From Pimelobacter simplex (lineage in GTDB: Bacteria > Actinomycetota > Actinomycetes > Propionibacteriales > Nocardioidaceae), in assembly GCF_024662235.1 (NCBI RefSeq), contig NZ_CP096276.1, forward strand, positions 992,001 through 1,056,000: 64,000 nt of DNA. Reading direction: 5' to 3'. The notes beneath the pieces were generated by a model. It had not been told where the DNA came from. It searched no databases and saw only the letters and a program-made list of their open reading frames with translations. Below, piece by piece: positions 1 through 64,000 of the stretch. The translations under genes were made by a program, and so were the position numbers. Position 1 is the stretch's first letter. Every line of letters begins with the position of its first letter.

Positions 1-642
1 GCGGCGATCAACATCCCGGTCTCGGCCACGACGACGACCTCAGACATCACGATCACCGGCACGAACCTCAACAACCTGCAGAAGGAGATCCACGACAACG
101 GGTATCCCGGTGCGTCGATCGCCTACACGGCCAACGCCAAGAAGAACGCCGCGACGACCACGCTCGACATGGTCCGGCTGGACCTGACGTACTACGTCCC
201 GGTGCTGCGCGGCCAGGGCGGCACCTGCATCGACGGCACCGGCGGGACCTGCCGGTTCATCGACATGAAGAACGGCAACAACAAGGTCCAGGTCTACTTT
301 CAGGGCACGACCTACGTGCCCTACGGCGACCTGCAGCTCCTGCTGGGCAACTTCGCGAGTGAGATCATGAAGTTCGGGCTCGTGGCGCGGCAGCTGGAGT
401 TCCAGTTCTGGAACGGCGCCTCGGACCAGACCTACCCGGTCATCGAGATCCCCGACAACTCGCCCGGCTTCGGCTTCGAGACGACGCTCGTGCGGCTCGA
501 GGTCTACGTCTGCCCGGGGACCACGTGTGCGACCGGGGGTGAGCTGGCCCTGAGGTCGAAGGTCAGGATCTTCGACGACGGAGGGACGCCGGGGCCGCCG
601 CACCGGCAGATGACCGTCTTGAGCTGGAGCCACAACCGCTGA
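1..642 (+). CDS. C-terminal part of an exported or surface protein (5' end outside window)
   Basis: The reading frame is open from base 1 to the TGA at 640-642, giving 213 residues with no start, so the gene begins upstream. The visible part is rich in Thr, Gly and Asn with alternating hydrophobic residues, as in beta-rich extracellular domains. It has two closely spaced Cys pairs (around residues 73/82 and 172/177) that could form disulfides outside the cell. No family is recognised. The prepilin peptidase gene follows 32 bp later on the same strand, so a role as a pilus-associated or type II/IV secretion substrate is possible; this is inferred from context only. Confidence 0.75.
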   Translation, partial: AAINIPVSATTTTSDITITGTNLNNLQKEIHDNGYPGASIAYTANAKKNAATTTLDMVRLDLTYYVPVLRGQGGTCIDGTGGTCRFIDMKNGNNKVQVYFQGTTYVPYGDLQLLLGNFASEIMKFGLVARQLEFQFWNGASDQTYPVIEIPDNSPGFGFETTLVRLEVYVCPGTTCATGGELALRSKVRIFDDGGTPGPPHRQMTVLSWSHNR

Positions 643-674
643 GCGAGCAGGAAGTCCTCCGCGTCACCGTCCCG

Positions 675-1445
675 GTGCTGGCCGGCCTGCTGGGCCTGGC
701 GGTCGGGTCGTTCCTCAACGTCGTCGCGCACCGGGTGCCGGTGGGGGCGTCGGTGGTCAGCCCGCCGTCGGCGTGCCCGGGGTGCGGGCACCCGATCCGG
801 GCCCGGCACAACGTGCCGGTGGCGGGATGGCTGGTGCTGCGGGGGAGGTGCTTCGACTGCGGCGCGGCGATCAGTGCGCGCTACCCGCTCGTCGAGCTGG
901 GGACCGGCGTGGCGTTCGCGCTGGTGGCGATGCGGCTGGGGGTGGGCTGGGACGACGACGGGGTGCGGCTGCTGCCGGCGTACCTGGCGTTCGCGGGGGT
1001 GGGCATCGCGCTGGCGCTGATCGACCTGGACGTGCAGCGGCTGCCGGACCAGATCGTGCTGCCGTCGTACCCGGTGCTGGGGGCGCTGCTGCTCCTGGGC
1101 GGGGACGGGAGTGCGCTGCTGCGGGCGGCCGAGGGGACCGTGGCGCTGGCCGCGTTCTTCTTCGTCATCTGGTACGTCGCGCCCGGGGGGATGGGCTTCG
1201 GCGACGTGAAGCTGTCCGGGCTGGTGGGCGCGATGACGGCGTACCTGTCCTGGGGGACGTTCCTCGTGGGGGCGTTCCTGGGGTTCCTGCTCGGGGCGGT
1301 CGCCGGGATGATGCTGATGGCCGGAGGACGCGCGGGACGGCGGACGGCGCTGCCGTTCGGGCCGTTCATGGTGCTGGGGGCGTGGGCGGCGATCCTGGGG
1401 GCGGGGCACCTGGGCGACTTCTACCTGGACAGCATCGGCTTCTGA
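675..1445 (+). CDS. Prepilin leader peptidase / N-methyltransferase (A24 family)
   Basis: A polytopic membrane aspartyl protease of about 256 residues that cleaves (and may N-methylate) type IV prepilin-like leaders at the cytoplasmic face. The N-terminal DiS_P_DiS-type domain has the two zinc-binding CxxC pairs (CPGC and CFDC). The two catalytic aspartates are in IDLDVQRLPD and in GFGDVKL, the hallmark GxGD motif. About seven hydrophobic segments are visible. The GTG at 675 is taken as the start, but the frame is open upstream without an ATG and a few residues could be missing. The preceding gene ends 32 bp upstream, so co-transcription is likely. The next gene is convergent. Confidence 0.9.
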   Translation: MLAGLLGLAVGSFLNVVAHRVPVGASVVSPPSACPGCGHPIRARHNVPVAGWLVLRGRCFDCGAAISARYPLVELGTGVAFALVAMRLGVGWDDDGVRLLPAYLAFAGVGIALALIDLDVQRLPDQIVLPSYPVLGALLLLGGDGSALLRAAEGTVALAAFFFVIWYVAPGGMGFGDVKLSGLVGAMTAYLSWGTFLVGAFLGFLLGAVAGMMLMAGGRAGRRTALPFGPFMVLGAWAAILGAGHLGDFYLDSIGF

Positions 1446-1472
1446 GGGCGGCCCGTGGTGGGACGCGGGCTC

Positions 1473-2786
1473 CTAGACCCGCCGGTGGAAGCGGATGTCG
1501 CCGCCGGGGCGCCGCTGGTGGTCGAAGGCGCGATCGTGGATCCGGTGGTGGTGGTAGGAGCAGAGCATGACCCCGTCGGCCAGGTCGGTCCGGCCGCCCT
1601 GTGACCAGGGCACCAAGTGGTGGGCCTCGCACCAGGTCGAGGGGATCGTGCAGCCCTCGGCGCGGCAGACGCGGTCGCGAAGGCGAAGGGCGCGGCGCTG
1701 CGCTGGACGGTAGAGGCGGCTGGCTCGGCCGAGGTCGAGCACCTCACCCGCCGTACCGAGGACTGCGGGGATGATGCGCGCGGTGCAGGCGAGGCGCCGG
1801 GCCTGCGCTGCCGAGATCGCCAGGTCGCCCTCGCCCTCGCCGTCGCTGGTCGCGACCGCGGCCGAGGCGAGCTCGGCCCGGAGCTGGTCGAGCCCGAGCG
1901 TGACGACGACGGTCGTGGCGTCGCCGCCGTGCTGGGGAAGGTGCTCGGGGTCGAGGTTCTCGAGGAGCGCGGCGAAGGCATGGGCACGCTTGCGGTAGAG
2001 CGGGATCCGCTCGGCCTCGCTGGGGGCCGATCCCTCGATGTGGCGGGGCGAGGTGAAGGCGTCGAGGTAGGTTCGCAGCCGGTCGGTCACGCTGGTGGGG
2101 AGGACCCCGACGAGACGGGTGCGGCCCCGGCCGAGCGGCTGGAAGCGGAGGGAGGCCCGCTCACGGGCCTGGCGCTCCTCGGCCTCGAGGTGGCGGCCGT
2201 CCTCGGCCTCGGCGACCTCGGGCGCGACGACGTCGAGGATCCGGCGGGCGAGCCGGCGCAGCTCGGCCGGACGGTGGTGCGCGGCGTAGCCGACCAGTGT
2301 CTTCTCGGCCGACGTCCGCAGCTCGGGGCCGAGGCGCTCGGGGAGATCCGCGACGCCGTCGGCGATGACACGGGCCTGAGCAGGCGTGACCTCGCCGGTG
2401 CGCAGTGCGGTGGCTACCAGTGGGCGCTCCTCGAGGGAGGTCGCGAGGCGCCAGTCGGAGCGTGCGGTGGACGGCTCGGCCCGTGTCTCGTGGGAGAGCC
2501 AGGCGGCCGCGTTGCGGGCACCGGCCTGTTCGCCGACCTCGCCCGACGAGGCCAAGACGCGCAGGCGCAGCTCGGTGACCTGGGCCTCGGCCTTGGCGAG
2601 CTCGACGAGGGCGGTCTGCTTCTCGGCGGTGGTCATGAAGGCGGGATGGATGTCGACGACCTCGGCCAGCGCGCTGCGCAGGGCGCTCGCACAGGCGAGC
2701 ACCGGGTGCATCGGATGCACCGGATGCACCGGGAGATCCGGGTGAGCCGGCGCCGGGTGCACCGGTGTGAAGGTATTGACCGACAT
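1473..2786 (-). CDS. DUF222 / HNH endonuclease domain protein (13E12-repeat type)
   Basis: A 437-residue protein with a long helical DUF222 region followed by a C-terminal HNH nuclease motif (CRAEGC, then CEAHHLVPWSQGG and CSYHHHRIHD), the architecture of the multicopy actinobacterial 13E12/REP13E12 family. The ATG at 2786 is chosen because GAGGGGAAG lies just upstream of it; the frame stays open to 2933, next to the SOS box. The N-terminus carries a His-Pro-rich low-complexity stretch encoded by short DNA repeats. A perfect LexA-type palindrome lies about 150 bp upstream, so DNA-damage induction is likely. Members of this family are reported LexA targets in mycobacteria. The physiological role and substrate are unknown. 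Confidence 0.88.
   Translation of the reverse strand: MSVNTFTPVHPAPAHPDLPVHPVHPMHPVLACASALRSALAEVVDIHPAFMTTAEKQTALVELAKAEAQVTELRLRVLASSGEVGEQAGARNAAAWLSHETRAEPSTARSDWRLATSLEERPLVATALRTGEVTPAQARVIADGVADLPERLGPELRTSAEKTLVGYAAHHRPAELRRLARRILDVVAPEVAEAEDGRHLEAEERQARERASLRFQPLGRGRTRLVGVLPTSVTDRLRTYLDAFTSPRHIEGSAPSEAERIPLYRKRAHAFAALLENLDPEHLPQHGGDATTVVVTLGLDQLRAELASAAVATSDGEGEGDLAISAAQARRLACTARIIPAVLGTAGEVLDLGRASRLYRPAQRRALRLRDRVCRAEGCTIPSTWCEAHHLVPWSQGGRTDLADGVMLCSYHHHRIHDRAFDHQRRPGGDIRFHRRV
2701..2733. repeat. 9-bp tandem repeat inside the HNH gene
   Basis: About three and a half copies of a 9-bp unit close to ACCGGATGC, with related units again near 2754-2765. On the minus strand it encodes the HPV/HPM tripeptide repeat near the N-terminus of the HNH protein. 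Copy number could vary by slippage. Confidence 0.7.
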
Positions 2787-2933
2787 GGACTTCCCCTCTC
2801 GAGACATGAACCCGCACAGCAGCGGCAGGATTCTCACGTCTCGGGGCAGGTGCCTGTGAGGGAGGCGACCCACCATAGGGGGCCGCGCCGGAACCATCAG
2901 CGACCGAGGGTTATTGCTCCGGCGTGACCTCAT

Positions 2934-2949
2934 TCGAACATGCGTTCGA
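2934..2949. promoter_or_regulatory. SOS box (LexA operator) upstream of the HNH gene
   Basis: TCGAACATGCGTTCGA is a perfect 16-bp palindrome matching the actinobacterial LexA consensus TCGAAC-N4-GTTCGA. It lies in the 203-bp gap between the small gene ending at 2990 and the HNH gene starting at 2786, so it should control the HNH gene. Confidence 0.88.
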
Positions 2950-2989
2950 TCACGCTGTCAAGGGGTGCGCCCTCCTGAGAGCTCGGAGC

Positions 2990-3178
2990 TCAGCGCTCGC
3001 CGAAGCAGACCAGGCAGGTGCGCGGGTCGTGCGCGATCCGGCTCGCGTGCAGGCGCGACGCCCGGGCCAGGACGTCGTCGAGCGCGCGCTCGGAGACGGC
3101 GATCTCGACGATGGCCTCCTCGAGGTCGGCCGCCAGGTGCGGGACCTCGGGTGCCGGCGTGACGCTGGCTGCTCTCAT
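2990..3178 (-). CDS. Small hypothetical protein (62 aa)
   Basis: A short ORF with the codon bias of the surrounding genes. It starts at ATG 3178; an in-frame TTG at 3214 is a weaker alternative. The product is acidic and helical, has a conserved-looking middle (DLEEAIVEIAVSERALDDVL) and ends in a CLVCFGER tail with a CxxC pair. There is no membrane segment or signal peptide. No family is recognised. It lies between cls and the SOS-controlled HNH gene on the same strand, but the SOS box separates it from the latter. Confidence 0.6.
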   Translation of the reverse strand: MRAASVTPAPEVPHLAADLEEAIVEIAVSERALDDVLARASRLHASRIAHDPRTCLVCFGER

Positions 3179-3287
3179 GGTTTCGAGGATCGTCCCGATG
3201 GCCGGGGGCGGCAACGGGTTCGGGCGAGGTCCGGCCGGTCGGCTGCGGCGAGCCGTCCGGACGGGTCATCCCGGCTGGGACCGGGGC

Positions 3288-3313
3288 CCGGCAGCCGGCA
3301 GCCGGCAGCCGGC
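3288..3313. repeat. Heptanucleotide tandem repeat CCGGCAG (3.7 copies)
   Basis: Three full copies and one partial copy of CCGGCAG lie directly downstream of the cls stop codon, in a 136-bp gap between cls and the small gene. The rest of this gap shows no other clear signal. The repeat may be a slippage-prone tract or part of a folded 3' UTR. Confidence 0.75.
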
Positions 3314-3314
3314 G

Positions 3315-4787
3315 CTACTGCAGGGCCGCGGTCAGCCGGGCCACGTTGTCGACGTACTTGCTGCGGGCGGGGCGCTGCTCCCAGTCGGCGAGGGTGAGCT
3401 CCTTGGACAGGGCGCGGTAGGTGTCCTCGACCTCGCGCATCTTCGCGACGACGGCGGCGTCCGGCATCATCAGCGAGACCTCGTAGTTGAGCGCGAACGA
3501 GCGCATGTCCATGTTGCTCGACCCGACGACGGCGACCTGGTCGTCGATGGTGAAGTGCTTCGAGTGCAGCACGTACGGCGCCGGGTACTGGTAGATCCGC
3601 ACGCCGGCCTCGAGCAGCGCCCGGTAATACGACGCCTGCGCGTGCCCCACGAGGAACTGGTCGGAGACCTCGCTGACGAACAGCTCGACGTCGACCCCGC
3701 GCTCGGCCGCCGTGGTGACCGCGTAGAGCAGCGACTCGTCGGGGACGAAGTAGGGGGAGGTGAGCGAGATCCGCTCGGTGGCGGCGTAGAGCAGCGTGGT
3801 GAACATGCGCAGGTTGTTCTCCGCGACGATGCCGGGGCCGCTGGGGACCACCTGGCAGGGCACGTCGAAGACCTCGTCGGGGCGGGCGTCGGGCTCGCCG
3901 AAGACCGGGACGAGGTCGACGACCTGGCCGGTCTCGACGTACCAGTCGGAGGCGAAGACGGAGTTGAGCGCGCCGACGACGGGTCCTTCGAGACGGACCA
4001 TCAGCTCGACCCACTCGCGGCCGAGCCTGTGGTTGGCGGGCTTGTTGTAGCCGGGCTCGGTGAGGTTGAGCGAGCCGGTGAAGCCGACGCTGCCGTCGAC
4101 GACGAGGATCTTGCGGTGGTTGCGCAGGTCCGGGCGCCGGAACCGGCCCTGGAGCGGCTTGATCGGCAGCATCGGGTGCCAGGAGATGCGGGTGCCGCGC
4201 AGCCGCTTGACCATCTTCTTGTAGCCGGGGATCCGGCGCGAGCCGATGTGGTCGAACAGCAGCCGTACGTCGACCCCGCGCTCGGTCGCCCGGATCATCG
4301 CCTGGAACACCGGGTCGGTCACCTCGTCCCACGCGGTGATGTAGAACTCGATGTGGACGTGGCTGCGCGCGCGGTCGATCTCGGCGGCCATCTCGGCCAT
4401 CGTCCCGGCGTAGTCCGGCCAGAGCTGGACCTCGTTGCCGCCGGTCAGGGGGAGCGCGCCGAGGTGCCGGTTGAGGTCGGCGACCCGGGCCATCGGCGCG
4501 GACAGGCGGCTGCTGTCGAACGACAGCGGCAGCCGCTCGGACTGCTCGCGGATGGCCGCCAGCGCGGTGCGCTGACGGGTGATCCGGCGGTTGCCCAGGC
4601 GGGTCCGGCCGAGCAGCAGGAAGATCGAGAAGCCGATGATCGGCTCGATCATGATGAGGAGCAGCCAGGCCATGCCCGTCGACGGCTTCCGGTTGCCCGG
4701 GATGATGCCGAGCGCGACGAAGCGCAGCACCATGTCCAGGCCGAAGATGATCCAGCCGAGAGTCGACGTCGGAACGAGCAAATTCAT
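3315..4787 (-). CDS. cls: Cardiolipin synthase, phospholipase D type
   Basis: A 490-residue protein that condenses two phosphatidylglycerols, or a related reaction, to cardiolipin at the membrane. It has two N-terminal membrane segments (about residues 10-30 and 38-60), the usual Cls N-terminus, then two PLD domains. Each has an HKD-type motif: NHRKILVVDGS near residue 223 and HSKHFTIDDQ near residue 405, both followed by GS.N. Length is typical for ClsA-like enzymes. The ATG at 4787 lies 6 nt downstream of a TAGGGT -10 element, indicating a leaderless mRNA. It is divergent from the RDD-protein gene with only 27 bp between the starts. Confidence 0.93.
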   Translation of the reverse strand: MNLLVPTSTLGWIIFGLDMVLRFVALGIIPGNRKPSTGMAWLLLIMIEPIIGFSIFLLLGRTRLGNRRITRQRTALAAIREQSERLPLSFDSSRLSAPMARVADLNRHLGALPLTGGNEVQLWPDYAGTMAEMAAEIDRARSHVHIEFYITAWDEVTDPVFQAMIRATERGVDVRLLFDHIGSRRIPGYKKMVKRLRGTRISWHPMLPIKPLQGRFRRPDLRNHRKILVVDGSVGFTGSLNLTEPGYNKPANHRLGREWVELMVRLEGPVVGALNSVFASDWYVETGQVVDLVPVFGEPDARPDEVFDVPCQVVPSGPGIVAENNLRMFTTLLYAATERISLTSPYFVPDESLLYAVTTAAERGVDVELFVSEVSDQFLVGHAQASYYRALLEAGVRIYQYPAPYVLHSKHFTIDDQVAVVGSSNMDMRSFALNYEVSLMMPDAAVVAKMREVEDTYRALSKELTLADWEQRPARSKYVDNVARLTAALQ

Positions 4788-4793
4788 GGGTGC

Positions 4794-4808
4794 ACCCTAT
4801 GGAATCCT
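4794..4808. promoter_or_regulatory. Interleaved divergent leaderless promoters (cls / RDD gene)
   Basis: In the 27 bp between start codons, a minus-strand -10 TAGGGT (4794-4799) sits 6 nt before the cls ATG and a plus-strand AATCCT (4803-4808) sits 6 nt before the RDD-gene ATG. The -35 regions must lie within the opposite gene, so simultaneous transcription may interfere. Confidence 0.55.
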
Positions 4809-4814
4809 GACCCC

Positions 4815-5714
4815 ATGACGCCGCCAGAGCCGAGCTTGTTCGGACGTGTCGCGGGCGCGGTCACCGGAAAGGTGGTCGACGTCGTGCCGATCGAGGAGAT
4901 CATCGAGCAGGTCGACGTGGACGCGCTGCTCGAACGGGTGGACGTCAACCGCCTGCTCGACCGGGTCGACGTGGACCGGCTGCTGGACCGGGTCGACGTG
5001 GACCGGCTGCTCGCCCGCGTGGACCTGGAGGAGCTGGTCCAGCGGGCCGGGATCCCCGACGTGGTCGCCGACACGACGGGCCGGCTGGCGGGCCGCACGC
5101 TCGACATCGCGCGGCGCCAGGTGGTCGGTCTCGACACGGTCGTCGGCGGCATCGTCGACCGGGTGCTGCGCCGCCGGGCCCCCGCGCCGCTGGGGCCGCC
5201 GCTGCTCGCGAGCGAGCGCGCCTCGGCCACCGGGCGGTACGCCGGGCCGGTCGGCCGGGCGGCGGCGGTCGCGATCGACGTGGGCGTGGTGCTGGCGTCG
5301 TACTCGATCGGGGTGGGGCTGACCAGCTTCCTGCTCGACGCGCTGTTCAACGTGTCCATCGACGGCGGCTCCGGGACCGTCGCCACGATCGCCCTGCTCA
5401 CCTGGGCGGCGCTGTACGTCGTCGGGAGCACCGCCGTCACCGGCCGGACCGTCGGCAAGGCGATCGTCGGCCTCAAGGTGGTCGCCCGCAGCGGGCGCCC
5501 GCTCAGCGCCTTCGCCGCCCTGGTGCGCGCGCTGGTCCTGCCGCTCAGCCTGTCGCTGTTCGGGCTGGGTCTGGTGCCGGCGGTGCTCCGCCGCGACCAC
5601 CGGGCGCTGCACGACCTGATCGCGGGCACGGCCGTCGTCTACGACTGGGGGGACCGGCCGGCGCAGATGCCGGGGCCGCTGGCGGCGTACCTGCGGGCGC
5701 ACGACGCGGCCTGA
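4815..5714 (+). CDS. RDD family membrane protein with 9-residue repeats
   Basis: A 299-residue protein. The N-terminal part (about residues 33-77) consists of five 9-residue repeats of the type VDVDRLLDR; a second helical part follows (about 78-130). The C-terminal RDD domain (about 145-275) has three hydrophobic helices and the TGRTVGKAIVGLKVV signature segment. RDD proteins are small integral membrane proteins, some linked to ion transport; no specific function can be assigned here. The ATG at 4815 is the only good start and lacks a Shine-Dalgarno sequence, consistent with leaderless translation. The repeats predict an amphipathic, acidic cytoplasmic helix or coil, perhaps for oligomerisation or membrane-surface binding. 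Confidence 0.82.
   Translation: MTPPEPSLFGRVAGAVTGKVVDVVPIEEIIEQVDVDALLERVDVNRLLDRVDVDRLLDRVDVDRLLARVDLEELVQRAGIPDVVADTTGRLAGRTLDIARRQVVGLDTVVGGIVDRVLRRRAPAPLGPPLLASERASATGRYAGPVGRAAAVAIDVGVVLASYSIGVGLTSFLLDALFNVSIDGGSGTVATIALLTWAALYVVGSTAVTGRTVGKAIVGLKVVARSGRPLSAFAALVRALVLPLSLSLFGLGLVPAVLRRDHRALHDLIAGTAVVYDWGDRPAQMPGPLAAYLRAHDAA
4911..5045 (+). repeat. 27-bp coding tandem repeat (5 units)
   Basis: Five consecutive 27-bp units encode VDVDALLER, VDVNRLLDR, VDVDRLLDR, VDVDRLLAR and VDLEELVQR. Units 2-4 are nearly identical at DNA level (GTCGACGTGGACCGGCTGCT core), suggesting recent duplication or gene-conversion-like homogenisation. Confidence 0.85.
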
Positions 5715-5741
5715 CCGGCGCCGGCGGCGCATCGTCCGGTG

Positions 5742-5770
5742 GGCACAAGCGGGCGCCGGGTTCTTGTGCC
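5742..5770. promoter_or_regulatory. Inverted repeat GGCACAAG-N13-CTTGTGCC upstream of SDR gene
   Basis: A perfect 8-bp inverted repeat whose two arms sit about two helical turns apart, ending 33 bp upstream of the SDR gene's -10 element. The position suits an operator or activator site. The cognate regulator is not evident. Confidence 0.5.
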
Positions 5771-5802
5771 GCGGGGCCGGTCCGGGAGTGCCCGGCTTTT
5801 CC

Positions 5803-5808
5803 TAGCGT
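5803..5808 (+). promoter_or_regulatory. -10 element TAGCGT of the SDR gene
   Basis: TAGCGT is followed by 7 nt and then the ATG at 5816, the spacing of leaderless actinobacterial promoters. It fixes the start at 5816 rather than the upstream in-frame GTG at 5807, which lies within this element. Confidence 0.6.
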
Positions 5809-5815
5809 GATCGCC

Positions 5816-6574
5816 ATGACCACACCTGTCGCCATCGTCACCGGATCCGCCAAGGGCATCGGCCTCGCCATCGCGCAGGACCTCACCCGGCGCGGCTACC
5901 GGGTCGTCGTCTCCGACCTCGAGGCCGAGGCCGCCGAGCAGGCCGCGGCCGGGCTGGACGGCGCGATCGCCGTACCGTGCGACGTGCGGGACGAGGACCA
6001 GGTCCGGGCGCTCGTCGCGGCCGCCACCGACCACTACGGCCGGCTCGACCTGATGGTGCCCAACGCCGGGATCGGCGTGGTGGCGCCCATCCTGGAGATG
6101 GACCTCGCCGCCTGGCGGGCCGTCACCTCGGTCAACCTGGACGGCGTCTTCACCAGCCTGCGCTGGGCGGCCCCCGCGATCATCGCCTCCGGGGGCGGCG
6201 CGATCGTCACGATCGCCTCGGTCACGGGGACGACGGGCTCGCCGCTGATCTCGTCCTACGCCGCGGCCAAGGCGGCGGTCCTCAACCTGACGAAGACCGC
6301 CGCCGTGGAGCTGCGGGCGCACGGGGTGCGGGTCAACGCCGTCGCGCCCGGGTTCATCGGGACCGACCTCGTCACCGCGGCGGCGCCGGAGTTCGAGCGG
6401 AACCTGGGCCTCGACGAGGGCGGCTTCGGGCCGGTCGTCGAGGCCAAGCAGGGCCGCTTCGGCACGACCGGGGACGTCGCCCGCGCGGTCGGCTTCCTCG
6501 CCGACCCGGAGCAGTCGTGGGTGACCGGGAGCGTGCTCACCCTCGACGGCGGGCTCACCTCGTCGTTGCTCTGA
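5816..6574 (+). CDS. SDR family NAD(P)-dependent oxidoreductase
   Basis: A classical short-chain dehydrogenase of 252 residues. It has the Rossmann glycine motif TGSAKGIG near the N-terminus, NAG in strand 4, a catalytic Ser in TIASVTG, YAAAK with Tyr and Lys, and a typical C-terminus (GSVLTLDGG). The conserved aspartate after beta-2 (SDLEAE) suggests NAD(H) preference, as in alcohol/steroid-type SDRs. The substrate is unknown. It is a single-gene unit with its own promoter and an upstream inverted repeat; its 3' end overlaps the convergent small gene by 20 bp. Confidence 0.9.
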   Translation: MTTPVAIVTGSAKGIGLAIAQDLTRRGYRVVVSDLEAEAAEQAAAGLDGAIAVPCDVRDEDQVRALVAAATDHYGRLDLMVPNAGIGVVAPILEMDLAAWRAVTSVNLDGVFTSLRWAAPAIIASGGGAIVTIASVTGTTGSPLISSYAAAKAAVLNLTKTAAVELRAHGVRVNAVAPGFIGTDLVTAAAPEFERNLGLDEGGFGPVVEAKQGRFGTTGDVARAVGFLADPEQSWVTGSVLTLDGGLTSSLL

Positions 6575-6755
6575 GCAACCGGCGCAGCAGACCCGGGCCT
6601 GGGCCCGGGGCCGGGCCTCGGTCCGGCCGGTCCCCGGGCTCGTGCCCGCCGCACCACTGGTCGGCGGGCACCCGGGCGCGGACGGCGGCGACGTGCCGGC
6701 CGCAGCCGGACCAGGTCGTCCTGCCGCAGGTACGACAGCGGGCGGGGTGGCACAT
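6555..6755 (-). CDS. Small cysteine-rich (putative zinc-ribbon) protein
   Basis: A 66-residue protein that begins MCHPARCRTCGRTTWSGCG and has five Cys and several His in its first 40 residues (CH, CxxC, CGxH, CGGH), so it probably binds zinc. Short actinobacterial proteins with this C-x-TCG-TTW-GCG-H pattern are common and uncharacterised. The C-terminal third is Pro/Gly/Arg-rich low complexity. Translation is supported by an AGGAGG sequence inside the end of the upstream AhpD-like gene, whose stop is 3 nt before this ATG. It therefore forms the last gene of the MMPL-AhpD operon. Its 3' end overlaps the convergent SDR gene by 20 bp. Confidence 0.72.
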   Translation of the reverse strand: MCHPARCRTCGRTTWSGCGRHVAAVRARVPADQWCGGHEPGDRPDRGPAPGPGPGLLRRLLRATTR

Positions 6756-6758
6756 CGC

Positions 6759-7136
6759 TCAGCCCTCCTGCTGGGCCGCGGGGTCGAGGGCGTCGGCGAA
6801 CGAGCAGAAGGCGTCGTAGGCACGGGCGCCGTGGATGGTCGCGGGGCCGCCGTGCATGAGGAAGGTGACGCCGATCGCCTCGGCGGCCTCCTGCTTGGTC
6901 GCGCCGGCGCGGGCCGCGGCCTGGGCGTGCGAGGCGATGCAGCCGTCGCAGCCCTCGACGACGCCGATGGCGAGGGCGATGAGCTCCTTGGTGCGCGGGT
7001 CGAGGGCGCCGTCGGCGAAGGCGGCGGCCGAGAGCGCGCCGAAGCCCTGGTAGACGTCGGGGATCGCGCGGCGCAGCTGCCGGTGCAGCGGCGAGAGCTC
7101 GTCGAGGATCGGCTTGGCGTGGGGTGAGCTGGTCAT
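6759..7136 (-). CDS. AhpD-like carboxymuconolactone decarboxylase family protein
   Basis: A 125-residue protein with the CMD fold and the redox motif EGCDGCIASHAQAA, i.e. CxxC followed by His three residues later, as in AhpD alkylhydroperoxidases. This suggests thiol-based peroxidase or disulfide-reductase activity rather than lactone decarboxylation. The start at 7136 has a good GAGAGG ribosome site. It lies 50 bp downstream of the MMPL exporter gene on the same strand and is probably co-transcribed, so it may share control by the CstR-like repressor. A thiol or oxidative-stress role would fit the sulfur-type regulator. Confidence 0.85.
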   Translation of the reverse strand: MTSSPHAKPILDELSPLHRQLRRAIPDVYQGFGALSAAAFADGALDPRTKELIALAIGVVEGCDGCIASHAQAAARAGATKQEAAEAIGVTFLMHGGPATIHGARAYDAFCSFADALDPAAQQEG

Positions 7137-7186
7137 GGTGGTTCCTCTCGCTGGGTGGTGCGGTGGGTGGTGTGGTGGGTGTGCGG

Positions 7187-9325
7187 TCAGTCGTGGGCGA
7201 AGGTGATGCGGGGCAGGATCCGGCGCAGCCAGCCGGGCGTCGCCCAGGCGGCGCGGCCGGAGAGGCGGAGCAGGACGGGGAGCAGCACGAGCCGGACCAG
7301 GAAGGCGTCGAGCAGGACGGCGACGCCGAGGATGACGCCCATCTCCTTGGGGGGCAGCGGACCGGAGAGCGCGAAGGTGAAGAACACCGCGACCATCACG
7401 CCGCCGGCCGCGAAGATCACCCGGCCCGAGTGGGCGACGGCGCCGACCATGGCCTCGCGGGGGTCGCCGGAGCGCTCCCAGTGCTCCTTGGCCGAGGCCA
7501 GCAGGAACACGGTGTAGTCCATCGCGATCGCGAAGATCATCGCGAAGAAGAACACCGGCGCCCACGCGTCGAGGAAGCCCTGGTGCTCGAAGCCGAGCAG
7601 GCCGGAGCCGTGGCCGTCCTGGAAGAGCAGCCGGGCGACGCCGAAGGCGGCCGCGGTCGACAGCAGGCTCGCGAGGGTGCCGAGCAGCGCGATCAACGGC
7701 GCCTGCAGGGCGATGAGCAGGAGCAGGAAGCCCAGCAGGAGCACGACGCCGATGACGAGCGGCGTCGAGCGGTGGAGCTGGTCGGTGAGGTCGATGTTCT
7801 CGATGGCGGCGCCGCCGACGAGGGCGGACGACGGGAGGTCGGCGCGCAGTCGCTCGACGGTCGCGGGCAGGTCCGGGTCGGAGGGGTCGACGGTCGGGAC
7901 GGCCTGGAGCAGCGCGAGGTCGCTGCCGTCGGACGCCGGCAGCGTGGGCAGCACGCCCTGGATGCCGGGGTCGCCGGCCAGCACCGTGGCCGCCGCGTCG
8001 GCGTCCGCGCGGTCGACGACGACCTGCAGCATGCCGGGCGCGCCGGGACCGAAGGCGTCCTTGACCTGCTCGTAGCCGACCCGGGCGCTGGCGTCCTCGG
8101 GCAGCACCTTGATCGACGGCATGCCGGTCTTGAGGCCGACGACCGGCGCGGCCAGCACCAGCAGGACGACGGTCGCGCCGACGCCCCAGGCGACCGGCCA
8201 GCGCCACAGGTGGGCGCCCCAGCGGGCGAAGACGGGGGAGCGGTGCTCGCCGGCCTTGGCCCAGGGCAGGGCGAGCCGGTTGATCCGGTCGTCGAGTCGG
8301 GCGAGCACCAGCGGCAGCAGGGTCAGCGTCGCGGCCAGCACGAAGACGACGGCGATCATGATCCCGCCGGCCATCGAGCGGAAGGACGGCGACGGCACGA
8401 GCAGCACGGCCGAGAGCGACACGAGCACGGTCGCTCCGGACAGGAGCACGGCCTTGCCGGCGGTGTCCATGGTCTCCGCGACCGCCCGTGCGACGGCCTC
8501 GCGGGAGGCGTCGGGCCGGGCCGCGCGGGCGGCGCGGTAGCGGACCACGAGGAAGAGCGCGTAGTCGATGCCGAGCGCGAGCGCGAACATCATCGCGAAG
8601 TTCATCGCCCAGATGGAGACCGGCACCAGCTCGTTGACGAGCACCAGCGACCCGGCGGAGGCGATGAGTCCCGCGAGGGTCAGCAGGAGGGGGAGGCCGG
8701 CGGCGACGAGCGCGCCGAACGCGAGCACGAGGATCGCCAGCGTGACCGGCCAGGAGACCATCTCCGAGGTCAGCATCGCCTCGAGGTTGGCCTCGTTGAA
8801 GTCCGACCAGAGCAGCGACGAGCCGGTCGGGTTGACCTCGACGGTCGGGGTCGACAGGGCCTGGAGCTCCTCCTTGAGGTCGGAGGCGACCCGGACCATC
8901 TCGTTGGTGTCGACCCCGGCGCCGGCCAGGACGACGGCGGTCCGGCCGTCGGGGGAGAGGCTGGCGCCGGGCACGGGCGGCACCACCCCGGCGAGGCGCG
9001 GCTCGGACTCCAGCACGCGCGTCACCTGGGCGATCACGCGTGCCCCCTCGGCGCCGGACAGCGGCCCGTCGGTGCTGTGCACGACGACCTGGATCGCGTG
9101 GCTGGCGTTGCCGTCGAAGTGCTCCTGGGCGAGGTCGCGCACGGCGACCGACTCCGAGCCGTCGGCCTGCCAGCCCGCGCCGGACAGGTTCTTCTCGACC
9201 GACGGCGCGAAGATCCCGAGCCCGACCACGACGGCGATCCAGGCGATCGCGACGAGGCGGCCGTGCTCGGTGACCCGGACGCCGAGGCGGCCGAGCGGAC
9301 CAGGCCGCGAGGTGTGCTGCGCCAC
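7187..9325 (-). CDS. MMPL/RND-superfamily exporter
   Basis: A 712-residue protein with an N-terminal transmembrane helix (about 25-42), a periplasmic-type loop, a block of five helices (about 190-340), a second helix and loop, and a second block near the C-terminus. This is the duplicated MMPL layout; MMPL proteins export lipids or other hydrophobic compounds using the proton gradient. The GTG at 9325 has a strong AGGAGG ribosome site. The promoter overlaps one of two mirror-image C6G6 operators, and the divergent DUF302 and CstR-like genes share the control region. The gene order suggests export of, or defence against, a reactive compound sensed by the repressor; the cargo is unknown. Confidence 0.88.
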   Translation of the reverse strand: MAQHTSRPGPLGRLGVRVTEHGRLVAIAWIAVVVGLGIFAPSVEKNLSGAGWQADGSESVAVRDLAQEHFDGNASHAIQVVVHSTDGPLSGAEGARVIAQVTRVLESEPRLAGVVPPVPGASLSPDGRTAVVLAGAGVDTNEMVRVASDLKEELQALSTPTVEVNPTGSSLLWSDFNEANLEAMLTSEMVSWPVTLAILVLAFGALVAAGLPLLLTLAGLIASAGSLVLVNELVPVSIWAMNFAMMFALALGIDYALFLVVRYRAARAARPDASREAVARAVAETMDTAGKAVLLSGATVLVSLSAVLLVPSPSFRSMAGGIMIAVVFVLAATLTLLPLVLARLDDRINRLALPWAKAGEHRSPVFARWGAHLWRWPVAWGVGATVVLLVLAAPVVGLKTGMPSIKVLPEDASARVGYEQVKDAFGPGAPGMLQVVVDRADADAAATVLAGDPGIQGVLPTLPASDGSDLALLQAVPTVDPSDPDLPATVERLRADLPSSALVGGAAIENIDLTDQLHRSTPLVIGVVLLLGFLLLLIALQAPLIALLGTLASLLSTAAAFGVARLLFQDGHGSGLLGFEHQGFLDAWAPVFFFAMIFAIAMDYTVFLLASAKEHWERSGDPREAMVGAVAHSGRVIFAAGGVMVAVFFTFALSGPLPPKEMGVILGVAVLLDAFLVRLVLLPVLLRLSGRAAWATPGWLRRILPRITFAHD

Positions 9326-9342
9326 GGTGGCGCCTCCTTTCG

Positions 9343-9399
9343 ATTATCCCCCCGGGGGGTTACGATGAGGACCGTAGCAGATCCCCCCGGGGGGATAAC
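9343..9399. promoter_or_regulatory. Twin CsoR/CstR-family operators with divergent promoters
   Basis: Two CCCCCCGGGGGG palindromes have cores at 9348-9359 and 9383-9394, with centres 35 bp apart. The second is embedded in a perfect 16-bp palindrome ATCCCCCCGGGGGGAT. They are mirror images: the left flank reads as GATAAT on the minus strand (9343-9348) and the right flank as GATAAC on the plus strand (9394-9399), giving one -10-like box per direction directly abutting each operator. CsoR-family proteins bind G/C-tract palindromes of this kind. Confidence 0.8.
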
Positions 9400-9419
9400 G
9401 AATCGACTGAGGAGCACCC

Positions 9420-9851
9420 ATGGACCCCGCCGCCTTCACGATCAGCGCCACCGTCCCGTCGCCGTACGACGCCACGGTCGCCCGCGTGCGCACGCTGCTG
9501 GCCGACGCCGGGTTCGGCGTCCTGACCGAGATCGACATCCGCGCGACGCTCAAGGCCAAGCTCGACGAGGACGTCCCGGCCCAGCTGATCCTGGGGGCGT
9601 GCCGGCCGCAGCTCGCGCATCGCGCGCTCCAGGCCGAGCCGCGGGTGGCGGCGCTGATGCCGTGCAACGTCGTGGTGGCCGACGCAGGGGAGGGCCGCAC
9701 CCGGGTCGACGTGATGGACCCCGGTCTCCTCGCCACGCTGGCGCCCCGTCCGGAGCTCGCCGAGGTGGCCGCCGACGCCCGGGCCCGGCTGACCGGGATG
9801 ATGGAGTCCCTCACCGCAGACAAGGAGCGCGTCGATGAAGCTGGAGCCTGA
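9420..9851 (+). CDS. DUF302 domain protein
   Basis: A 143-residue soluble protein matching the DUF302 pattern: an N-terminal FTISATVPSPYDATVARVRTLLADAGFGVLTEIDI segment and a conserved LGACRPQLAHRAL motif with one Cys. The structure-based function of DUF302 is unresolved; it often sits next to metal- or sulfur-responsive genes. It has a GGAG ribosome site and follows the second C6G6 operator. It overlaps the regulator gene by 17 bp, so the two are translationally linked and probably autoregulated. Confidence 0.85.
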   Translation: MDPAAFTISATVPSPYDATVARVRTLLADAGFGVLTEIDIRATLKAKLDEDVPAQLILGACRPQLAHRALQAEPRVAALMPCNVVVADAGEGRTRVDVMDPGLLATLAPRPELAEVAADARARLTGMMESLTADKERVDEAGA

Positions 9852-10095
9852 CGAGATCAAGGCGATCATCACCCGCCTCAAGCGGGCCAACGGTCACCTC
9901 GCCTCGGTGATCCGGATGCTCGAGGAGGGCGCCGAGTGCGAGGACGCGCTGATGCAGCTCGCCGCGGTCAACAAGGCGGTCGGGCGCGGCGGCTACGCGC
10001 TCGTGGCCACCGGCCTGCAGAAGTGCCTGGTCGAGGGCGGCCCCGACAGCGTCGACGCGAAGAAGATGGAGAAGCTCTTCCTCGCGCTCGCCTGA
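9835..10095 (+). CDS. CsoR/FrmR-family repressor, CstR-like (persulfide-sensor type)
   Basis: An all-helical DUF156 regulator of 86 residues. Cys35 (in AECED) and Cys64 (in LQKCL) sit 29 residues apart, matching the paired cysteines of CsoR and CstR. The histidine that completes the Cu(I) site in CsoR (25 residues after the first Cys) is Gly60 here. Loss of this His while keeping both Cys is the CstR pattern, in which the cysteines react with sulfane sulfur. Sensing of persulfide or another thiol-reactive species is therefore more likely than copper. It probably represses its own operon and the divergent MMPL operon through the twin operators. Confidence 0.85.
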   Translation: MKLEPDEIKAIITRLKRANGHLASVIRMLEEGAECEDALMQLAAVNKAVGRGGYALVATGLQKCLVEGGPDSVDAKKMEKLFLALA

Positions 10096-10112
10096 GCGGG
10101 CGCCGGGCTCAG
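10092..10112. terminator. Bidirectional hairpin between convergent genes
   Basis: CTGAGC and GCTCAG form a 6-bp stem around a 9-nt GC-rich loop. The stem contains the stop codon of the CstR-like gene and that of the convergent hydrolase gene, so it could end both transcripts. There is no T-tract. Confidence 0.45.
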
Positions 10113-10735
10113 CGGGCCAGGATCTCGCGCACGCTCGCGGCCGTGACCGCGTTCCACAGCGGGACCCGGCGCAGCATGTAGTGCCCGATCGGGCCCATGT
10201 CGGTGAACTCGGTGTCGGCGACGGCGGCGGCGCGCTCGACGTACTTCCGGGTGGCGCGGGGCGAGGTGATCCGGTCGAGCCGGCCGTGCGCGGCGCGGAG
10301 CACCTTGCCGGTCAGCGGCGTGATCGGGTCGTCGGCCGGCAGCCACGGGGCGAGCGCGACGACACCGCGCACCGACGGGTGGTCGGCGACGGCGACGCCG
10401 GTGCGCGCGCCCATCGAGTGCCCGACGATCGCCACCGGTACGTCGTGCTCGGCGGTGATCTCGTCGAGCGCCCAGCGCGCGTCCGGGACAGGTGAGGGCA
10501 GCTCGTCGACGCCGGCGTTCCAGCCCTTGACGCCGTAGCGCAGCACCACGATACCGATGTCGTCGGCGAGCAGCGTCGGGGCGAGGTGCCGGGCCAGGGC
10601 CTGGCTGCGCCGCCAGGCGCCGCTGCGCGGGCCGAGCGGCGCGGTCGACCGGTCGGCGCCGCCGTGGAGCACCAGCACCAGGGCGCGCGGGTCCGCGGGC
10701 AGCAGGCGGTCGGTGAGCGCGCGTCCGTCAGGCAT
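10109..10735 (-). CDS. Alpha/beta hydrolase
   Basis: A 208-residue protein with LVLHGG near the N-terminus (oxyanion region), the nucleophile elbow GHSMGA around residue 107, and a late His in GPIGHYML as candidate catalytic histidine. It is short and cytosolic, with no signal peptide. The start at 10735 overlaps the end of the photolyase gene by 8 bp, so the two are co-translated. The substrate cannot be inferred; it may be an esterase or a dienelactone-hydrolase relative. Confidence 0.82.
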   Translation of the reverse strand: MPDGRALTDRLLPADPRALVLVLHGGADRSTAPLGPRSGAWRRSQALARHLAPTLLADDIGIVVLRYGVKGWNAGVDELPSPVPDARWALDEITAEHDVPVAIVGHSMGARTGVAVADHPSVRGVVALAPWLPADDPITPLTGKVLRAAHGRLDRITSPRATRKYVERAAAVADTEFTDMGPIGHYMLRRVPLWNAVTAASVREILAR

Positions 10736-12074
10736 GGGTCCTCCGCAGCAGCTGGTAGGCGGCGAGGGCTTCCTCGCGCTGGATCGAGTGGTCGACCATG
10801 GGGGCCGGGTAGCCCTCGGGCGGGCCGGCCGTCCAGGGCCGGTGCACGGCCGGTGTGCCGAGGGCGGCGAGCTCGGGCACCCAGCGCCGGATGTAGGCGC
10901 CGTCGGGGTCGAACTTCACGCCCTGGGTGATCGGGTTGAACACCCGGAAGTACGGCGCCGCGTCGGTCCCGCAGCCCGCGACCCACTGCCAGTTGTGCTG
11001 GTTGCTGGCCAGGTCGCCGTCGACCAGGTGCGCCATGAAGTGCGCGGCGCCGTGGGTCCACTCGACCTGGAGGTCCTTGACCAGGAAGGACGCGACGATC
11101 ATCCGCACCCGGTTGTGCATCCAGCCCTCGGCGAGGAGCTGGCGCATCCCGGCGTCGACGATCGGGAAGCCGGTCGTCCCGGCCGCCCACGCATCGAGCC
11201 GGCGGCGCTGCTCGCGCCCGGTGACGTAGGGCAGAGCCTGGAGCTCGGGCCGGAAGTAGGCCCGCGCGGTGCCCGGCCAGGCATGGAGCACGTGGGCGTA
11301 GAACTCGCGCCAGGCCAGCTCGCGGCGGAACACCTGGTCGTGGGTGTGCCGGGCGTCGAGGCCGGCGAGCAGGGTGCGCGGGTGCACCGCGCCCCACCGC
11401 AGGTACGTCGACAGGCGCGAGGTCTCGTCGAGGTCGGGGCGGTCGCGGATGTCGTCGTACGGCGTGCCGCGGAAGGCGTCCCAGCGGGTGAGCGCCGCCG
11501 CCTCGCCGGCCTCGGGCAGCTCGGCGTCGACGACCGGCTCGTCCGGCAGGTCCGCACGGGGCGCGGTGACCCAGTCGACGGTGGCCGGGTCCGAGCCGGC
11601 GGGCGCGCGCCAGCCGTGGTCGGCCCAGGCGCGGTAGAAGGGCGTGAAGACCTTGTAGGGATCGCCGCCCTTGGTGTGGAGCCGGCCCGGCGCCACGGCG
11701 TACGGCGACCCGGTGCGGACCAGGGGGACCTCGCCGAGGGCCTGGGCCACGCGCTCGTCGCGGGCGGCGCCGTAGGGGCCGAAGTCGGCGCTCACGTGCA
11801 CCGCGCCCGCACCGGTCTCGCGCACCAGTGCGGGCAGCACGTCCTCGGGCCGGCCCCGGCGGACGACGAGACCCGGCCCGTGCCGGCGCAGGTCGGCGTC
11901 GAGCGCACGCAGGGAGCGCAGCAGGAAGGCCGTCCGGGCGGGGCCTGACGGGCCGAGGAGGTCGTCGTCGAGGACGAACAGCGGCAGCACCGGTCCCTCG
12001 CCGGCGGCGGCCAGGAGGGCGGGGTGGTCGCCGAGCCGCAGGTCCCGGCGGAACCACAGGATGCTCGGAGTCAC
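10728..12074 (-). CDS. phr: Deoxyribodipyrimidine photolyase (class I CPD type)
   Basis: A 448-residue light-driven DNA repair enzyme that splits pyrimidine dimers using reduced FAD. The N-terminal photolyase domain begins ILWFRRDLRLGDHPAL. The C-terminal FAD-binding domain has RRELAWREFYAHVL, TGFPIVDAGMRQL, GWMHNRVRM, and NQHNWQWVAGCGTDAAPYFRVFNP. The last segment holds the conserved Asn/Trp region of class I CPD photolyases. The start is GTG 12074. It is the first gene of a two-gene unit with the hydrolase. No SOS box is visible upstream. Confidence 0.94.
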   Translation of the reverse strand: MTPSILWFRRDLRLGDHPALLAAAGEGPVLPLFVLDDDLLGPSGPARTAFLLRSLRALDADLRRHGPGLVVRRGRPEDVLPALVRETGAGAVHVSADFGPYGAARDERVAQALGEVPLVRTGSPYAVAPGRLHTKGGDPYKVFTPFYRAWADHGWRAPAGSDPATVDWVTAPRADLPDEPVVDAELPEAGEAAALTRWDAFRGTPYDDIRDRPDLDETSRLSTYLRWGAVHPRTLLAGLDARHTHDQVFRRELAWREFYAHVLHAWPGTARAYFRPELQALPYVTGREQRRRLDAWAAGTTGFPIVDAGMRQLLAEGWMHNRVRMIVASFLVKDLQVEWTHGAAHFMAHLVDGDLASNQHNWQWVAGCGTDAAPYFRVFNPITQGVKFDPDGAYIRRWVPELAALGTPAVHRPWTAGPPEGYPAPMVDHSIQREEALAAYQLLRRTHA

Positions 12075-12098
12075 CCCGCCATGCTGGCAGATCGCCGG

Positions 12099-13679
12099 TC
12101 AGGCCCCGTCGCGGAGGAGGTCCGCGGCCTTCTCGCCGATGAGCATGGTGGGGGCGTGGGTGTTGCCGTGGGTCACCCGCGGCATCGCCGACGCGTCCAC
12201 CACGCGGAGCCCGGCGACGCCGTGCACCCGCAGCTGCGCGTCGAGCACGCCCTCGGTCTCGGTGCCCATCCGTGCGGTGCAGCTGGGGTGGTAGGTGTGC
12301 TCGACGCCCCGGCGTACCGCCGCGGTGAGGTCCGCCCGGCCGCTGCCGTACGACGGCCCCGGGTGGATCTCGTGGTTCGCGAACCCGCGCAGGGCTTGGG
12401 CGTTCATCACCTCGCGGGCCCGCTCGATGCCGTCGAGCATCGACGTCATGTCGTCGGGGTGGGAGAAGTAGTCGTTGCGGATCCGCGGTGCCCGCTCGGG
12501 GTCGGCCGACGCCAGCCGGACCGTGCCCTCGGACTTCGCGCCCACCAGGGACAGCCCGATCGCGATCGCCTTGCCGTCGTACGTCGCGGCGCCGTGCTCC
12601 CAGAAGTAGACCGGCGCGCCGATCATCTGCATCGCCGGGGCGTCGTCCGCGACGCTGGTGCGGAAGAACGCGCCGGCCTCGCCGATGTTGGAGGTGAGCA
12701 TCCCCTTGCGGCGCAGCAGGTAGCTGACGAGCTGTGCGGGCTTCTCGGCGGAGGCGAGGTTGTCGGGGTGGCTGCTGTCCCAGTTGACCAGGTACATCGG
12801 GTGGTCCATCAGGTGCGCGCCGACGTGCGGGTTGTCGACCACGGTGGTGATGCCGTGCTCGGCGAGGTGGTCGGCCGGGCCGATGCCGGACAGCATGAGC
12901 AGCTGCGGCGTGTTGTAGGCGCCGGCGCTGAGCACGACCTCGCGCCGGGCGCGGAAGGTGCGCGTCTCGCCGCCGACGCGTGCGACGACGCCGGTGGCGC
13001 GGCCGTTCTCGAGGACGACCCGGTGGACCAGCGCGTGGGGGGTGATGGTGAGGTTCGGGCGCTTGCGGTGCGGGGCGAGGTAGCCGTCCCAGACCGTCCA
13101 GCGCTGGCCGCGGCGGGTGAAGCGCTGGTAGAGGCCGGCGCCCTCCTGCTGCGCGCCGTTGAAGTCGTCGGTGCGGCCGATGCCGACCTCCGCCATCGCG
13201 TCGACGAGGCGGCGCGAGCCCTCGCGCGGGTCGGGGGCGTCCTCGACGTACTGGGGGCCGCGGGCGCCGTGGAACTCGCTCGCGCCCCGGCTGTTGGTCT
13301 CCATCCGGCGGAACAGGGGGAGCACCTCGTCGTACGACCAGCCGGTGGCGCCGGCCTTGGCCCAGCCGTCGTAGTCGGTGCGGTGGCCGCGGATGTAGAT
13401 CATCGCGTTCATGCCGCTGGTGCCGCCGAGCATCTTGCCGCGCGGCTGGTAGATCCGGCGGCCGTCGAGGTGCGGCTCGGGCTCGGAGTCGTAGCCCCAG
13501 TCGAGCTTGGTCCGGAACTGCTTCGCGAACGCCGCCGGGATCTGCACGTTCATGCTCGGCCGGCTGCGGCCGCCGGCCTCGATCACCAGGACCGAGACGG
13601 ACGGGTCCGCGCTGAGTCGTCCGGCGAGGACCGCGCCGCCGGAGCCGCTGCCCACCACGATGTAGTCGTACTCGCTCAT
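12099..13679 (-). CDS. GMC-family FAD-dependent oxidoreductase (choline/alcohol dehydrogenase-like)
   Basis: A 526-residue flavoenzyme. The N-terminal GSGSGGAVLAGRLS binds FAD, GGTSGMNAMIYIRG is the first GMC signature, and AGAYNTPQLLMLSGIGP is the second. Near the C-terminus HPSCTARMG and GNTHAPTM contain the conserved catalytic His pair region. It oxidises a primary alcohol or related substrate, like alcohol dehydrogenase AlkJ or choline dehydrogenase. ATG 13679 is chosen because FAD motifs follow at once and a CACGCT -10-like box lies 6 nt upstream. It is divergent from a PucR regulator, a plausible controller. Confidence 0.9.
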   Translation of the reverse strand: MSEYDYIVVGSGSGGAVLAGRLSADPSVSVLVIEAGGRSRPSMNVQIPAAFAKQFRTKLDWGYDSEPEPHLDGRRIYQPRGKMLGGTSGMNAMIYIRGHRTDYDGWAKAGATGWSYDEVLPLFRRMETNSRGASEFHGARGPQYVEDAPDPREGSRRLVDAMAEVGIGRTDDFNGAQQEGAGLYQRFTRRGQRWTVWDGYLAPHRKRPNLTITPHALVHRVVLENGRATGVVARVGGETRTFRARREVVLSAGAYNTPQLLMLSGIGPADHLAEHGITTVVDNPHVGAHLMDHPMYLVNWDSSHPDNLASAEKPAQLVSYLLRRKGMLTSNIGEAGAFFRTSVADDAPAMQMIGAPVYFWEHGAATYDGKAIAIGLSLVGAKSEGTVRLASADPERAPRIRNDYFSHPDDMTSMLDGIERAREVMNAQALRGFANHEIHPGPSYGSGRADLTAAVRRGVEHTYHPSCTARMGTETEGVLDAQLRVHGVAGLRVVDASAMPRVTHGNTHAPTMLIGEKAADLLRDGA

Positions 13680-13725
13680 GGCCTCAGCGTGGGCGCAGGT
13701 CGGTGGGAGGCGCTTGTGACCGACC

Positions 13726-13750
13726 CCACAATGCTCGGCGGCTTTTGTGG
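13726..13750. promoter_or_regulatory. Inverted repeat CCACAA-N13-TTGTGG between GMC gene and PucR
   Basis: A 6-bp inverted repeat in the 145-bp divergent intergenic region. Its location suits an operator for the adjacent PucR-family regulator. No further regulatory motif was recognised here, apart from the PucR gene's AGGAGG ribosome site. Confidence 0.4.
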
Positions 13751-13824
13751 CATGCTCCAAGCCCCGGGTGCCGTCCGCCTCGTTGACTGCGTCGAGACGT
13801 CGGGGACACCAAAGAGGAGGGCCC

Positions 13825-15057
13825 ATGGGGGTGCGCGAGAACGAGTCGCCCGCGGTGCGTGCGTGGCTCCAGCAGTTCGTCGAGGACGCGCTGCGCCCCG
13901 CCGAGGTCGACGAGTTCGTGCGCAGCGTCGACGAGGTGATCGTCGCCGCGATCCCCGAGATCGCGGGCGACCCCACCCTGGTCGAGGAGCTGCACGCCTC
14001 GACCCGCGCACACTGGCGCAACTTCCTCGTGGTCGGCCTCTCCGACGAGTACCGGCTCGCGCTGCCGCCCGCCGCGATCGCGCTCAGCCTCTCGATCGCG
14101 CGCCGGCACCTGGACATCAGCGTCCTGCTCAAGGTCTACCGGGTGGCCAACAAGAGCACCTTCCGCTACCTGACCGAGCACACCCACGCCGACCTGCTTC
14201 CGACCGGGCTCCCGCGGGACGAGGCGCTGCTGACGCTGTGGCAGCGCGCCGAGCAGTGGATCGACGAGTCGATCGAGTCGCTGATCCTGCACTTCACCCA
14301 GGAGCGCGCGGCGCTGACCGAGGGCGCGCAGGCCCGTCGTGGCGAGATCATCGAGTCGCTCATCGCCGGTGCCGAGCCGGGCACGATGACCGAGCGGGTC
14401 CTCGGGCACAAGCTGGGGCTGTGGCAGACCGCGTTCGTGCTGTCCGCGGCGCCGACCGCCCTCACCGACACGCCCTTCTACGACGTCGCCGTGCGCGTGT
14501 GCCACCTGCTCGGCCTGCCGGCGCCGCTGACGCTCCTCGCGGCCAGCCGCGAGCTGTGGGGCTGGGTGGCGACGGCGGAGCCGCCGGTGCTCGACACGGC
14601 CGAGGTCGGCGACCTGGTGGACTCCCTCGACCTCCACCTGGCCCTCGGTACGCCGTGCAGCGGGCCCGGAGCGTTCCGGACCAGCCACCTGCAGGCGGTC
14701 GCGGCGCAGCGGGTCGGCGTACGGGCGCCCGCGTCGTGCCACGCCTACGGCGACGTCGAGCTGGTCAGCCTGGTCGGCGACTCCGACCTCGCCCGCGACC
14801 TCGTGCGCCGCGAGCTCGGCCCGTCGCTGGGCGGCGCGCGCGGCCAGGACGCGCTGCGGGCCACGGCGCTGACCTACCTCCGGGTCGGGCAGAACGTCGA
14901 CCTCGCCGCCCAGGCGCTCTTCGTCCACCCCAACACCGTGCGCTACCGGGTGGGCCGGGTCGAGGAGCAGCTCGGCCACCGCCTCGCCGACCGGGCGGCG
15001 GTGCTGGAGACGAGCCTGCGCTGGCTGGAGGTCTACGGCCCCGATGCGCTCGACTGA
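13825..15057 (+). CDS. PucR/CdaR-family transcriptional regulator
   Basis: A 410-residue regulator. The N-terminal ~150 residues are a helical sensor-like region, the middle is a degenerate GGDEF-like (CdaR) domain, and the C-terminus is the PucR helix-turn-helix (VDLAAQALFVHPNTVRYRVG). PucR-type proteins usually activate catabolic genes in response to an unknown ligand. The start has an excellent AGGAGG site 4 nt upstream. It is divergent from the GMC oxidoreductase gene, its likely target, and convergent with the FAD oxidoreductase gene. It shares its organisation with the second PucR at 16.6 kb. Confidence 0.88.
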   Translation: MGVRENESPAVRAWLQQFVEDALRPAEVDEFVRSVDEVIVAAIPEIAGDPTLVEELHASTRAHWRNFLVVGLSDEYRLALPPAAIALSLSIARRHLDISVLLKVYRVANKSTFRYLTEHTHADLLPTGLPRDEALLTLWQRAEQWIDESIESLILHFTQERAALTEGAQARRGEIIESLIAGAEPGTMTERVLGHKLGLWQTAFVLSAAPTALTDTPFYDVAVRVCHLLGLPAPLTLLAASRELWGWVATAEPPVLDTAEVGDLVDSLDLHLALGTPCSGPGAFRTSHLQAVAAQRVGVRAPASCHAYGDVELVSLVGDSDLARDLVRRELGPSLGGARGQDALRATALTYLRVGQNVDLAAQALFVHPNTVRYRVGRVEEQLGHRLADRAAVLETSLRWLEVYGPDALD

Positions 15058-15074
15058 GGCTGCGGGTCCCAGGG

Positions 15075-16487
15075 TCAGCGCAGCCCGAGGTCGCGCAGTG
15101 CGAGCTGGGCGGCGCGGTAGCCGGCCATCCCGTGCGCACCCGGTCCCGGCGGTGCGGCCGCCGAGCAGAGGTAGACCCCGGCGGCGCCGGTCCGGTAGGG
15201 ATTGCGGCCCGGGCGCGGGCCGAGCAGCAGCGCTCCGGGCGACTTGGCGCCGGTGAGGATGTCGCCGCCGACGTAGTTGGCGTTGGCCTCGGTGAACTGC
15301 GCGGGCCGGGTGACGTGGACGCCGACGATCCGCTCGCGCAGGCCGGGGGCGAAGCGCTCGACCTGGTCGATGATCGCCTCGGTGGCGTCGCCGTCGTAGC
15401 CGGCGGGGACGTGGGCGTAGGTGTAGACGGGGTGGACGTCGCCGCGCGAGCGCGTGGGGTCGGCGAGGTACTGCTGGCCGAGGAGGACGAACGGGCGCTC
15501 GGGCATCCGCCCGGAGGCGACCGCCTTCTCGTTGGCGATGATCTCGGCGGGGCCGCCGCCGAGGTGCACGGTGCCGGCCCGGCCGACGTCGGGGTCGCGC
15601 CAGGGGACGCCGCCGTGGACGGCGAGGTCGACCTTGTAGGCGCCGGGTCCGTAGCGGTAGCGGCGGTAGGAGCGGCGGGTGGCGGCGGGGATCCGGTCGG
15701 CGTAGAGACCGAGCGCGGCCTGCGGGTTGAGGTTGAGCAGGACGGCGTCCGCGCGGGGCAGCTGGGAGACCGAGGTGACCGGGACACCGGTCTCGATCTT
15801 GCCGCCGAGCTCGACGAGGGCCGCCGCCATCGCGTCGGTGAGCGCCTGGGTGCCGCCCACCACGACGGGCCAGCCGTCGTGGTGGCCGGCGGTCAGGATG
15901 CCCATGCCGATCGCGGACGAGACCACCTCGGTCAGCGGCCGCATGGCGTGGGCGGTGGTGCCGAGCAGCAGCGCGCGGGCGCGCTCGGTGCGCAGGAACC
16001 GGGCCAGCAGCGCGGCCGGCAGCACGGTCGGGGCGCCGAAGCGGCCCATCAGCAGGGGATGGCGGGGCACGTGGACGACGGGGCCGAGGATGTCGCCGGC
16101 ATAGTTCGGGTAGCGCTTCGAGGGGCCGTCGAACAGCATCCTCCAGCGCCGCCCGTCGGCGCCGAGGCCGGCGGCCGTCTCGGCCACGGAGCGGTGCAGG
16201 AGCGCGGCCGGGCCGTCGTCGAGGGGGTGCGCGGCGTCGATCTCGGGCCAGGCCCACTGCAGGCCGTGGGCGTCGAGGCCTGCCAGCACGGGCGACTGCA
16301 GGGCCATCGGGTGGAAGGCGGCGCAGTGGTCGACGAGGATCCCCTCGCCGAAGGGCTGGACGGTGCGGGTGCCGCCGCCGATCTCGTCCTGGGCCTCGAG
16401 CACGGTCACGGCGACGCCGGCCCGGGCCAGGGTCAGGGCGGCGGCGAGGCCGTTGGGCCCGCTGCCGATCACGAGGGCGTCGGTCAT
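15075..16487 (-). CDS. FAD-dependent oxidoreductase, phytoene-desaturase-like
   Basis: A 470-residue protein that begins with a dinucleotide-binding motif (GSGPNGLAAALTLARAGV...LEAQDEIGGGTRT) and ends with a second FAD motif region (GVYLCSAAAPPGPGAHGMAGYRAA), the layout of CrtI-like/NAD(P)-FAD oxidoreductases and amine-oxidase relatives. No carotenoid genes lie nearby, so a role in modifying a catabolic intermediate is more likely. It has its own leaderless promoter (TACGGT 6 nt before the ATG). It lies between two PucR genes. Confidence 0.87.
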   Translation of the reverse strand: MTDALVIGSGPNGLAAALTLARAGVAVTVLEAQDEIGGGTRTVQPFGEGILVDHCAAFHPMALQSPVLAGLDAHGLQWAWPEIDAAHPLDDGPAALLHRSVAETAAGLGADGRRWRMLFDGPSKRYPNYAGDILGPVVHVPRHPLLMGRFGAPTVLPAALLARFLRTERARALLLGTTAHAMRPLTEVVSSAIGMGILTAGHHDGWPVVVGGTQALTDAMAAALVELGGKIETGVPVTSVSQLPRADAVLLNLNPQAALGLYADRIPAATRRSYRRYRYGPGAYKVDLAVHGGVPWRDPDVGRAGTVHLGGGPAEIIANEKAVASGRMPERPFVLLGQQYLADPTRSRGDVHPVYTYAHVPAGYDGDATEAIIDQVERFAPGLRERIVGVHVTRPAQFTEANANYVGGDILTGAKSPGALLLGPRPGRNPYRTGAAGVYLCSAAAPPGPGAHGMAGYRAAQLALRDLGLR

Positions 16488-16493
16488 GGGACG

Positions 16494-16499
16494 ACCGTA
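16494..16499 (-). promoter_or_regulatory. -10 element TACGGT of the FAD oxidoreductase gene
   Basis: On the minus strand TACGGT is followed by CGTCCC and the ATG at 16487, the leaderless arrangement seen repeatedly in this window. Confidence 0.6.
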
Positions 16500-16580
16500 G
16501 GGCGCGCGGGGGCGTCGTACCCATGTCCTGCGGGGCCGGACTTCGGCGGCGGGCTTTGGTCCCAGCGCACAACGGCCGCC

Positions 16581-17846
16581 TCAGGCCACGCCGACGAGGA
16601 CCGCGCGGCCGAGCCAGTGGCAGGCGGTGAGGGCGAGCTCGATGGCCTGGCGGTCGGAGCTGATCGAGCGCCCGAGCGCCTTCTCGGCGGACGCGATCCG
16701 GTACTTCACGGAGTTCTTGTGCATGAGCATCGCCTCGGCGGTGGCGGTGTAGCTGCTGTCGTTCTGGAAGAACAGCAGCAGCGTGTGCCGCAGCCGCTCG
16801 TGCTGCTCGTCGTCGCGGGCCAGGTCGCCGAGGGTCTCCTGGACCCAGGTCCGGGCGGTGTCGAGGTCGTGGGCCAGCAGCGCGGCGATCTTGAGGCCGG
16901 GCTCGTCGAACCCCGTGACCGTACGACGGGCGTCGTCGCCGACCATCGCGACCTGCTGGGCGTCGAGCGCCTCGCGGTGGGTACGCCGGAAGCCCTCGAC
17001 CCCGGACGAGGGCCGGCCGAGCGCGACCCGCGGCACCGGCGGTCCGCTGGAGCGGGTGAGGAGCGCGGCGATCTGGTCGAGGTCGGGCACGACGTCGTCG
17101 GCGACCGCGAACCACGCCCAGGCGGTGGCCCGGTCGTGGGGGATGATCAGCGGCGCGCGGGTCGAGCCGAGCTGCTCGGCGATCACGCCCGCGGCCCGGG
17201 TGAACCGGGCGAGCTGGTCCTGCTGGGTGCCGGCCTCGTGCACCCACAGCACGGCGCCGAGGTGGGGCACGCGGAGCCGGTAGCCGAGCACGGTCTCGGC
17301 GGCGTCGACGTCGGCGACGCGACCGGCGATGAGCTCCTGGACCCGGCCCACCCGGGCGTTGCTGCGCTCGGCCAGCCAGCGCTCGCGCTCGTCCTCGTAG
17401 ACGGTGATGACGCGCTGCGAGATCCAGTCGATGTAGTCGAAGGTGACCGCGACGACCTCCTCGTACGCCGCGGCCCGCGCGGCCGGCTCGGCGTCCATCC
17501 GCTCGCACTCGGCGAACATCAGCTCCAGCAGGTGCTGCTGGCCGAGGCGGTAGGCGCGCACCAGCGCGCTCACCGCGACCCCGCGCTGAGCCAGGCGCCG
17601 CGCGTACTCGTAGGCGGCCGACGGCGGCTCGATCTTGTCGAGGGTGATGTCGTGGCGCAGCGAGTAGAGGATGTTCTCGATGTTGCCCTCGATGCTGGCG
17701 TAGAGCAGCTCGATGATCGCGGCGTCGCCGTCGAGCTCCTCGATCCGGGTCGAGAGCCGGTCGCGCAGGGCGCCGGTGAGATCGGGGAGGCGCTGCTGGA
17801 GCGCCGCGGCGACCGTCTCGACCAGGTCGCCGGGAGCCTCACCCAT
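16581..17846 (-). CDS. PucR/CdaR-family transcriptional regulator
   Basis: A 421-residue protein with an N-terminal helical region containing a conserved-looking RAYRLGQQHLLELMF segment, a central CdaR GGDEF-like part, and a C-terminal PucR helix-turn-helix (TATAEAMLMHKNSVKYRI). ATG 17846 is supported by the 8-bp overlap with the upstream acyl-CoA ligase gene, which makes this the third gene of the DUF3556-ligase-PucR operon. It is therefore probably a pathway-specific regulator that controls its own operon. Confidence 0.88.
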   Translation of the reverse strand: MGEAPGDLVETVAAALQQRLPDLTGALRDRLSTRIEELDGDAAIIELLYASIEGNIENILYSLRHDITLDKIEPPSAAYEYARRLAQRGVAVSALVRAYRLGQQHLLELMFAECERMDAEPAARAAAYEEVVAVTFDYIDWISQRVITVYEDERERWLAERSNARVGRVQELIAGRVADVDAAETVLGYRLRVPHLGAVLWVHEAGTQQDQLARFTRAAGVIAEQLGSTRAPLIIPHDRATAWAWFAVADDVVPDLDQIAALLTRSSGPPVPRVALGRPSSGVEGFRRTHREALDAQQVAMVGDDARRTVTGFDEPGLKIAALLAHDLDTARTWVQETLGDLARDDEQHERLRHTLLLFFQNDSSYTATAEAMLMHKNSVKYRIASAEKALGRSISSDRQAIELALTACHWLGRAVLVGVA

Positions 17847-19332
17847 GGCCGCAGTGTGGCAGATCGAGCTCGCGCAGCAATCCCTTGACGAGCTTGCCGA
17901 CGGAGTTCTTCGGCAGCTCGGCGAGCACCTCGACCCGGGCGGGCACCTTGTAGCGGGCCAGCGACGCCGCGCAGTGGGCGAGCAGCTCGTCGGCGCTCGC
18001 CGTCCGGCCGGGGCGGGTGGCGACGTACGCGACGGGGACCTCGCCGAGCACCGGGTCGGGCCGGCCCACGACGGCCGCCTCGAGGACCGCGGGATGGCCG
18101 TAGAGGCACTCCTCGATCTCCTTGGGGTAGATGTTCTCGCCGCCACGGATGATGAGGTCCTTGATCCGGTCGACGATGCGCAGGTAGCCGTCCTCGTCGA
18201 CGATCCCGACGTCCCCGGTGTGCAGCCAGCCGTCGCGCACCGTCCGGGCCGTCTCCTCGGGCCTGCCGAGGTAGCCGCGCATCACGTTGGCGCCGCGGAT
18301 CACCACCTCGCCGCGCTGGCCCGGCGGCAGCGGGTCGCCGGCCGCGGAGACGACGGCGACCTCCTGGCCGGGCAGCGCGATCCCGACGGTGCCGGGCTTG
18401 CGGACACCGTCGACCGGGTTGATCGTCGAGGCGACGCTGCCCTCGGAGAGTCCGTAGCCCTCGACGACCGGGATGCCGAAGCGCTCCTCGAAGCGGGTGA
18501 TCAGCTCGGCCGGCATGGGCGCCGCGCCGCACACGGCGAAGCGCAGCGACGAGGTGTCGTGGGTCCACGCGGTGCGTGCGTCGAGGACGGCGTAGATCGT
18601 CGGCACCGCCGAGAAGTACGTCGGCCGGTGGGTCTCGACGAGCCCCCAGAAGGTGTCGGGCGAGAACCGTGGCGCCACCACGACGTCCCCGCCGGCCCGC
18701 AGCGGTGAGAGCACGCTGGCGATCAGGCCGTTGGCGTGGAACAGCGGCAGGACCAGCAGGCTCGTGTCGGCGGGGGAGAGCGCGAAGTGCTCGACGAGGG
18801 AGGCACTCATCGCGTCGAGGTTCGCGTGGTCGAGCAGCACGCCCTTGGGACGACCCGTCGTGCCGCTCGTGTAGATGACCAGCGCGAAGTCGCCCGGCTG
18901 GGCCACGGGACCGGCCGCGCCGTCGTCGGTGGCGGACGCGGTGGCGGGCGCGTGCACCGTCGCCGCGTCCACCCAGGCGATGCCGAGGGAGGCGGCCAGG
19001 TCCCGGGCCCGCTCGTCACCGACGAGGACGGCCGCGGCCGAGTCCTCGAGCTGGTAGCGGGCCTCGTCGTCGGTCAGCACCGGGTTGATCGGCGTGAGCG
19101 CGGAACCGCCGTACCAGGCGGCGAACTGGGTGGTGACGATCTCCGCGCAGTTCGGCAGCATCACCGCGACCAGGTCGCCCGGCGCCACGCCCAGGCCGGC
19201 GAACCGGTGGGCGAGGCGTCGTACGGCGTCGGCGAAGGCGGCGTTGTCGAGCGAGCGCTCCCCGTCGCGGAGGCAGGCCCCGGTGGGGTCCTGCGCGGCG
19301 CGGTCGAAGGGGATCCGGGCGAGCGCGCTCAT
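17839..19332 (-). CDS. AMP-dependent synthetase / fatty-acid (acyl) CoA ligase
   Basis: A 497-residue ANL-superfamily enzyme that activates a carboxylic acid with ATP and CoA. Motifs in order: the P-loop YTSGTTGRPKGV, GYGLSE, GWLHTGDVG, the hinge DRIKDLIIRGGENIYP, and the C-terminal PKNSVGK with the catalytic lysine. The full set indicates an active ligase. Chain length or aromatic specificity cannot be read from sequence. It overlaps the upstream DUF3556 gene by 4 bp and the downstream PucR gene by 8 bp. Confidence 0.92.
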   Translation of the reverse strand: MSALARIPFDRAAQDPTGACLRDGERSLDNAAFADAVRRLAHRFAGLGVAPGDLVAVMLPNCAEIVTTQFAAWYGGSALTPINPVLTDDEARYQLEDSAAAVLVGDERARDLAASLGIAWVDAATVHAPATASATDDGAAGPVAQPGDFALVIYTSGTTGRPKGVLLDHANLDAMSASLVEHFALSPADTSLLVLPLFHANGLIASVLSPLRAGGDVVVAPRFSPDTFWGLVETHRPTYFSAVPTIYAVLDARTAWTHDTSSLRFAVCGAAPMPAELITRFEERFGIPVVEGYGLSEGSVASTINPVDGVRKPGTVGIALPGQEVAVVSAAGDPLPPGQRGEVVIRGANVMRGYLGRPEETARTVRDGWLHTGDVGIVDEDGYLRIVDRIKDLIIRGGENIYPKEIEECLYGHPAVLEAAVVGRPDPVLGEVPVAYVATRPGRTASADELLAHCAASLARYKVPARVEVLAELPKNSVGKLVKGLLRELDLPHCGHG

Positions 19333-21119
19333 GCCGTGACCTCGGGGGAGCCGAGCGCGGGGTGGTACTGCGGGTGGCGCCAGGTGACGTCGGTCGGGAC
19401 CGGGCCGTCGGGCAGCCAGGGCTGGGCGTCCACGCAGTCGCGCACCCGCCAGGTGCCCCGCTCGACGACGCCGAGGGCGGCGTCCATGACGAAGTAGGCT
19501 TGGGTGGGCTTGTGGATCGGCTGCGACTCGACCCAGACCACCACGAACTCGCCGGGCTCGAAGCCGATCCGGCGCTGGATCGCGTTGATGAGCTGGTCGT
19601 CGTGCAGGTGGCCGTCGCCGAAGTTCCAGCCGATGACCGCGTTGCAGCAGAACTCCGCCTCGCGCAGCGAGTAGGTCTCGTACTCGTCGCCCAGGTAGTT
19701 CTGCAGCACCGAGAACAGGCCGCGGCCCTGGCTGTGCATCGAGCGCCAGCTCAGCGTCATCTGCATCGTCATCTCGGCGACGTCGGGGTCGTAGCCCATG
19801 CCGTCGACGAGCTGGTCGATCTGGTTCTTCGCGGGCTTCTTGAGCTGGTTGAGCTTGGCCTCGGCACCGGGCTTGAAGGCCCAGGTCGCGGACGCCCAGT
19901 TGCCGGCGTACTGCCGCATGGAGGGCAGGAACGAGACCAGGTCGGGGCGCAGGTTGCCGAGCACGGGGAAGAAGAACAGCGCGACGACGAGCACCGGCAG
20001 CAGCCACGGCTCGCTGAGGTCGGTGATCGCGTAGCCGTCGCCCGCGAAGTGGCCCGCGAACAGGAACACGGCGATGTAGGCGAAGAGGATGTTCCACTCC
20101 AGCGGCACCGCGAGCGGGAACGTCTGGGTGATGAAGAGGTGGAAGAGCACCATCGCGCCCACGGCGAGCAGGGTGAGCGGCCAGCTCGTGCTGAACAGCA
20201 GCACCAGCGGCACGACGAGCTCGGCGGTCGTGCCGAGCACGTGCGCCATGAACCACGCGACCTTTGACGGCTTCAGGTCGCCGGGCAGCGAGCGGTAGTG
20301 GGCGCGCTTGACCCACTTCGGCGTGAAGGGCGCGTTGGAGACCATCGGCGGGACGACGTTCTCGAAGTGCGGGTTCATCTTGGAGATCGCGGCACCGACC
20401 CAGACGATGACGATGATCAGCTTGGCCGCGACGATGAAGTCGGTGAACGTGAGGATCGAGCCCACGGCCGACGAGACCAGCAGGATCGGCAGGTACTGCT
20501 CCCCGCGGGCGGCGAGGAAGAGCGTCTTGTCGCGCAGGCCGCAGAGTACGAGCAGCACGGCCGGGACCAGCATCAGGACGGGGTCGACCATCGCGAACGG
20601 GATGCCGTCGATCGTCGCGGGGCCGGCGAAGGCGGCGTACAGCAGGCTGCCGAGGCAGGCGAGGTAGAGCAGGACGTCGAACGGCGTGCGGTTGTCACCG
20701 GACGTGAGCGGCACCTTGCCGGGCCACGGGGGGAGCCGGATGGTGTCCGGGCGGGCCCAGTAGCTGATGCCACCGGTCATCGGCTTGAAGTGCGCGGCCA
20801 GCGGGCCCCAGGTGCCGCCGATCCCGAAGAGCTCGAGGAAGACCGTCCACAGCACGAGCTTCTGGTAGATCACCGGCTGGTCCCACCACTGCCCGACGTC
20901 GAGGGGACCGCCGACGTCCGAGGTCAGCGTCGCGAGCGCGACACCGCCACCGATGTAGAGCACGAGCAGCTTCACGATGTAGATCGTGTGCACCATCTTG
21001 GGGGTGCCGAAGCCGTACTCGCTCCAGAAGGTGGCGAGCACGCGGATCCGCTCCTGGCGGGGGCGGGTCAGGAACTCCGCCGGCTCGACCGGCGGGACGT
21101 CGGGGGTGAGGAATGGCAT
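19329..21119 (-). CDS. DUF3556 integral membrane protein
   Basis: A 596-residue protein. After a soluble N-terminus there are around ten hydrophobic segments between residues 45 and 400, then a soluble C-terminal domain of about 190 residues (KPGAEAKLNQL onward) with a pair of Cys (FCCNAV). This matches the DUF3556 family of mycobacterial and related actinobacterial membrane proteins, whose function is unknown; the membrane part resembles HTTM/vitamin K carboxylase-like layouts. ATG 21119 has a GAAGGAG ribosome site. As first gene of an operon with an acyl-CoA ligase and PucR regulator it may act on or transport a lipid-like substrate. Confidence 0.82.
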   Translation of the reverse strand: MPFLTPDVPPVEPAEFLTRPRQERIRVLATFWSEYGFGTPKMVHTIYIVKLLVLYIGGGVALATLTSDVGGPLDVGQWWDQPVIYQKLVLWTVFLELFGIGGTWGPLAAHFKPMTGGISYWARPDTIRLPPWPGKVPLTSGDNRTPFDVLLYLACLGSLLYAAFAGPATIDGIPFAMVDPVLMLVPAVLLVLCGLRDKTLFLAARGEQYLPILLVSSAVGSILTFTDFIVAAKLIIVIVWVGAAISKMNPHFENVVPPMVSNAPFTPKWVKRAHYRSLPGDLKPSKVAWFMAHVLGTTAELVVPLVLLFSTSWPLTLLAVGAMVLFHLFITQTFPLAVPLEWNILFAYIAVFLFAGHFAGDGYAITDLSEPWLLPVLVVALFFFPVLGNLRPDLVSFLPSMRQYAGNWASATWAFKPGAEAKLNQLKKPAKNQIDQLVDGMGYDPDVAEMTMQMTLSWRSMHSQGRGLFSVLQNYLGDEYETYSLREAEFCCNAVIGWNFGDGHLHDDQLINAIQRRIGFEPGEFVVVWVESQPIHKPTQAYFVMDAALGVVERGTWRVRDCVDAQPWLPDGPVPTDVTWRHPQYHPALGSPEVTA

Positions 21120-21250
21120 CGGTCTGGCTCCTTCGTGGGGACGGGTCGCTCGGCGGCCCGCGATGAAGGTAGGTCCGCGGATGTGGCGGGGGTCACGGCC
21201 GCGACGACCGAAGATCGCGGCGTCCTTCGTCCGCCGCGGACAAGCGTTGC

Positions 21251-21256
21251 TACGTT
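21251..21256 (+). promoter_or_regulatory. -10 element TACGTT of the CMD-family gene
   Basis: TACGTT lies 7 nt before the ATG at 21264, indicating a leaderless transcript. The remaining intergenic sequence (21120-21250) holds the divergent DUF3556 promoter region, with TACCTT near 21166-21171 on the minus strand. Confidence 0.55.
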
Positions 21257-21263
21257 CGCCGCC

Positions 21264-21851
21264 ATGACGGCGAACGAACGGCGGGCGCCCTGGCGCGCCC
21301 CGGACGAGCTCGACGCCGGCCGGCGCGCCCTGTACGACGCGATCGTCGGCGGCGACCGGGGCCGGGACCCCGCGTTCGCCCTGACCGACGCGGACGGCCG
21401 CCTCGAAGGTCCCTTCGACGCGATGCTGCTCGCCCCGGAGAGCGGGGCCGCGGTCCAGGAGCTCGGGGCCGCGCTGCGCTACCGGACGTCGCTGAGCGGG
21501 CGGGAGCGGGAGATCGCGATCCTCGCCGTCGCCCACGCCCACCGCAGCGACTTCGAGGTCTGGGCGCACGAGCGGGTGGCCCGGCGCAGTGGGCTGAGCG
21601 AGGCCGAGCTCGCGGACCTCCGGGCGGGCCGGGCGGCCGGTACGTTCGGCGCCGAGGAGGCCCAGGTGCACGCCGTGGTCACGGCCCTCGTCGCCACCCG
21701 CGACCTCGACGACGCGACCTTCCGCGCGGGCGAGGCGGCCCTCGGGTCCGCGCGGCTCGCCGAGCTGGTCACGCTCGTCGGGTACTACGAGATGCTCGCG
21801 CTCAGCCTGCGCGTCTGGCGGGTCCCGCTGCCGGAGACGCCGGACGTCTAG
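21264..21851 (+). CDS. Carboxymuconolactone decarboxylase family protein
   Basis: A 195-residue protein. The central segment LSGREREIAILAVAHAHRSDFEVWAHERVARRSGLS is the CMD helix bundle with conserved Glu and His, and a second half follows (LVTLVGYYEMLALSLRVW). It lacks the CxxC of AhpD, so it is not a thiol peroxidase; it is like the many PcaC-related proteins near catabolic genes. It is divergent from the DUF3556 operon and could take part in the same pathway. Confidence 0.82.
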   Translation: MTANERRAPWRAPDELDAGRRALYDAIVGGDRGRDPAFALTDADGRLEGPFDAMLLAPESGAAVQELGAALRYRTSLSGREREIAILAVAHAHRSDFEVWAHERVARRSGLSEAELADLRAGRAAGTFGAEEAQVHAVVTALVATRDLDDATFRAGEAALGSARLAELVTLVGYYEMLALSLRVWRVPLPETPDV

Positions 21852-21854
21852 CGT
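21849..21854 (+). promoter_or_regulatory. -10 element TAGCGT overlapping a stop codon
   Basis: TAGCGT begins with the TAG stop codon of the CMD gene and lies 6 nt before the ATG of the serpin-like gene, so that gene can be transcribed independently as a leaderless mRNA. Confidence 0.55.
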
Positions 21855-21860
21855 TGCTCC

Positions 21861-22991
21861 ATGGCGACTCCCACCGTCCCCGTGCCCGCGCTGCGCGACC
21901 ACGCCACCCGGCTCCGCGCCGCGGCCGGCCTCGACGAGGCGCCGATCGCGTCCGCCGCGGGCCTCTGGCTGCTGCTCGCCTCGGTCGCCGAGGTCGTCGA
22001 GCCGCCCGACCGCGCCGTGCTGGAGGACGTGCTCGGGGTGGGTGCCGCCGAGGCGACGGCGCTGGCGACCGCGCTGCTCGCCGACCCGCACCCGGCGGTC
22101 GGGGCGGCGCTCGGCGGGTGGCTCAAGCCCGGGCTGACGCTGGCGCGGGCGCTGCCCGGGCCGGTCGCGGTCGAGCCGCTGCCGGGCCAGGACGTGCTCG
22201 ACGCCTGGGCCGCCGCGCACACCCGGGGCCTGATCGAGAGGTTCCCCGTCGAGGTGGACGAGCGCACGCTCCTGCTGCTCGCCTCGGCCCTGGTCACCGA
22301 GCCGCGCTGGCGCCGCCGGCTGGGCACGGACGCCGACGGCCTGCTCCTGCTCGACGGCGAGCTGCAGGCGATCGTGGCGACCGAGGCCGCCGGACCGGTC
22401 GCGGTGGCGAGCCCGCCGAGCGGCGACGACATCGACGTGCTGAGTGTGATCGCGGCGCCGGAGGTCCCGGCCGCCGACGTCTGGCAGGCCGTCGACGAGG
22501 TCGTCGCGCGCCACCTCGGCGGGACGCTCGCGCACGGCGACTGGCCGGCCGGTGCGCTCGCCGACGGGCACGCCTGGCGGGTCACCGAGGGCACCGAGCG
22601 GTTCGAGGCGTGGGGCGCGCCCGAGGACGGCGCCGAGGTGTGGACCGGGCGGCTCCCGGCCTGGAAGGCCGAGGCCGAGCACGACCTGACCGAGGCGCCC
22701 GGGGTGGCCGAGACCGGCCGGGGGCTGGGCGCGCTGCTGCCGCCCGAGGCGACCGCGCGCGGCATCGACCTGCAGTGCGTGCAGGCCGCCACCGCGTCGT
22801 ACGACGCCGACGGGTTCCGGGCCGCGGCGGTCACGGCGATGTCGGTGCGCGCCGCCGGCATGCCGTCGTACGTCGAGCGCCGGGTGGCGCGGGTGACGGT
22901 CACCTACGACCGCCCCCACGCGCTCGTCGCGCTCGCCCGCGGCGGGGCCTGGGAGGGCGTCCCGCTCTTCCACGCGTGGGTCCGGCCGTGA
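21861..22991 (+). CDS. Serpin-like (proteinase inhibitor I4) protein
   Basis: A 376-residue protein, close to the usual serpin length. The N-terminal layout LRDHATRLRAAAG...ASAAGLWLLLASVAEV, the AWAAAHTRGLIERFPVEV helix region, and the C-terminal hydrophobic strand block (ARVTVTYDRPHALVALAR) resemble actinobacterial serpin-family proteins. The alanine-rich stretch GFRAAAVTAMSVRAAGM about 50 residues from the C-terminus is where a reactive-centre loop would be. There is no signal peptide, so it would act in the cytosol. Assignment is by resemblance and should be treated as moderate. It is followed by two GC-rich hairpins. Confidence 0.6.
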   Translation: MATPTVPVPALRDHATRLRAAAGLDEAPIASAAGLWLLLASVAEVVEPPDRAVLEDVLGVGAAEATALATALLADPHPAVGAALGGWLKPGLTLARALPGPVAVEPLPGQDVLDAWAAAHTRGLIERFPVEVDERTLLLLASALVTEPRWRRRLGTDADGLLLLDGELQAIVATEAAGPVAVASPPSGDDIDVLSVIAAPEVPAADVWQAVDEVVARHLGGTLAHGDWPAGALADGHAWRVTEGTERFEAWGAPEDGAEVWTGRLPAWKAEAEHDLTEAPGVAETGRGLGALLPPEATARGIDLQCVQAATASYDADGFRAAAVTAMSVRAAGMPSYVERRVARVTVTYDRPHALVALARGGAWEGVPLFHAWVRP

Positions 22992-23027
22992 GCGGGTGAT
23001 CAGAGCCGCGCGCCACCTGCGCGCGAC

Positions 23028-23073
23028 GCTCCCGCGCTGCGGGAGCAGGTGACCGGCACGGCCCCGCCGTGCC
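23028..23073 (+). terminator. Two tandem GC-rich hairpins downstream of the serpin-like gene
   Basis: GCTCCCGC-GCT-GCGGGAGC (23028-23046) and GGCACGGC-CCC-GCCGTGCC (23055-23073): two perfect 8-bp stems with 3-nt loops, 8 nt apart. They probably end the upstream transcript. They may also be part of the MFS leader. Confidence 0.6.
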
Positions 23074-23074
23074 C

Positions 23075-23090
23075 TGTGATGTGCCTCACT
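23075..23090. promoter_or_regulatory. CRP/FNR-like site TGTGA-N6-TCACT
   Basis: TGTGATGTGCCTCACT has one mismatch to the CRP/GlxR consensus TGTGA-N6-TCACA. It lies about 60 bp upstream of the MFS start and directly after the hairpins. A further 7-bp hairpin (GCCGAGC / GCTCGGC, 23110-23128) precedes the ribosome site. Confidence 0.4.
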
Positions 23091-23148
23091 CCGGCGCCGC
23101 CGGAGGTGCGCCGAGCCGTCTGCTCGGCCTCCCGGAAGGAATCTCACG

Positions 23149-24660
23149 ATGGTCACCGCCCACGACAGCGCCCTGCCGCCGTCCGCCGCCCCTGGCGCTC
23201 CCGGAGCCCCGGAGCAGTGGACGCCGCGCCTGGTGTTCTCCCTCGTCTCGATCGTGCTCCTGCTGGAGATGCTCACGATCAGCTACCTGATGATCGCCAT
23301 GGCGCTCCCGACGATCACCACGCACTACCAGACCAGCCAGGGCGCCTGGCTCCTCACGGCGTTCTTGCTGCTCGGGGCCGTCGCGGCGCCCCTGGTCGGC
23401 CGGCTGGCGGACCTGCACGGCAAGCGCCGGATGCTGCTCGTCTGCGTCGCCGGCTCGGCGCTCGGCTCGCTGCTCTCTGCGGTGGCGACGAGCTACGGCG
23501 TCCTCATCGCGGGCCGCGCCCTGTCCGGCCTGCTGGTCCCGTGCCTGTTCCTGAGCTACTCGCTCATCCGCGACGTCTTCCCGGCCCGTACGGTCGCGCT
23601 CGCGGTGAGCGTGGCCACCAGCGGCATGGGTCTCGTCGCGATCCCCGCGCCGTTCCTGACCGGTTGGCTCATCGACGACCACGGCTTCCGCAGCATCTTC
23701 TGGTTCTCGCTGATCGGCCTGGTCGTGCTCGGCGCGATGATCGCGGTGTCCACCGACGAGTCGCCGGTCCGCTCCCGGGCGCGCCTCGACCTGCTGGGCG
23801 CGGTCCTGCTGGGCGGCGGCATCGCCGGCATCCTGGTCGCGGTGAGCTTCGGTCCCACCTGGGGCTGGACCTCCGGCCGCACGCTCGGCTACCTCGTCGC
23901 GGGCGTCGTCCTCGTCGCGGCCTGGCTGCTCTCGGCACGCACCATCACCGAGCCGCTCATCGACATCGACGTGCTGCGCCGCCGCCCGGTCCTGCTGACC
24001 ACCATCAGCGCCGGCTTCGTCTACGGCTCCAGCGCGCTGTTCACCATGCTGCTGCCGATGATCGCGATGACGCCGGCCGTGCTCGGCCTCGGCTACGGCT
24101 TCGGCCTCACCGCCGAGGGATTCGCCGTCTTCCAGGCGCCGATCGGCGCGATGGTCATGGTCGGCGGCCTCGTCGTGGGCCTGCTCGTCGGCCGCCGGAT
24201 GCGCCCCCAGCCGCTGCTCGTCGCGGGACTGCTCATCATGGCCGCCGGCTTCGCGGCCGTCGGTGTCGCGCACGACGGCAAGGGCCTGCTCATCGTGCTG
24301 GCCGGTGTCTTCGGCTTCGGGCAGGGCCTCGGGTACGCCGCCATCCCGAACCTGCTCATCGCCGCGGTGCCGCCGCAGCTGCAGGCCTCGACGGCGAGCA
24401 TCGTGGGCGTCTTCCAGAGCGCGTTCCCGGCCATCCTCCCGGTCGTGGTGTTCGCGGTCCTGAACAACTCCTACGTCGCGCCGCTGCCGCCCGAGATGAC
24501 CGGGGGAGCGGTGCTCTACACGAACGACGGCTACCTCGTCGCGTTCTCGATCAGCGCCGGGGCCGCCGTCATCGGCGCGCTCGTCGCGGCCCTGCTGCCG
24601 CGCACGATCCGGCAGGTCGACGCGCCCGCCGCCGCGGACGCCGTGGTGCTCACGCACTGA
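23149..24660 (+). CDS. MFS transporter, DHA2-like (14 TM)
   Basis: A 503-residue polytopic protein with about 14 hydrophobic segments. It has MFS motif A-like GRLADLHGKRR in loop 2-3 and the start of the DHA2 pattern IAMALPTITTHYQTSQGAWLLTAFLL. It probably exports a drug or metabolite using the proton gradient. GGAAGGAA lies 7 nt before the ATG. The 157-bp upstream gap holds three hairpins and a CRP-like site, suggesting leader-level control. It is followed by a strong terminator. Confidence 0.9.
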   Translation: MVTAHDSALPPSAAPGAPGAPEQWTPRLVFSLVSIVLLLEMLTISYLMIAMALPTITTHYQTSQGAWLLTAFLLLGAVAAPLVGRLADLHGKRRMLLVCVAGSALGSLLSAVATSYGVLIAGRALSGLLVPCLFLSYSLIRDVFPARTVALAVSVATSGMGLVAIPAPFLTGWLIDDHGFRSIFWFSLIGLVVLGAMIAVSTDESPVRSRARLDLLGAVLLGGGIAGILVAVSFGPTWGWTSGRTLGYLVAGVVLVAAWLLSARTITEPLIDIDVLRRRPVLLTTISAGFVYGSSALFTMLLPMIAMTPAVLGLGYGFGLTAEGFAVFQAPIGAMVMVGGLVVGLLVGRRMRPQPLLVAGLLIMAAGFAAVGVAHDGKGLLIVLAGVFGFGQGLGYAAIPNLLIAAVPPQLQASTASIVGVFQSAFPAILPVVVFAVLNNSYVAPLPPEMTGGAVLYTNDGYLVAFSISAGAAVIGALVAALLPRTIRQVDAPAAADAVVLTH

Positions 24661-24678
24661 CGCGCAGAACCCTCAGGT

Positions 24679-24714
24679 GCCGTCACCCCGCGCCGATCGG
24701 AGCGGGGTGACGGC
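24679..24714. terminator. Strong hairpin after the MFS gene, overlapping the next start codon
   Basis: GCCGTCACCCCG and CGGGGTGACGGC form a perfect 12-bp stem (13 with the loop-closing pair) and a 12-nt loop, 18 nt after the MFS stop. The right arm contains GTG 24707, the best start of the next gene, so the hairpin may also hinder its translation. Confidence 0.7.
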
Positions 24715-26163
24715 CGCGCGCCCGTACCCCAAGACCAAGATCCCCGCCCGGGGCACGCTGCACGCCCTGCAGCGGCTCACCGCCGGCTACACGCCGGCGC
24801 TGAACCGCCAGGTCGTGGCGGCGGGTGGCTTCGCGCGCTGGTTCGACCGCCAGCTCGCCGGTGCGTACGACGACCGCTGGGCCACCCAGACCGCCGCCTG
24901 GTGGCCCTCGATCGACGCCACCCGGCGCAGGTCTGGCAGCGCCACGAGTCCGGCGTCGAGGAGCTGTGGCGTGCGGACGCGAACTACCAGTGCTGGTCCC
25001 TGGTCCGCCGGTTCGGCTCGCAGCGCCAGGTGCTGGAGACGATGGCCGACTTCTGGGAGCACCACCTGCACGTGCCGGCCAGCGGCGAGGTCGGGCCGTT
25101 CCGGGCGTCGTACGGGCGCACCATCCGGGCCCGGGCGCTGGGCCGCTTCGCCGACCTGCTGCAGGCCGCGGTGACGCACCCGGCGATGGCGGTCTACCTG
25201 ACCAACGCGAACTCCTCGAAGCGCGCGCCCAACGAGAACCTCGGCCGCGAGCTGCTGGAGCTGCACACCGTCGGCCGCGGCCAGTACGGTGAGGACGACG
25301 TCAAGGCGTCCGCCCGGATCCTCACCGGCTGGCGGATCGGCCTGTGGCGCGACTGGGCGGTCTCCTACGACCCCGCGCACCACTGGACCGGGCCGGTCAC
25401 GGTGATGGGCTTCTCGCACGCCAACGCGGCGGCGGACGGGCGGCCGGTGGTGACGGCGTACCTGAATTACCTGGCCCGGCACCCCGCGACCGCGCGGCGG
25501 ATCGCGGCCAAGATGGCCCGGCGGTTCGTCTCGGACAACCCGCCGGCGGCCCTGGTGAGCCGGCTGGCCGGTGTCTACCTCAAGAACGACACGGCGATCG
25601 TGCCCGTGCTGCGGGCGCTCGTGGCCTCGCCCGAGTTCGCGGCGGCGCGCAACGCCAAGGTGCGCACCCCGGCCGAGGACGTCGTCGCGACCTGGCGGGC
25701 GCTCGACGTACGGCTGACGGCGCGACCGCGCAACGGCGACGACGAGGTCGCCGCCAACGTGGTGCTCTGGCAGACCTCGTCGCTGGGGCTCACGCCGTTC
25801 GGCTGGCAGCGTCCCGACGGCCGTCCGGACGACGCCGCGGCGTGGTCGTCGACCTCGCGCTTCCTCGCCTCGGTCGACGTGCACTACTCGCTGTCGGGCG
25901 GGTGGTGGCCGAAGCGGGGGATGACCTACCGCACGCCCGCGTCGTGGCTGCCGGCCAAGAAGGTCCGCTTCGACCAGCTCGTCGACCACCTCGCCCGCAA
26001 CCTGCACGGGCAGCGCGCGACGCCGCTGCTGCTGCGCGTGGCGTGCGAGGCGACCGGCTGCCGGCCGGCCGAGGCGATCACCCGCAAGCACCAGCTGGTG
26101 CGCTGGGAGATGCCCCGGCTGCTCACCGTCCTGCTCGACAGCCCGACCCACATGACGAGGTGA
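24707..26163 (+). pseudogene. DUF1800 protein gene interrupted by a -1 frameshift
   Basis: Two overlapping frames together encode one DUF1800 protein of about 485 residues. The first frame (from GTG 24707; GTG 24677 is an alternative) runs through ALQRLTAGYTPALNRQVV and AAWWPSIDAT. The coding signal then jumps to another frame at PAQVWQRHESGVEELW and continues to 26163, including NENLGRELLELHTVG and ILTGWRI. The switch maps to the CCC run at 24921-24923, where one missing C explains the shift. This is a sequencing or assembly error, or a true inactivation. The intact downstream DUF1501 partner argues for error or recent damage. DUF1800 proteins, paired with DUF1501, are exported or envelope proteins of unknown function. 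Confidence 0.82.
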
Positions 26164-26168
26164 GCGCG

Positions 26169-27425
26169 ATGACCACCAGCGACCAGGACGGGTGCGCCGA
26201 GTTCAGCCGGCTCTCCCGTCGCGGCCTGCTCCGGGGCACCCTCGCGGTGGGCGCCGGGCTCGGCGTCGCGAGCGCCTACGGCAGCGCGTTTGTGCAGACG
26301 TCGTACGCCGCCACGCGCTCCGCGCCCGCCGTGCTCGTCGTGCTCTCGCTGCGCGGCGCGGTCGACGGGATGAGCCTCGTGGTGCCCCACGGCGACCCGG
26401 TCTACTACGCGGCGCGGCCGCGGATCGCCGTCCCCGCGGCGACCCTGCTGGCCAAGGACGGCTTCTTCGGCCTGCACCCGAACCTCGCGCCCCTGCTGCC
26501 GATGTGGAACGCCGGCAAGATGGCCGCGGTCCACGCGACCGGGCTGCCCGCCCCGAACCGCTCGCACTTCGCGGCCATCGAGGAGGTCGAGGACGCCGAT
26601 CCCGGCTCGGCCGCGCGGGTCGGCTGGCTCAACCGGCTGATCGGCCGCGACGCCGACACCCATCCGCTCCAGGCGATCCAGCTGGGGGAGTCCGTGCCGC
26701 CCGTGGCGCTGGCCGGCCCGCAGCCGTCCGTGGCGGTCGAGAGCATCGACGACATGCGGCTCGCCGGCGCCGACCGGTGGGACACCGCCGGACGCCGGCC
26801 GCGCTCGATGCGCACCATGTGGGCCGGGGCGCCCGGCCCGCTCGGGGTGGGCGCACGCTCGGCGATGCGCGCGATCGACGACTACGGCCCGGTCCGGGCG
26901 ACGTCCGGCACGCCGGCGAACGGCGCGCGCTATCCCGGCGGCGACCTCGGCCGGGCACTGGCCGCGACCGCGCGGACGATCCGCGGCGACGTGGGCGCCG
27001 AGGTGATCACCGTCGACCACGGCTCGTGGGACCACCACGCCGACCTGGGCACGCTCGAGTGGGGCGACCTGCAGCGGATGACGACCGAGCTGGCCGCGGC
27101 CCTGGCGGCGTTCTTCACCGACCTCGGCCCGCTCGCGGACAAGGTGACGCTGGTGACGCTCTCGGAGTTCGGCCGCCGGACCAAGGAGAACGCGAACTAC
27201 GGGCTCGACCACGGCTTCGGCACCGCGATGCTGCTGCTGGGCGCGGGCGTGCGCGGCGGCTACCACGGCACCTGGCCGGGGCTGACCAATGACGTCAACG
27301 CCGACCTGCTCGTCACCACCGACTACCGCAGCGTGCTCTCGGAGGTCGTCGTGAAGCGGATGGGTGCGTCGTCGGCCGCGGTGTTCCCCGGCTTCCGGCC
27401 CGAGCCGGTGGGGGCGCTGGCCTAG
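26169..27425 (+). CDS. DUF1501 (sulfatase-like) protein with Tat signal
   Basis: A 418-residue protein starting with a twin-arginine signal (SRRGLLRGTLAVGAGLGVASA), so it is exported folded. The body shows the DUF1501 pattern: VLVVLSLRGAVDGMSLVVP, HFAAIEEVEDADP, VITVDHGSWDHHADLG and LVTLSEFGRRTKEN, with His/Asp clusters typical of alkaline-phosphatase-fold enzymes. The enzymatic role is unknown. The start lies 5 nt after the DUF1800 stop, so the pair forms an operon. It ends in a CTAG tetramer that also holds the stop of the convergent DUF1304 gene. Confidence 0.88.
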   Translation: MTTSDQDGCAEFSRLSRRGLLRGTLAVGAGLGVASAYGSAFVQTSYAATRSAPAVLVVLSLRGAVDGMSLVVPHGDPVYYAARPRIAVPAATLLAKDGFFGLHPNLAPLLPMWNAGKMAAVHATGLPAPNRSHFAAIEEVEDADPGSAARVGWLNRLIGRDADTHPLQAIQLGESVPPVALAGPQPSVAVESIDDMRLAGADRWDTAGRRPRSMRTMWAGAPGPLGVGARSAMRAIDDYGPVRATSGTPANGARYPGGDLGRALAATARTIRGDVGAEVITVDHGSWDHHADLGTLEWGDLQRMTTELAAALAAFFTDLGPLADKVTLVTLSEFGRRTKENANYGLDHGFGTAMLLLGAGVRGGYHGTWPGLTNDVNADLLVTTDYRSVLSEVVVKRMGASSAAVFPGFRPEPVGALA

Positions 27426-27802
27426 AGTCCCAGCGCGACCAGCACGACCGCGACCGCCGGGAACGCGAGCTGGGTGATCGCCGCGCGCGCCTTGTCGGGC
27501 GAGGACAGCAGCAGCACCAGTGCGGCCGCCACCATCGAGCCGGTCCCGGCCAGGACCAGCGTGGCGCCGACCGTCTCGTCGCCGGCCAGGTGCACGATCG
27601 CGCCCCCGCCCGCGAGCAGCGCGAGGAACAGGTTGTAGAAGCCCTGGTTGAAGGCCAGCTCCTTGGTCGCCTCGGCCTCCTCGGCGGAGATGCCGAAGGT
27701 GGCGCGGGTGCGCGGGCTGGTCCAGGTCAGCGACTCCATCACCCAGATGTAGACGTGCAGGAGGGCGGCGAGCCCTGCGAACACCAGACCCACAGCGGTC
27801 AT
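27422..27802 (-). CDS. DUF1304 small membrane protein
   Basis: A 126-residue protein with four hydrophobic segments and the DUF1304 hallmark sequence LLHVYIWVMESLTW and KELAFNQGFYNLFLAL. Its function is unknown. It overlaps the upstream NmrA-like gene by 4 bp (ATGA), so the two are co-translated. Its stop codon overlaps that of the convergent DUF1501 gene. Confidence 0.85.
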   Translation of the reverse strand: MTAVGLVFAGLAALLHVYIWVMESLTWTSPRTRATFGISAEEAEATKELAFNQGFYNLFLALLAGGGAIVHLAGDETVGATLVLAGTGSMVAAALVLLLSSPDKARAAITQLAFPAVAVVLVALGL

Positions 27803-28653
27803 GAGGCGTCTCCTCGGGGTGCTGGGCGGGCGAGGTAGTCCGCGAGGCCGGTCGCCGCGTGGCCGGTGAGCCGCGCGACGTGGTCGGTGACGCCGGCCAG
27901 CTCGCCGGCGGCGACGGCGGTGTAGGTCGAGACCCAGGCGGCGTACTGCCACGGCGGCGCCTCCCAGCGCAGCCGCGAGGCGTAGGCCTCCTCGACGGTC
28001 TCGTCGTGGAAGGTGACCGGACGCCGGGTGTGGGCGGCGATGACCGCGGCGATCTCGGTGAACGTCAGCGCCTCGGGCCCGGTCAGGTCGTAGGTCGCGC
28101 CGACGTGCTCGCCGGGCGCCAGCAGCACCGCGACCGCGCTCGCGGCGATGTCGTCGCGGGTGACCGCCGCCAGGCGTCCGTCGCCCGCCGGGCCGCGGAG
28201 CACGTCGTCCTCACCGACCATGTGCGGCAGGAAGTCGAGGTAGAGGTTGTCGCGCAGGAACGTGAACCTCATCCCCGAGGCGCGCAGGTGCTCCTCGGTG
28301 AACCAGTGGTCGCGCGCCAGCGTGAACGTCGCGTCGGGCGCGGCGCCGTAGAACGACGTGTAGACCACGTGCTCGACGCCGGCCCGCGCCGCCGCGTCGA
28401 CGAACGCGCGGTGCTCGGCCAGGCGGTCGGCGGTCTCGGCGGCCGAGACCATGAGCAGCGTCCGCACGCCCTCCAGGGCGGCCACGGCGGCCGCCTGGTC
28501 GTCGTACGTGGTGCGGGCGAGGGTGGCGCCGCTCAGCTCCGGGGCCCGCGCGGGGTCGCGCACGAGCAGCCGCTGGGCGACGCCGCGCGCCGCGAGGGCC
28601 CGGGCGACGCGCCCCCCGAGCCCTCCCGTCGCGCCGGTGACCGCGAGGGTCAC
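27799..28653 (-). CDS. NmrA-like / atypical SDR NAD(P)-binding protein
   Basis: A 284-residue protein with the Rossmann motif VTGATGGLGGRVA at the N-terminus and the QOR2/NmrA-type features LLVRDPAR, VYTSFYGAAPDATFTLARDHWFTEEHLRASG and FLRDNLY. These proteins act as quinone oxidoreductases or as NADP-sensing proteins. It lies 19 nt after the osmoprotectant transporter operon and may be its last-but-one gene, with DUF1304 as the last. Confidence 0.86.
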   Translation of the reverse strand: MTLAVTGATGGLGGRVARALAARGVAQRLLVRDPARAPELSGATLARTTYDDQAAAVAALEGVRTLLMVSAAETADRLAEHRAFVDAAARAGVEHVVYTSFYGAAPDATFTLARDHWFTEEHLRASGMRFTFLRDNLYLDFLPHMVGEDDVLRGPAGDGRLAAVTRDDIAASAVAVLLAPGEHVGATYDLTGPEALTFTEIAAVIAAHTRRPVTFHDETVEEAYASRLRWEAPPWQYAAWVSTYTAVAAGELAGVTDHVARLTGHAATGLADYLARPAPRGDAS

Positions 28654-28672
28654 GACCGGCTCCGTCCGGTCG

Positions 28673-29581
28673 TCACAGCAGGCCTTCCTTGTCGAGCCAG
28701 TCCTTCGCGATGGTGGCCGCGGGGAGCTGCTCGTCGATGCTGCGCGCGTTGAGGTCGACCAGGTCCTCGGTCGACATCGCGGCGCTGACCTTGTTGATGA
28801 TGCCGGCGGCCTTGTCGTCGACGTTGTCGCTGGCGATCGGCACCAGGTTCGACGCCAGGAAGAGGCCCTTGGTGTCCTGGAGCGTGACGAGGTCGTTCTT
28901 CTTGATCGACGGGTCGCCGGTGTAGATGATCGCGAGCTGGATGTCGCCGTCCTTGAGGGCCTTGACGGTGAGCGGGCCGCCGCCGTCCTCGATGGGCGTG
29001 AACTTCACGCTGACGCCGTAGGTGTCCTTGAGACCCTTGGGGCCGTTGGGCCGGTTCTCGGCCTCGGAGTTGGCGCCGAAGGTCATCGGCTCGGTGACCT
29101 TGGCGAGGTCGTCGATGGTCTCCAGGCCGTACTTCTCGGCGAACGCGCGGGTCACCACGTAGGAGTCCTGGTCGGCCGCGGGGGACTGGTCGAGCACGTT
29201 GAGGCCCTTGGCCTCGGCGGCCTTGACCAGCTCGGCGTAGACGTCGTCGGCCAGGCGGGCCTTGGTGTCGGGCTCCCAGACCTGGAGGAGCGGGCCGCTG
29301 TACTCGGGGAAGAGGTCGATCTTGCCGGCCTCGATCTCGGGCAGGTACGCCTCGCGCTGGCCGATCTTGAAGGACCGCTCGACCTTGATGTCGGCCGCCT
29401 CGAGCGCCTGGGCGTAGGCCTCGGCGACGATCTCGTTGGAGTAGTACTCCTGGGAGCCGATCACGATCGTCTTGCCGTCCTTGTCCCCCGAGCTGAGGGG
29501 GTCGGAGTCCCCGCCGCCGCAGGCGGTGAGGGCGAGGGAGGCGAGCGAGATCAGCACCAGGCCGATCCGGGTGCGGGTCAT
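28673..29581 (-). CDS. Glycine betaine/quaternary amine ABC transporter, substrate-binding lipoprotein
   Basis: A 302-residue OpuAC/ProX-type binding protein. The N-terminal signal ends in the lipobox LTAC, so it is a lipoprotein on the outer face of the membrane. The mature part has KTIVIGSQEYYSNEIVAEAYAQALE and EIEAGKIDLFPEYSGPLL, typical of the family that binds betaine, choline or related compatible solutes. The ATG overlaps the upstream permease gene by 4 bp. It is the fourth gene of the transporter operon. Confidence 0.9.
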   Translation of the reverse strand: MTRTRIGLVLISLASLALTACGGGDSDPLSSGDKDGKTIVIGSQEYYSNEIVAEAYAQALEAADIKVERSFKIGQREAYLPEIEAGKIDLFPEYSGPLLQVWEPDTKARLADDVYAELVKAAEAKGLNVLDQSPAADQDSYVVTRAFAEKYGLETIDDLAKVTEPMTFGANSEAENRPNGPKGLKDTYGVSVKFTPIEDGGGPLTVKALKDGDIQLAIIYTGDPSIKKNDLVTLQDTKGLFLASNLVPIASDNVDDKAAGIINKVSAAMSTEDLVDLNARSIDEQLPAATIAKDWLDKEGLL

Positions 29582-30246
29582 GACGGAACCTTTCCTTGGG
29601 TGGGTCGGCTGGCCCGTTGGAGGCCAGCCATGGTGAGGTCGAGGACGAGGGCCAGCGCGGCGACGAGCAAGGCTCCGGCGAGCATCTGCTCGTACTGGCG
29701 CGACTTGAGGCCGGAGAAGAGGTAGCGGCCCAGCCCGGTGTCGGAGATGTACGCCGCCAGCGTGGCCGACGCGACGACCTGGAGGACGGCCGCGCGGAGG
29801 CCGCCGAGGATGACGTCGGCGCCCAGGGGGATCTCGACGCGGGTGATCAGCTGCCACTCGCTCATCCCGACCGCCCGCGCGGCGTCGACGGCTCCCCTGT
29901 CGGCGGCCTCGACGCCGGCGTAGGCCCCGGCGAGGACCGACGGGAAGGCGAGCGCGACGAGGGCCAGCAGCGGCGCCTCGATGCCGATGCCGAGCGCCAG
30001 GCCGAGGAGGGTCAGGAGACCGAGCGTCGGTACGGCGCGGACCGCGCCGGCCAGCGCGACCACGACCAGCCGCCCGCGCCCCGTGTGGCCGATGACGATA
30101 CCGAGGGGCAGCGCGACGACGGCAGCGATCGCGACGGCGGCGAAGGTGACGATCAGGTGCTGCAGGAGTCGGTGCTCGATGCCGCTGGGGCCGCCCCAGT
30201 GGGCGCCGTCAGTGATCCAGGACAGGGCGTCGGCGAGCAGGTTCAT
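29578..30246 (-). CDS. Osmoprotectant ABC transporter permease
   Basis: A 222-residue BPD-type permease with about six membrane helices and the EAA-like loop DAARAVGMSEWQLITRVEIPLGADVILGGLR. It resembles OpuCB/OpuCD and forms the channel with the neighbouring permease. It overlaps both flanking genes by 4 bp. Confidence 0.9.
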   Translation of the reverse strand: MNLLADALSWITDGAHWGGPSGIEHRLLQHLIVTFAAVAIAAVVALPLGIVIGHTGRGRLVVVALAGAVRAVPTLGLLTLLGLALGIGIEAPLLALVALAFPSVLAGAYAGVEAADRGAVDAARAVGMSEWQLITRVEIPLGADVILGGLRAAVLQVVASATLAAYISDTGLGRYLFSGLKSRQYEQMLAGALLVAALALVLDLTMAGLQRASRPTQGKVPS

Positions 30247-30896
30247 GTCGTCGCCCCCGCCGATGACGCCCGCTGCCAGGGTGTCGCGATCCGGCCGAGC
30301 GCCACGAGCAGCACGTCGAGGGCGACGGCGAGCGCGATGGTGGCGACGACGCCGGTGACGATCTCGGCGCGGATGTCGCGCTGGAAGCCGTCGGTGAGGA
30401 GGTTGCCCAGACTGGGGATGCCGACCAGGGCACCGATCGTGGCCAGGCTGACCGTGCTCACGGTGATCACCCGGATGCCGGAGAGCAGCACGGGGACGGC
30501 GAGCGGAAGGTCCACCTTCCAGAACAGCCCGGTGCGCGAGTAGCCCATCGCCTCGGCCGCCTCACGCACGCGCGCGTCGACCGAGCGGAAGGCGTCGGCG
30601 GCCGTGACGGCGAGCAGCGCGGTGCCGTAGACGGTGAGGGCGGCGACCAGGGTGAGGCCGGACCGCAACGGCGTGCCGAGCAGGATCGGGATCACGATGA
30701 GCAGGGGCAGCGCGGGCACGGAGTAGAGCAGGCTCGCCGTGCCGAGGACCACGGTGCCGATGCGTGGCCAGCGCCAGGCGATCCGGCCGAGCAGGACGGC
30801 GATCGCGACGCTGAGGACGACGGCAGGCACGCAGAGGCGTACGTGCTGGACGAGCATGTCCAGCACGTAGTCGCGGTTGGCGTCGAGCCAGGTCAT
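30243..30896 (-). CDS. Osmoprotectant ABC transporter permease
   Basis: A 217-residue permease with about six helices and the EAA-loop region REAAEAMGYSRTGLFWKVDLPLAVPVLLSGIR. It is paralogous to the next gene; together they form a heterodimeric channel as in OpuC/OsmU systems. Overlaps of 4 bp on both sides enforce stoichiometric translation. Confidence 0.9.
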   Translation of the reverse strand: MTWLDANRDYVLDMLVQHVRLCVPAVVLSVAIAVLLGRIAWRWPRIGTVVLGTASLLYSVPALPLLIVIPILLGTPLRSGLTLVAALTVYGTALLAVTAADAFRSVDARVREAAEAMGYSRTGLFWKVDLPLAVPVLLSGIRVITVSTVSLATIGALVGIPSLGNLLTDGFQRDIRAEIVTGVVATIALAVALDVLLVALGRIATPWQRASSAGATT

Positions 30897-31705
30897 GTCA
30901 GGACGCCGACCGGCCGTCCGTCGCCGTCGACCACGATGCTGCGTCCGTCGACGTCCACCTCCTGGAGCGTGCGCTCCGCGCGACCGGCGCCGACGAAGTC
31001 GCGCACGAAGTCGTCGGCCGGCGCGGCGAGGATCTGCTGCGGCGTACCGGTCTGGGCGACGATCCCGCCCGTGCGGAGGATGACGATCTCGTCGCCGAGC
31101 TTGAACGCCTCGTCGATGTCGTGGGTGACCAGCACGATCGTCTTGCCGAGCTCGGCCTGGAGCTGGGCCAGCTGGTCCTGCAGGTCGCGGCGCACGATCG
31201 GGTCGACCGCACCGAACGGCTCGTCCATCAGCAGCACGTTGGGGTCGGCCGCGAGCGCCCGCGCCACGGCCACCCGCTGCTGCTGGCCGCCGGAGAGCTG
31301 GGCCGGGTAGCGCCGCCCGAGCGCCGGGTCGAGACCGACCAGCTCGAGCAGGCCCAGCGCGGCGGTGCGCGCCGCGCGGCGCGTCGTACCGGTGAGCACG
31401 GGGACGGTCGCGACGTTGTCGACGACCCGGCGGTGGGGGAGCAGGCCGCCCGCCTGGGGGACGTAGCCGATCGAGCGGCGCAGCGCGACCTTGTCGAGCT
31501 CGTGGACGTCGCGGTCGTCGATGAGCACCGTGCCCGTGGTCGGCTCGACCATCCGGTTGACCATCCGCATCAGCGTGGTCTTGCCCGACCCGGACGTGCC
31601 CACCAGGGCGAGCGTGCGGTGCGAGGGGACCGTGCAGGAGAAGCCGGTGACCGCGACCGTGCCGTCGGGATAGGTCTTGCCGACGTCGCGGAACTCGATG
31701 CCCAT
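30893..31705 (-). CDS. Osmoprotectant ABC transporter ATP-binding protein
   Basis: A 270-residue ATPase with Walker A GTSGSGKTT, Q-loop region GYVPQAGGLLPH, signature LSGGQQQR, Walker B VLLMDEPFGAVD and switch His (LVTHDIDEA). It closely fits the ProV/OpuCA branch, with only a short C-terminal extension instead of CBS domains, so osmotic gating by CBS is probably absent. The start at 31705 has a GGAGG site and an upstream TAGGGT -10 box; an in-frame upstream extension is unlikely. It is the first gene of the four-gene transporter operon. Confidence 0.92.
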   Translation of the reverse strand: MGIEFRDVGKTYPDGTVAVTGFSCTVPSHRTLALVGTSGSGKTTLMRMVNRMVEPTTGTVLIDDRDVHELDKVALRRSIGYVPQAGGLLPHRRVVDNVATVPVLTGTTRRAARTAALGLLELVGLDPALGRRYPAQLSGGQQQRVAVARALAADPNVLLMDEPFGAVDPIVRRDLQDQLAQLQAELGKTIVLVTHDIDEAFKLGDEIVILRTGGIVAQTGTPQQILAAPADDFVRDFVGAGRAERTLQEVDVDGRSIVVDGDGRPVGVLT

Positions 31706-31733
31706 CTGGTCCTCCTCGCTGGGGGTCCCGGAC

Positions 31734-31739
31734 ACCCTA
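31734..31739 (-). promoter_or_regulatory. -10 element TAGGGT of the osmoprotectant transporter operon
   Basis: A minus-strand TAGGGT lies 28 nt before the ATG at 31705, leaving a short leader with the GGAGG ribosome site. No operator palindrome was recognised in this 111-bp gap. Confidence 0.45.
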
Positions 31740-31816
31740 CGGGGCCGCGGGGACAACGGCGGGGAGTTCGGCGCCAGCAAGCCCGAGGCACCGTGCGAGG
31801 CCCGGCGCCGCCCTGA

Positions 31817-32203
31817 TCAGCCCTGGGCGGCCAGCTCCACGATCGCCTCGAACCGCGCGGCCATCGCCTCGGCGAGCGCCTGCGCGGCCTTGAGCGGGCG
31901 CACCATCACCATGAATTCGGTGATCAGGCCGTCCTCGTCGAGGACGAGGAAGTCGCAGCCGGTGAGCTCGAGACCGCCGACCGTGGCCTCGAAGACGAGC
32001 GCGTGACCGGTGTCGTCGCCGAGCTCGCGGACGTAGCGGAAGTCCTCGAAGACCTCGATGACGTGGGCGAGGATCGCGCCGGTGATCGCCTTGCCGGGGT
32101 AGGGCTTGTGGGCGACGGGGCTGCGGAAGACGACGTCCTCGGCCAGGCAGGCGCGCATCGCCTCGACGTCGCGGGCCTCGACGGCCGCACGGAAGGCGCT
32201 CAC
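31817..32203 (-). CDS. NTF2/SnoaL-like protein
   Basis: A 128-residue single-domain protein of the NTF2-like fold (AFRAAVEARDVEAMRACLAEDVVFRSP, ITGAILAHVIEVFEDFRYVREL). Such proteins are small-molecule binding or isomerase/hydratase-type folds. GTG 32203 overlaps the flavin oxidoreductase gene by 4 bp (GTGA), making it the third gene of the PadR operon. Its role with the oxidoreductase is inferred only from position. Confidence 0.82.
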   Translation of the reverse strand: MSAFRAAVEARDVEAMRACLAEDVVFRSPVAHKPYPGKAITGAILAHVIEVFEDFRYVRELGDDTGHALVFEATVGGLELTGCDFLVLDEDGLITEFMVMVRPLKAAQALAEAMAARFEAIVELAAQG

Positions 32204-34209
32204 AGCGCGGCCGCCAGCTCGGTGCCCTGCTTGATCGCGCGCTTGGCGTCGAGCTCGGCGGCGACGTCGGCGCCGCCGATCAGGTGGACCTGACCGGGGA
32301 ACCGCGCGGCGAGGAGGTCGTCGTACAGGGCGCGGACGGACTCCTGGCCGGCGCAGACGACGACGTGGTCGACGTCGAGCACCTGGGGGGATCCGTCGAC
32401 GGTGACGTGCAGGCCGGCGTCGTCGATGCGGTCGTAGGTGACGCCGCTGAGCTGGTGGACACCGAGGTCCTTGACGGCCGCGCGGTGCACCCAGCCGGAG
32501 GTCTTGCCCAGGCCCTTGCCCTGCGCGGACTCCTTGCGCTGGAGCAGCCAGACCTCGCGCTTCGGCGTGCGGGGGGTCTTGTCGGTGACGCCGCCGCGGA
32601 CGACGGCCGGGTCGGCGACGCCCCAGTGGGCCTTCCACTCCTCGAGCGTCTCGGGGGTGTGGGCCAGCAGCTCGGTCACGTCGAAGCCGATCCCGCCCGC
32701 GCCCATCACGGCGACCTTGGCGCCGACCGGCACCCGGCCGGTGATGGCGTCGGGGTAGGAGACGACCTTGGCGTGGTCGATGCCGGGGATCCGCGGGGTG
32801 CGCGGCTCGACGCCGGTCGCGACGACCACGTCGTCGTACCCGCTGAGGAGGTCGGGGGTGGCGCGGGTGCCGGTCTTGACGTTGACGCCGAGGACCTCCA
32901 TCCGGCGGCGGAAGTAGCGCAGCGTCTCGGCGAACTCCTCCTTGCCGGGGATCTGCATGGCCAGGCGGAACTGGCCGCCCAGCTCGTCGCCGGCCTCGAA
33001 GAGCGTCACGTCGTGGCCGCGCTCGGCCGCGCTGACCGCGGTCGCGAGACCGGCCGGGCCGCCGCCGACGACGGCGACCCGCTTGGCGCGACGGGTCGGG
33101 CTGAGGACGAGCGAGGTCTCGTGGCAGGCGCGCGGGTTGACCAGGCAGGACGCGCGCTTGGCCTGGAAGGTGTGGTCGAGGCAGGCCTGGTTGCAGCCGA
33201 TGCAGGTGTTGATCTCGTCGGCGCGGCCCGCGCGGGCCTTGGCGACGAGGTCGGCGTCGGCGAGGAACGGCCGTGCCATCGAGACCAGGTCGACGCCCTG
33301 CTCCAGCACGGACTCCGCGACGTCGGGGGTGTTGATCCGGTTGCTCGCGCAGACCGGGATCGTCAGCTCCTGCTTGATCCGCAGCGTGCTGTCGACCCAG
33401 GCGCCGCGCGGGACGCTGGTGACGATCGTCGGGACGCGCGCCTCGTGCCAGCCGATGCCGGTGTTGACGACGCTCGCGCCGGCCTCTTCGATCCGGTGGG
33501 CCAGGTCGACCGTCTCGGCCCAGGTCTGGCCGTCGGGGACGAGGTCGAGCAGGGACATCCGGTACATGATGAAGAAGTCGGGCAGCTCCTGGCGGATCCG
33601 GCGCACGACCTCGACGGGGAAGCGCATCCGGTTCTCGGCCGACCCGCCCCACTTGTCCGTACGGCGGTTGGTGCGCGCCGCGAGGAACTGGTTGATGAGG
33701 TAGCCCTCGGAGCCCATCACCTCGACGCCGTCGTACCCGGCCTTCTGGGCGAGCCGGGCGCTGGCCACGAAGTCGTCGATCGTCTTGTCGACCGCGCGCG
33801 TGGACAGCGCGGACGCCTTGAACGGGGTGATCGGCGACTTGGTCGCGCTCGCCGAGACGCTGAACGGCGTGTAGCCGTAGCGACCGGCGTGGAGCAGCTG
33901 GAGCGCGATCTTGCCGCCGTGGGCGTGCACCGCCTCGGTGACCCGCTGGTGCCGGTGGGCGTTGAGGCGGGTGGTCATCTGGGACCCGAACGGCAGCAGC
34001 CAGCCGCGCACGTTGGGGGAGTAGCCGCCGGTCACGATGAGGCCGACGCCGCCGGCCGCGCGCTCGGCGAAGTAGGCCGCGAGCTCGTCGATGTGCCAGG
34101 GCCGGTCCTCCAGGCCCGTGTGCATCGAGCCCATCACCGCGCGGGACTGGAGCGCGAGGCCGCCGACGGTCGCCGGTCCGGTGAGGAGGGGGTAGGGCGT
34201 GGTGGTCAC
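32200..34209 (-). CDS. 2,4-dienoyl-CoA reductase-like FMN/FAD/Fe-S oxidoreductase
   Basis: A 669-residue enzyme of the FadH/old-yellow-enzyme class. The N-terminal TIM barrel binds FMN (GSMHTGLE, QLLHAGRYG, GSEGYLINQFLAARTNRRTD). A 4Fe-4S cluster segment follows with CxxC, a third Cys four residues later and a fourth Cys 12 after (CIGCNQAC...C). The C-terminal NAD(P)/FAD domain has VVGGGPAGLATA and VMGAGGIGFD. Length equals that of FadH. It probably reduces an enoyl or dienoyl substrate, possibly in unsaturated lipid or steroid breakdown. GTG 34209 has an AAGGAG site and overlaps the PadR gene by 4 bp. Confidence 0.9.
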   Translation of the reverse strand: MTTTPYPLLTGPATVGGLALQSRAVMGSMHTGLEDRPWHIDELAAYFAERAAGGVGLIVTGGYSPNVRGWLLPFGSQMTTRLNAHRHQRVTEAVHAHGGKIALQLLHAGRYGYTPFSVSASATKSPITPFKASALSTRAVDKTIDDFVASARLAQKAGYDGVEVMGSEGYLINQFLAARTNRRTDKWGGSAENRMRFPVEVVRRIRQELPDFFIMYRMSLLDLVPDGQTWAETVDLAHRIEEAGASVVNTGIGWHEARVPTIVTSVPRGAWVDSTLRIKQELTIPVCASNRINTPDVAESVLEQGVDLVSMARPFLADADLVAKARAGRADEINTCIGCNQACLDHTFQAKRASCLVNPRACHETSLVLSPTRRAKRVAVVGGGPAGLATAVSAAERGHDVTLFEAGDELGGQFRLAMQIPGKEEFAETLRYFRRRMEVLGVNVKTGTRATPDLLSGYDDVVVATGVEPRTPRIPGIDHAKVVSYPDAITGRVPVGAKVAVMGAGGIGFDVTELLAHTPETLEEWKAHWGVADPAVVRGGVTDKTPRTPKREVWLLQRKESAQGKGLGKTSGWVHRAAVKDLGVHQLSGVTYDRIDDAGLHVTVDGSPQVLDVDHVVVCAGQESVRALYDDLLAARFPGQVHLIGGADVAAELDAKRAIKQGTELAAAL

Positions 34210-34748
34210 GGGATCTCCTTGGTGTGGGCGTCGAGGTACTCGGTCAGCCAGCGGATCCAGAACTCCTCCATGAGGAGTCCGCCGCGCAGCACGAGGTAGA
34301 TGTCGAGGTCGGCGTCGCCGAGCGCGCTCGGGTCGGGGAAGTCGCGGGCCGCGAGGAACTCGTAGAGCGAGAGCCGCTTGGTGTGCTCGTCGAGCTGGCG
34401 GCGCAGGTCGTCGAGCAGCGCCGCGCGGTCGCCGTACGATGCGCCGCGCATCTTGACGCCGAGCGTGCTGCGGACCGGGTCGGCCACGGTGGGCTCGGCG
34501 ATCCAGCGGCGCAGCTCGGCATGGCCGGCCGGGGTGACGGCGTAGACCTTCTTGGCGGGGCGGTCGGGCTGGGGCACCACCTCGGCGGTGATCCAGCCGT
34601 CGGCCTCCATCCGCCCCAGCACGCGGTAGATCTGCTGGTGCGTCGCGGTCCAGAAGAAGCCGATCGACGCGTCGAAGCGCCGGGTCAGCTCCGCACCGGA
34701 CGCCGCCCGCTCGCTGAGCGAGACGAGGATCGCGTGCTCGAGGGCCAT
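34206..34748 (-). CDS. PadR family transcriptional regulator
   Basis: A 180-residue protein with an N-terminal winged helix of the PadR type (ALEHAILVSLSERAASGAELTRRFD...HQQIYRVLGRMEADGWI) and a C-terminal helical dimerisation region, the PadR/Vir length class s2. PadR proteins mostly repress adjacent genes in response to phenolic or other ligands. It is the first gene of the operon with the flavin oxidoreductase and NTF2-like genes. It is leaderless (CATGCT 6 nt before ATG), with a palindromic operator over the -35 region. Confidence 0.9.
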   Translation of the reverse strand: MALEHAILVSLSERAASGAELTRRFDASIGFFWTATHQQIYRVLGRMEADGWITAEVVPQPDRPAKKVYAVTPAGHAELRRWIAEPTVADPVRSTLGVKMRGASYGDRAALLDDLRRQLDEHTKRLSLYEFLAARDFPDPSALGDADLDIYLVLRGGLLMEEFWIRWLTEYLDAHTKEIP

Positions 34749-34778
34749 GGCAGCAGCATGCCCGCGATCGAGCCCCTA

Positions 34779-34792
34779 TGCAACTAGTTGCA
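34779..34792. promoter_or_regulatory. Palindromic operator TGCAACTAGTTGCA of the PadR operon
   Basis: A perfect 14-bp palindrome 30-44 bp upstream of the PadR start, over the expected -35 region. ATGCAA/TTGCA half sites resemble operators of other PadR regulators, so autorepression is likely. It also fits the loose KstR pattern TNNAACNNGTTNNA. Confidence 0.7.
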
Positions 34793-34799
34793 GACTTCG

Positions 34800-35870
34800 T
34801 CACACCTGCCGGTGGTAGGTCTTGTTCGCGATCCGCCAGGCGCCGTCCACCCGGAGCAGCACGAACGAGTCGGTGAAGACGTCCGGGCCGTGGTGGAGCG
34901 TCATGGTCGCCGTGGCGGTGCTGCCGGTGACGCTGACCTGGTCGATCCGGCGCCGCCGGCGCGCCTCGTCCGGGGCGGGCGCGCCGGTGAAGAGCGCGCA
35001 GTACTCGTCGAGCGTCCACGAGGTGAAGGCGCCCGCGCGCAGGCCCTCGACGTGGGCGGTCGGCAGGAACGCCCGCCGGTGGTACGACGGGTCTCCGGTC
35101 GCGTGCCCCGCGGCGTAGTCGTGCAGCGGGGCGAGGACGGCCGGGTCCGTCACGAGCCCGGCGACGTCGGCGCCCGGGTGGAGGGCCGCGGCGAGGAGGG
35201 CGACGTCCTTGGCGAGCGCGGCGGCGGCGAAGTCGGCCTCCCGGTCGTCCGTCGGGTCGGCTAGCCGGTCGCGCTTGGCGCGGACCAGGCCGCCGAGGGT
35301 GGTGTGCTCCAGGAGGTCGAGGGTCAGGGTGGGGTCCAGGCCGAGGGCGGCGGCGCGGGTCCGGGCGGTACGGACGGCGAGCAGCGCGTCGGCGAGCGCG
35401 CCGTTGGCGACGAGCTTGGCGGCCGCGGCCTGCGCCGGCGTGCCGCAGGGGAGCGCGGTGCCGAGGTCGGCGAGCGCGGCGGCCGCAGCCGGGCCGGGGG
35501 TGCCGCCGACGAGCAGGGTGAGCGTGCCGGCCGCAGCCGGTCCGGTCGAGCCGAGCACGGGGACGTGGACGGTGCCCGGGACGAGTGCGGCGAGCTCGGT
35601 CGCCTCCGCGGGGCTCACGGTGGCGGTGTTGACGACGACGGCGCCGGCCGGGAGGGCCGGGCGCACCTCGTCGAGGACGGCGCGGCAGGCGGGGCCGTCG
35701 TACAGGCAGAGGAGGACGACCTCCGCGCCGGCGACCGCCTCGACGGCGCTCGCCGCGGTGCCGCCGCCGGAGCGGGTCCAGGTGGTGACGGGGTGGCCGC
35801 GCTCGGTGAGCCGGGTGGCGAGGGCGCGGCCCATCCGGCCGAGGCCGAGCAGGGTGACGGGGACGGGCAT
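34800..35870 (-). CDS. NAD(P)-dependent dehydrogenase fused to an NTF2-like domain
   Basis: A 356-residue protein. Residues 1-160 are an NAD-binding_2 domain (LLGLGRMGRALATRLTERGH) of the 3-hydroxyisobutyrate dehydrogenase/imine reductase class, and residues 160-240 are its helical C-domain (KLVANGALADALLAV). A SnoaL/lumazine-binding-like NTF2-fold domain then follows (about 250-356, ending TDSFVLLRVDGAWRIANKTYHRQV). The extra domain is unusual and may process the dehydrogenase product. ATG 35870 follows a CAGCAT box by 6 nt. It is divergent from a LysR gene, its likely regulator. Confidence 0.83.
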   Translation of the reverse strand: MPVPVTLLGLGRMGRALATRLTERGHPVTTWTRSGGGTAASAVEAVAGAEVVLLCLYDGPACRAVLDEVRPALPAGAVVVNTATVSPAEATELAALVPGTVHVPVLGSTGPAAAGTLTLLVGGTPGPAAAAALADLGTALPCGTPAQAAAAKLVANGALADALLAVRTARTRAAALGLDPTLTLDLLEHTTLGGLVRAKRDRLADPTDDREADFAAAALAKDVALLAAALHPGADVAGLVTDPAVLAPLHDYAAGHATGDPSYHRRAFLPTAHVEGLRAGAFTSWTLDEYCALFTGAPAPDEARRRRRIDQVSVTGSTATATMTLHHGPDVFTDSFVLLRVDGAWRIANKTYHRQV

Positions 35871-35927
35871 GCAGCCATGCTGGCGCGCGGCGAGCCTTGC
35901 GACCAGCGCAGATCTGGCACCGCTGCC

Positions 35928-35947
35928 ATGCGGGGAACGCATAGGAT
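35928..35947 (+). promoter_or_regulatory. LysR box ATGCG-N5-CGCAT with -10 TAGGAT
   Basis: The 15-bp dyad 35928-35942 contains the LysR T-N11-A signature. The -10 TAGGAT (35942-35947) overlaps its edge and lies 6 nt before the LysR GTG, so binding should give autorepression and could activate the divergent dehydrogenase gene. Confidence 0.65.
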
Positions 35948-35953
35948 GCCCGG

Positions 35954-36823
35954 GTGTCCCTGACCGGCTGGCGTACCTATCTCGCCGTGTGTCGGCTCGG
36001 CTCGCTCTCGGCGGCCGCGGCCGAGCTCGGCTACACCCAGTCCGCGGTCTCCCGGCAGCTCGCCACGCTGGAGCGCGAGATCGGCACGCCGCTGGTCGAG
36101 CGGCGGGCGCGCGGCGTGGTGCCGACCCCCGCCGGCGAGACCTTCGCGCAGCACGCCCGCCTGGTCGTGACCGCCGCCGACCGGGCGGTGCGGGCCGCCC
36201 GCGAGGCCGGCGCCGGTACGCCGGCCCTGCTCGCCGTCGGCGCCACCCCCTCGGCCTCGGCCGGCCTCGTCCCGGCGGCGCTGCGGACGCTCCCGGCCGA
36301 TTCCTGGACGCTCACGACCGGCCTGTCCGCCGTCCTGGAGGAGCAGGTCGCGGCCGGCGAGCTCGACCTCGCCGTCGTCACCGACGCACCGCCGGGGCTG
36401 GCGCCCGACCCGCGCCTGGTCCGGCACCCGCTCGGCGAGGACGTGATGCGGGTCGTCGTCCCGGTCGCTCACCCGGCGGCCGGGACGGCGACGCCCGCCG
36501 AGCTCGCCGACTTCGCCACCGCGACGTGGGTCGAGGACAACGAGGGCTCGGCGGCCCTGCTGCGGAGCGCGGCCGCCCGGGCCGGCTTCGAGCCGCGCAT
36601 CGAGCTCGCCGCGGCCGACCTGGCCGGCAAGACCGCGCTGGTCGCGGCGGGGCACGCGGTGGCGCTCGTCCCCGGGCTCCTGGTCCCGGCGCTGCGCCGC
36701 GACGTGGTCGCCGTCGAGGTCCGCGACGCACCCCGCCGCGGGATCTTCGCGACCGTCGCGGCGACCCCGGACCCGCCGGCCGCGGCGGTCCGGCGGCTGC
36801 TGGCGGCGCTGGTCAGCGGTTGA
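35954..36823 (+). CDS. LysR-type transcriptional regulator
   Basis: A 289-residue protein with an N-terminal winged helix (YLAVCRLGSLSAAAAELGYTQSAVSRQLATLE) and a C-terminal periplasmic-binding-protein-like effector domain. It starts at a leaderless GTG 35954. It is divergent from the dehydrogenase/NTF2 fusion gene. Its 3' end overlaps that of the convergent SDR gene by 11 bp. Confidence 0.9.
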   Translation: MSLTGWRTYLAVCRLGSLSAAAAELGYTQSAVSRQLATLEREIGTPLVERRARGVVPTPAGETFAQHARLVVTAADRAVRAAREAGAGTPALLAVGATPSASAGLVPAALRTLPADSWTLTTGLSAVLEEQVAAGELDLAVVTDAPPGLAPDPRLVRHPLGEDVMRVVVPVAHPAAGTATPAELADFATATWVEDNEGSAALLRSAAARAGFEPRIELAAADLAGKTALVAAGHAVALVPGLLVPALRRDVVAVEVRDAPRRGIFATVAATPDPPAAAVRRLLAALVSG

Positions 36824-37670
36824 GCGCGCGGAACTCCTTCATCCGCGCGACGTAGCGCCGCATCCGGCGGGCCGGCACGGCGCGGGGCCAGTCCTCGGCG
36901 CGGAACCACGCGTCGGACCCGCCGTCGACGAAGACCACGCTCCCGCACAGGAAGTCCGCGGCGTCCGAGAGCATGAACACGACCCAGGCGGCGAGCTGTC
37001 CGGGATCGCCGAAGCCGCCGATCGGCACCGGGAACGCCTTGATCCGGCGCGCCTCGGCAGGCGTCGCGAGCTGCTGCTCGAGCAGCGGGGTGCGGATCGC
37101 GCCGGGTGCGAGCGCGTTGAGCCGGATGCCGGCGCCGGCCCAGTCGCGGGTGACGGCCTCGCGGCGTACCCACCGGCTGACGGCGATCTTGCTGGCTCCG
37201 TAGGCGAACGAGGGCGCCATCGACCCGAAGATCCGCAGCGTCGCGAGTGCCTTGGGCACGTCGCGGTCGAGGAGCGCCCGGACCGCGCGGCGCGGGACCA
37301 TCGGCATCGTCGTGGTGGAGTTGCTGGAGAAGACGACGACCTTCGCCCGCTCGGCGGCGGCGAGCGCCGGGCGCCAGGCGTCGAGGAGCTCGACCACCCC
37401 GAGGTAGTTGACCTCGGCGATCAGCCGCGCCCGGTCGCGTCCCGGGGCCGGGCCCAGTCCCGCCGCGAGCACGGCGCCGTCGAGGACGCCGCCCGCGCGG
37501 TCGAGCACCTCCCGCGCCGCCGTACGACGGCCGGCCGCGGTCGACAGGTCGGCCACGACGTCGCCGTCCTCGCGGTCGACGCCGATGACGGTGTGCCCCT
37601 CGGCGACGAGGCGGGCGACGACGGCCGCGCCCATGCCGGAGGCGGAGCCGGTGACTGCGTAGGTACCCAC
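36813..37670 (-). CDS. SDR oxidoreductase, hydroxysteroid-dehydrogenase-like, KstR-box controlled
   Basis: A 285-residue SDR with N-terminal VTGSASGMGAAV, NYLGVVELLDAW, catalytic FSSNS and YGASK, and a C-terminal VVFVDGGSDAWFR. The short DREDGDVVADLS after beta-2 suggests NAD preference. The overall pattern resembles 3-alpha-hydroxysteroid-type dehydrogenases, but the substrate is not proven. The promoter contains a perfect KstR-type box over the -10, so a role in sterol catabolism is likely. ATG 37670 is leaderless. It is a monocistronic gene. Confidence 0.88.
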   Translation of the reverse strand: MGTYAVTGSASGMGAAVVARLVAEGHTVIGVDREDGDVVADLSTAAGRRTAAREVLDRAGGVLDGAVLAAGLGPAPGRDRARLIAEVNYLGVVELLDAWRPALAAAERAKVVVFSSNSTTTMPMVPRRAVRALLDRDVPKALATLRIFGSMAPSFAYGASKIAVSRWVRREAVTRDWAGAGIRLNALAPGAIRTPLLEQQLATPAEARRIKAFPVPIGGFGDPGQLAAWVVFMLSDAADFLCGSVVFVDGGSDAWFRAEDWPRAVPARRMRRYVARMKEFRALNR

Positions 37671-37676
37671 GGGGCG

Positions 37677-37695
37677 ACTCTAGAACAGGTTCTAG
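37677..37695 (-). promoter_or_regulatory. KstR-type operator over a leaderless promoter
   Basis: CTAGAACAGGTTCTAG (37680-37695) has perfect 7-bp arms and contains TAGAAC-AG-GTTCTA, matching the KstR consensus TNNAACNNGTTNNA with the preferred TAG/CTA flanks. The minus-strand -10 TAGAGT (37677-37682) overlaps it and lies 6 nt before the SDR ATG. Confidence 0.8.
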
Positions 37696-37871
37696 TGGTG
37701 CTGCTCCGCATGTCCCGCCGCGGGGTGCGCTAACCTGGAGCCACCACCGGTTGCCGTCCTCTCGACGCACGCCGGTGACGGATCACCCGATCGGCGCTCT
37801 CCCGCAGCAGCGCGAGCCGCCGGCGAAACCTTGCAGGGCTGCGCTGTCGGTCCCGCATCGGAAGGACACCT

Positions 37872-40025
37872 GTGGCTCGAGGAGGCCAGCGGGGAGCGAC
37901 GCAGCAGCGTCGCGGCTCCGGGTCGGCGCGGACGCGTCGCAACGAAGAGGGCATCATCCCGCAGCTCGCGCGCGCCGTGCGCGAGGTCGAGGCCGCCGTC
38001 GCGCGGCGCTCGGCGATGCCGGAGGTGCGCGCGAAGTTCCAGGTCGTCGCGCTGCTGGCGCGCGAGGAGCGGGCTCGGGTCAAGGGGGACACCACCCTCT
38101 CGGACGGCCGCCGCGGCGAGGAGCTCAAGCGGCTCGACGGGATCGCGACGATCCTGGCCCAGACCGCCGCTCGCGACAGCACGCTCTTCACGCTGCTCGA
38201 CGAGAACGCCGAGATCTCCGAGTCGGCCAAGGCGATGCGCCGCGAGCTGCTGCGCAAGGCCGGCGTCGACGAGCCGGAGCCCGAGCCGGAGCCCGTCGTC
38301 GAGGACCCCGAGGCGGCCGCGCTGCTGGAGAAGCGGGTCATCCCGCTGTCGGTCCAGGCGCGCCAGCTCGCCAACCCCTTCCTCGTCCCCGACTTCGCCC
38401 ACGCCCGGGCCAAGGTGCGTCCGCGCCGGCTGGCCGGGTGGGAGCTGCTCGAGCCGCTGTTCCGCTCGTTCGAGCGGGCCGCGCCCGACGCGCCCGCCTG
38501 CATGCCGCTGCCGGACGCCGACCAGCTCACCTCGCTGACCGGGCGCCACGCCGCCCCGGCCGGCCGCGAGCTCATGGCCCACCAGGCTCAGCTCATCGCC
38601 TCGGCGGCCGCGGGTCACCGCACCTACCTCCTCGCCGACGAGCCCGGCCTGGGCAAGACCGCCCAGGCGCTGCTCGCGGCCGAGGCCGCCGGCGCCTTCC
38701 CGCTGCTGGCCGTGGTCCCCAACGTCGTCAAGACCAACTGGGCCCGCGAGGTCGAGATCTGGACGCCCAACCGGCGCGCGACCGTGCTGCACGGCGACGG
38801 CGGCGACGCCGACGGGTTCGCCGACGTCTTCGTCGTCAACTACGAGATCCTCGACCGCCACGTCGGCTGGCTCGGCACCCACGGCTTCCGCGGGATGATC
38901 GTCGACGAGGCCCACTACATCAAGAACAAGTCCTCGCAGCGCTCCCAGAACGTCCTGGAGCTCTCCGAGCGGATCCGCGCGCGGATCGCCCGGCCGCTGA
39001 TGATGGCGCTGACCGGCACGCCGCTGATCAACGACATCGAGGACTTCCGCGCCATCTGGCAGTTCCTCGGCTGGATCGACGACGTCGTGCCCCAGGGCGA
39101 CCTGATGGAGGCGCTCGAGGAGACCGGGCTGACCCCGGCCGACCCCGGCTTCTACCCGGCCGCGCGGCGCGCGGTCGTCGACCAGGGCATCGTGCGGCGC
39201 CGCAAGATCGACGTCGCCGCGGACATCCCGGCCCGCCGGATCGCCGACATGCCGGTCGAGCTCGAGGGCGAGGCCGGCCGGTCCATCCGCAAGGCCGAGC
39301 GCGAGCTCGCCCGCCGGATGGTCGAGCGGTACGACGCGGCGATCGCGACCCGTCGTACGGGCGCCGAGGTCGAGGGCATCGACCACCGCCTGGTCCGCCA
39401 GGTCGCCGGCTGGGAGCGCGAGGACACCTCGACCAAGACCGGCGAGAACGTCTTCGAGATGATGCGCCGGATCGGCCAGGCCAAGGCCGGTCTCGCCGCC
39501 GACTACACCGCGCAGCTCGCGCGCAACGTCGGCAAGGTCGTCTTCTTCGCCAAGCACATCGACGTCATGGACCAGGCCGAGAAGACGTTCGCCGAGCGCG
39601 GCATCCGCTACAGCTCGGTGCGCGGCGACCAGTCCTCGACGACGCGCCAGCGCGAGATCGACGCCTTCGTCAACGACCCCGACGTCCAGGTGGCCGTCTG
39701 CTCGCTCACCGCGGCGGGCGTCGGCCTCAACCTGCAGGTCGCGTCCAACCTGGTGCTCGCCGAGCTCTCCTGGACCGACGCCGAGCAGACCCAGGCGATC
39801 GACCGGGTGCACCGCATCGGCCAGGCCGAGCCGGTCACCGCCTGGCGGGTCATCGCGACCCAGACGCTCGACACCCGCATCGCCGAGCTGATCGACAAGA
39901 AGGCCGGGCTCGCCGCCCGGGCGCTCGACGGCGCCGGCGACGAGGTCGAGGGCGGCGCGATCGACCTGCAGACCGAGGCGCTCGTGGCCCTCCTCACCGG
40001 AGCGCTCGAGGCCCGCGGGGACTGA
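37872..40025 (+). CDS. SNF2-family DEAD-like helicase/ATPase
   Basis: A 717-residue protein. A non-conserved basic N-terminus (about 1-25) and helical region precede the SNF2 ATPase core. Motif I is DEPGLGKT (usually DEMGLGKT), motif II is DEAH, motif III is LTGTPL; later motifs are SLTAAGVGLNLQ (V) and QAIDRVHRIGQ (VI). Such stand-alone bacterial SNF2 proteins probably remodel protein-DNA complexes; no fused nuclease is present. GTG 37872 has an AGGA site. The 176-bp upstream gap has a TAACCT box near 37731 but no clear operator. Confidence 0.9.
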   Translation: MARGGQRGATQQRRGSGSARTRRNEEGIIPQLARAVREVEAAVARRSAMPEVRAKFQVVALLAREERARVKGDTTLSDGRRGEELKRLDGIATILAQTAARDSTLFTLLDENAEISESAKAMRRELLRKAGVDEPEPEPEPVVEDPEAAALLEKRVIPLSVQARQLANPFLVPDFAHARAKVRPRRLAGWELLEPLFRSFERAAPDAPACMPLPDADQLTSLTGRHAAPAGRELMAHQAQLIASAAAGHRTYLLADEPGLGKTAQALLAAEAAGAFPLLAVVPNVVKTNWAREVEIWTPNRRATVLHGDGGDADGFADVFVVNYEILDRHVGWLGTHGFRGMIVDEAHYIKNKSSQRSQNVLELSERIRARIARPLMMALTGTPLINDIEDFRAIWQFLGWIDDVVPQGDLMEALEETGLTPADPGFYPAARRAVVDQGIVRRRKIDVAADIPARRIADMPVELEGEAGRSIRKAERELARRMVERYDAAIATRRTGAEVEGIDHRLVRQVAGWEREDTSTKTGENVFEMMRRIGQAKAGLAADYTAQLARNVGKVVFFAKHIDVMDQAEKTFAERGIRYSSVRGDQSSTTRQREIDAFVNDPDVQVAVCSLTAAGVGLNLQVASNLVLAELSWTDAEQTQAIDRVHRIGQAEPVTAWRVIATQTLDTRIAELIDKKAGLAARALDGAGDEVEGGAIDLQTEALVALLTGALEARGD

Positions 40026-40052
40026 TGTCACACTCCGGCGACCCGTCTCGTC
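40026..40052 (+). promoter_or_regulatory. ECF41-type promoter TGTCACA-N16-CGTC
   Basis: TGTCACA (40026-40032), exactly 16 nt, then CGTC (40049-40052), followed by 8 nt and the ATG at 40061. This is the published ECF41 target promoter form, located upstream of the oxidoreductase next to the ECF41 sigma gene. Confidence 0.85.
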
Positions 40053-40060
40053 CTCCTGTC

Positions 40061-40804
40061 ATGAGCACCAAGATCGCAGTGGCAGGCGGAACGGGACTGG
40101 TCGGCCGGCTGGTCGTCGACGAGGTACGGCGGGCGGGGGCGACCCCGGTCGTCATCGCCCGCTCGGCCGGCGTGGACCTCGTGTCGGGCGAGGGGCTGGC
40201 GCCCGCGCTCGACGGGGTCGGCGCCGTGATCGACGTGAGCAACGTCGACACCCTCAGCGCGAAGCGGTCGATCGCCTTCTTCGAGGCGGCGACCGGCAAC
40301 CTGCTGGCCGCCGAGGCGGCCGCCGGGGTGCGCCACCACGTCGCGCTCTCCATCGTGGGCAGCGACCGCGTCGACCTGCCCTACTACCTCGGCAAGCGCC
40401 GCCAGGAGGACCTCGTCGCGGCCGGCCCCGTGCCGTGGACCGTGCTGCGCGCCACCCAGTTCCACGAGTTCGCCGGCCAGCTCATCGACCGCAGCCCCCG
40501 CCCGCTCGCGCTGGCCCTGCGGATGCGCTGCCAGCCCGTCGCCGCCCGCGAGGTCGCGGTCGAGCTCGTCGCCGCCGCGGTCGACCGCCCCGCCGGGCTC
40601 CTGCCCGACCTCGCCGGACCGCGGCCCGAGGCGATGGACGCGATGGTGCGCCGGGTGCTCGCCGCGCGCGGGGGCGGGCGGCTCGTCGTACGGGCGCCGA
40701 TGGTGGGGCGCGCCGGACGCCAGAGCAAGGCCGGCGGCCTGCTGCCCGGCGCGGGCGCGACGCTCGGAACCGAGACCTTCGACGACTGGCTCGCCCGTGC
40801 CTGA
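40061..40804 (+). CDS. NAD(P)-binding epimerase/NmrA-like protein (ECF41 target)
   Basis: A 247-residue atypical SDR with AVAGGTGLVGRLV at the N-terminus, a BVR/NmrA-like body (HHVALSIVGSDRVDLPYYLGKRRQEDLVAA) and WTVLRATQFHEFA. It belongs to the class of oxidoreductase or epimerase genes usually found beside ECF41 sigma factors (the COE genes). The ATG at 40061 fits the ECF41 promoter as a leaderless start; an in-frame ATG at 40025 would lie upstream of the promoter. The 3' end overlaps the sigma gene by 8 bp. Confidence 0.87.
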   Translation: MSTKIAVAGGTGLVGRLVVDEVRRAGATPVVIARSAGVDLVSGEGLAPALDGVGAVIDVSNVDTLSAKRSIAFFEAATGNLLAAEAAAGVRHHVALSIVGSDRVDLPYYLGKRRQEDLVAAGPVPWTVLRATQFHEFAGQLIDRSPRPLALALRMRCQPVAAREVAVELVAAAVDRPAGLLPDLAGPRPEAMDAMVRRVLAARGGGRLVVRAPMVGRAGRQSKAGGLLPGAGATLGTETFDDWLARA

Positions 40805-41675
40805 CGTTCGGCCCGGCCTCGCCGAGGAGTACGACGCCCTGCGCCCCCGCATGATCCGCGTCGCCTACGCCATCGTCGGCTCGCGCGCCGAGGCCGAGGA
40901 CGTCGTCGCCGACTGCTGGCTGCGCCTGGTCGACGCCGACGCCCGGGACCCGGTCCGCGACCTGACCGGCTGGCTGACCGTCGCCGTGGCGCGCGCCGCG
41001 ACCGACGTACTGCGCTCGGCGCGGGTGCGCCGCGAGGAGTACGTCGGCCCCTGGCTCCCCGAGCCCTACGTGGTCGCGGACCCCGCCGACCGGGTCACCC
41101 TCGACGAGACCGTCAGCTATGCGCTGGCCGTCGTCCTGGAGTCGCTCTCGCCGGCCGAGCGCACCGCCTGGGTGCTCCACGACGTCTTCGGCCTGGGCTT
41201 CCCCGAGGTCGCGGCCGTCGTCGGCCGCACCCCGGCCGCCGTCCGCCAGCTCGCCTCCCGCGCCCGCACCCACCTCGCCGCCCAGTCCCCACGCTTCGCC
41301 GTCGACCGCACCGCCCACCAGGCCGTCCTCGACCGCTTCCTCGCCGCCACCGCCGGCGGCGATCTCGACGCCCTCATCGCCACCCTCGACCCCGACGTCG
41401 TCGTCACCTCCGACGGCGGCGGCATGGTCGGCGCAGCCCGCCGTCCCGTCCACGGCGCCGACCGCGCCGCCCGCTTCCTGGTCGGCCTGGTCGCCAAGTA
41501 CGTCGGCGACGTGGAGATCGAGCTGCTCGACGTCAACGGGGCGCCCGCGGTGGGGCTCCGGGAGGACGGGGTGCTGACCTCGCTCGTCGTACTGACGGTG
41601 GTGGGGGAGCGGGCGACGCGGGTGGACATCCTGCGGGCGCCCGCGAAGCTGGCAGCGGTGGAGGCTCAGGCGTAG
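40797..41675 (+). CDS. ECF41-group sigma factor with fused SnoaL-like domain (SigJ-like)
   Basis: A 292-residue protein with sigma2 (about 10-75), the group-specific WLPEP linker motif, sigma4 (about 110-160) and a C-terminal SnoaL/NTF2 domain. DGGGM stands where ECF41 proteins have DGGGK/R, and APAKL near the C-terminus corresponds to NPDKL. In this group the C-terminal extension replaces an anti-sigma factor and modulates activity; the natural ligand is unknown. It overlaps its target gene by 8 bp, so it is auto-amplified from the promoter at 40026. Its 3' end overlaps the convergent globin gene by 10 bp. Confidence 0.93.
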   Translation: MPDVRPGLAEEYDALRPRMIRVAYAIVGSRAEAEDVVADCWLRLVDADARDPVRDLTGWLTVAVARAATDVLRSARVRREEYVGPWLPEPYVVADPADRVTLDETVSYALAVVLESLSPAERTAWVLHDVFGLGFPEVAAVVGRTPAAVRQLASRARTHLAAQSPRFAVDRTAHQAVLDRFLAATAGGDLDALIATLDPDVVVTSDGGGMVGAARRPVHGADRAARFLVGLVAKYVGDVEIELLDVNGAPAVGLREDGVLTSLVVLTVVGERATRVDILRAPAKLAAVEAQA

Positions 41676-42085
41676 TTGAACCGCAGCCCGTCCGGCACCT
41701 GGTCCGCGCTGTCGCTGTAGGCGTTCATCGCCAGGGTCGCCCGCCGGAAGTATGCCGAGATCGCCACCGCCGCCGGCCGCTCGATCCCGACATCGACGAG
41801 CGCCTGGTCGAACAGGTCCAGGCACGCCTCGTCGAGGTCGGGGTGCTCGCCGTTGCCGGCGTGCATCCGCTGCATGCCCGACTCGTCGCCGTAGCCGGCG
41901 GTGTAGAGCGGCGGGCCGCCCAGCGCCTCGGCGAGGTACGCCGCCAGCCGCTCGTCGTGCTGGGGGTGCATGGCGCGCTCGAAGGGGTGGGCGGCGACGG
42001 GGTCGGCGAGGCAGAGAGCGTGCCAGCGGCGGCACAGGTCGAGGAGGGCGTCGAAGCCGCCGGCCTGCTCGTAGAGCGTGCTCAT
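41666..42085 (-). CDS. Globin, truncated-hemoglobin (group II)-like
   Basis: A 139-residue single-domain protein. It has GGFDALLDLC at the start, ERLAAYLAEALGGPPLYT as in group II trHbs, and MQRMH with the proximal His candidate. It would bind heme and O2 or NO, possibly in NO or oxidative-stress defence. It overlaps the upstream Pr6Pr gene by 4 bp, giving the operon TetR-Pr6Pr-globin. Confidence 0.83.
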   Translation of the reverse strand: MSTLYEQAGGFDALLDLCRRWHALCLADPVAAHPFERAMHPQHDERLAAYLAEALGGPPLYTAGYGDESGMQRMHAGNGEHPDLDEACLDLFDQALVDVGIERPAAVAISAYFRRATLAMNAYSDSADQVPDGLRFNYA

Positions 42086-42711
42086 GGTGCGAGTCTCCTG
42101 TCGGCGTAGCGGAATCCGGCGATGAGCGCCGCGAACAGAGCTGTGATCCCGACGCACACCACGGCGACGTGCCCCCAGCCCTCGACCCGGAAGTTCAGGA
42201 ACGGGTACGGCACCCAGCGGGTGGCGCCCGCGACGGCGAGGGTGACGGCGAGCCAGGCGAGGGGCCAGGCGAAGGAGACGGCGACCGCGCGTCCGTCGAC
42301 GCGGGGGCGGGGGCCGAAGGCGAACCAGCCGACCACGGCGAGGACGGGCACCACCATGTGGAGCAGCTTGTCGGCGGCCCAGCTCGCGCCCTCGAGGTCG
42401 AGGAGGGGGCGGAGCAGGAAGAAGTGCACGAGGCCGGTGACGGTGATGCCGACGGTGCCGGCCAGGCGCAGGACGCGGAAGGCGGGACCGTCGCGGAGCG
42501 GGTCGCGGGCGAGGAGGACAGTGGCGACGGCGACGAGCAGGTTGCTCTGGATCGTGAAGTAGGCGACGAAGCGGGCCAGGCGCAGGCCGAGTCCGGGCGG
42601 GTCCTCGTCGACGAGGACGCTCGAGCCCTCGATGACGAGGGCGAGCTGGAGACCGAGCGCGGTGAGGGTGACGACGGCGGTGAGCAGGTGCCAGCCGCGG
42701 GCGGGGGTCAC
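42082..42711 (-). CDS. Pr6Pr-type membrane protein
   Basis: A 209-residue protein with six hydrophobic segments and the pattern YFTIQSNLLVAVAT, LVHFFLLRPLLDLEGASWAADKLLHMVVPVLAVVGW, and GATRWVPYPFLNF, matching the Pr6Pr (FAR-17a/AIG1-like) family. Its function is unknown; eukaryotic relatives hydrolyse lipid esters and the conserved His in HMVVP suits this. GTG 42711 overlaps the TetR gene by 4 bp. Confidence 0.82.
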   Translation of the reverse strand: MTPARGWHLLTAVVTLTALGLQLALVIEGSSVLVDEDPPGLGLRLARFVAYFTIQSNLLVAVATVLLARDPLRDGPAFRVLRLAGTVGITVTGLVHFFLLRPLLDLEGASWAADKLLHMVVPVLAVVGWFAFGPRPRVDGRAVAVSFAWPLAWLAVTLAVAGATRWVPYPFLNFRVEGWGHVAVVCVGITALFAALIAGFRYADRRLAP

Positions 42712-43295
42712 TCGGCGGCCTCGGGGGTGAGCAGGCGCTGGATGGCGTCGCCGTAGATCGCGATCAGGTCCGCGGGATCGGCGGCGGCCAGGATCGGGTC
42801 CTCCTGGACGTAGAGCATGGTGAGCAGGCCGCCGATCTGGGCGACGGCGAGCGCGGCGCGCAGCTCGCGGTCGGCTCCGGTCAGGCGCGGGGTCAGGGGA
42901 GCGACGTAGGTCTCGGCGGTGTGCCGGACCATCTCCTCGCGGACCTGGTCGCGGTGGGCGGCCTGGGCGAGCGCCACGAACCGCTTCCGTACGACGGGTC
43001 GGCCGGGGTCGACAAAGTAGGCGACGAGGCGGCGTCCGACGGTCTCGATCGGGCCTTCGAGGACGCTGCCCAGGCCGAGGGACGTGTCCACGGTGCGCAG
43101 GAAGAGCGCCTCCTTGGAGCCGAAGTGGCGGATCACCAGCGCCGGGTCGACGCCAGCCTCGGCGGCGATGGCGCGGACCGAGGCGCGCTCGAAGCCGCGC
43201 TCGGCGAAGAGGGTGCGCGCGGCCTCCTCGATGGCGGCCCGGGTCGCCCGGCCGGCGGGCCGCAGGTGGTCCGTGGCGGGAGAGGTCTTCGTCAC
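42708..43295 (-). CDS. TetR family transcriptional regulator
   Basis: A 195-residue protein with an N-terminal TetR helix-turn-helix (AAIEEAARTLFAERGFERASVRAIAAEAGVDPALVIRHFGSKEALF). GTG 43295 is chosen because TACGGT ends 6 nt before it; an in-frame ATG at 43313 would lie at the -10 itself. It is divergent from an MFS exporter, with a pair of 15-bp inverted operator arms between them, and heads an operon with Pr6Pr and globin genes. It probably represses both directions and is released by a substrate of the exporter. Confidence 0.88.
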   Translation of the reverse strand: MTKTSPATDHLRPAGRATRAAIEEAARTLFAERGFERASVRAIAAEAGVDPALVIRHFGSKEALFLRTVDTSLGLGSVLEGPIETVGRRLVAYFVDPGRPVVRKRFVALAQAAHRDQVREEMVRHTAETYVAPLTPRLTGADRELRAALAVAQIGGLLTMLYVQEDPILAAADPADLIAIYGDAIQRLLTPEAAE

Positions 43296-43324
43296 ACCGC
43301 AACCGTAGGGCATCGGGGTCTTCG

Positions 43325-43363
43325 GTCAACGGTGTTGACACTCACACCGTCAACACCGTTGAC
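43325..43363. promoter_or_regulatory. TetR operator pair (15-bp inverted arms)
   Basis: GTCAACGGTGTTGAC (43325-43339) and GTCAACACCGTTGAC (43349-43363) are exact reverse complements separated by 9 nt. Each arm is itself an imperfect palindrome (GTCAAC...GTTGAC). The site covers the -35 region of the TetR promoter and ends 9 nt before the MFS start, so it can repress both genes. Confidence 0.85.
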
Positions 43364-43372
43364 TCAGCCCTC

Positions 43373-44803
43373 GTGACCGCGACCTCCTCTGCCCCCGGCG
43401 CCCCGGTCGACGCCGGAACCGCCCGGACGGGCTCCCCCCTCGTGACCGTCGTCGTGCTCTGCCTGGGCGGCCTCGTCGCCTCGCTGACGCAGACGATGGT
43501 GATCCCCATCCAGGGGCAGCTCGCCGGGCTGCTCCACACCAGCGAGGCCAACGCCTCCTGGGTGATCACCTCGACGCTCGTCGCCGGTGCGATCGCGATG
43601 CCGATCTCCGGACGGCTCGGCGACCTGTTCGGCAAGCAGCGGGTGCTGGCGATCAGCGCCGGCGTGCTGCTCGTCGGCTCCCTGGTGTGCGCGCTGAGCA
43701 ACAGCCTCGTGCCGATGCTCGCCGGCCGCCTGCTCCAGGGCTTCGCGATGGGCTTCATCCCGGTCGGCATCGCGCTCCTGCGCGAGGTCACCCCGCCGCG
43801 CCTGACCGCGACCGCGATGGCCGCGATGAGCGCGACGCTCGGCGTGGGCGGCGCGATCGGCCTGCCGCTGTCGGCCTGGATCGTGCAGGACTACAGCTGG
43901 CACACGCTCTTCTGGGTCTCCACCGGGCTGGCCGCGGTGGTCGCGCTCGCCGTCGTCCTCCTGGTCCCGCACGTCAAGGACGCCGTCCCCGGCCGTTTCG
44001 ACGTGGTCGGCGCCATCGGCCTGGCGCTCGGTCTGGTCGCGCTGCTCGTCGCGGTCTCCAAGGGCAACGAGTGGGGCTGGAGCCACGGTCGCACCCTCGG
44101 CCTGATCGTCACCGGCGTGCTGGTCCTGCTCGCGTGGGGCAGCTACGAGCTGCGCGTGAGCGACCCGCTCTGCGACCTGCGCGTCTCGGCCCGGCGTCCG
44201 GTGCTGCTGACCAACGCCGCCGCCATCGCGATCGGCTTCGGCATGATGGCGCAGGCGATCGTCGTCCCGCGGCTGCTGCAGTCGCCGTCGGCGACCGGCT
44301 ACGGCCTCGACCAGACGCTGCTCGAGACCGGCCTGTGGATGGCGCCCGGCGGTCTGGTGATGATGGCGTTCTCGCCGATCTCGGGCCGGCTGATCCGGGT
44401 CGTCGGCGCCCGCGTCACGCTGATGCTCGGCGGCACCGTGCTGGGCATGGGCTACGTCTTCGCGCTCTTCCTCACCGACGCGCCGTGGCAGCTCATGGTC
44501 GCCTCGTGCATCAACTCCGCCGGTGTCGGCATCGGGTACGCCGCCATGCCGACCCTCATCCTCGAGTCGGTCCCGCTCGCCGAGGCCGGCTCCGGCGTCG
44601 GCATCAACGGCCTGATGCGCTCGATCGGCACCAGTGTCTCCTCCGCCGTGATGGCCGCGATCCTCACCTCCGCCACGATCGACCTCGGCGGTCACGAGCT
44701 GCCCAGCGAGGACGCCTTCGCGATCTGCTTCGGGGTCGGAGCGGCGGCCGCCTTCCTCGGCGTCCTCCTCGCCGCGCTGGTGCCCCGGCGCCGGTTGCCG
44801 TGA
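43373..44803 (+). CDS. MFS transporter, DHA2/EmrB-like (14 TM)
   Basis: A 476-residue exporter with about 14 hydrophobic segments, GRLGDLFGKQRVL (motif A) and GRLLQGFAMGFIPVGIALLRE (motif C region). GTG 43373 lies just after the TetR operator, so expression is probably induced when the repressor is released. It probably exports a drug or toxic metabolite. Confidence 0.92.
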   Translation: MTATSSAPGAPVDAGTARTGSPLVTVVVLCLGGLVASLTQTMVIPIQGQLAGLLHTSEANASWVITSTLVAGAIAMPISGRLGDLFGKQRVLAISAGVLLVGSLVCALSNSLVPMLAGRLLQGFAMGFIPVGIALLREVTPPRLTATAMAAMSATLGVGGAIGLPLSAWIVQDYSWHTLFWVSTGLAAVVALAVVLLVPHVKDAVPGRFDVVGAIGLALGLVALLVAVSKGNEWGWSHGRTLGLIVTGVLVLLAWGSYELRVSDPLCDLRVSARRPVLLTNAAAIAIGFGMMAQAIVVPRLLQSPSATGYGLDQTLLETGLWMAPGGLVMMAFSPISGRLIRVVGARVTLMLGGTVLGMGYVFALFLTDAPWQLMVASCINSAGVGIGYAAMPTLILESVPLAEAGSGVGINGLMRSIGTSVSSAVMAAILTSATIDLGGHELPSEDAFAICFGVGAAAAFLGVLLAALVPRRRLP

Positions 44804-44917
44804 CCCCGCGGCACGGGTAACCGGAACCTCCCCCCGTCCCGCTCGTTGGACCGGCAGGCCCGTCCTCGGAGCTGGCCGAACGTCGTCGTGGCGACTGGGG
44901 GGTTCTGCGACGCAGGA

Positions 44918-44945
44918 GCGGTCCCGGTCCTCGGACCGGGGCCGC
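44918..44945. terminator. Strong hairpin between MFS and DUF445 genes
   Basis: A 13-bp stem (44918-44930 with 44933-44945, one G-U pair) around CCTCGG, without a T-tract. The rest of the 182-bp gap shows only the DUF445 promoter. Confidence 0.55.
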
Positions 44946-44985
44946 TTCGACGTTCCGGGCCCCTCCGTAGGCGAGGATGGTCCGC

Positions 44986-46245
44986 GTGTCCGGCCCCTTG
45001 ATCGCCTCCGACCCCACCGCCGACGCGGTACGACGCAGCGCGCTGCGCCGGATGCGCACCGTCGCGGTCGCGCTGCTCCTGCTCGCCGCCGCCGTCTACG
45101 TCGTCACCCTCGGCGAGGACGGCTTCTGGGGCTTCGTCAACGCAGGGGCCGAGGCCTCGATGGTCGGTGCCATCGCCGACTGGTTCGCGGTGACCGCGCT
45201 GTTCAAGCACCCCCTGGGCCTGCCGATCCCGCACACCGCGCTCATCCCGAAGCGCAAGGACGACCTCGGCAAGGGGCTCGAGGAGTTCGTGGGGGAGAAC
45301 TTCCTCCAGGAGGACATCATCCGCGAGCGGGTGCTCGGCGTGCAGGTCGCGCAGCGGGTGGGGGACTGGCTCGCCGTACCCGCCAACGCCGAGCGCGTGG
45401 TCACCGAGGGCTCCGAGCTCGCCGCGCTCGCGCTGGGCAAGGTGCGCGACGACCACATCGAGGCGCTCGTGACCGAGGCGCTCGTGCCGCGCTTCCGCGA
45501 GGAGCCGATCGCGCCGCTGCTCGGCGGCCTGCTCGCCGAGGCGATCCGCGACGACCTGCACCACGGCCTGGTCGACCTGATGCTCGAGGAGATGCACGGC
45601 TGGCTGCTGGCCAACCCCGAGACCGTGCACGACGTGCTGGGGGAGCGGGCGCCGTGGTGGGCGCCGGACTCGGTCAACACCTACGTGATCAACCGGCTCC
45701 ACCTCGAGGTCGTCCGCTGGGTCGGCGAGATCCGCGAGAACCCGGACCACCGGGCCCGCCGCGCCCTCGACTCGATGCTCGTCCAGCTCTCCGACGACCT
45801 GCTGGCCAACCCGAGCACCCAGGCCCGCGCCGAGCGGCTCAAGGAGCGGGTGCTCGACCACCCGGCGGTGATCGCGAGCGCGATCTCGCTGTGGCAGGCG
45901 CTGCGCAAGGCGCTGCTGTCGTCGCTGGCCGACCCGGCGGGCGCCGTACGGCGTCGGCTGCTGGTGGAGATCGAGGGCGCCTCCGCCCGGCTGCGCTCCG
46001 ACGCGGCCCTGCGCGAGCGGCTCGACCGGGTCGCCGCGGACGGCGCCGTGTTCGTCGTCGACCGCTACGGCGCCGAGCTCACCGCCGTCATCACCCACAC
46101 GATCGAGCGCTGGGACGGCAAGGAGGCGGCGCGGCGCATCGAGCTGCACGTCGGGCGCGACCTGCAGTTCATCCGGATCAACGGCACCATCGTGGGCGGC
46201 CTGGTGGGGGTCCTGATCCACACGATCTCGGTGGTGCTTCACTGA
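44986..46245 (+). CDS. DUF445 family membrane protein
   Basis: A 419-residue protein with one N-terminal membrane segment (about 25-42), then DGFWGFVNAGAEASMVGAIADWFAVTALF, the DUF445 signature, a long helical region of about 300 residues, and a C-terminal hydrophobic segment (NGTIVGGLVGVLIHTISVVL). Function is unknown. GTG 44986 is preferred because GAGGAT ends 7 nt upstream; ATG 44977 is the alternative. It is translationally coupled to the S4 gene (TGATG). Confidence 0.86.
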   Translation: MSGPLIASDPTADAVRRSALRRMRTVAVALLLLAAAVYVVTLGEDGFWGFVNAGAEASMVGAIADWFAVTALFKHPLGLPIPHTALIPKRKDDLGKGLEEFVGENFLQEDIIRERVLGVQVAQRVGDWLAVPANAERVVTEGSELAALALGKVRDDHIEALVTEALVPRFREEPIAPLLGGLLAEAIRDDLHHGLVDLMLEEMHGWLLANPETVHDVLGERAPWWAPDSVNTYVINRLHLEVVRWVGEIRENPDHRARRALDSMLVQLSDDLLANPSTQARAERLKERVLDHPAVIASAISLWQALRKALLSSLADPAGAVRRRLLVEIEGASARLRSDAALRERLDRVAADGAVFVVDRYGAELTAVITHTIERWDGKEAARRIELHVGRDLQFIRINGTIVGGLVGVLIHTISVVLH

Positions 46246-46532
46246 TGCCCATGTTCGGCCGCAAACGCAAGGACCCCGAGCCCGCGGGCCCGGTACCCGT
46301 CGACGTCGCGATCCGCGACGAGTCGATCCGGCTCGGTCAGTTCCTCAAGCTCGCCAACCTGGTCGAGTCCGGGGCCGAGGCCAAGCCGGTCATCGCCGAC
46401 GGGCTGGTCCAGGTCAACGGCGAGGTCGACACCCGCCGGGGGCGCCAGCTCCGGGTCGGGGACGTCGTGGAGCTGAACGGGCAGGCCGCCCGGGTCGCCG
46501 ACGGCGACGTACCGGACGACCTGCCCTGGTAG
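46245..46532 (+). CDS. S4-domain RNA-binding protein
   Basis: A 95-residue protein with an S4 domain (IRLGQFLKLANLVESGAEAKPVIADGLVQVNGEVDTRRGRQLRVGDVVEL), resembling small YbcJ/Hsp15-like proteins that bind structured RNA or ribosomes. It starts within the stop of the DUF445 gene (TGATG). Confidence 0.85.
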   Translation: MPMFGRKRKDPEPAGPVPVDVAIRDESIRLGQFLKLANLVESGAEAKPVIADGLVQVNGEVDTRRGRQLRVGDVVELNGQAARVADGDVPDDLPW

Positions 46533-46552
46533 GTCGTGCGCTCGAGCTCAGC

Positions 46553-46924
46553 TCACTTCACGTCGAGCAGGTCGACCACGAAGATCAGCGTCTCGCCCGG
46601 CTTGATCACGCCACCGGCGCCACGGTCGCCGTAGCCCAGGTGCGGCGGGATGACGAGCTGGCGGCGGCCGCCGACCTTCATGCCCTGGACGCCGGTGTCC
46701 CAGCCCTGGATGACCTGGCCGATGCCGAGGCGGAAGTCCAGCGGCGCGCCGCGGTTGTACGACGCGTCGAACTCCTCGCCGCTGGACAGCGCGACGCCGA
46801 CGTAGTGGACCGACACGGTGTTGCCGGCCGCGGCCTCGGCGCCGTCGCCGACGGTGAGGTCGGTGATGACGAGGTCGGTGGGCGGGGTGGGGTCGACGAA
46901 GTCGATCTCAGGCTTCTGGCTCAT
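46553..46924 (-). CDS. FKBP-type peptidyl-prolyl isomerase
   Basis: A 123-residue cytosolic FKBP domain with VSVHYVGVALSSGEEFDASYNRG, GQVIQGWDTGVQGMKVGGRRQLVIPPHLGYG and ETLIFVVDLLDV; all main FKBP pocket residues appear present. It catalyses prolyl cis-trans isomerisation in protein folding. TAGGCT lies 6 nt before the ATG, so it is leaderless. It is divergent from the PP2C operon. Confidence 0.93.
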   Translation of the reverse strand: MSQKPEIDFVDPTPPTDLVITDLTVGDGAEAAAGNTVSVHYVGVALSSGEEFDASYNRGAPLDFRLGIGQVIQGWDTGVQGMKVGGRRQLVIPPHLGYGDRGAGGVIKPGETLIFVVDLLDVK

Positions 46925-46930
46925 CCCGCC

Positions 46931-47009
46931 AGCCTAGGACCTCGGGTGCGACCCGCGGGATCCGCGGGTCGGTGAAGGGTCGGTAGATCGCGCCGGCACC
47001 TTGTAGGCT
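46931..47009. promoter_or_regulatory. Divergent promoter region of FKBP and PP2C operon
   Basis: The minus-strand -10 TAGGCT (46931-46936) serves FKBP. The plus-strand TAGGCT (47004-47009) serves the seven-gene operon, with a leader of about 55 nt. Between them lies a 9-bp inverted repeat GACCCGCGG-GAT-CCGCGGGTC (46950-46970), a possible operator for both. Confidence 0.6.
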
Positions 47010-47071
47010 GCGCGCAGAGCGTCCCACCGCAGGATGGATGGGATCGATGGGGAGGTCTCGGGGGGAACGCC

Positions 47072-47893
47072 GTGCGGGTCAACGCGACAGGTGCCGAGGC
47101 GTGGACGTCGCCGGACAGTGCGTCGCGCCTGGTCTACGCCGCCGGCACGCACCCGGGGCGGGTCCGCGACCTCAACGAGGACTCCTCGCTGGTGGCGCCG
47201 CCGGTCTTCCTGGTCGCCGACGGCATGGGCGGCAACGACCGCGGTGACGTCGCGAGCCGGCTGGTCGCGGAGTCGTTCGAGCCGCTGGCCACGCTGCCGC
47301 TGGTCGAGGCGGGCGACGTCGAGGCCGCCATCGTGGCCGCGCAGCACCGGGTGGGGGCACTGGCCGATCCGGCCGAGGGGGCGGCGGCGCCGGGGTCGAC
47401 GCTGGTCGCGGCGGCGCACGTGCTCCAGGACGGGCACGGGTACTGGCTGCTGGCCAACATCGGCGACTCCCGCGCCTACCTGTTCACCGCCGACGGGGTC
47501 CTCGACCAGATCTCGAAGGACCACTCCGTCGTCCAGGAGCTCATCGACGCCGGCCGGCTGACCACGGACGAGGCCATCGGGCACCCCGAGCGGCACATCA
47601 TCACCCGGGCGATCGGCGCCCTCAGCGCCGCCCAGGCCGACTTCTCGCTGGTGCCGGCCGAGCCGGGGGCGCGGCTGCTGCTGTGCTCCGACGGACTCAC
47701 CTCGGAGCTCTCCGACACCGCCATCGGGCACATCCTCTCCGAGCGGATGCCGGCCGACCGCACCGTGCTGACCCTGGTCGACGCGGCCGTCTCGGCCGGC
47801 GGGCACGACAACGTGACCGTCGTGGTGATCGACGTCGTGGCCACCGCCGGACCCGACGAGGACACCAGCCCCGCGCCCTGGGAGCGGCGATGA
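47072..47893 (+). CDS. PP2C-type protein Ser/Thr phosphatase
   Basis: A 273-residue cytosolic phosphatase with all PP2C motifs: RDLNEDSS, VADGMGGNDRG, GSTLVAA, NIGDSRAYL, KDHSVVQEL, CSDGLTSEL and GHDNVTVVV, which supply the metal-binding aspartates. It should remove phosphates from Ser/Thr placed by the kinase two genes downstream. GTG 47072 has a GGGGGGAA site. It is the first gene of a seven-gene operon and overlaps the FHA gene by 4 bp. Confidence 0.93.
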   Translation: MRVNATGAEAWTSPDSASRLVYAAGTHPGRVRDLNEDSSLVAPPVFLVADGMGGNDRGDVASRLVAESFEPLATLPLVEAGDVEAAIVAAQHRVGALADPAEGAAAPGSTLVAAAHVLQDGHGYWLLANIGDSRAYLFTADGVLDQISKDHSVVQELIDAGRLTTDEAIGHPERHIITRAIGALSAAQADFSLVPAEPGARLLLCSDGLTSELSDTAIGHILSERMPADRTVLTLVDAAVSAGGHDNVTVVVIDVVATAGPDEDTSPAPWERR

Positions 47894-48870
47894 GCACGGC
47901 GTACGTCCCGGGCGAGCTGGCCACGCTGGTCACCGGCGACGCGATCGTCCTCGCCCCGGCCGACCGGCTCGCCGACCTCGTCGCGCTGGCCGGACCAGGC
48001 CTGAGCCCCGCCCCCGCGGCCTGGACCGCCGCGCTCGGCGGCCTGCCCGAGCTCGCCGCCGTCGTGCGCGAGGGCGACGTGCTGCGCCTGCTCGCCCGCG
48101 GTGGGTACGCCGTGCGCGCGGGCGGGTTGAGCGTCGACGGCCGTGCGGGTGCCCCGGGCACCACCACCGAGACCTCCACCCCGCTGACCGCCGGCGTCGT
48201 CGTCGAGCTCGGTCCGCTCGGGGTGGCGCTCACCGGAACCGGACCCGGTCCCGCGCTGCTGCCCATCGGCGCCGGCGTCGTGCGCAGCGGCGGCGTCCGC
48301 TGGTGCCCGCTGGGGGAGCCCGCCCCGGCCCCCGCGGCCCCCGCGGCTCCCGAGCACACCGTCGTCCGCGGGGCGGCCCCGGTCGCACCGGCCATCCCGG
48401 TCGACCCCGACCACGACGGCCGCACCATCACCCCGGCCCAGCTCCAGGCGCTGCGCGCCACCCCGTCCGCCGCCGTGCCCGCAGCCCCACCCCCGCCCCT
48501 GCCGCCGCCCCCGCCGGTCCGCCCGCTGGTCGCGCTGCGCCTCTCGACCGGCCGTGTCGTCCCCGTACGACGCCGGGTGCTCGTCGGCCGCAGCCCCCGG
48601 GTGCAGCAGGTCGGCGGCAGTGCCAACCTGCCCGCGCTGGTCACCGTGGACGATCCCTATGTCTCCGGGACCCACCTCGAGGTCTCCTCCGACGGCACCC
48701 GGGTCACCGCCACCGACACCTCCACCAACGGCACGCTGCTGACCCGGCCCGGCCAGATCCCGGTCCCGCTCGACCACGGGGTGCCGACCGAGGTGGCGAT
48801 GGGTGACGTGCTCACGCTGTCCAAGGGCGTCACCGCGACCGTCGTCCCCGCGCACGAGGCGGAGGGCTGA
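47890..48870 (+). CDS. FHA-domain protein
   Basis: A 326-residue protein. Residues 1-150 form an unrecognised globular part, about 150-215 are Pro/Ala-rich (PPPPLPPPPP), and about 218-320 are an FHA domain with VGRSP, SGTHLEV and STNGTLL, which bind phosphothreonine. It should dock onto kinase-phosphorylated proteins and act as an adaptor. It overlaps the PP2C gene by 4 bp and ends 2 nt before the kinase gene, in the usual kinase-phosphatase-FHA cassette. Confidence 0.9.
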   Translation: MSTAYVPGELATLVTGDAIVLAPADRLADLVALAGPGLSPAPAAWTAALGGLPELAAVVREGDVLRLLARGGYAVRAGGLSVDGRAGAPGTTTETSTPLTAGVVVELGPLGVALTGTGPGPALLPIGAGVVRSGGVRWCPLGEPAPAPAAPAAPEHTVVRGAAPVAPAIPVDPDHDGRTITPAQLQALRATPSAAVPAAPPPPLPPPPPVRPLVALRLSTGRVVPVRRRVLVGRSPRVQQVGGSANLPALVTVDDPYVSGTHLEVSSDGTRVTATDTSTNGTLLTRPGQIPVPLDHGVPTEVAMGDVLTLSKGVTATVVPAHEAEG

Positions 48871-48872
48871 GC

Positions 48873-50342
48873 ATGCACGCGCCGCACATCCCCGGGTTCA
48901 CCTACGTCGACCTGGTCGGCGAGGGCGGGTTCGCCGACGTCTTCCGCTACCAGCAGGAGCTGCCGACCCGGCAGGTCGCGATCAAGGTGCTGCGCAGCGG
49001 CAGCGATCCCGCCTCGCTGGACCTGTTCCGGGCCGAGGCCAACGTGATGGCCCAGCTGTCCAACCACCCCTCGATCGTGCCGATCTACCAGGCCGGGGTG
49101 AGCTCCGACGGGCGTGCGTTCCTGGTCATGGAGTTCTGCCCGCCGCCCCACGTGGCCCAGCGCTACCGGGTGCAGCCGCTGGCCGTGGGCGAGGTGCTCG
49201 ACATCGGCGTCAAGATCGCCAGTGCGGTCGAGACCGCCCACCGGGCCGGGATCCTGCACCGCGACATCAAGCCGCACAACATCCTGACCAGCACCTTCGG
49301 GGTGCCGCTCCTGACCGACTTCGGCATCGCCTCGGTGGTCGGCCAGGCGGGGGCGGCCGGCCAGGCGCTGTCGATCCCGTGGTCGCCGCCCGAGACGCTG
49401 ACCTCCGACAGCCACGACGTGCGCAGCGACGTCTACTCGCTCGCGGCGACCCTCTACTCGCTGCTCATCGGGCACTCGCCCTACGAGCGCCGGGACGCGG
49501 CCAACGACAACGCGACGATGATGACCCGGATCGAGCGTGGCCAGCTGACGCCGCTGCGCCGTCCCGACGTGCCGCCCTCGCTGGTCGACGTGCTGCGCCG
49601 GGCGATGTCGGTCCAGGTCGAGAAGCGGCCGGTCTCGGCGATGGTGCTGGGCCGCCAGCTCCAGGACGTCCAGATCGAGCTGCGCCAGTCGCCGACCCGG
49701 CTCGAGGTGATGGACGCCTCGCCGTCGGCGCTGGTCGAGGAGCACCCCGACGACGCGCGGACCCTGGTCCGCCCGGTCTCGGTGATCATCCCGGCCGAGG
49801 TCAGCGCGCGCCCGGCGCCCGTGCGTCCCGCCATCGACGAGTCCACCCGGAACCCGGGCACCGACGTGGTGACCGGGGGCTCGCGCAGCGGACCGGCCCC
49901 GCGCCGTACCGAGGAGCGCCGGCTCGGCACCGGCGGCCGGGTCGCCGTCGGCGCGGTCGCGGCCGTGCTCGCCGGCGCGGTCGGGTACGCCGTGCTCGCC
50001 GGCGGGGGCGACGAGGGCGACCCGCGCTCGGGCCCGCTGCGCGGCGAAAAGCCCCCCGACGCGGTCCAGGCGCTCGACGCCCCGGCGCCGCCGGTGGTCA
50101 GCTCGTCGGGCACCGGCACCCGCTACACCTTCCGCTGGCAGCAGGCCGACCCCGAGCCGGAGGACTCCTTCAAGATCCGCTTCCGCAACGACGGCGTCGC
50201 CGGCAAGGCGGAGTACACCGAGGAGACCAGCCGCACGGTGACCGTCGCCCCCAAGGAGTCGGTCTGCCTGCAGGTCTCGCTGCAGCGCCAGGGCCGCCCC
50301 ATCTCGGCGCCCTCCACCGAGGTCTGCGAGGTGGGCCGGTGA
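48873..50342 (+). CDS. Membrane Ser/Thr protein kinase
   Basis: A 489-residue kinase. The domain spans about 8-270: GEGGFADVF (P-loop), Lys38 in VAIK, HRDIKPHN near 129, DFG near 149, and SPPE in place of APE. A basic, Pro-rich linker leads to one membrane helix (about 355-374), then an extracellular ~110-residue Fn3-like domain (TGTRYTFRWQQADPE...RQGRPISAPSTEVCEVG). The single-pass layout suits a receptor kinase whose outer domain could bind the giant Fn3/Ig protein encoded next. GTGA overlap of 4 bp with that gene. Confidence 0.93.
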   Translation: MHAPHIPGFTYVDLVGEGGFADVFRYQQELPTRQVAIKVLRSGSDPASLDLFRAEANVMAQLSNHPSIVPIYQAGVSSDGRAFLVMEFCPPPHVAQRYRVQPLAVGEVLDIGVKIASAVETAHRAGILHRDIKPHNILTSTFGVPLLTDFGIASVVGQAGAAGQALSIPWSPPETLTSDSHDVRSDVYSLAATLYSLLIGHSPYERRDAANDNATMMTRIERGQLTPLRRPDVPPSLVDVLRRAMSVQVEKRPVSAMVLGRQLQDVQIELRQSPTRLEVMDASPSALVEEHPDDARTLVRPVSVIIPAEVSARPAPVRPAIDESTRNPGTDVVTGGSRSGPAPRRTEERRLGTGGRVAVGAVAAVLAGAVGYAVLAGGGDEGDPRSGPLRGEKPPDAVQALDAPAPPVVSSSGTGTRYTFRWQQADPEPEDSFKIRFRNDGVAGKAEYTEETSRTVTVAPKESVCLQVSLQRQGRPISAPSTEVCEVGR

Positions 50343-53300
50343 TCCGCCGGTGGCGCCGCACGGCGTCCGCGACCGCGCTCGCGCTGCTGCTCGGCACGCT
50401 CGTCGTCCTCGCGTTCGAGCACGACGGCAAGCCGTTCACCGAGGTCGACCTCAACGACGGCGGCGTCTGGGTGACCAACCAGAAGGACGGCCTGGTCGCC
50501 CGCCTCAACCCACAGATCGAGGAGCTCGACCTCGGCGTCGACTCCGGCAGCGCCGAGTTCGACATCTTCCAGCGCGGCACCAGCCTCTACGTCGACGACG
50601 CGTCCGCCGAGCGCGCGGTCAAGCCGGTCGACGTCGCCCGGGCCAGCGTGCTCGACCCGACCGCGCTGCCGACCGGCGCCGTGGTCGCCCACGGAGGGGA
50701 CACCTTCGCGGTCGTCGACACCGTCAGCGGCAAGGCCTGGGTCCGCTCCGGCGAGGCGCTGCGCGGCTTCTCCGCCAAGACCACCAAGCCCGACCTGACC
50801 GGTGCGCTCACCGCGGCGGTCGGTACCGACGGCCGCGCCTACGTGCTCGGCCGCGACGGCGAGGTCACCCCGGTCAGCACCGACGAGACCGGCTTCGCGG
50901 TCACCGAGGACAAGATCGACCTCGGCGGCGACGTCGGCCGCGAGGCCGCCGACGTCACCCTCACCGTGGTCGGCGAGACCCCGGTGCTCTACAACCGCAG
51001 CACCCTCGAGCTGAGCCGCCCCGACGCCGACCCGGTCGTGGTCGAGGCCGCCGACCCGACCACCGTCGCGCTCCAGCAGCCCTCGGACGCGGCCGACGAC
51101 GTCTACGTCGCGACCCACGACGGGCTCTACACCGTCCCGCTCGAGGGCGGCGGGCTCGACAAGGTCAGCCGCGGCGAGGTGGCCGGGCGGCCGGCGGCGC
51201 CGGTCGTGATGTCCGGTACCCGCTGCGTCTACGCCGCCTGGGCCGACCCGGCCTCGACCAGCAACTACCTGCGCGACTGCGCCGACGACGCCGACGACGA
51301 CACCGCGCCGGTCCCCGACCTGCAGCCCGGCGCCGAGCTGGAGTTCCGGGTCAACCGCGACGTCGTCGTCCTCAACGACACCCGGACCGGCGACAGCTGG
51401 CTGGTCCAGGAGCCGGGCAAGGCCAAGATCGACAACTGGCCGGCCGTCGACCCCCACAACCAGAACCGGTCCAAGCTCAAGGAGACCACCGAGGAGGTCC
51501 CGGACCAGGAGAACCGCCCGCCCGAGCCCCAGAACGACTACCTCGGCGCCCGGCCCGGCCGGACCACGGTGCTCCCGGTGGTCGCGCTCAACGACCACGA
51601 CCCCGACGGCGACATCATCAGCATCGTCAAGACCACGCCGGCCACCAGCGGGCCCGACTTCGAGGTGCGGATCGTCGGTGGCGGCACGCAGCTCCAGGTC
51701 ACGGTGCCCGCCGACGCCACGGGCACCTCGGTCTTCCGCTACTACGTCACCGACGGCAAGGTCATCGACCAGGTCCCGGCCGAGGTGCACCTGCAGGTCC
51801 GCGAGGAGGGCCAGCAGACCAAGCCGCGGCTGATGGACGACCGCGACCCCCAGCTCAACGTCGTGCGCGGGGCGACCGTCGACTTCTACCTCCTGGCCGA
51901 CTACGTCGACGCCGACGGCGACGACCTCACGCTGCGTGACGCGACCGCGCGCGGTGGCGACGTGGAGTTCCGGCCCGACGGCACGCTCACCTTCACCGAC
52001 GACGGCACCGGCGCCGACAGCGCCGAGATCCAGTACACGATCGACGACGGCTTCGACACCGTCGGCGGCAAGCTCAAGGTCCAGGTGCTCGACAAGGCCG
52101 CGCCACCCGAGCTGGTGCCCGACCTCGCCTCCGGCGTCGCCGGCACCCAGGTCGTCGTCCAGCCGCTGACCAACGACCGCAACCCCGAGGGCACCGACCT
52201 GACCCTCAAGGGGGTCAAGGTGGTCGGCGACGACTCGGGCACGAGCATCACCAAGGACCTCGACAACGGCACCTTCACCTTCGAGGCCGCCAAGGCGCGC
52301 AGCTACTACCTGGAGTACTCCGCCTACAACTCCTCCGCGACCGGGTCCTCCATCGTCCGCCTCGACATCGAGTCCCCGCCCAAGGACAACCGGCCGCCCA
52401 TCGCGGTGCGCGACAAGGCGGTCATCACCCCCGGCGGCACGGCCCAGGTCGACCTGCTGCTCAACGACCTCGACCCCGACGGCGACGTCCTCGTGGTCAC
52501 CCGGGTCGGGCGGCCCTCCAACGACGGCGTCAAGGTCTCGATCGTCGACAAGCGCCTCGCCGTGGTGAGCGCGACGACCGACCTCGCCGGCCAGCCCGCG
52601 ACGGTCGAGTACTCCGTCTCCGACGGCCGCAGCTCGACCACCGGCCAGCTCGTGATCTCCCAGGCCAACCAGGCCAACCGGCACCCGGTCGCCAACAAGG
52701 ACCAGGTCACCGTGCGCGCCGGGTCGGTGACCACGATCCCGGTGCTCGACAACGACTCCGACCCCGACGGCGGCAAGCCGCGCCTGTTCCAGTCCGACCT
52801 CCTCAACGAGCAGGAGCTCGAGGTCTGGGTGGCCGGCGACGCGCTGCGCCTGCGCGCGCCGGACGAGCCGGGCAGCTACTCGGTGATCTACGGCGTGCGC
52901 GACACCGAGGGGCTCAAGGCGACCGCCCAGGTGAGCATCTACGTCATCGCGGACTCGGCCGAGAACAACCACCCGCCGATGCCCCAGCCGATCACCGACC
53001 GGGTCATCGCCGGGCGGTCCAAGGTGATCTCGGTCGACCTCGTCGGCGCCGACCCCGACGGCGACTCGGTCGCGTTCAGCAGCATCCTCACCGCGCCCTC
53101 GCTCGGCCGGGTGCTCGAGACCGGCGTCGACTGGATCCGCTACGAGGCCTTCGCCGACAAGGCCGGCACCGACTTCTTCCAGGTCTCGGTCCAGGACAAG
53201 TACGGCAAGAAGGGCGTCGCCGAGGTACGCGTCGGCGTGGTCCCCGTGGAGGCCGAGAACCAGCCGCCGGTGGCGCTCGACGACAACGTGCTCGTCCAGC

Positions 53301-56300
53301 CCAACCGGACCATCTCCTACAACGTGCTGACCAACGACGTCGACCCCGACGACGACCCGCTGCGGATCACCGAGATCAACAGCCCGGTCAAGCCCCAGCC
53401 CGAGCACCACAACGGCTTCGTCGAGCTCGAGGTGGGCGATGCGCCCGACACCGGGTCCGCCGCGACCAACATCGGCTACACGATCGAGGATGCCGCGGGC
53501 GCCCAGGACCACGCCGTGCTCAAGGTCTCGGCGAGCCGGGACGCGCCGTTCTACGCGCCGATCGCGCGCGACGACGTGGCCGACCTGAGCGACATCATCG
53601 GCCGCGACCCGGGCGAGTGGGTCGACGTACCGGTGCTCGACAACGACCTCGACTTCGACGGCCCCAAGGCCGACCTGCGGGTCACCAAGTGCATCCCCGG
53701 CGCCAAGGGGGAGTGCGAGGTCGGCGAGGGCGAGTCGCAGGTGCGGGTCCGGCTCACCGCCGAGGACCAGGTCGTGCTCTACCGCCTCGACGACGCCGAC
53801 GACGAGTCGTCGGACACCTTCGGCGTCATCTACGTCACCGGCACCGACAACGTCCCGCCGCAGCTGACCACCGACAAGGACCGGATCCCGGTCAAGGCGG
53901 TCGCCGGCGAGAAGGTCGTCTTCGACCTCGACGACCTCGTCGTGACCCGGGCCGGGCGCGAGCCGCGGATCGTCCCCGACCGGTCGCTGTCCGCGGTCAA
54001 CGGCCAGGTCGACAGCGTCGAGGGCGCCCCGACCTCGCTGTCGTTCCTGCCTGCGCGCGGCCACGCCGGGCCCGCGTCGGTGTCGGTGTGGGTCAGCGAC
54101 GGCCGGACCACCGGCGAGGACGCCGGTCTCGTCTCGCTGCTGACCATCCCGATCGACGTCAAGCCCGCGGGCAACGTCGCGCCCGAGATGCGCGGCGCCG
54201 CGGTCGACGTCGGGGTCGACGGCGAGGCGGCCGAGGTCGACCTGGCCGGGCTGACCCGGGACGCCAACGAGGACGACCTCGACACGATGACCTACACCGT
54301 GAAGTCGGCGGCCTCGGGGCTCACCGCGACCATCGCGTCGGGCGAGAGCGTCCTCTCGATCGAGGCCGGCGGCGGCGTCAGCGACGGCGACACGCTGCGG
54401 GTCGAGGTCACCGCGGACGACGGCCACGGCGGCACGGCCGAGGCGACCGTCACCGCCCACATCGTCGACAGCGACCGCCCGCTGCTGCAGATCCCGCCGA
54501 TCACCGTGGCCGCGGACAAGGACGAGGTGCGCTCGGTCGACCTCGCCGACTACGCCGTCAACCCCTACCCGGGCGAGCCGATCAAGGTCAGCAAGGCCCG
54601 GATCGAGAGCGGCAAGGGCCTCGACGACCTCGAGACCGCCGGCTCCAGCGTCTCGTTCCGCCCGGTCGGCTTCGGCACCTCCACGATCAAGGTCACCGTC
54701 AGCGACGCCTCGGGCGACGAGTCGCGCTCGGTGCCGGGCCGGGTCAACGTGGTGGTCGTCGACGCACCCGCGGCGCCGGCCCGCCCGACCCTGTCGTCGG
54801 TCGAGGCCTCCTCGGCCGTGCTGTCGTGGCGCGAGCCGGAGTCCAACGGGGCGCCGATCACCGAGTACGAGGTCCGTGGCTCCCACGGCTTCCAGCAGGT
54901 CTGCACGGCCACCACCTGCACCCTCGCCGACCTCACCCCCGGCGAGACCTACACGTTCACGGTCCGCGCCCGGAACAAGGTCGGCTGGGGCGACCCGAGC
55001 CCCGCCTCCGAGGGGATCACGCCCAACAAGGCGCCCGACCTGATGACGCCGCCCACGATCGTGGTCGAGCCCCGCCCGACCGGCAGCCGGATGGACCGCC
55101 AGCTCACGGTGCGCTGGACCCCGCCCGCCAACGAGGGCTCGGCGATCACCGGCTACGAGATCAAGGAGGCCGGCAGCGGCCGCTCCTGGACTGCCCCGGG
55201 CGGCGCGACGTCGTACACGGTGCCGGGGCTCGACAACGGCACGCCCTACGCCTTCGAGATCCGCGCGATCAACGACGTCGAGCCGCGCCGGCAGTTCTCG
55301 GGTGCCTCCCAGGCGGTCGCGCCGTTCGGCGTACCGGTCCGCTCGGGCGCGCCGCCCCAGCTCACCGCGAGCGAGGACAGCCCCTACACCAACGAGCCGT
55401 GGGTGCGCATCGACTGGTCGCGGTGGTCGGAGTCGCAGAGCAACGGCAACCCCGTCTCCGAGTACGTCATCAGCTGCAGCGGCTGCAGCCGGTCGAGCTA
55501 CACGGTCGGCGCCACGGCGACGTCCAAGACCTTCGGCGCCGGCGACGGCATCCGCAAGGGCCAGCAGGTCACCCTGACCATCGCCGCGACCAACGACGCC
55601 GGCACCAGCGACCGCAGCCCCAGCGTGACCGGGCGGCCGTGGACCAAGGCCGGCCCGGTGCGCAACCTGCGCGAGGTCGGCAGCTCCACGGCCGACCGTA
55701 CGGCGACCATCGGCTGGGACCCGCCGGCCGACGACGGCGGCCTGCAGATCCGCCACTACGTCGTGCAGACCGGGTCGGGCACCTCCGTCACCGTGCCGTC
55801 GGCGCCGGGCGGCGGCGGGCGCGAGATCACCTTCCCCGACAACGGCACCCATGAAGTCCGGGTGTGGGCGGTGACCTTCAACGGCGACCGTGCCGTCGAG
55901 GGCCAGGCCGACTCGCTCGGCGGGATCCTCACCTGGGGCAAGCCGTTCCCGCCCGACGACACCTCGCGCACGAGCACCAGCTACTACGGCGTGGACCTGC
56001 GGCTCCAGGCCGGCGCGCCCAACGGCAAGCCGGTGACCGGCGTCCAGTTCAGCACCGACAACGGGGCGACCTGGACCGACAAGCGCTCGGGGGAGTACTG
56101 GTCGGGCGCGGTCGACCAGGGCGGTGCCACCGCGCGGATCCTGGTCCGGACCCGCTCGTCGGCGACCGGCGACCGCGAGTTCAGCGACCCGGTGGCGATC
56201 ACGGGCACCTCCAAGGAGAAGTACCTCGCGATCGGCATCTCCTGCAACATCCTCGGCCGGTGCGCGATCAGCGTCGACGGCGACGGCTTCATCCGCGCGC

Positions 56301-56476
56301 CCCGCGACGCCGTCGTCTCGCTCAACGGGCTCAGCGTCTACAACGACTCGTGCGGCTCGTTCACCCAGTCGGTCAACGGCACGTTCGACTACACCGCCGG
56401 CGGCAACGGCTGCCGCGTCACCGGCGACGCCAAGCCCTCGGTCACCGTCGACGGCGTCTCCCGCACCGCCCCCTGA
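50339..56476 (+). CDS. Giant Ig/cadherin-like and Fn3 repeat surface protein (2045 aa)
   Basis: A GTG-started protein with an N-terminal membrane or signal helix (RRWRRTASATALALLLGTLVVLAF). A beta-propeller-like region (about 35-385) follows. About eleven cadherin/Ig-like repeats of ~100 residues come next (about 390-1475), several with the calcium-ligand-like NDxDPDGD motif. Four Fn3-type domains (about 1476-1870) and a Cys-containing C-terminal region (about 1870-2045) complete it. No LPXTG motif is present. It is anchored by its N-terminal helix or secreted, and acts outside the cell, probably in adhesion or sensing. Coupled to the kinase gene by a 4-bp overlap, it is the likely client or ligand of the whole operon. 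Confidence 0.9.
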   Translation: MIRRWRRTASATALALLLGTLVVLAFEHDGKPFTEVDLNDGGVWVTNQKDGLVARLNPQIEELDLGVDSGSAEFDIFQRGTSLYVDDASAERAVKPVDVARASVLDPTALPTGAVVAHGGDTFAVVDTVSGKAWVRSGEALRGFSAKTTKPDLTGALTAAVGTDGRAYVLGRDGEVTPVSTDETGFAVTEDKIDLGGDVGREAADVTLTVVGETPVLYNRSTLELSRPDADPVVVEAADPTTVALQQPSDAADDVYVATHDGLYTVPLEGGGLDKVSRGEVAGRPAAPVVMSGTRCVYAAWADPASTSNYLRDCADDADDDTAPVPDLQPGAELEFRVNRDVVVLNDTRTGDSWLVQEPGKAKIDNWPAVDPHNQNRSKLKETTEEVPDQENRPPEPQNDYLGARPGRTTVLPVVALNDHDPDGDIISIVKTTPATSGPDFEVRIVGGGTQLQVTVPADATGTSVFRYYVTDGKVIDQVPAEVHLQVREEGQQTKPRLMDDRDPQLNVVRGATVDFYLLADYVDADGDDLTLRDATARGGDVEFRPDGTLTFTDDGTGADSAEIQYTIDDGFDTVGGKLKVQVLDKAAPPELVPDLASGVAGTQVVVQPLTNDRNPEGTDLTLKGVKVVGDDSGTSITKDLDNGTFTFEAAKARSYYLEYSAYNSSATGSSIVRLDIESPPKDNRPPIAVRDKAVITPGGTAQVDLLLNDLDPDGDVLVVTRVGRPSNDGVKVSIVDKRLAVVSATTDLAGQPATVEYSVSDGRSSTTGQLVISQANQANRHPVANKDQVTVRAGSVTTIPVLDNDSDPDGGKPRLFQSDLLNEQELEVWVAGDALRLRAPDEPGSYSVIYGVRDTEGLKATAQVSIYVIADSAENNHPPMPQPITDRVIAGRSKVISVDLVGADPDGDSVAFSSILTAPSLGRVLETGVDWIRYEAFADKAGTDFFQVSVQDKYGKKGVAEVRVGVVPVEAENQPPVALDDNVLVQPNRTISYNVLTNDVDPDDDPLRITEINSPVKPQPEHHNGFVELEVGDAPDTGSAATNIGYTIEDAAGAQDHAVLKVSASRDAPFYAPIARDDVADLSDIIGRDPGEWVDVPVLDNDLDFDGPKADLRVTKCIPGAKGECEVGEGESQVRVRLTAEDQVVLYRLDDADDESSDTFGVIYVTGTDNVPPQLTTDKDRIPVKAVAGEKVVFDLDDLVVTRAGREPRIVPDRSLSAVNGQVDSVEGAPTSLSFLPARGHAGPASVSVWVSDGRTTGEDAGLVSLLTIPIDVKPAGNVAPEMRGAAVDVGVDGEAAEVDLAGLTRDANEDDLDTMTYTVKSAASGLTATIASGESVLSIEAGGGVSDGDTLRVEVTADDGHGGTAEATVTAHIVDSDRPLLQIPPITVAADKDEVRSVDLADYAVNPYPGEPIKVSKARIESGKGLDDLETAGSSVSFRPVGFGTSTIKVTVSDASGDESRSVPGRVNVVVVDAPAAPARPTLSSVEASSAVLSWREPESNGAPITEYEVRGSHGFQQVCTATTCTLADLTPGETYTFTVRARNKVGWGDPSPASEGITPNKAPDLMTPPTIVVEPRPTGSRMDRQLTVRWTPPANEGSAITGYEIKEAGSGRSWTAPGGATSYTVPGLDNGTPYAFEIRAINDVEPRRQFSGASQAVAPFGVPVRSGAPPQLTASEDSPYTNEPWVRIDWSRWSESQSNGNPVSEYVISCSGCSRSSYTVGATATSKTFGAGDGIRKGQQVTLTIAATNDAGTSDRSPSVTGRPWTKAGPVRNLREVGSSTADRTATIGWDPPADDGGLQIRHYVVQTGSGTSVTVPSAPGGGGREITFPDNGTHEVRVWAVTFNGDRAVEGQADSLGGILTWGKPFPPDDTSRTSTSYYGVDLRLQAGAPNGKPVTGVQFSTDNGATWTDKRSGEYWSGAVDQGGATARILVRTRSSATGDREFSDPVAITGTSKEKYLAIGISCNILGRCAISVDGDGFIRAPRDAVVSLNGLSVYNDSCGSFTQSVNGTFDYTAGGNGCRVTGDAKPSVTVDGVSRTAP

Positions 56477-56494
56477 TCCGCCCGAAAGGAAATC

Positions 56495-57466
56495 ATGTCG
56501 CTCACGACCGAACAGACCGAGTGGTTCGCGCAGACCTTCGCCCAGCTCGTCGCCAACGTCGAGCAGGCCATCGTCGGCAAGACCGAGGTCGTCCGGCTCG
56601 CGTTCGTCGCGCTGCTCGCCGAGGGCCACCTGCTGCTCGAGGACTACCCGGGCACCGGCAAGACCTCGCTGGCCCGGGCGATCGCCCAGACGATCCACGG
56701 CGACCACCACCGGATCCAGTTCACGCCCGACCTGCTGCCCAGCGACGTCACCGGCGTGACGATCTTCGACCAGCGCAGCCAGGAGTTCGAGTTCCACCAG
56801 GGGCCGATCTTCTCCAACATCGTGCTGGCCGACGAGATCAACCGGGCCTCGCCCAAGACCCAGTCGGCGCTGCTCGAGGTGATGGAGGAGAACCAGGTCA
56901 CCGTCGACGGCATCACCCACCCGGTCGGCCAGCCGTTCATGGTGATCGCGACCCAGAACCCCATCGAGCAGGCGGGCACCTACCGGCTGCCCGAGGCCCA
57001 GCTCGACCGGTTCCTGATCAAGACCTCGCTGGGCTACCCCGACCACGAGAGCACCGTCCAGATCCTCACCAACGCCCCCAAGGGCAAGGCCGCGACGGTG
57101 CTGCGCCCGATCATCAGCGGCGACAACGTGCTCCACCTGATCGGCCTGGCCCAGCAGGTGCACGTCGAGACGGCCGTCTACGAGTACGTCTCCGGGCTCA
57201 CCGAGGCGACCCGCGAGTCCTCCGAGGTCGTGCTCGGCACGAGCGTGCGCGCCGGGCTCGCCCTGGTCCGCGCGGCGCGGGCGCTGGCGCTCTCCTACGG
57301 CCGCACGTACGTCGTCCCCGACGACGTCAAGACCCTCGCCGTTCCGGTCCTCGCGCACCGGATGGTGCTCGACCCCGAGGAGGACTTCCGCGGCACCACG
57401 TGCGAGGACGTCGTGCGCCGGGTCCTCGAGCGCGTGCCCGTCCCGCTGGAGCCCGCTGCTCGATGA
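56495..57466 (+). CDS. moxR: MoxR-family AAA+ ATPase
   Basis: A 323-residue ATPase with Walker A (DYPGTGKTS), Walker B (VLADEINRASPKTQ), sensor 1 (ATQNPIEQ) and the C-terminal winged/lid region with the conserved SVRAGLALVRAARALAL. MoxR proteins are chaperone-like ATPases that act on VWA-domain or other partner proteins, often with DUF58. AAAGGA precedes the ATG. It lies 18 bp after the giant protein gene, and overlaps the DUF58 gene by 4 bp. Confidence 0.94.
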   Translation: MSLTTEQTEWFAQTFAQLVANVEQAIVGKTEVVRLAFVALLAEGHLLLEDYPGTGKTSLARAIAQTIHGDHHRIQFTPDLLPSDVTGVTIFDQRSQEFEFHQGPIFSNIVLADEINRASPKTQSALLEVMEENQVTVDGITHPVGQPFMVIATQNPIEQAGTYRLPEAQLDRFLIKTSLGYPDHESTVQILTNAPKGKAATVLRPIISGDNVLHLIGLAQQVHVETAVYEYVSGLTEATRESSEVVLGTSVRAGLALVRAARALALSYGRTYVVPDDVKTLAVPVLAHRMVLDPEEDFRGTTCEDVVRRVLERVPVPLEPAAR

Positions 57467-58746
57467 GTCCCCGCTCCTGGGTGGCCGGCGTCCGCCGTAC
57501 GCTCACCGCTGCCTCCCGGCGCCGCGCGGCGCTGGGCGGTGCGCTGCGCGACCGGGTCGCCGAGCGCACCGGGCGGGTGCGGACGGCGCTCGCGCCGGTC
57601 ACCGACACGGTCACCCCGGCCGGGTGGCTGGTCGGGCTGCTCGCCGTGGTCCTGGTGGTCGCGGGCCCGCTGCTGCACTGGCGCGAGCTGGTCGTCGGCG
57701 GGGTCTTCCTGGGGCTGGTGCTGCTCATCGCGATCGGCTTCGTCGTGGGCCGCTCACCGCTGGCCGCGCGGCTCGACCTCGCCCGGGACCGGGTGATCGT
57801 GGGGGAGCGGGCCAACGGCTACCTCACCGTGACCAACCCCAGCCAGCGCCGGGCGCGGCCGCTGATCGTGGAGTTCCCCGTGGGCGCGGGCCGGGCGGCC
57901 TTCGAGCTGCCCGCCCTGGCACCGGGGGCGCTGCACGAGGAGCTGTTCGCCGTCCCGACCGCGCACCGGGCCGTCCTCGACGTCGGACCGGTCACCGCGG
58001 TCCGCGCCGACCCGCTCGGGCTGCTGCGCCGGGTGCGCCACCTGAGCGAGATGGACCGGCTCTACGTGCACCCCAAGACGCTGCGCGTCGACGGCTCCGC
58101 GGCCGGGCTGGTGCGCGACCTCGAGGGCCGCACGGTGCCCAAGGTCTCCGACAACGACGTCTCGTTCCACGCGCTGCGCGGCTACGTCGCCGGCGACGAC
58201 CGGCGCCACATCCACTGGCGCTCGAGCGCCAAGACCGGCACCCTCATGGTCCGCCAGTTCGAGGAGACCCGCCGCTCGCACCTGCTCACCGTGGTGAGCT
58301 CGCGGCTCGAGGACTACGGCAGCGACGACGAGTTCGAGCTCGCCATCTCGGTGGCCGGCTCGCTCGGCACCCAGGCGCTCGCCGACGGCCAGCAGCTCAG
58401 CGCCGCGGCCTCGCACGGATCGCTGCCCTCCAACGGGGCGCAGCGCTTCCTCGACGGTCTGTCGGGCCTCGCCTACGACTGGCAGGCCCGCCGGATCGTC
58501 GACGTCGCGCGCCACCTCGGCAACGACGAGCTCGCCGCGAGCGTGATCGTGCTCTGCCTGGGCTCGGGCGTGAGCATCACCGACCTGCGCCGCGCCCGCC
58601 AGCACCTGCCCGTCGACACCCGGGTGATCGCGGTGCGCTGCCTGACCGGCACCGAGCCGTCGGTGCGCTGGCTCGGCGATCTCGCCGTGGCCACGGTCGG
58701 GCGGCTCGACGAGCTCGCGGTCGCCGTACGACGGGTCGCGGCATGA
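57463..58746 (+). CDS. DUF58 membrane protein
   Basis: A 427-residue protein with a basic N-terminus, two membrane helices (about 50-90), and a beta-rich region. The DUF58 core signature is at about residue 245 (YVAGDDRRHIHWRSSAKTGTLMVRQFE), followed by a VWA-like C-terminal fold. DUF58 proteins are the usual partners of MoxR ATPases and transglutaminase-like membrane proteins. Overlaps of 4 bp on both sides tie it to MoxR and the next gene. Confidence 0.92.
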   Translation: MSPRSWVAGVRRTLTAASRRRAALGGALRDRVAERTGRVRTALAPVTDTVTPAGWLVGLLAVVLVVAGPLLHWRELVVGGVFLGLVLLIAIGFVVGRSPLAARLDLARDRVIVGERANGYLTVTNPSQRRARPLIVEFPVGAGRAAFELPALAPGALHEELFAVPTAHRAVLDVGPVTAVRADPLGLLRRVRHLSEMDRLYVHPKTLRVDGSAAGLVRDLEGRTVPKVSDNDVSFHALRGYVAGDDRRHIHWRSSAKTGTLMVRQFEETRRSHLLTVVSSRLEDYGSDDEFELAISVAGSLGTQALADGQQLSAAASHGSLPSNGAQRFLDGLSGLAYDWQARRIVDVARHLGNDELAASVIVLCLGSGVSITDLRRARQHLPVDTRVIAVRCLTGTEPSVRWLGDLAVATVGRLDELAVAVRRVAA

Positions 58747-61124
58747 GCGCGCCCGCGGTCAGCGGCAGCCAGCCGGTCGTCGTCGTCCCCCAGCGGGGAC
58801 GGCGGGCCGGAGCGGCGCTGCCGTGGTGGCTCGTCGCGGTCGACGCCGTGCTGGTGCTCGGGCTCGGCGTGCTCTGCGCCTGGCCCCTGGGTGCCGCCTA
58901 CGCCGGTGACCGCTGGCTGCTCGCGGTCGTGGTCGGGCTGCTGCTCGGCGTGCTCGTCGGGTGGCTCGGCGCGCGCTGGCGATGGGGGCCGTGGACGACG
59001 ACGCTCGCCGCGGCGGTGGGCTACTTCGCGGTCGGCTCGGCGGTCGTCGTACCGCTGCGGGCGCGGGGTGGCTTCGTCCCGACGGCGGACTCGCTGCGCG
59101 ACCTCACCGTCGGCCTGGTGCACGGCTGGCGCGAGGCGCTCACCCTGCCGGTGCCGCTCGGCGAGAGCGGCGTGGTGCTGATCGTCCCGCTGGTGACCGG
59201 CCTGGTCGGCGCGCTGGTGGCCACCGTGCTGCTGTGGCGCTCGAGCCGGCCGGGGCTGGCCGGCGTCGTCCTCGGTGGGGTGCTCGTGCTGTCCTCGGCG
59301 TTCGGCGACATCACCGCCGGCGCCGCCCTGACCCGCGGCCTCGCCGTCGCCGCCGTCGGCCTGGTCTGGCTGCAGTGGCGCGGGCAGCGTCACGTCCGCG
59401 GCCGCTGGGGCCGCCGGGTCCTCGCGACCCTGCTCGTCGTCGGCGTGGCCGGCGGTGCCGCCACCGGGCTGGGCGCCCTCGGCGACCCCGAGGCCCACCG
59501 CGTCGTCCTGCGCGACCACGTCGACCCGCCGTTCGACCCCCGCGACTACCCGAGCCCCCTGGCCAAGTTCCGCGCCTACAAGAAGGAGCCGATCCGCACC
59601 GAGACGTCGCTGTTCACCGTCGACGGCCTCGACAGCGGCACGCTCGTGCGCCTCGCGGTGATGGACACCTACGACGGCGTCGTCTGGAACGTCTCCGGCG
59701 GACCCGGCTCACCCCACGACTCGGGCACCTTCCGGCGGCTGCGCAACGACCCCGACGCCAACGCCGAGGCCACCGTGCGCGGCCGGATCACCGTCGGCGC
59801 CTACACCGGCGTCTGGGTGCCGAGCGTCGGCGAGACCCTGGCGATGACGCCGATCCGCGACGGCCGCACCGACGACGCCTCGGCCGCCGAGCTCGTGATC
59901 AACCCCGAGACCGGCACGGTGGCCCAGATCGGGGGCGTCGCGCCCGGCACCACCTTCGAGGTCGAGGCGATCGCGCCGCCGTCCCTGGTCAACGAGGAGA
60001 TCGCGGTGCTCCAGGCCGACGCGGGCGTCTCGCTCCCGCCGCCGGCGATCGTCCCCGAGGAGCTCGTCGACCGGGTCCAGCGCTGGAAGAGCCAGGACGG
60101 CTTCGGCGGCGGCACGGACGGCGAGCTCGCCCAATACCTGCGCGACGCCTTCCGCGAGCACGGCTTCTACTCCGACGGCATCGACGACGACGTCCCGGCC
60201 GGCCACGGCGCGAGCCGCCTCGCCATGCTCACCAAGACCGCGAACCCGGTCGGCAACGCCGAGCAGTACGCCGCCGCGATGGGCGTCATCGGCCAGCGCC
60301 TCGGCCTGCCCATCCGGGTGGTCATCGGCTTCAAGGTGCCGCCGGGCGGCGGCGACGTCCGCGGCGAGAACGTGACCGCCTGGACCGAGGTCAAGCTCGA
60401 GGGCGCCGGCTGGGTGCCCTTCGAGCCCACCCCGCCCGAGGACCAGAAGCTGCGCCAGCCCAACGACGAGCCCGACGAGGAGCCGCAGCCCCAGGTGCTC
60501 CAGCCGCCCCGGGTCCCCGGTGACCCCAAGGAGGCCAGCGACAACCTCCAGCAGGGCGACGGCCAGCGCAAGGACCTCGACATCCTCGAGGTGCTCGGCG
60601 CGATCATCGGCGTCGTCCTCGACGTCGCCAAGGTGCTGCTGCTCCTCTCGCCGCTGTGGGGGGTGCTGCTCTACAAGCTGCTGCGCCGGCGCCGGCGCCG
60701 CCGGGCCGGTGACCCCACGGTGCGCCTGACCGGCGCCTGGCACGAGCTGGCCGACCGGATGCGCGACCTCGGCGTCCGCTCCGCGCCGGGGGCCACCCGC
60801 CGCGAGAGCGCCTACGCCGCCGCGGACCGCTACGACGTCGTACCGGTGGTGACGCTGGCGCACACCGCCGACCGCCACGTGTACGGCGAGGGCGAGCCCA
60901 GCCTCGACGAGGCCCAGGCCTACTGGGCCGACGTCGACACCGCGCTCAAGCGGCTGCGCAAGGCGACCCCCTGGTGGCGCCGCGTCCTGGCCCGCGTCTC
61001 GCTCGCCTCGGTGCCCTGGCGCCCGGCGTCCGCGCGCGCCCGGGCGGCCCTGGGCCGTCCGTTCCGCCGGGCCGGTGGGACGCTGCGGCGGTGGGCGGGG
61101 CGGCTGCGGCCGAGGCGCCGGTAG
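58743..61124 (+). CDS. TgpA-like membrane protein with degenerate transglutaminase domain
   Basis: A 793-residue protein. The N-terminal part holds around six to seven membrane helices (about 25-240, DUF3488-like) and an extracytoplasmic part (about 250-600) holds the transglutaminase-like fold. The positions of catalytic Cys, His and Asp are Ala506 (GNAEQY), Thr545 (VTAWTEV) and Glu561 (GWVPFEPTP), although the surrounding motif is well kept, so the enzyme is probably inactive. A Pro/Glu/Gln-rich stretch, one more helix near 625-645 and a basic cytosolic tail follow. Last gene of the operon; it may be a scaffold or substrate-binding pseudoenzyme. Confidence 0.9.
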   Translation: MSAPAVSGSQPVVVVPQRGRRAGAALPWWLVAVDAVLVLGLGVLCAWPLGAAYAGDRWLLAVVVGLLLGVLVGWLGARWRWGPWTTTLAAAVGYFAVGSAVVVPLRARGGFVPTADSLRDLTVGLVHGWREALTLPVPLGESGVVLIVPLVTGLVGALVATVLLWRSSRPGLAGVVLGGVLVLSSAFGDITAGAALTRGLAVAAVGLVWLQWRGQRHVRGRWGRRVLATLLVVGVAGGAATGLGALGDPEAHRVVLRDHVDPPFDPRDYPSPLAKFRAYKKEPIRTETSLFTVDGLDSGTLVRLAVMDTYDGVVWNVSGGPGSPHDSGTFRRLRNDPDANAEATVRGRITVGAYTGVWVPSVGETLAMTPIRDGRTDDASAAELVINPETGTVAQIGGVAPGTTFEVEAIAPPSLVNEEIAVLQADAGVSLPPPAIVPEELVDRVQRWKSQDGFGGGTDGELAQYLRDAFREHGFYSDGIDDDVPAGHGASRLAMLTKTANPVGNAEQYAAAMGVIGQRLGLPIRVVIGFKVPPGGGDVRGENVTAWTEVKLEGAGWVPFEPTPPEDQKLRQPNDEPDEEPQPQVLQPPRVPGDPKEASDNLQQGDGQRKDLDILEVLGAIIGVVLDVAKVLLLLSPLWGVLLYKLLRRRRRRRAGDPTVRLTGAWHELADRMRDLGVRSAPGATRRESAYAAADRYDVVPVVTLAHTADRHVYGEGEPSLDEAQAYWADVDTALKRLRKATPWWRRVLARVSLASVPWRPASARARAALGRPFRRAGGTLRRWAGRLRPRRR

Positions 61125-61126
61125 CC

Positions 61127-61151
61127 GTTGACAAGTGACAGCACTGTCAAC
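61127..61151. promoter_or_regulatory. Nested palindromic operator upstream of the lipase gene
   Basis: GTTGACA-N11-TGTCAAC (61127-61151) encloses TGACAG-CA-CTGTCA (61136-61149). The site starts 2 nt after the stop of the previous gene and lies 59 bp before the lipase start. It looks like a TetR-type operator; it also contains a TTGACA -35 match. No regulator gene is adjacent. Confidence 0.65.
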
Positions 61152-61209
61152 AAGCATGAGGCGGCCGGACGTGACTCCCGTCACGCGGCGCGACATGGGG
61201 AGGTCGGCG

Positions 61210-62547
61210 ATGGGCGGCGCGCGCATGCGGAGGGCATGGTTCGGGGGAGCGCTCGCGACGGTCGTCGCGGTGCTCGCGACGCTCGCACCGGCGTCCGCGA
61301 CAGCGACGGCGAGCCCGGTGACCGCACCGGCGCCCGACCCGTTCTTCACCTACACCGGCGCCACGCCGCTGCGTGACCACCCGCCCGGGACGGTGCTCAA
61401 GACCCGGGCGCTGCCCTACCGGGTCGCCGGGGTCCCGCTGCCGCTGCGGGTGGTCCAGATCGTCTTCCGCACCACCGACCAGCAGGGCCGGGCGGTCGCG
61501 GGGGTGACCTCGGTGATCAAGCCCCTGACCGGGACGACGAGCCGGGTGATCTCCTACCAGTCCTTCTACGACTCCCTCGACCCCGAGCACGGCCCGTCCC
61601 GCGCGATCGCCGGCAGCACCGCGCCGGGCGCGATGGCCGCGCACGTCGAGACCGTGCTGATGTCGGCCTTCCTGCTGCGCGGCTACGCGATCGTCATGGC
61701 CGATACCGAGGGCCCGACCGCCGACTTCGCCGCGGGGCCCGAGTACGGGCGGGTCACCCTCGACTCGATCCGGGCCGCGCTGCGCACGCCGGCCACGGGT
61801 ATCGCACCGGCCGCGAAGGTCGGGATGGTCGGCTACTCCGGGGGCGCTGTCGCGACCAACTGGGCCGCGGTGCTCGCGCCGTCGTACGCCCCGGACGTCA
61901 ACCGGCGCCTGGTCGGCGCGGCCGAGGGCGGCGTGCTGGTCCGCCCGGCCGCCAACCTGCGCTACGTCGACGGCAGCCTGGTCTGGGCGGGCGTGATGCC
62001 GATGGCCGTGGTCGGGGTGGCCCGCGGGTTCGGGGTCGACCTGATGCCCTACCTCAGCGACGAGGGCAGGCGGATCTACGCCCGGCTGGAGAAGGCGCCC
62101 ATCATCGACGTGCTCGGCCGCTACCCGGGCCTGACCTGGGCCGACCTGACCAAGCCGGCGTACGCCGACCCGGCGAACATCCCGGTGTTCGTGCGCACCG
62201 TCAACCAGCTCAACCTCGGCACCCAGCCCGTCCCGACGGTCCCGATGTTCATCGGGCAGGGCACCGGCGGCCAGATCGAGGGCACCCGGGGCGACCGCCC
62301 CGGTCTCGGCAAGGGGGACGGCGTGATGCTGGCCGGCGACGTCCGGTCGCTGGCGCGCAAGTACTGCGCGGGCGGGGTCGCGGTGGTGCACCGGGAGTAC
62401 CCGCTGAGCCACTTCACGTCGGTCCCGTTCTGGCTGCCCGAGGCGATCGCGTGGCTCAGCGCGCGCTTCGCCGGCCAGCCGGCGCCCGACAGCTGCGCGA
62501 CGATCCCGGCCGGCAACCCGCTGACCCCGCTGGCACCGGCGCGCTAG
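61210..62547 (+). CDS. Secreted lipase (LIP/triacylglycerol lipase family)
   Basis: A 445-residue protein with a signal peptide (RRAWFGGALATVVAVLATLAPASA-ATA type cleavage). The mature part has an IS-YQSFYDSLDPEHGPS region, MVGYSGGAVATNW with the GxSxG nucleophile, and a late CAGGVAVVHREYPLSHF with a candidate catalytic His. It belongs to the secretory lipase (PF03583) type and should hydrolyse esters or triacylglycerols outside the cell. ATG 61210 is chosen because GGGGAGG lies 6 nt upstream; longer in-frame starts lack a ribosome site. It is regulated by the palindrome at 61127. Confidence 0.87.
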   Translation: MGGARMRRAWFGGALATVVAVLATLAPASATATASPVTAPAPDPFFTYTGATPLRDHPPGTVLKTRALPYRVAGVPLPLRVVQIVFRTTDQQGRAVAGVTSVIKPLTGTTSRVISYQSFYDSLDPEHGPSRAIAGSTAPGAMAAHVETVLMSAFLLRGYAIVMADTEGPTADFAAGPEYGRVTLDSIRAALRTPATGIAPAAKVGMVGYSGGAVATNWAAVLAPSYAPDVNRRLVGAAEGGVLVRPAANLRYVDGSLVWAGVMPMAVVGVARGFGVDLMPYLSDEGRRIYARLEKAPIIDVLGRYPGLTWADLTKPAYADPANIPVFVRTVNQLNLGTQPVPTVPMFIGQGTGGQIEGTRGDRPGLGKGDGVMLAGDVRSLARKYCAGGVAVVHREYPLSHFTSVPFWLPEAIAWLSARFAGQPAPDSCATIPAGNPLTPLAPAR

Positions 62548-62577
62548 ACAACCTGCTGTGATCTGCGACCCGCTCGC

Positions 62578-62631
62578 TTGCCGGTGGGGGAGGCCGCGGT
62601 CATACTCGTCCCGAAACTAGAACGTGTTCTA
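62578..62631 (+). promoter_or_regulatory. Promoter with KstR-type operator
   Basis: TTGCCG (62578-62583), 17 nt, CATACT (62601-62606), then TAGAAC-GT-GTTCTA (62618-62631), a perfect 14-bp match to the KstR consensus, just downstream of the expected transcription start. This placement suits repression of the hydrolase/acyltransferase operon. Confidence 0.8.
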
Positions 62632-62646
62632 CATGGGGGACGACGC

Positions 62647-63459
62647 GTGTACGACTTCGCAGACGAGCAGGTGGCTGCCGCGGCCGGCGGCGCCCCGGCG
62701 CGCGCCCTGATGCTCCTGGAGCTGCCTCGCTGGAGCGTCGAGTACGGCGCCTCCCGGATCCTCGACCTCGCCCGCGCCGTCGCGCCGGGCGAGCCCGACC
62801 ACGGGGAGGGGCGCCCGGTGCTCGTGCTCCCGGGCTTCTCCGCGCACGACCGGCTCACCGGCCGGCTCCGCGGCCACCTCGCCCAGCGCGGCTGGGAGCC
62901 CTTCGGCTGGGAGCTGGGCAGCAACCACGGGCTCACCGAGAAGATCGTCGCGGGCCTGCCGCGCCGCTTCGCCCAGATCGCCGGCCAGTACGACGAGCCG
63001 GTCAGCATCGTGGGCTGGAGCTTCGGCGGCCTGCTCGCCCGCTGGCTCGCGCACGAGAACCCCGACCGGGTCCGCCAGGTGATCTGCCTCGGCTCCCCGT
63101 GGCGCGCCGAGGGCGAGCGGACCCGGGCGACCGCGCTCTTCGAGCGCTCCCGCGAGAAGCACGGCATCGTCGCGAACGCCCGCGAGATCGTCGACCGGCT
63201 GCGCGAGCCGCTGCCGGTCCCGCTCACCGCGGTCTGGTCCAAGAGCGACGGGATCGTGCCCTGGCACGGCTGCACCGTCGACGAGAACGACGGCCGCGAC
63301 GGCCGTCCGCCGGCCGAGAACGTCGAGGTGGTGAGCAGCCACGTCGGCATGGTCGCCAACCCGCTCGTGCTCTCGGTGGTCGCCGACCGGCTCCGCCAGG
63401 ACCCGGCCGCCTGGGAGCCCTTCTCCTGGAGCCGCCTCGTGCCGGGGGTCGCGTCGTGA
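62647..63459 (+). CDS. Alpha/beta hydrolase, KstR-box controlled
   Basis: A 270-residue cytosolic hydrolase with LVLPGFSAHDRLT (oxyanion region), VGWSFGGLLARW (GxSxG), an acid residue in SKSDGIVPWHG and a His in SSHVGM, so a complete triad is visible. GTG 62647 has a GGGGGA site; no ATG is in frame. It overlaps the acyltransferase gene by 4 bp. The KstR-type operator in its promoter suggests a role in sterol or lipid breakdown or storage. Confidence 0.88.
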   Translation: MYDFADEQVAAAAGGAPARALMLLELPRWSVEYGASRILDLARAVAPGEPDHGEGRPVLVLPGFSAHDRLTGRLRGHLAQRGWEPFGWELGSNHGLTEKIVAGLPRRFAQIAGQYDEPVSIVGWSFGGLLARWLAHENPDRVRQVICLGSPWRAEGERTRATALFERSREKHGIVANAREIVDRLREPLPVPLTAVWSKSDGIVPWHGCTVDENDGRDGRPPAENVEVVSSHVGMVANPLVLSVVADRLRQDPAAWEPFSWSRLVPGVAS

Positions 63460-64000
63460 GCGCGCTCGCCGGCCGCGACCCGGCGTACGTCGCCGCCGCG
63501 CTGCCGGCGCTCAAGCTGGCGATGCGCACCTACTTCCGCTCCCGGGTGAGCGGGATGGACAAGGTCCCCGAGGGCGGCGCGCTCCTGGTCGGCAACCACT
63601 CCGGTGGGCTGATGCCGATGGACGTGCCGATCATCGCGGTGGCCTTCGCCGAGGAGTTCGGCGCCGACCGGCCGCTCTACTGCCTGGCCCACGACCTGCT
63701 CTTCACCGGCGCCGCCGGCCCGGTGATGCGCCGGTTCGGGTTCGTCAACGCCACCCGCGAGGCCGCGCACGAGATCCTCACCGGCGGCGGCGTCACCATC
63801 GTCTTCCCGGGCGGGGACTACGACACCTTCCGGCCCACCCGCAAGGCGACCGTCGTCGACTTCAACGGGCGCACGGGCTACCTGCGCACGGCGCTGAAGG
63901 CCGGCGTTCCGATCGTCCCGGTGGTCTCGGTGGGCGGCCAGGAGTCCCAGCTCTTCCTGACCCGGGGCGAGTGGATCGGGCGGCACTCGCCGCTGCGCCG
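63456..64000 (+). CDS. PlsC-like lysophospholipid/acyltransferase (3' end outside window)
   Basis: The first 181 codons of an acyltransferase. GNHSGGLMPMD is the catalytic His region in the spacing of the MGAT/DGAT-like branch of LPLAT proteins. FPGGDYDTF and a later VPVVSVGGQES segment fit that branch. It should transfer acyl groups from acyl-CoA to a lipid. GTG 63456 overlaps the hydrolase gene by 4 bp; it is co-controlled by the KstR-type box. Confidence 0.87.
   Translation, partial: MSALAGRDPAYVAAALPALKLAMRTYFRSRVSGMDKVPEGGALLVGNHSGGLMPMDVPIIAVAFAEEFGADRPLYCLAHDLLFTGAAGPVMRRFGFVNATREAAHEILTGGGVTIVFPGGDYDTFRPTRKATVVDFNGRTGYLRTALKAGVPIVPVVSVGGQESQLFLTRGEWIGRHSPLR

Follow-up and report, generated by a model that had tools for sequence, protein, structure and literature searches.

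A Nocardioidaceae-type form of the Bifidobacterium PFNA operon with a predicted propeller-bearing surface protein and a probable pseudo-transglutaminase

The window analysed here is a stretch of 64,000 nucleotides (positions 992001-1056000 of contig 1) from a genome of 6.26 Mb in three contigs. The nearest named proteins come from Pimelobacter simplex, with identities of 93% for the DUF58 protein and 82% for the giant surface protein of the locus. All seven open frames described in the initial annotation could be confirmed on the plus strand, where they span positions 47072-61124:

47072..47893, plus strand: PP2C-type Ser/Thr phosphatase, counterpart of prpC, 273 aa (PF13672, 45 bits; Stp1 model, 187 bits, below its cut-off of 230)
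47890..48870, plus strand: FHA-domain protein, 326 aa, FHA domain at residues 233-310 (PF00498, 27.5 bits), overlapping the PP2C gene by 4 bp
48873..50342, plus strand: membrane Ser/Thr kinase, counterpart of pkb2, 489 aa, kinase domain at residues 11-259 (Pkinase, 133 bits), one transmembrane segment at about 357-375, ectodomain cysteines 465 and 485
50339..56476, plus strand: giant surface protein, counterpart of fn3, 2045 aa, N-terminal hydrophobic segment at residues 8-26 (hydropathy); Big_9, cadherin-like and fn3 by Pfam
56495..57466, plus strand: MoxR-family AAA+ ATPase, counterpart of aaa-atp, 323 aa (AAA_3, 215 bits; AAA_lid_2, 77.5 bits), Walker A and Walker B sequences present
57463..58746, plus strand: DUF58 protein, 427 aa (PF01882, 40 bits)
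58743..61124, plus strand: TgpA-like membrane protein, counterpart of tgm, 793 aa (Transglut_core, 46.8 bits)

Adjacent frames overlap by 4 bp at four of the six junctions (PP2C/FHA, kinase/giant, MoxR/DUF58 and DUF58/TgpA), and gaps of 2 bp and 18 bp are present between FHA and kinase and between giant and MoxR, respectively. The five overlaps counted earlier are a self-contradictory figure because these same two exceptions were named alongside it. A scan of positions 46500-61500, blind to promoters other than the sigma-70 type, returned zero sigma-70-like sites and a single terminator-like site on the opposite strand, and has no bearing, for or against, on a single transcript. About 10 bp past the stop of the TgpA-like gene lies an open frame on the same strand (61135-62547) with a signal-like start, lipase-like by eye, which may be read together with the operon. 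On the other side, a small minus-strand frame (46553-46924), by eye resembling an FKBP-type peptidyl-prolyl isomerase, is divergent to the operon.

The domain assignments (PP2C, FHA, Pkinase, Big_9/cadherin-like/fn3, AAA_3, DUF58 and Transglut_core) are backed by Pfam, and in the TgpA-like protein TgpA_N and DUF4129 score below their cut-offs. The kinase is a membrane Ser/Thr kinase by its parts, with kinase domain, transmembrane segment and outer domain all present, and the HRD and DFG motifs can be read in its sequence. Its outer domain had been called Fn3-like, a description that gains no clear support: Pfam finds nothing in the last 100 residues of the window kinase, and comparison of the ectodomain with eight pieces of the giant (hhalign) gave a best probability of 47%, with no clear kinship to the Fn3 modules.

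The available text of two papers describes the PFNA operon of Bifidobacterium as pkb2, fn3, aaa-atp, duf58 and tgm, to which some species add prpC and fha (PMC8430577, PMC6803598), and reports for B. longum GT15 its co-transcription and the phosphorylation of MoxR by the kinase Pkb2 (PMC8430577). The same order of kinase, giant FN3, MoxR, DUF58 and TGM on one strand is present in the window. The giant fits the published FN3 layout in its length (2045 aa; about 2000 expected), its segment at residues 8-26 and its Fn3 domains near residues 1480-1670; Pfam places fn3 in two stretches, the best at 1479-1558, and the protein aligns with the giants of Bifidobacterium. The two operons therefore share the five core genes, their order, the size and layout of the giant, and the phosphatase and FHA genes. 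They differ in that prpC and fha follow tgm in Bifidobacterium whereas PP2C and FHA precede the kinase in the window, and in the host, which is close to Pimelobacter and Nocardioides and lies beyond the published range. We assign the seven-gene set to the PFNA type, with a probability of about 0.95, and not to a new kind of operon; the operon of the window is its Nocardioidaceae-type form. The joining of the kinase, PP2C and FHA genes and the MoxR set to one giant, proposed earlier as a new inference, holds as a linkage but not as a novelty, since the PFNA operon was already published.

In the portions available, the authors of the Bifidobacterium work regard the operon as confined to bifidobacteria and its Fn3 domains as maybe derived from eukaryotes (PMC10688814), and one review likens a mycobacterial moxR operon to it (PMC12067865). 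The accessible text of PMC8430577, PMC6803598, PMC10688814, PMC12607495, PMC12067865 and PMC7159879 contains no statement placing PFNA outside Bifidobacterium, and earlier reports may exist. Our comparison covers 158 distinct fetched loci, after removing seven duplicates and excluding the window itself. In 125 of these, DUF58 has a giant on its own strand at a distance of no more than 9 kb; 49 of the 125 belong to the Bifidobacterium family and 76 to others. The 49 consist of 41 loci titled Bifidobacterium and 8 from family f41, which is the Bifidobacterium family, as seven of its loci are identical in DUF58 to Bifidobacterium loci (e.g. L048 and L088, B. italicum). The published range of bifidobacteria only is wrong, and this error of range gives no ground to exclude the window.

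Among the best 80 of 581 confirmed stretches in named genomes, 41 are from Bifidobacterium and 39 from others, including Microbacterium, Herbiconiux, Agreia, Cellulomonas, Cellulosimicrobium, Arthrobacter, Paenarthrobacter, Sanguibacter, Georgenia, Oerskovia and more. Soil and plant bacteria are among the genera that carry the operon outside the Bifidobacterium family. When 148 genomes of the class, the only sample from which frequency in the window's own order can be read, were searched with the window DUF58, the result was two-tiered: the 16 loci of the stronger tier (L008-L023, from 11 genomes besides that of the window) all have a giant frame of 1794-2409 residues, and the weaker tier (L024-L047) has no giant at the thresholds used. 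A loose threshold of 1e-35 is passed by 232 of 347 genomes in the order to which G106 belongs, the weakest of these matches probably not being operon-type. In a sample of the phylum 12 of 296 genomes pass 1e-60, and of five loci fetched from other classes four contain the giant (L168-L171) and one, L172, does not. Because similarity of DUF58 was the basis on which all loci were selected, and the 80 were those nearest to a Bifidobacterium query, these counts are conditional on the DUF58 subfamily and are not natural frequencies.

A giant gene that is usually absent or unlinked had been named in the initial annotation as the observation that would speak against the operon. With DUF58 as anchor, the operon survives this comparison: at DUF58 scores of at least 240 bits, a line set after the scores were known, 123 of 129 distinct loci have a same-strand giant no more than 9 kb away, as against 2 of 29 below the line (L061 and L062, both from the Bifidobacterium family). 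Six loci at or above the line have no giant; L149, L158 and L159 are located at contig ends, L140 has unrelated genes directly upstream and no MoxR, and L024 and L073 contain MoxR, DUF58 and TgpA but no giant within the fetched stretch. The giant is upstream of DUF58 in 124 of the 125 giant-bearing loci (downstream only in L084), MoxR and TgpA are both present in 123 (L012 and L065 lack a MoxR match), and within fetched stretches of limited length the kinase is seen in 110 and PP2C in 92. The kinase, PP2C and FHA set also travels with the giant. The gene arrangement is more than chance.

The position of the kinase is variable. It is upstream on the same strand in 49/49 Bifidobacterium-family loci. 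The 76 others divide into 26 with the kinase upstream, 30 with it downstream, 5 with it on the opposite strand and 15 in which it is not seen; the arrangement of the window, with kinase and PP2C both upstream, occurs in 15 of these 76. The more frequent orders resemble rotations of a single cycle, PP2C-FHA-kinase-giant-MoxR-DUF58-TgpA. Some loci are unusual in other ways. Two DUF58-TgpA-kinase sets flank one giant in L065, L083 has two adjoining giants of which the second is split into two frames, and in some Bifidobacterium assemblies (L106, L111, L120, L123) TgpA, MoxR or giant frames are split, through sequencing error or decay. In eight other MoxR-DUF58-TgpA loci (L031, L032, L035, L037, L038, L081, L082, L172), an upstream frame some 700-1000 residues long weakly resembles the N- or C-terminal part of the giant and may encode a smaller counterpart of the same client.

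A midpoint-rooted DUF58 tree of 116 rows, built with a quick method, unites the 19 rows of the Bifidobacterium family in one clade (SH-aLRT 100). This clade sits inside the operon part, in a group (95) that also contains loci of Actinotalea, Cellulomonas, Flavimobilis, Sanguibacter and some others. Some Bifidobacterium branches are long. L024, which has no giant, is placed inside the operon part, as expected of loss, and the giant-bearing L171 groups with non-operon rows. In two genomes with three copies each, together with L070, the five components sort alike, as L013-L014, L016-L020 and L017-L018-L070. The operon is probably an old actinobacterial locus, inherited rather than invented by Bifidobacterium.

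The giant is predicted to begin with a membrane anchor, followed by a beta-propeller at about residues 37-371 (AlphaFold of residues 1-500, mean pLDDT 90.5; fold comparison). Big_9/cadherin-like repeats occupy about residues 400-1460 and five Fn3-like modules about 1470-1960 (Pfam; Fn3 profile comparisons). We considered a sortase-anchored adhesin and rejected it: none of the 122 giants from fetched loci has a C-terminal LPxTG-like signal with a transmembrane segment, and hydropathy shows no C-terminal hydrophobic segment in the giant of the window.

The published view treats the operon as a means of interacting with the host, in which FN3 would be an adhesin that also receives cytokines, and immune ligands of the host would be sensed by the kinase. 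The accessible text of the reports is in keeping with such a role in bifidobacteria, describing in vitro binding of TNF-alpha by fragments of B. longum FN3 and an adhesive role of FN3 in B. bifidum S17 (PMC10688814, PMC12607495). The WSxxS motif of the first Fn3 module points in the same direction, being present in 48 of 49 distinct Bifidobacterium-family rows versus 7 of 70 others, a residue enriched in that family. However, the full WSxWS is found in 11 of the 70 other rows and in 0/49 of the Bifidobacterium family, and giant and DUF58 occur together in 76 distinct loci outside that family, those of soil and plant genera included. Because many free-living relatives also carry the operon, it is unlikely to have served host immunity originally, and its role towards the host in Bifidobacterium may have evolved later. 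Eukaryotic descent of the Fn3 domains would likewise not be needed, because the first module and its cysteine pair (1522 and 1527 in the window) are retained in 117 of 119 distinct giants, inside and outside the Bifidobacterium family.

The TgpA-like protein of the PFNA-type operon lacks the catalytic Cys expected of a transglutaminase. In the Transglut_core-type domain of the window the catalytic Cys is replaced by Ala and the His by Thr, with Glu at the acidic position. Across 126 operon rows, including the window, the Cys column holds Asp in 55, Ser in 50, Ala in 9, Gly in 6, Glu in 5 and a single gap (L162, cut by a contig end); the catalytic His is kept in 43 of the 126. As no Cys is found in the 125 readable operon rows, the tgm product, that of Bifidobacterium included, is probably a structural pseudo-enzyme. 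Among the non-operon loci, L041-L047 keep the Cys, with Glu at the acidic position as in the window, and L024-L040 and L080-L082 are without it; in another alignment, in which L046 did not align, Cys is present in 6 of 30 non-operon rows. Loss of the Cys at MoxR loci that have no giant means that this loss is wider than the operon and is not tied to the giant, and MoxR genes of actinobacteria may often be accompanied by dead transglutaminases. The whole TgpA protein gave no match to solved structures up to E = 1.

In the available text of PMC8430577 the outer region of the kinase is termed highly variable, but its core is not: ectodomains of at least 85 residues contain exactly two Cys, in the same two columns, in 107/107 rows (100/100 after removal of duplicates). 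Eight of 115 kinase rows are without such an ectodomain. In three of them, L017, L018 and L070, which belong to one sub-type, the kinase stops soon after the transmembrane segment and the N-terminal part of the giant is strongly diverged; in L063, L064 and L145 the kinase frames are cut or broken, and L056 and L126 have shorter tails. The sub-type of L017, L018 and L070 is, in genomes G094 and G117, an extra copy beside ordinary operons. The two conserved cysteines, and the coincidence of a short kinase with a diverged giant in that sub-type, are what one would expect if the system sensed the state of the envelope, the giant serving as a ruler that binds wall or neighbour, the kinase reading it and the MoxR set resetting it. 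We regard this as a doubtful account of the operon as a whole, given that the three loci form one clade and may reflect a single event and that Pfam finds no wall-binding domain in the giant.

DUF58 is predicted to have two membrane helices and a vWA-like fold; its AlphaFold model (mean pLDDT 90.3) places transmembrane helices at about residues 52-94, a beta-sandwich at about 97-205 and the vWA-like fold at about 270-427, with vWA matches from a second fold aligner and none named among the 50 matches listed by Foldseek. The metal motif DxSxS of vWA domains is absent in the window and present in 2 of 126 operon rows and, with duplicates removed, 1 of 33 other rows. Adhesion and sensing, as functions suggested for the locus in the initial annotation, are views already published, and the conflict system suggested with them finds no support. 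Such a system would belong to the MoxR-vWA-propeller class, whose components do occur together here, and MoxR scores 46.7 bits against PF20030 (cut-off 27). The AAA_3 score of the same protein is nevertheless 215 bits, no effector domain is detected by Pfam in the seven proteins, and the published class, according to the accessible text, has a propeller fused to its vWA protein (PMC7159879), whereas the propeller predicted here belongs to the giant and follows a hydrophobic segment. We consider a conflict system very improbable.

For the PFNA-type operon we propose that a MoxR/vWA motor acts, via DUF58 and the pseudo-transglutaminase, on the giant under the control of kinase, phosphatase and FHA protein, a scheme whose chances we put at about even. 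The giant would be inserted through its N-terminal hydrophobic segment, with the propeller beside the membrane and the Ig/Fn3 rod pointing outward. Cytoplasmic, ATP-driven MoxR rings would work on the DUF58 vWA-like domain in the way that NorQ works on NorD, and force or a conformational change would be relayed through the membrane helices of DUF58 and TgpA, whose outer, catalytically dead transglutaminase-like domain would hold the giant as client; as an outcome, the surface protein could be matured, positioned or released. The conserved ectodomain of the kinase may read the state of the giant, and kinase, PP2C and FHA protein would switch the motor on or off, probably via MoxR phosphorylation. 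Several points count against this scheme. What the analysis shows is gene linkage, types that sort together and sequence motifs; folds and membrane segments are predicted, and contact of MoxR or DUF58 with the giant is an assumption of the scheme. The propeller, being predicted as extracellular, would not meet MoxR directly. The set comes without a giant in the fetched stretches of L024 and L073, a MoxR match is missing beside the giant in L012 and L065, and the lack of clear ectodomain-Fn3 kinship, the His retained in 43 rows and the Cys loss at loci lacking the giant also weigh on this side.

What is new here is the lack of a catalytic Cys in the operon "transglutaminase", the predicted membrane anchor and propeller of the giant, the predicted helices and vWA-like fold of DUF58, and the two-Cys ectodomain of the kinase. 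A series of papers has built a story of host immunity on an operon thought to be exclusive to bifidobacteria, with fn3 perhaps eukaryotic and tgm presumed to be a cysteine enzyme. Each of three findings is at odds with one part of it: the operon occurs widely outside the genus, Bifidobacterium is nested within the DUF58 tree, and the catalytic Cys is missing. The free-living carriers allow the basic function to be sought without a host.

Several known systems are close to the operon. The genome of the window also contains a paralogous MoxR-DUF58-transglutaminase operon (L043) with MoxR, DUF58 and TgpA-like genes in the same order, which differs in keeping the catalytic Cys (GYCEQ) and in having no giant within the fetched stretch. 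From the MoxR-vWA-beta-propeller ternary conflict systems the operon is set apart by a DUF58 model that is without a propeller. NorQ-NorD is a MoxR-type AAA+ protein with a vWA partner; DUF58 of the window differs from NorD by its membrane helices and beta-sandwich, and a NorD-like grip is not guaranteed because DxSxS is missing in nearly all operon copies. By analogy, and tentatively, the operon could encode an ATP-driven, membrane-spanning remodelling machine, conserved across many actinobacteria and switched by kinase, phosphatase and FHA protein, in which the dead transglutaminase would be an outer clamp that loads or releases a propeller-headed giant fibre. Such a machine would in principle be a bacterial counterpart of midasin (Rea1/MDN1) pulling on its propeller partner, and midasin's MIDAS domain with its propeller partner Rsa4 is among the closest known systems.
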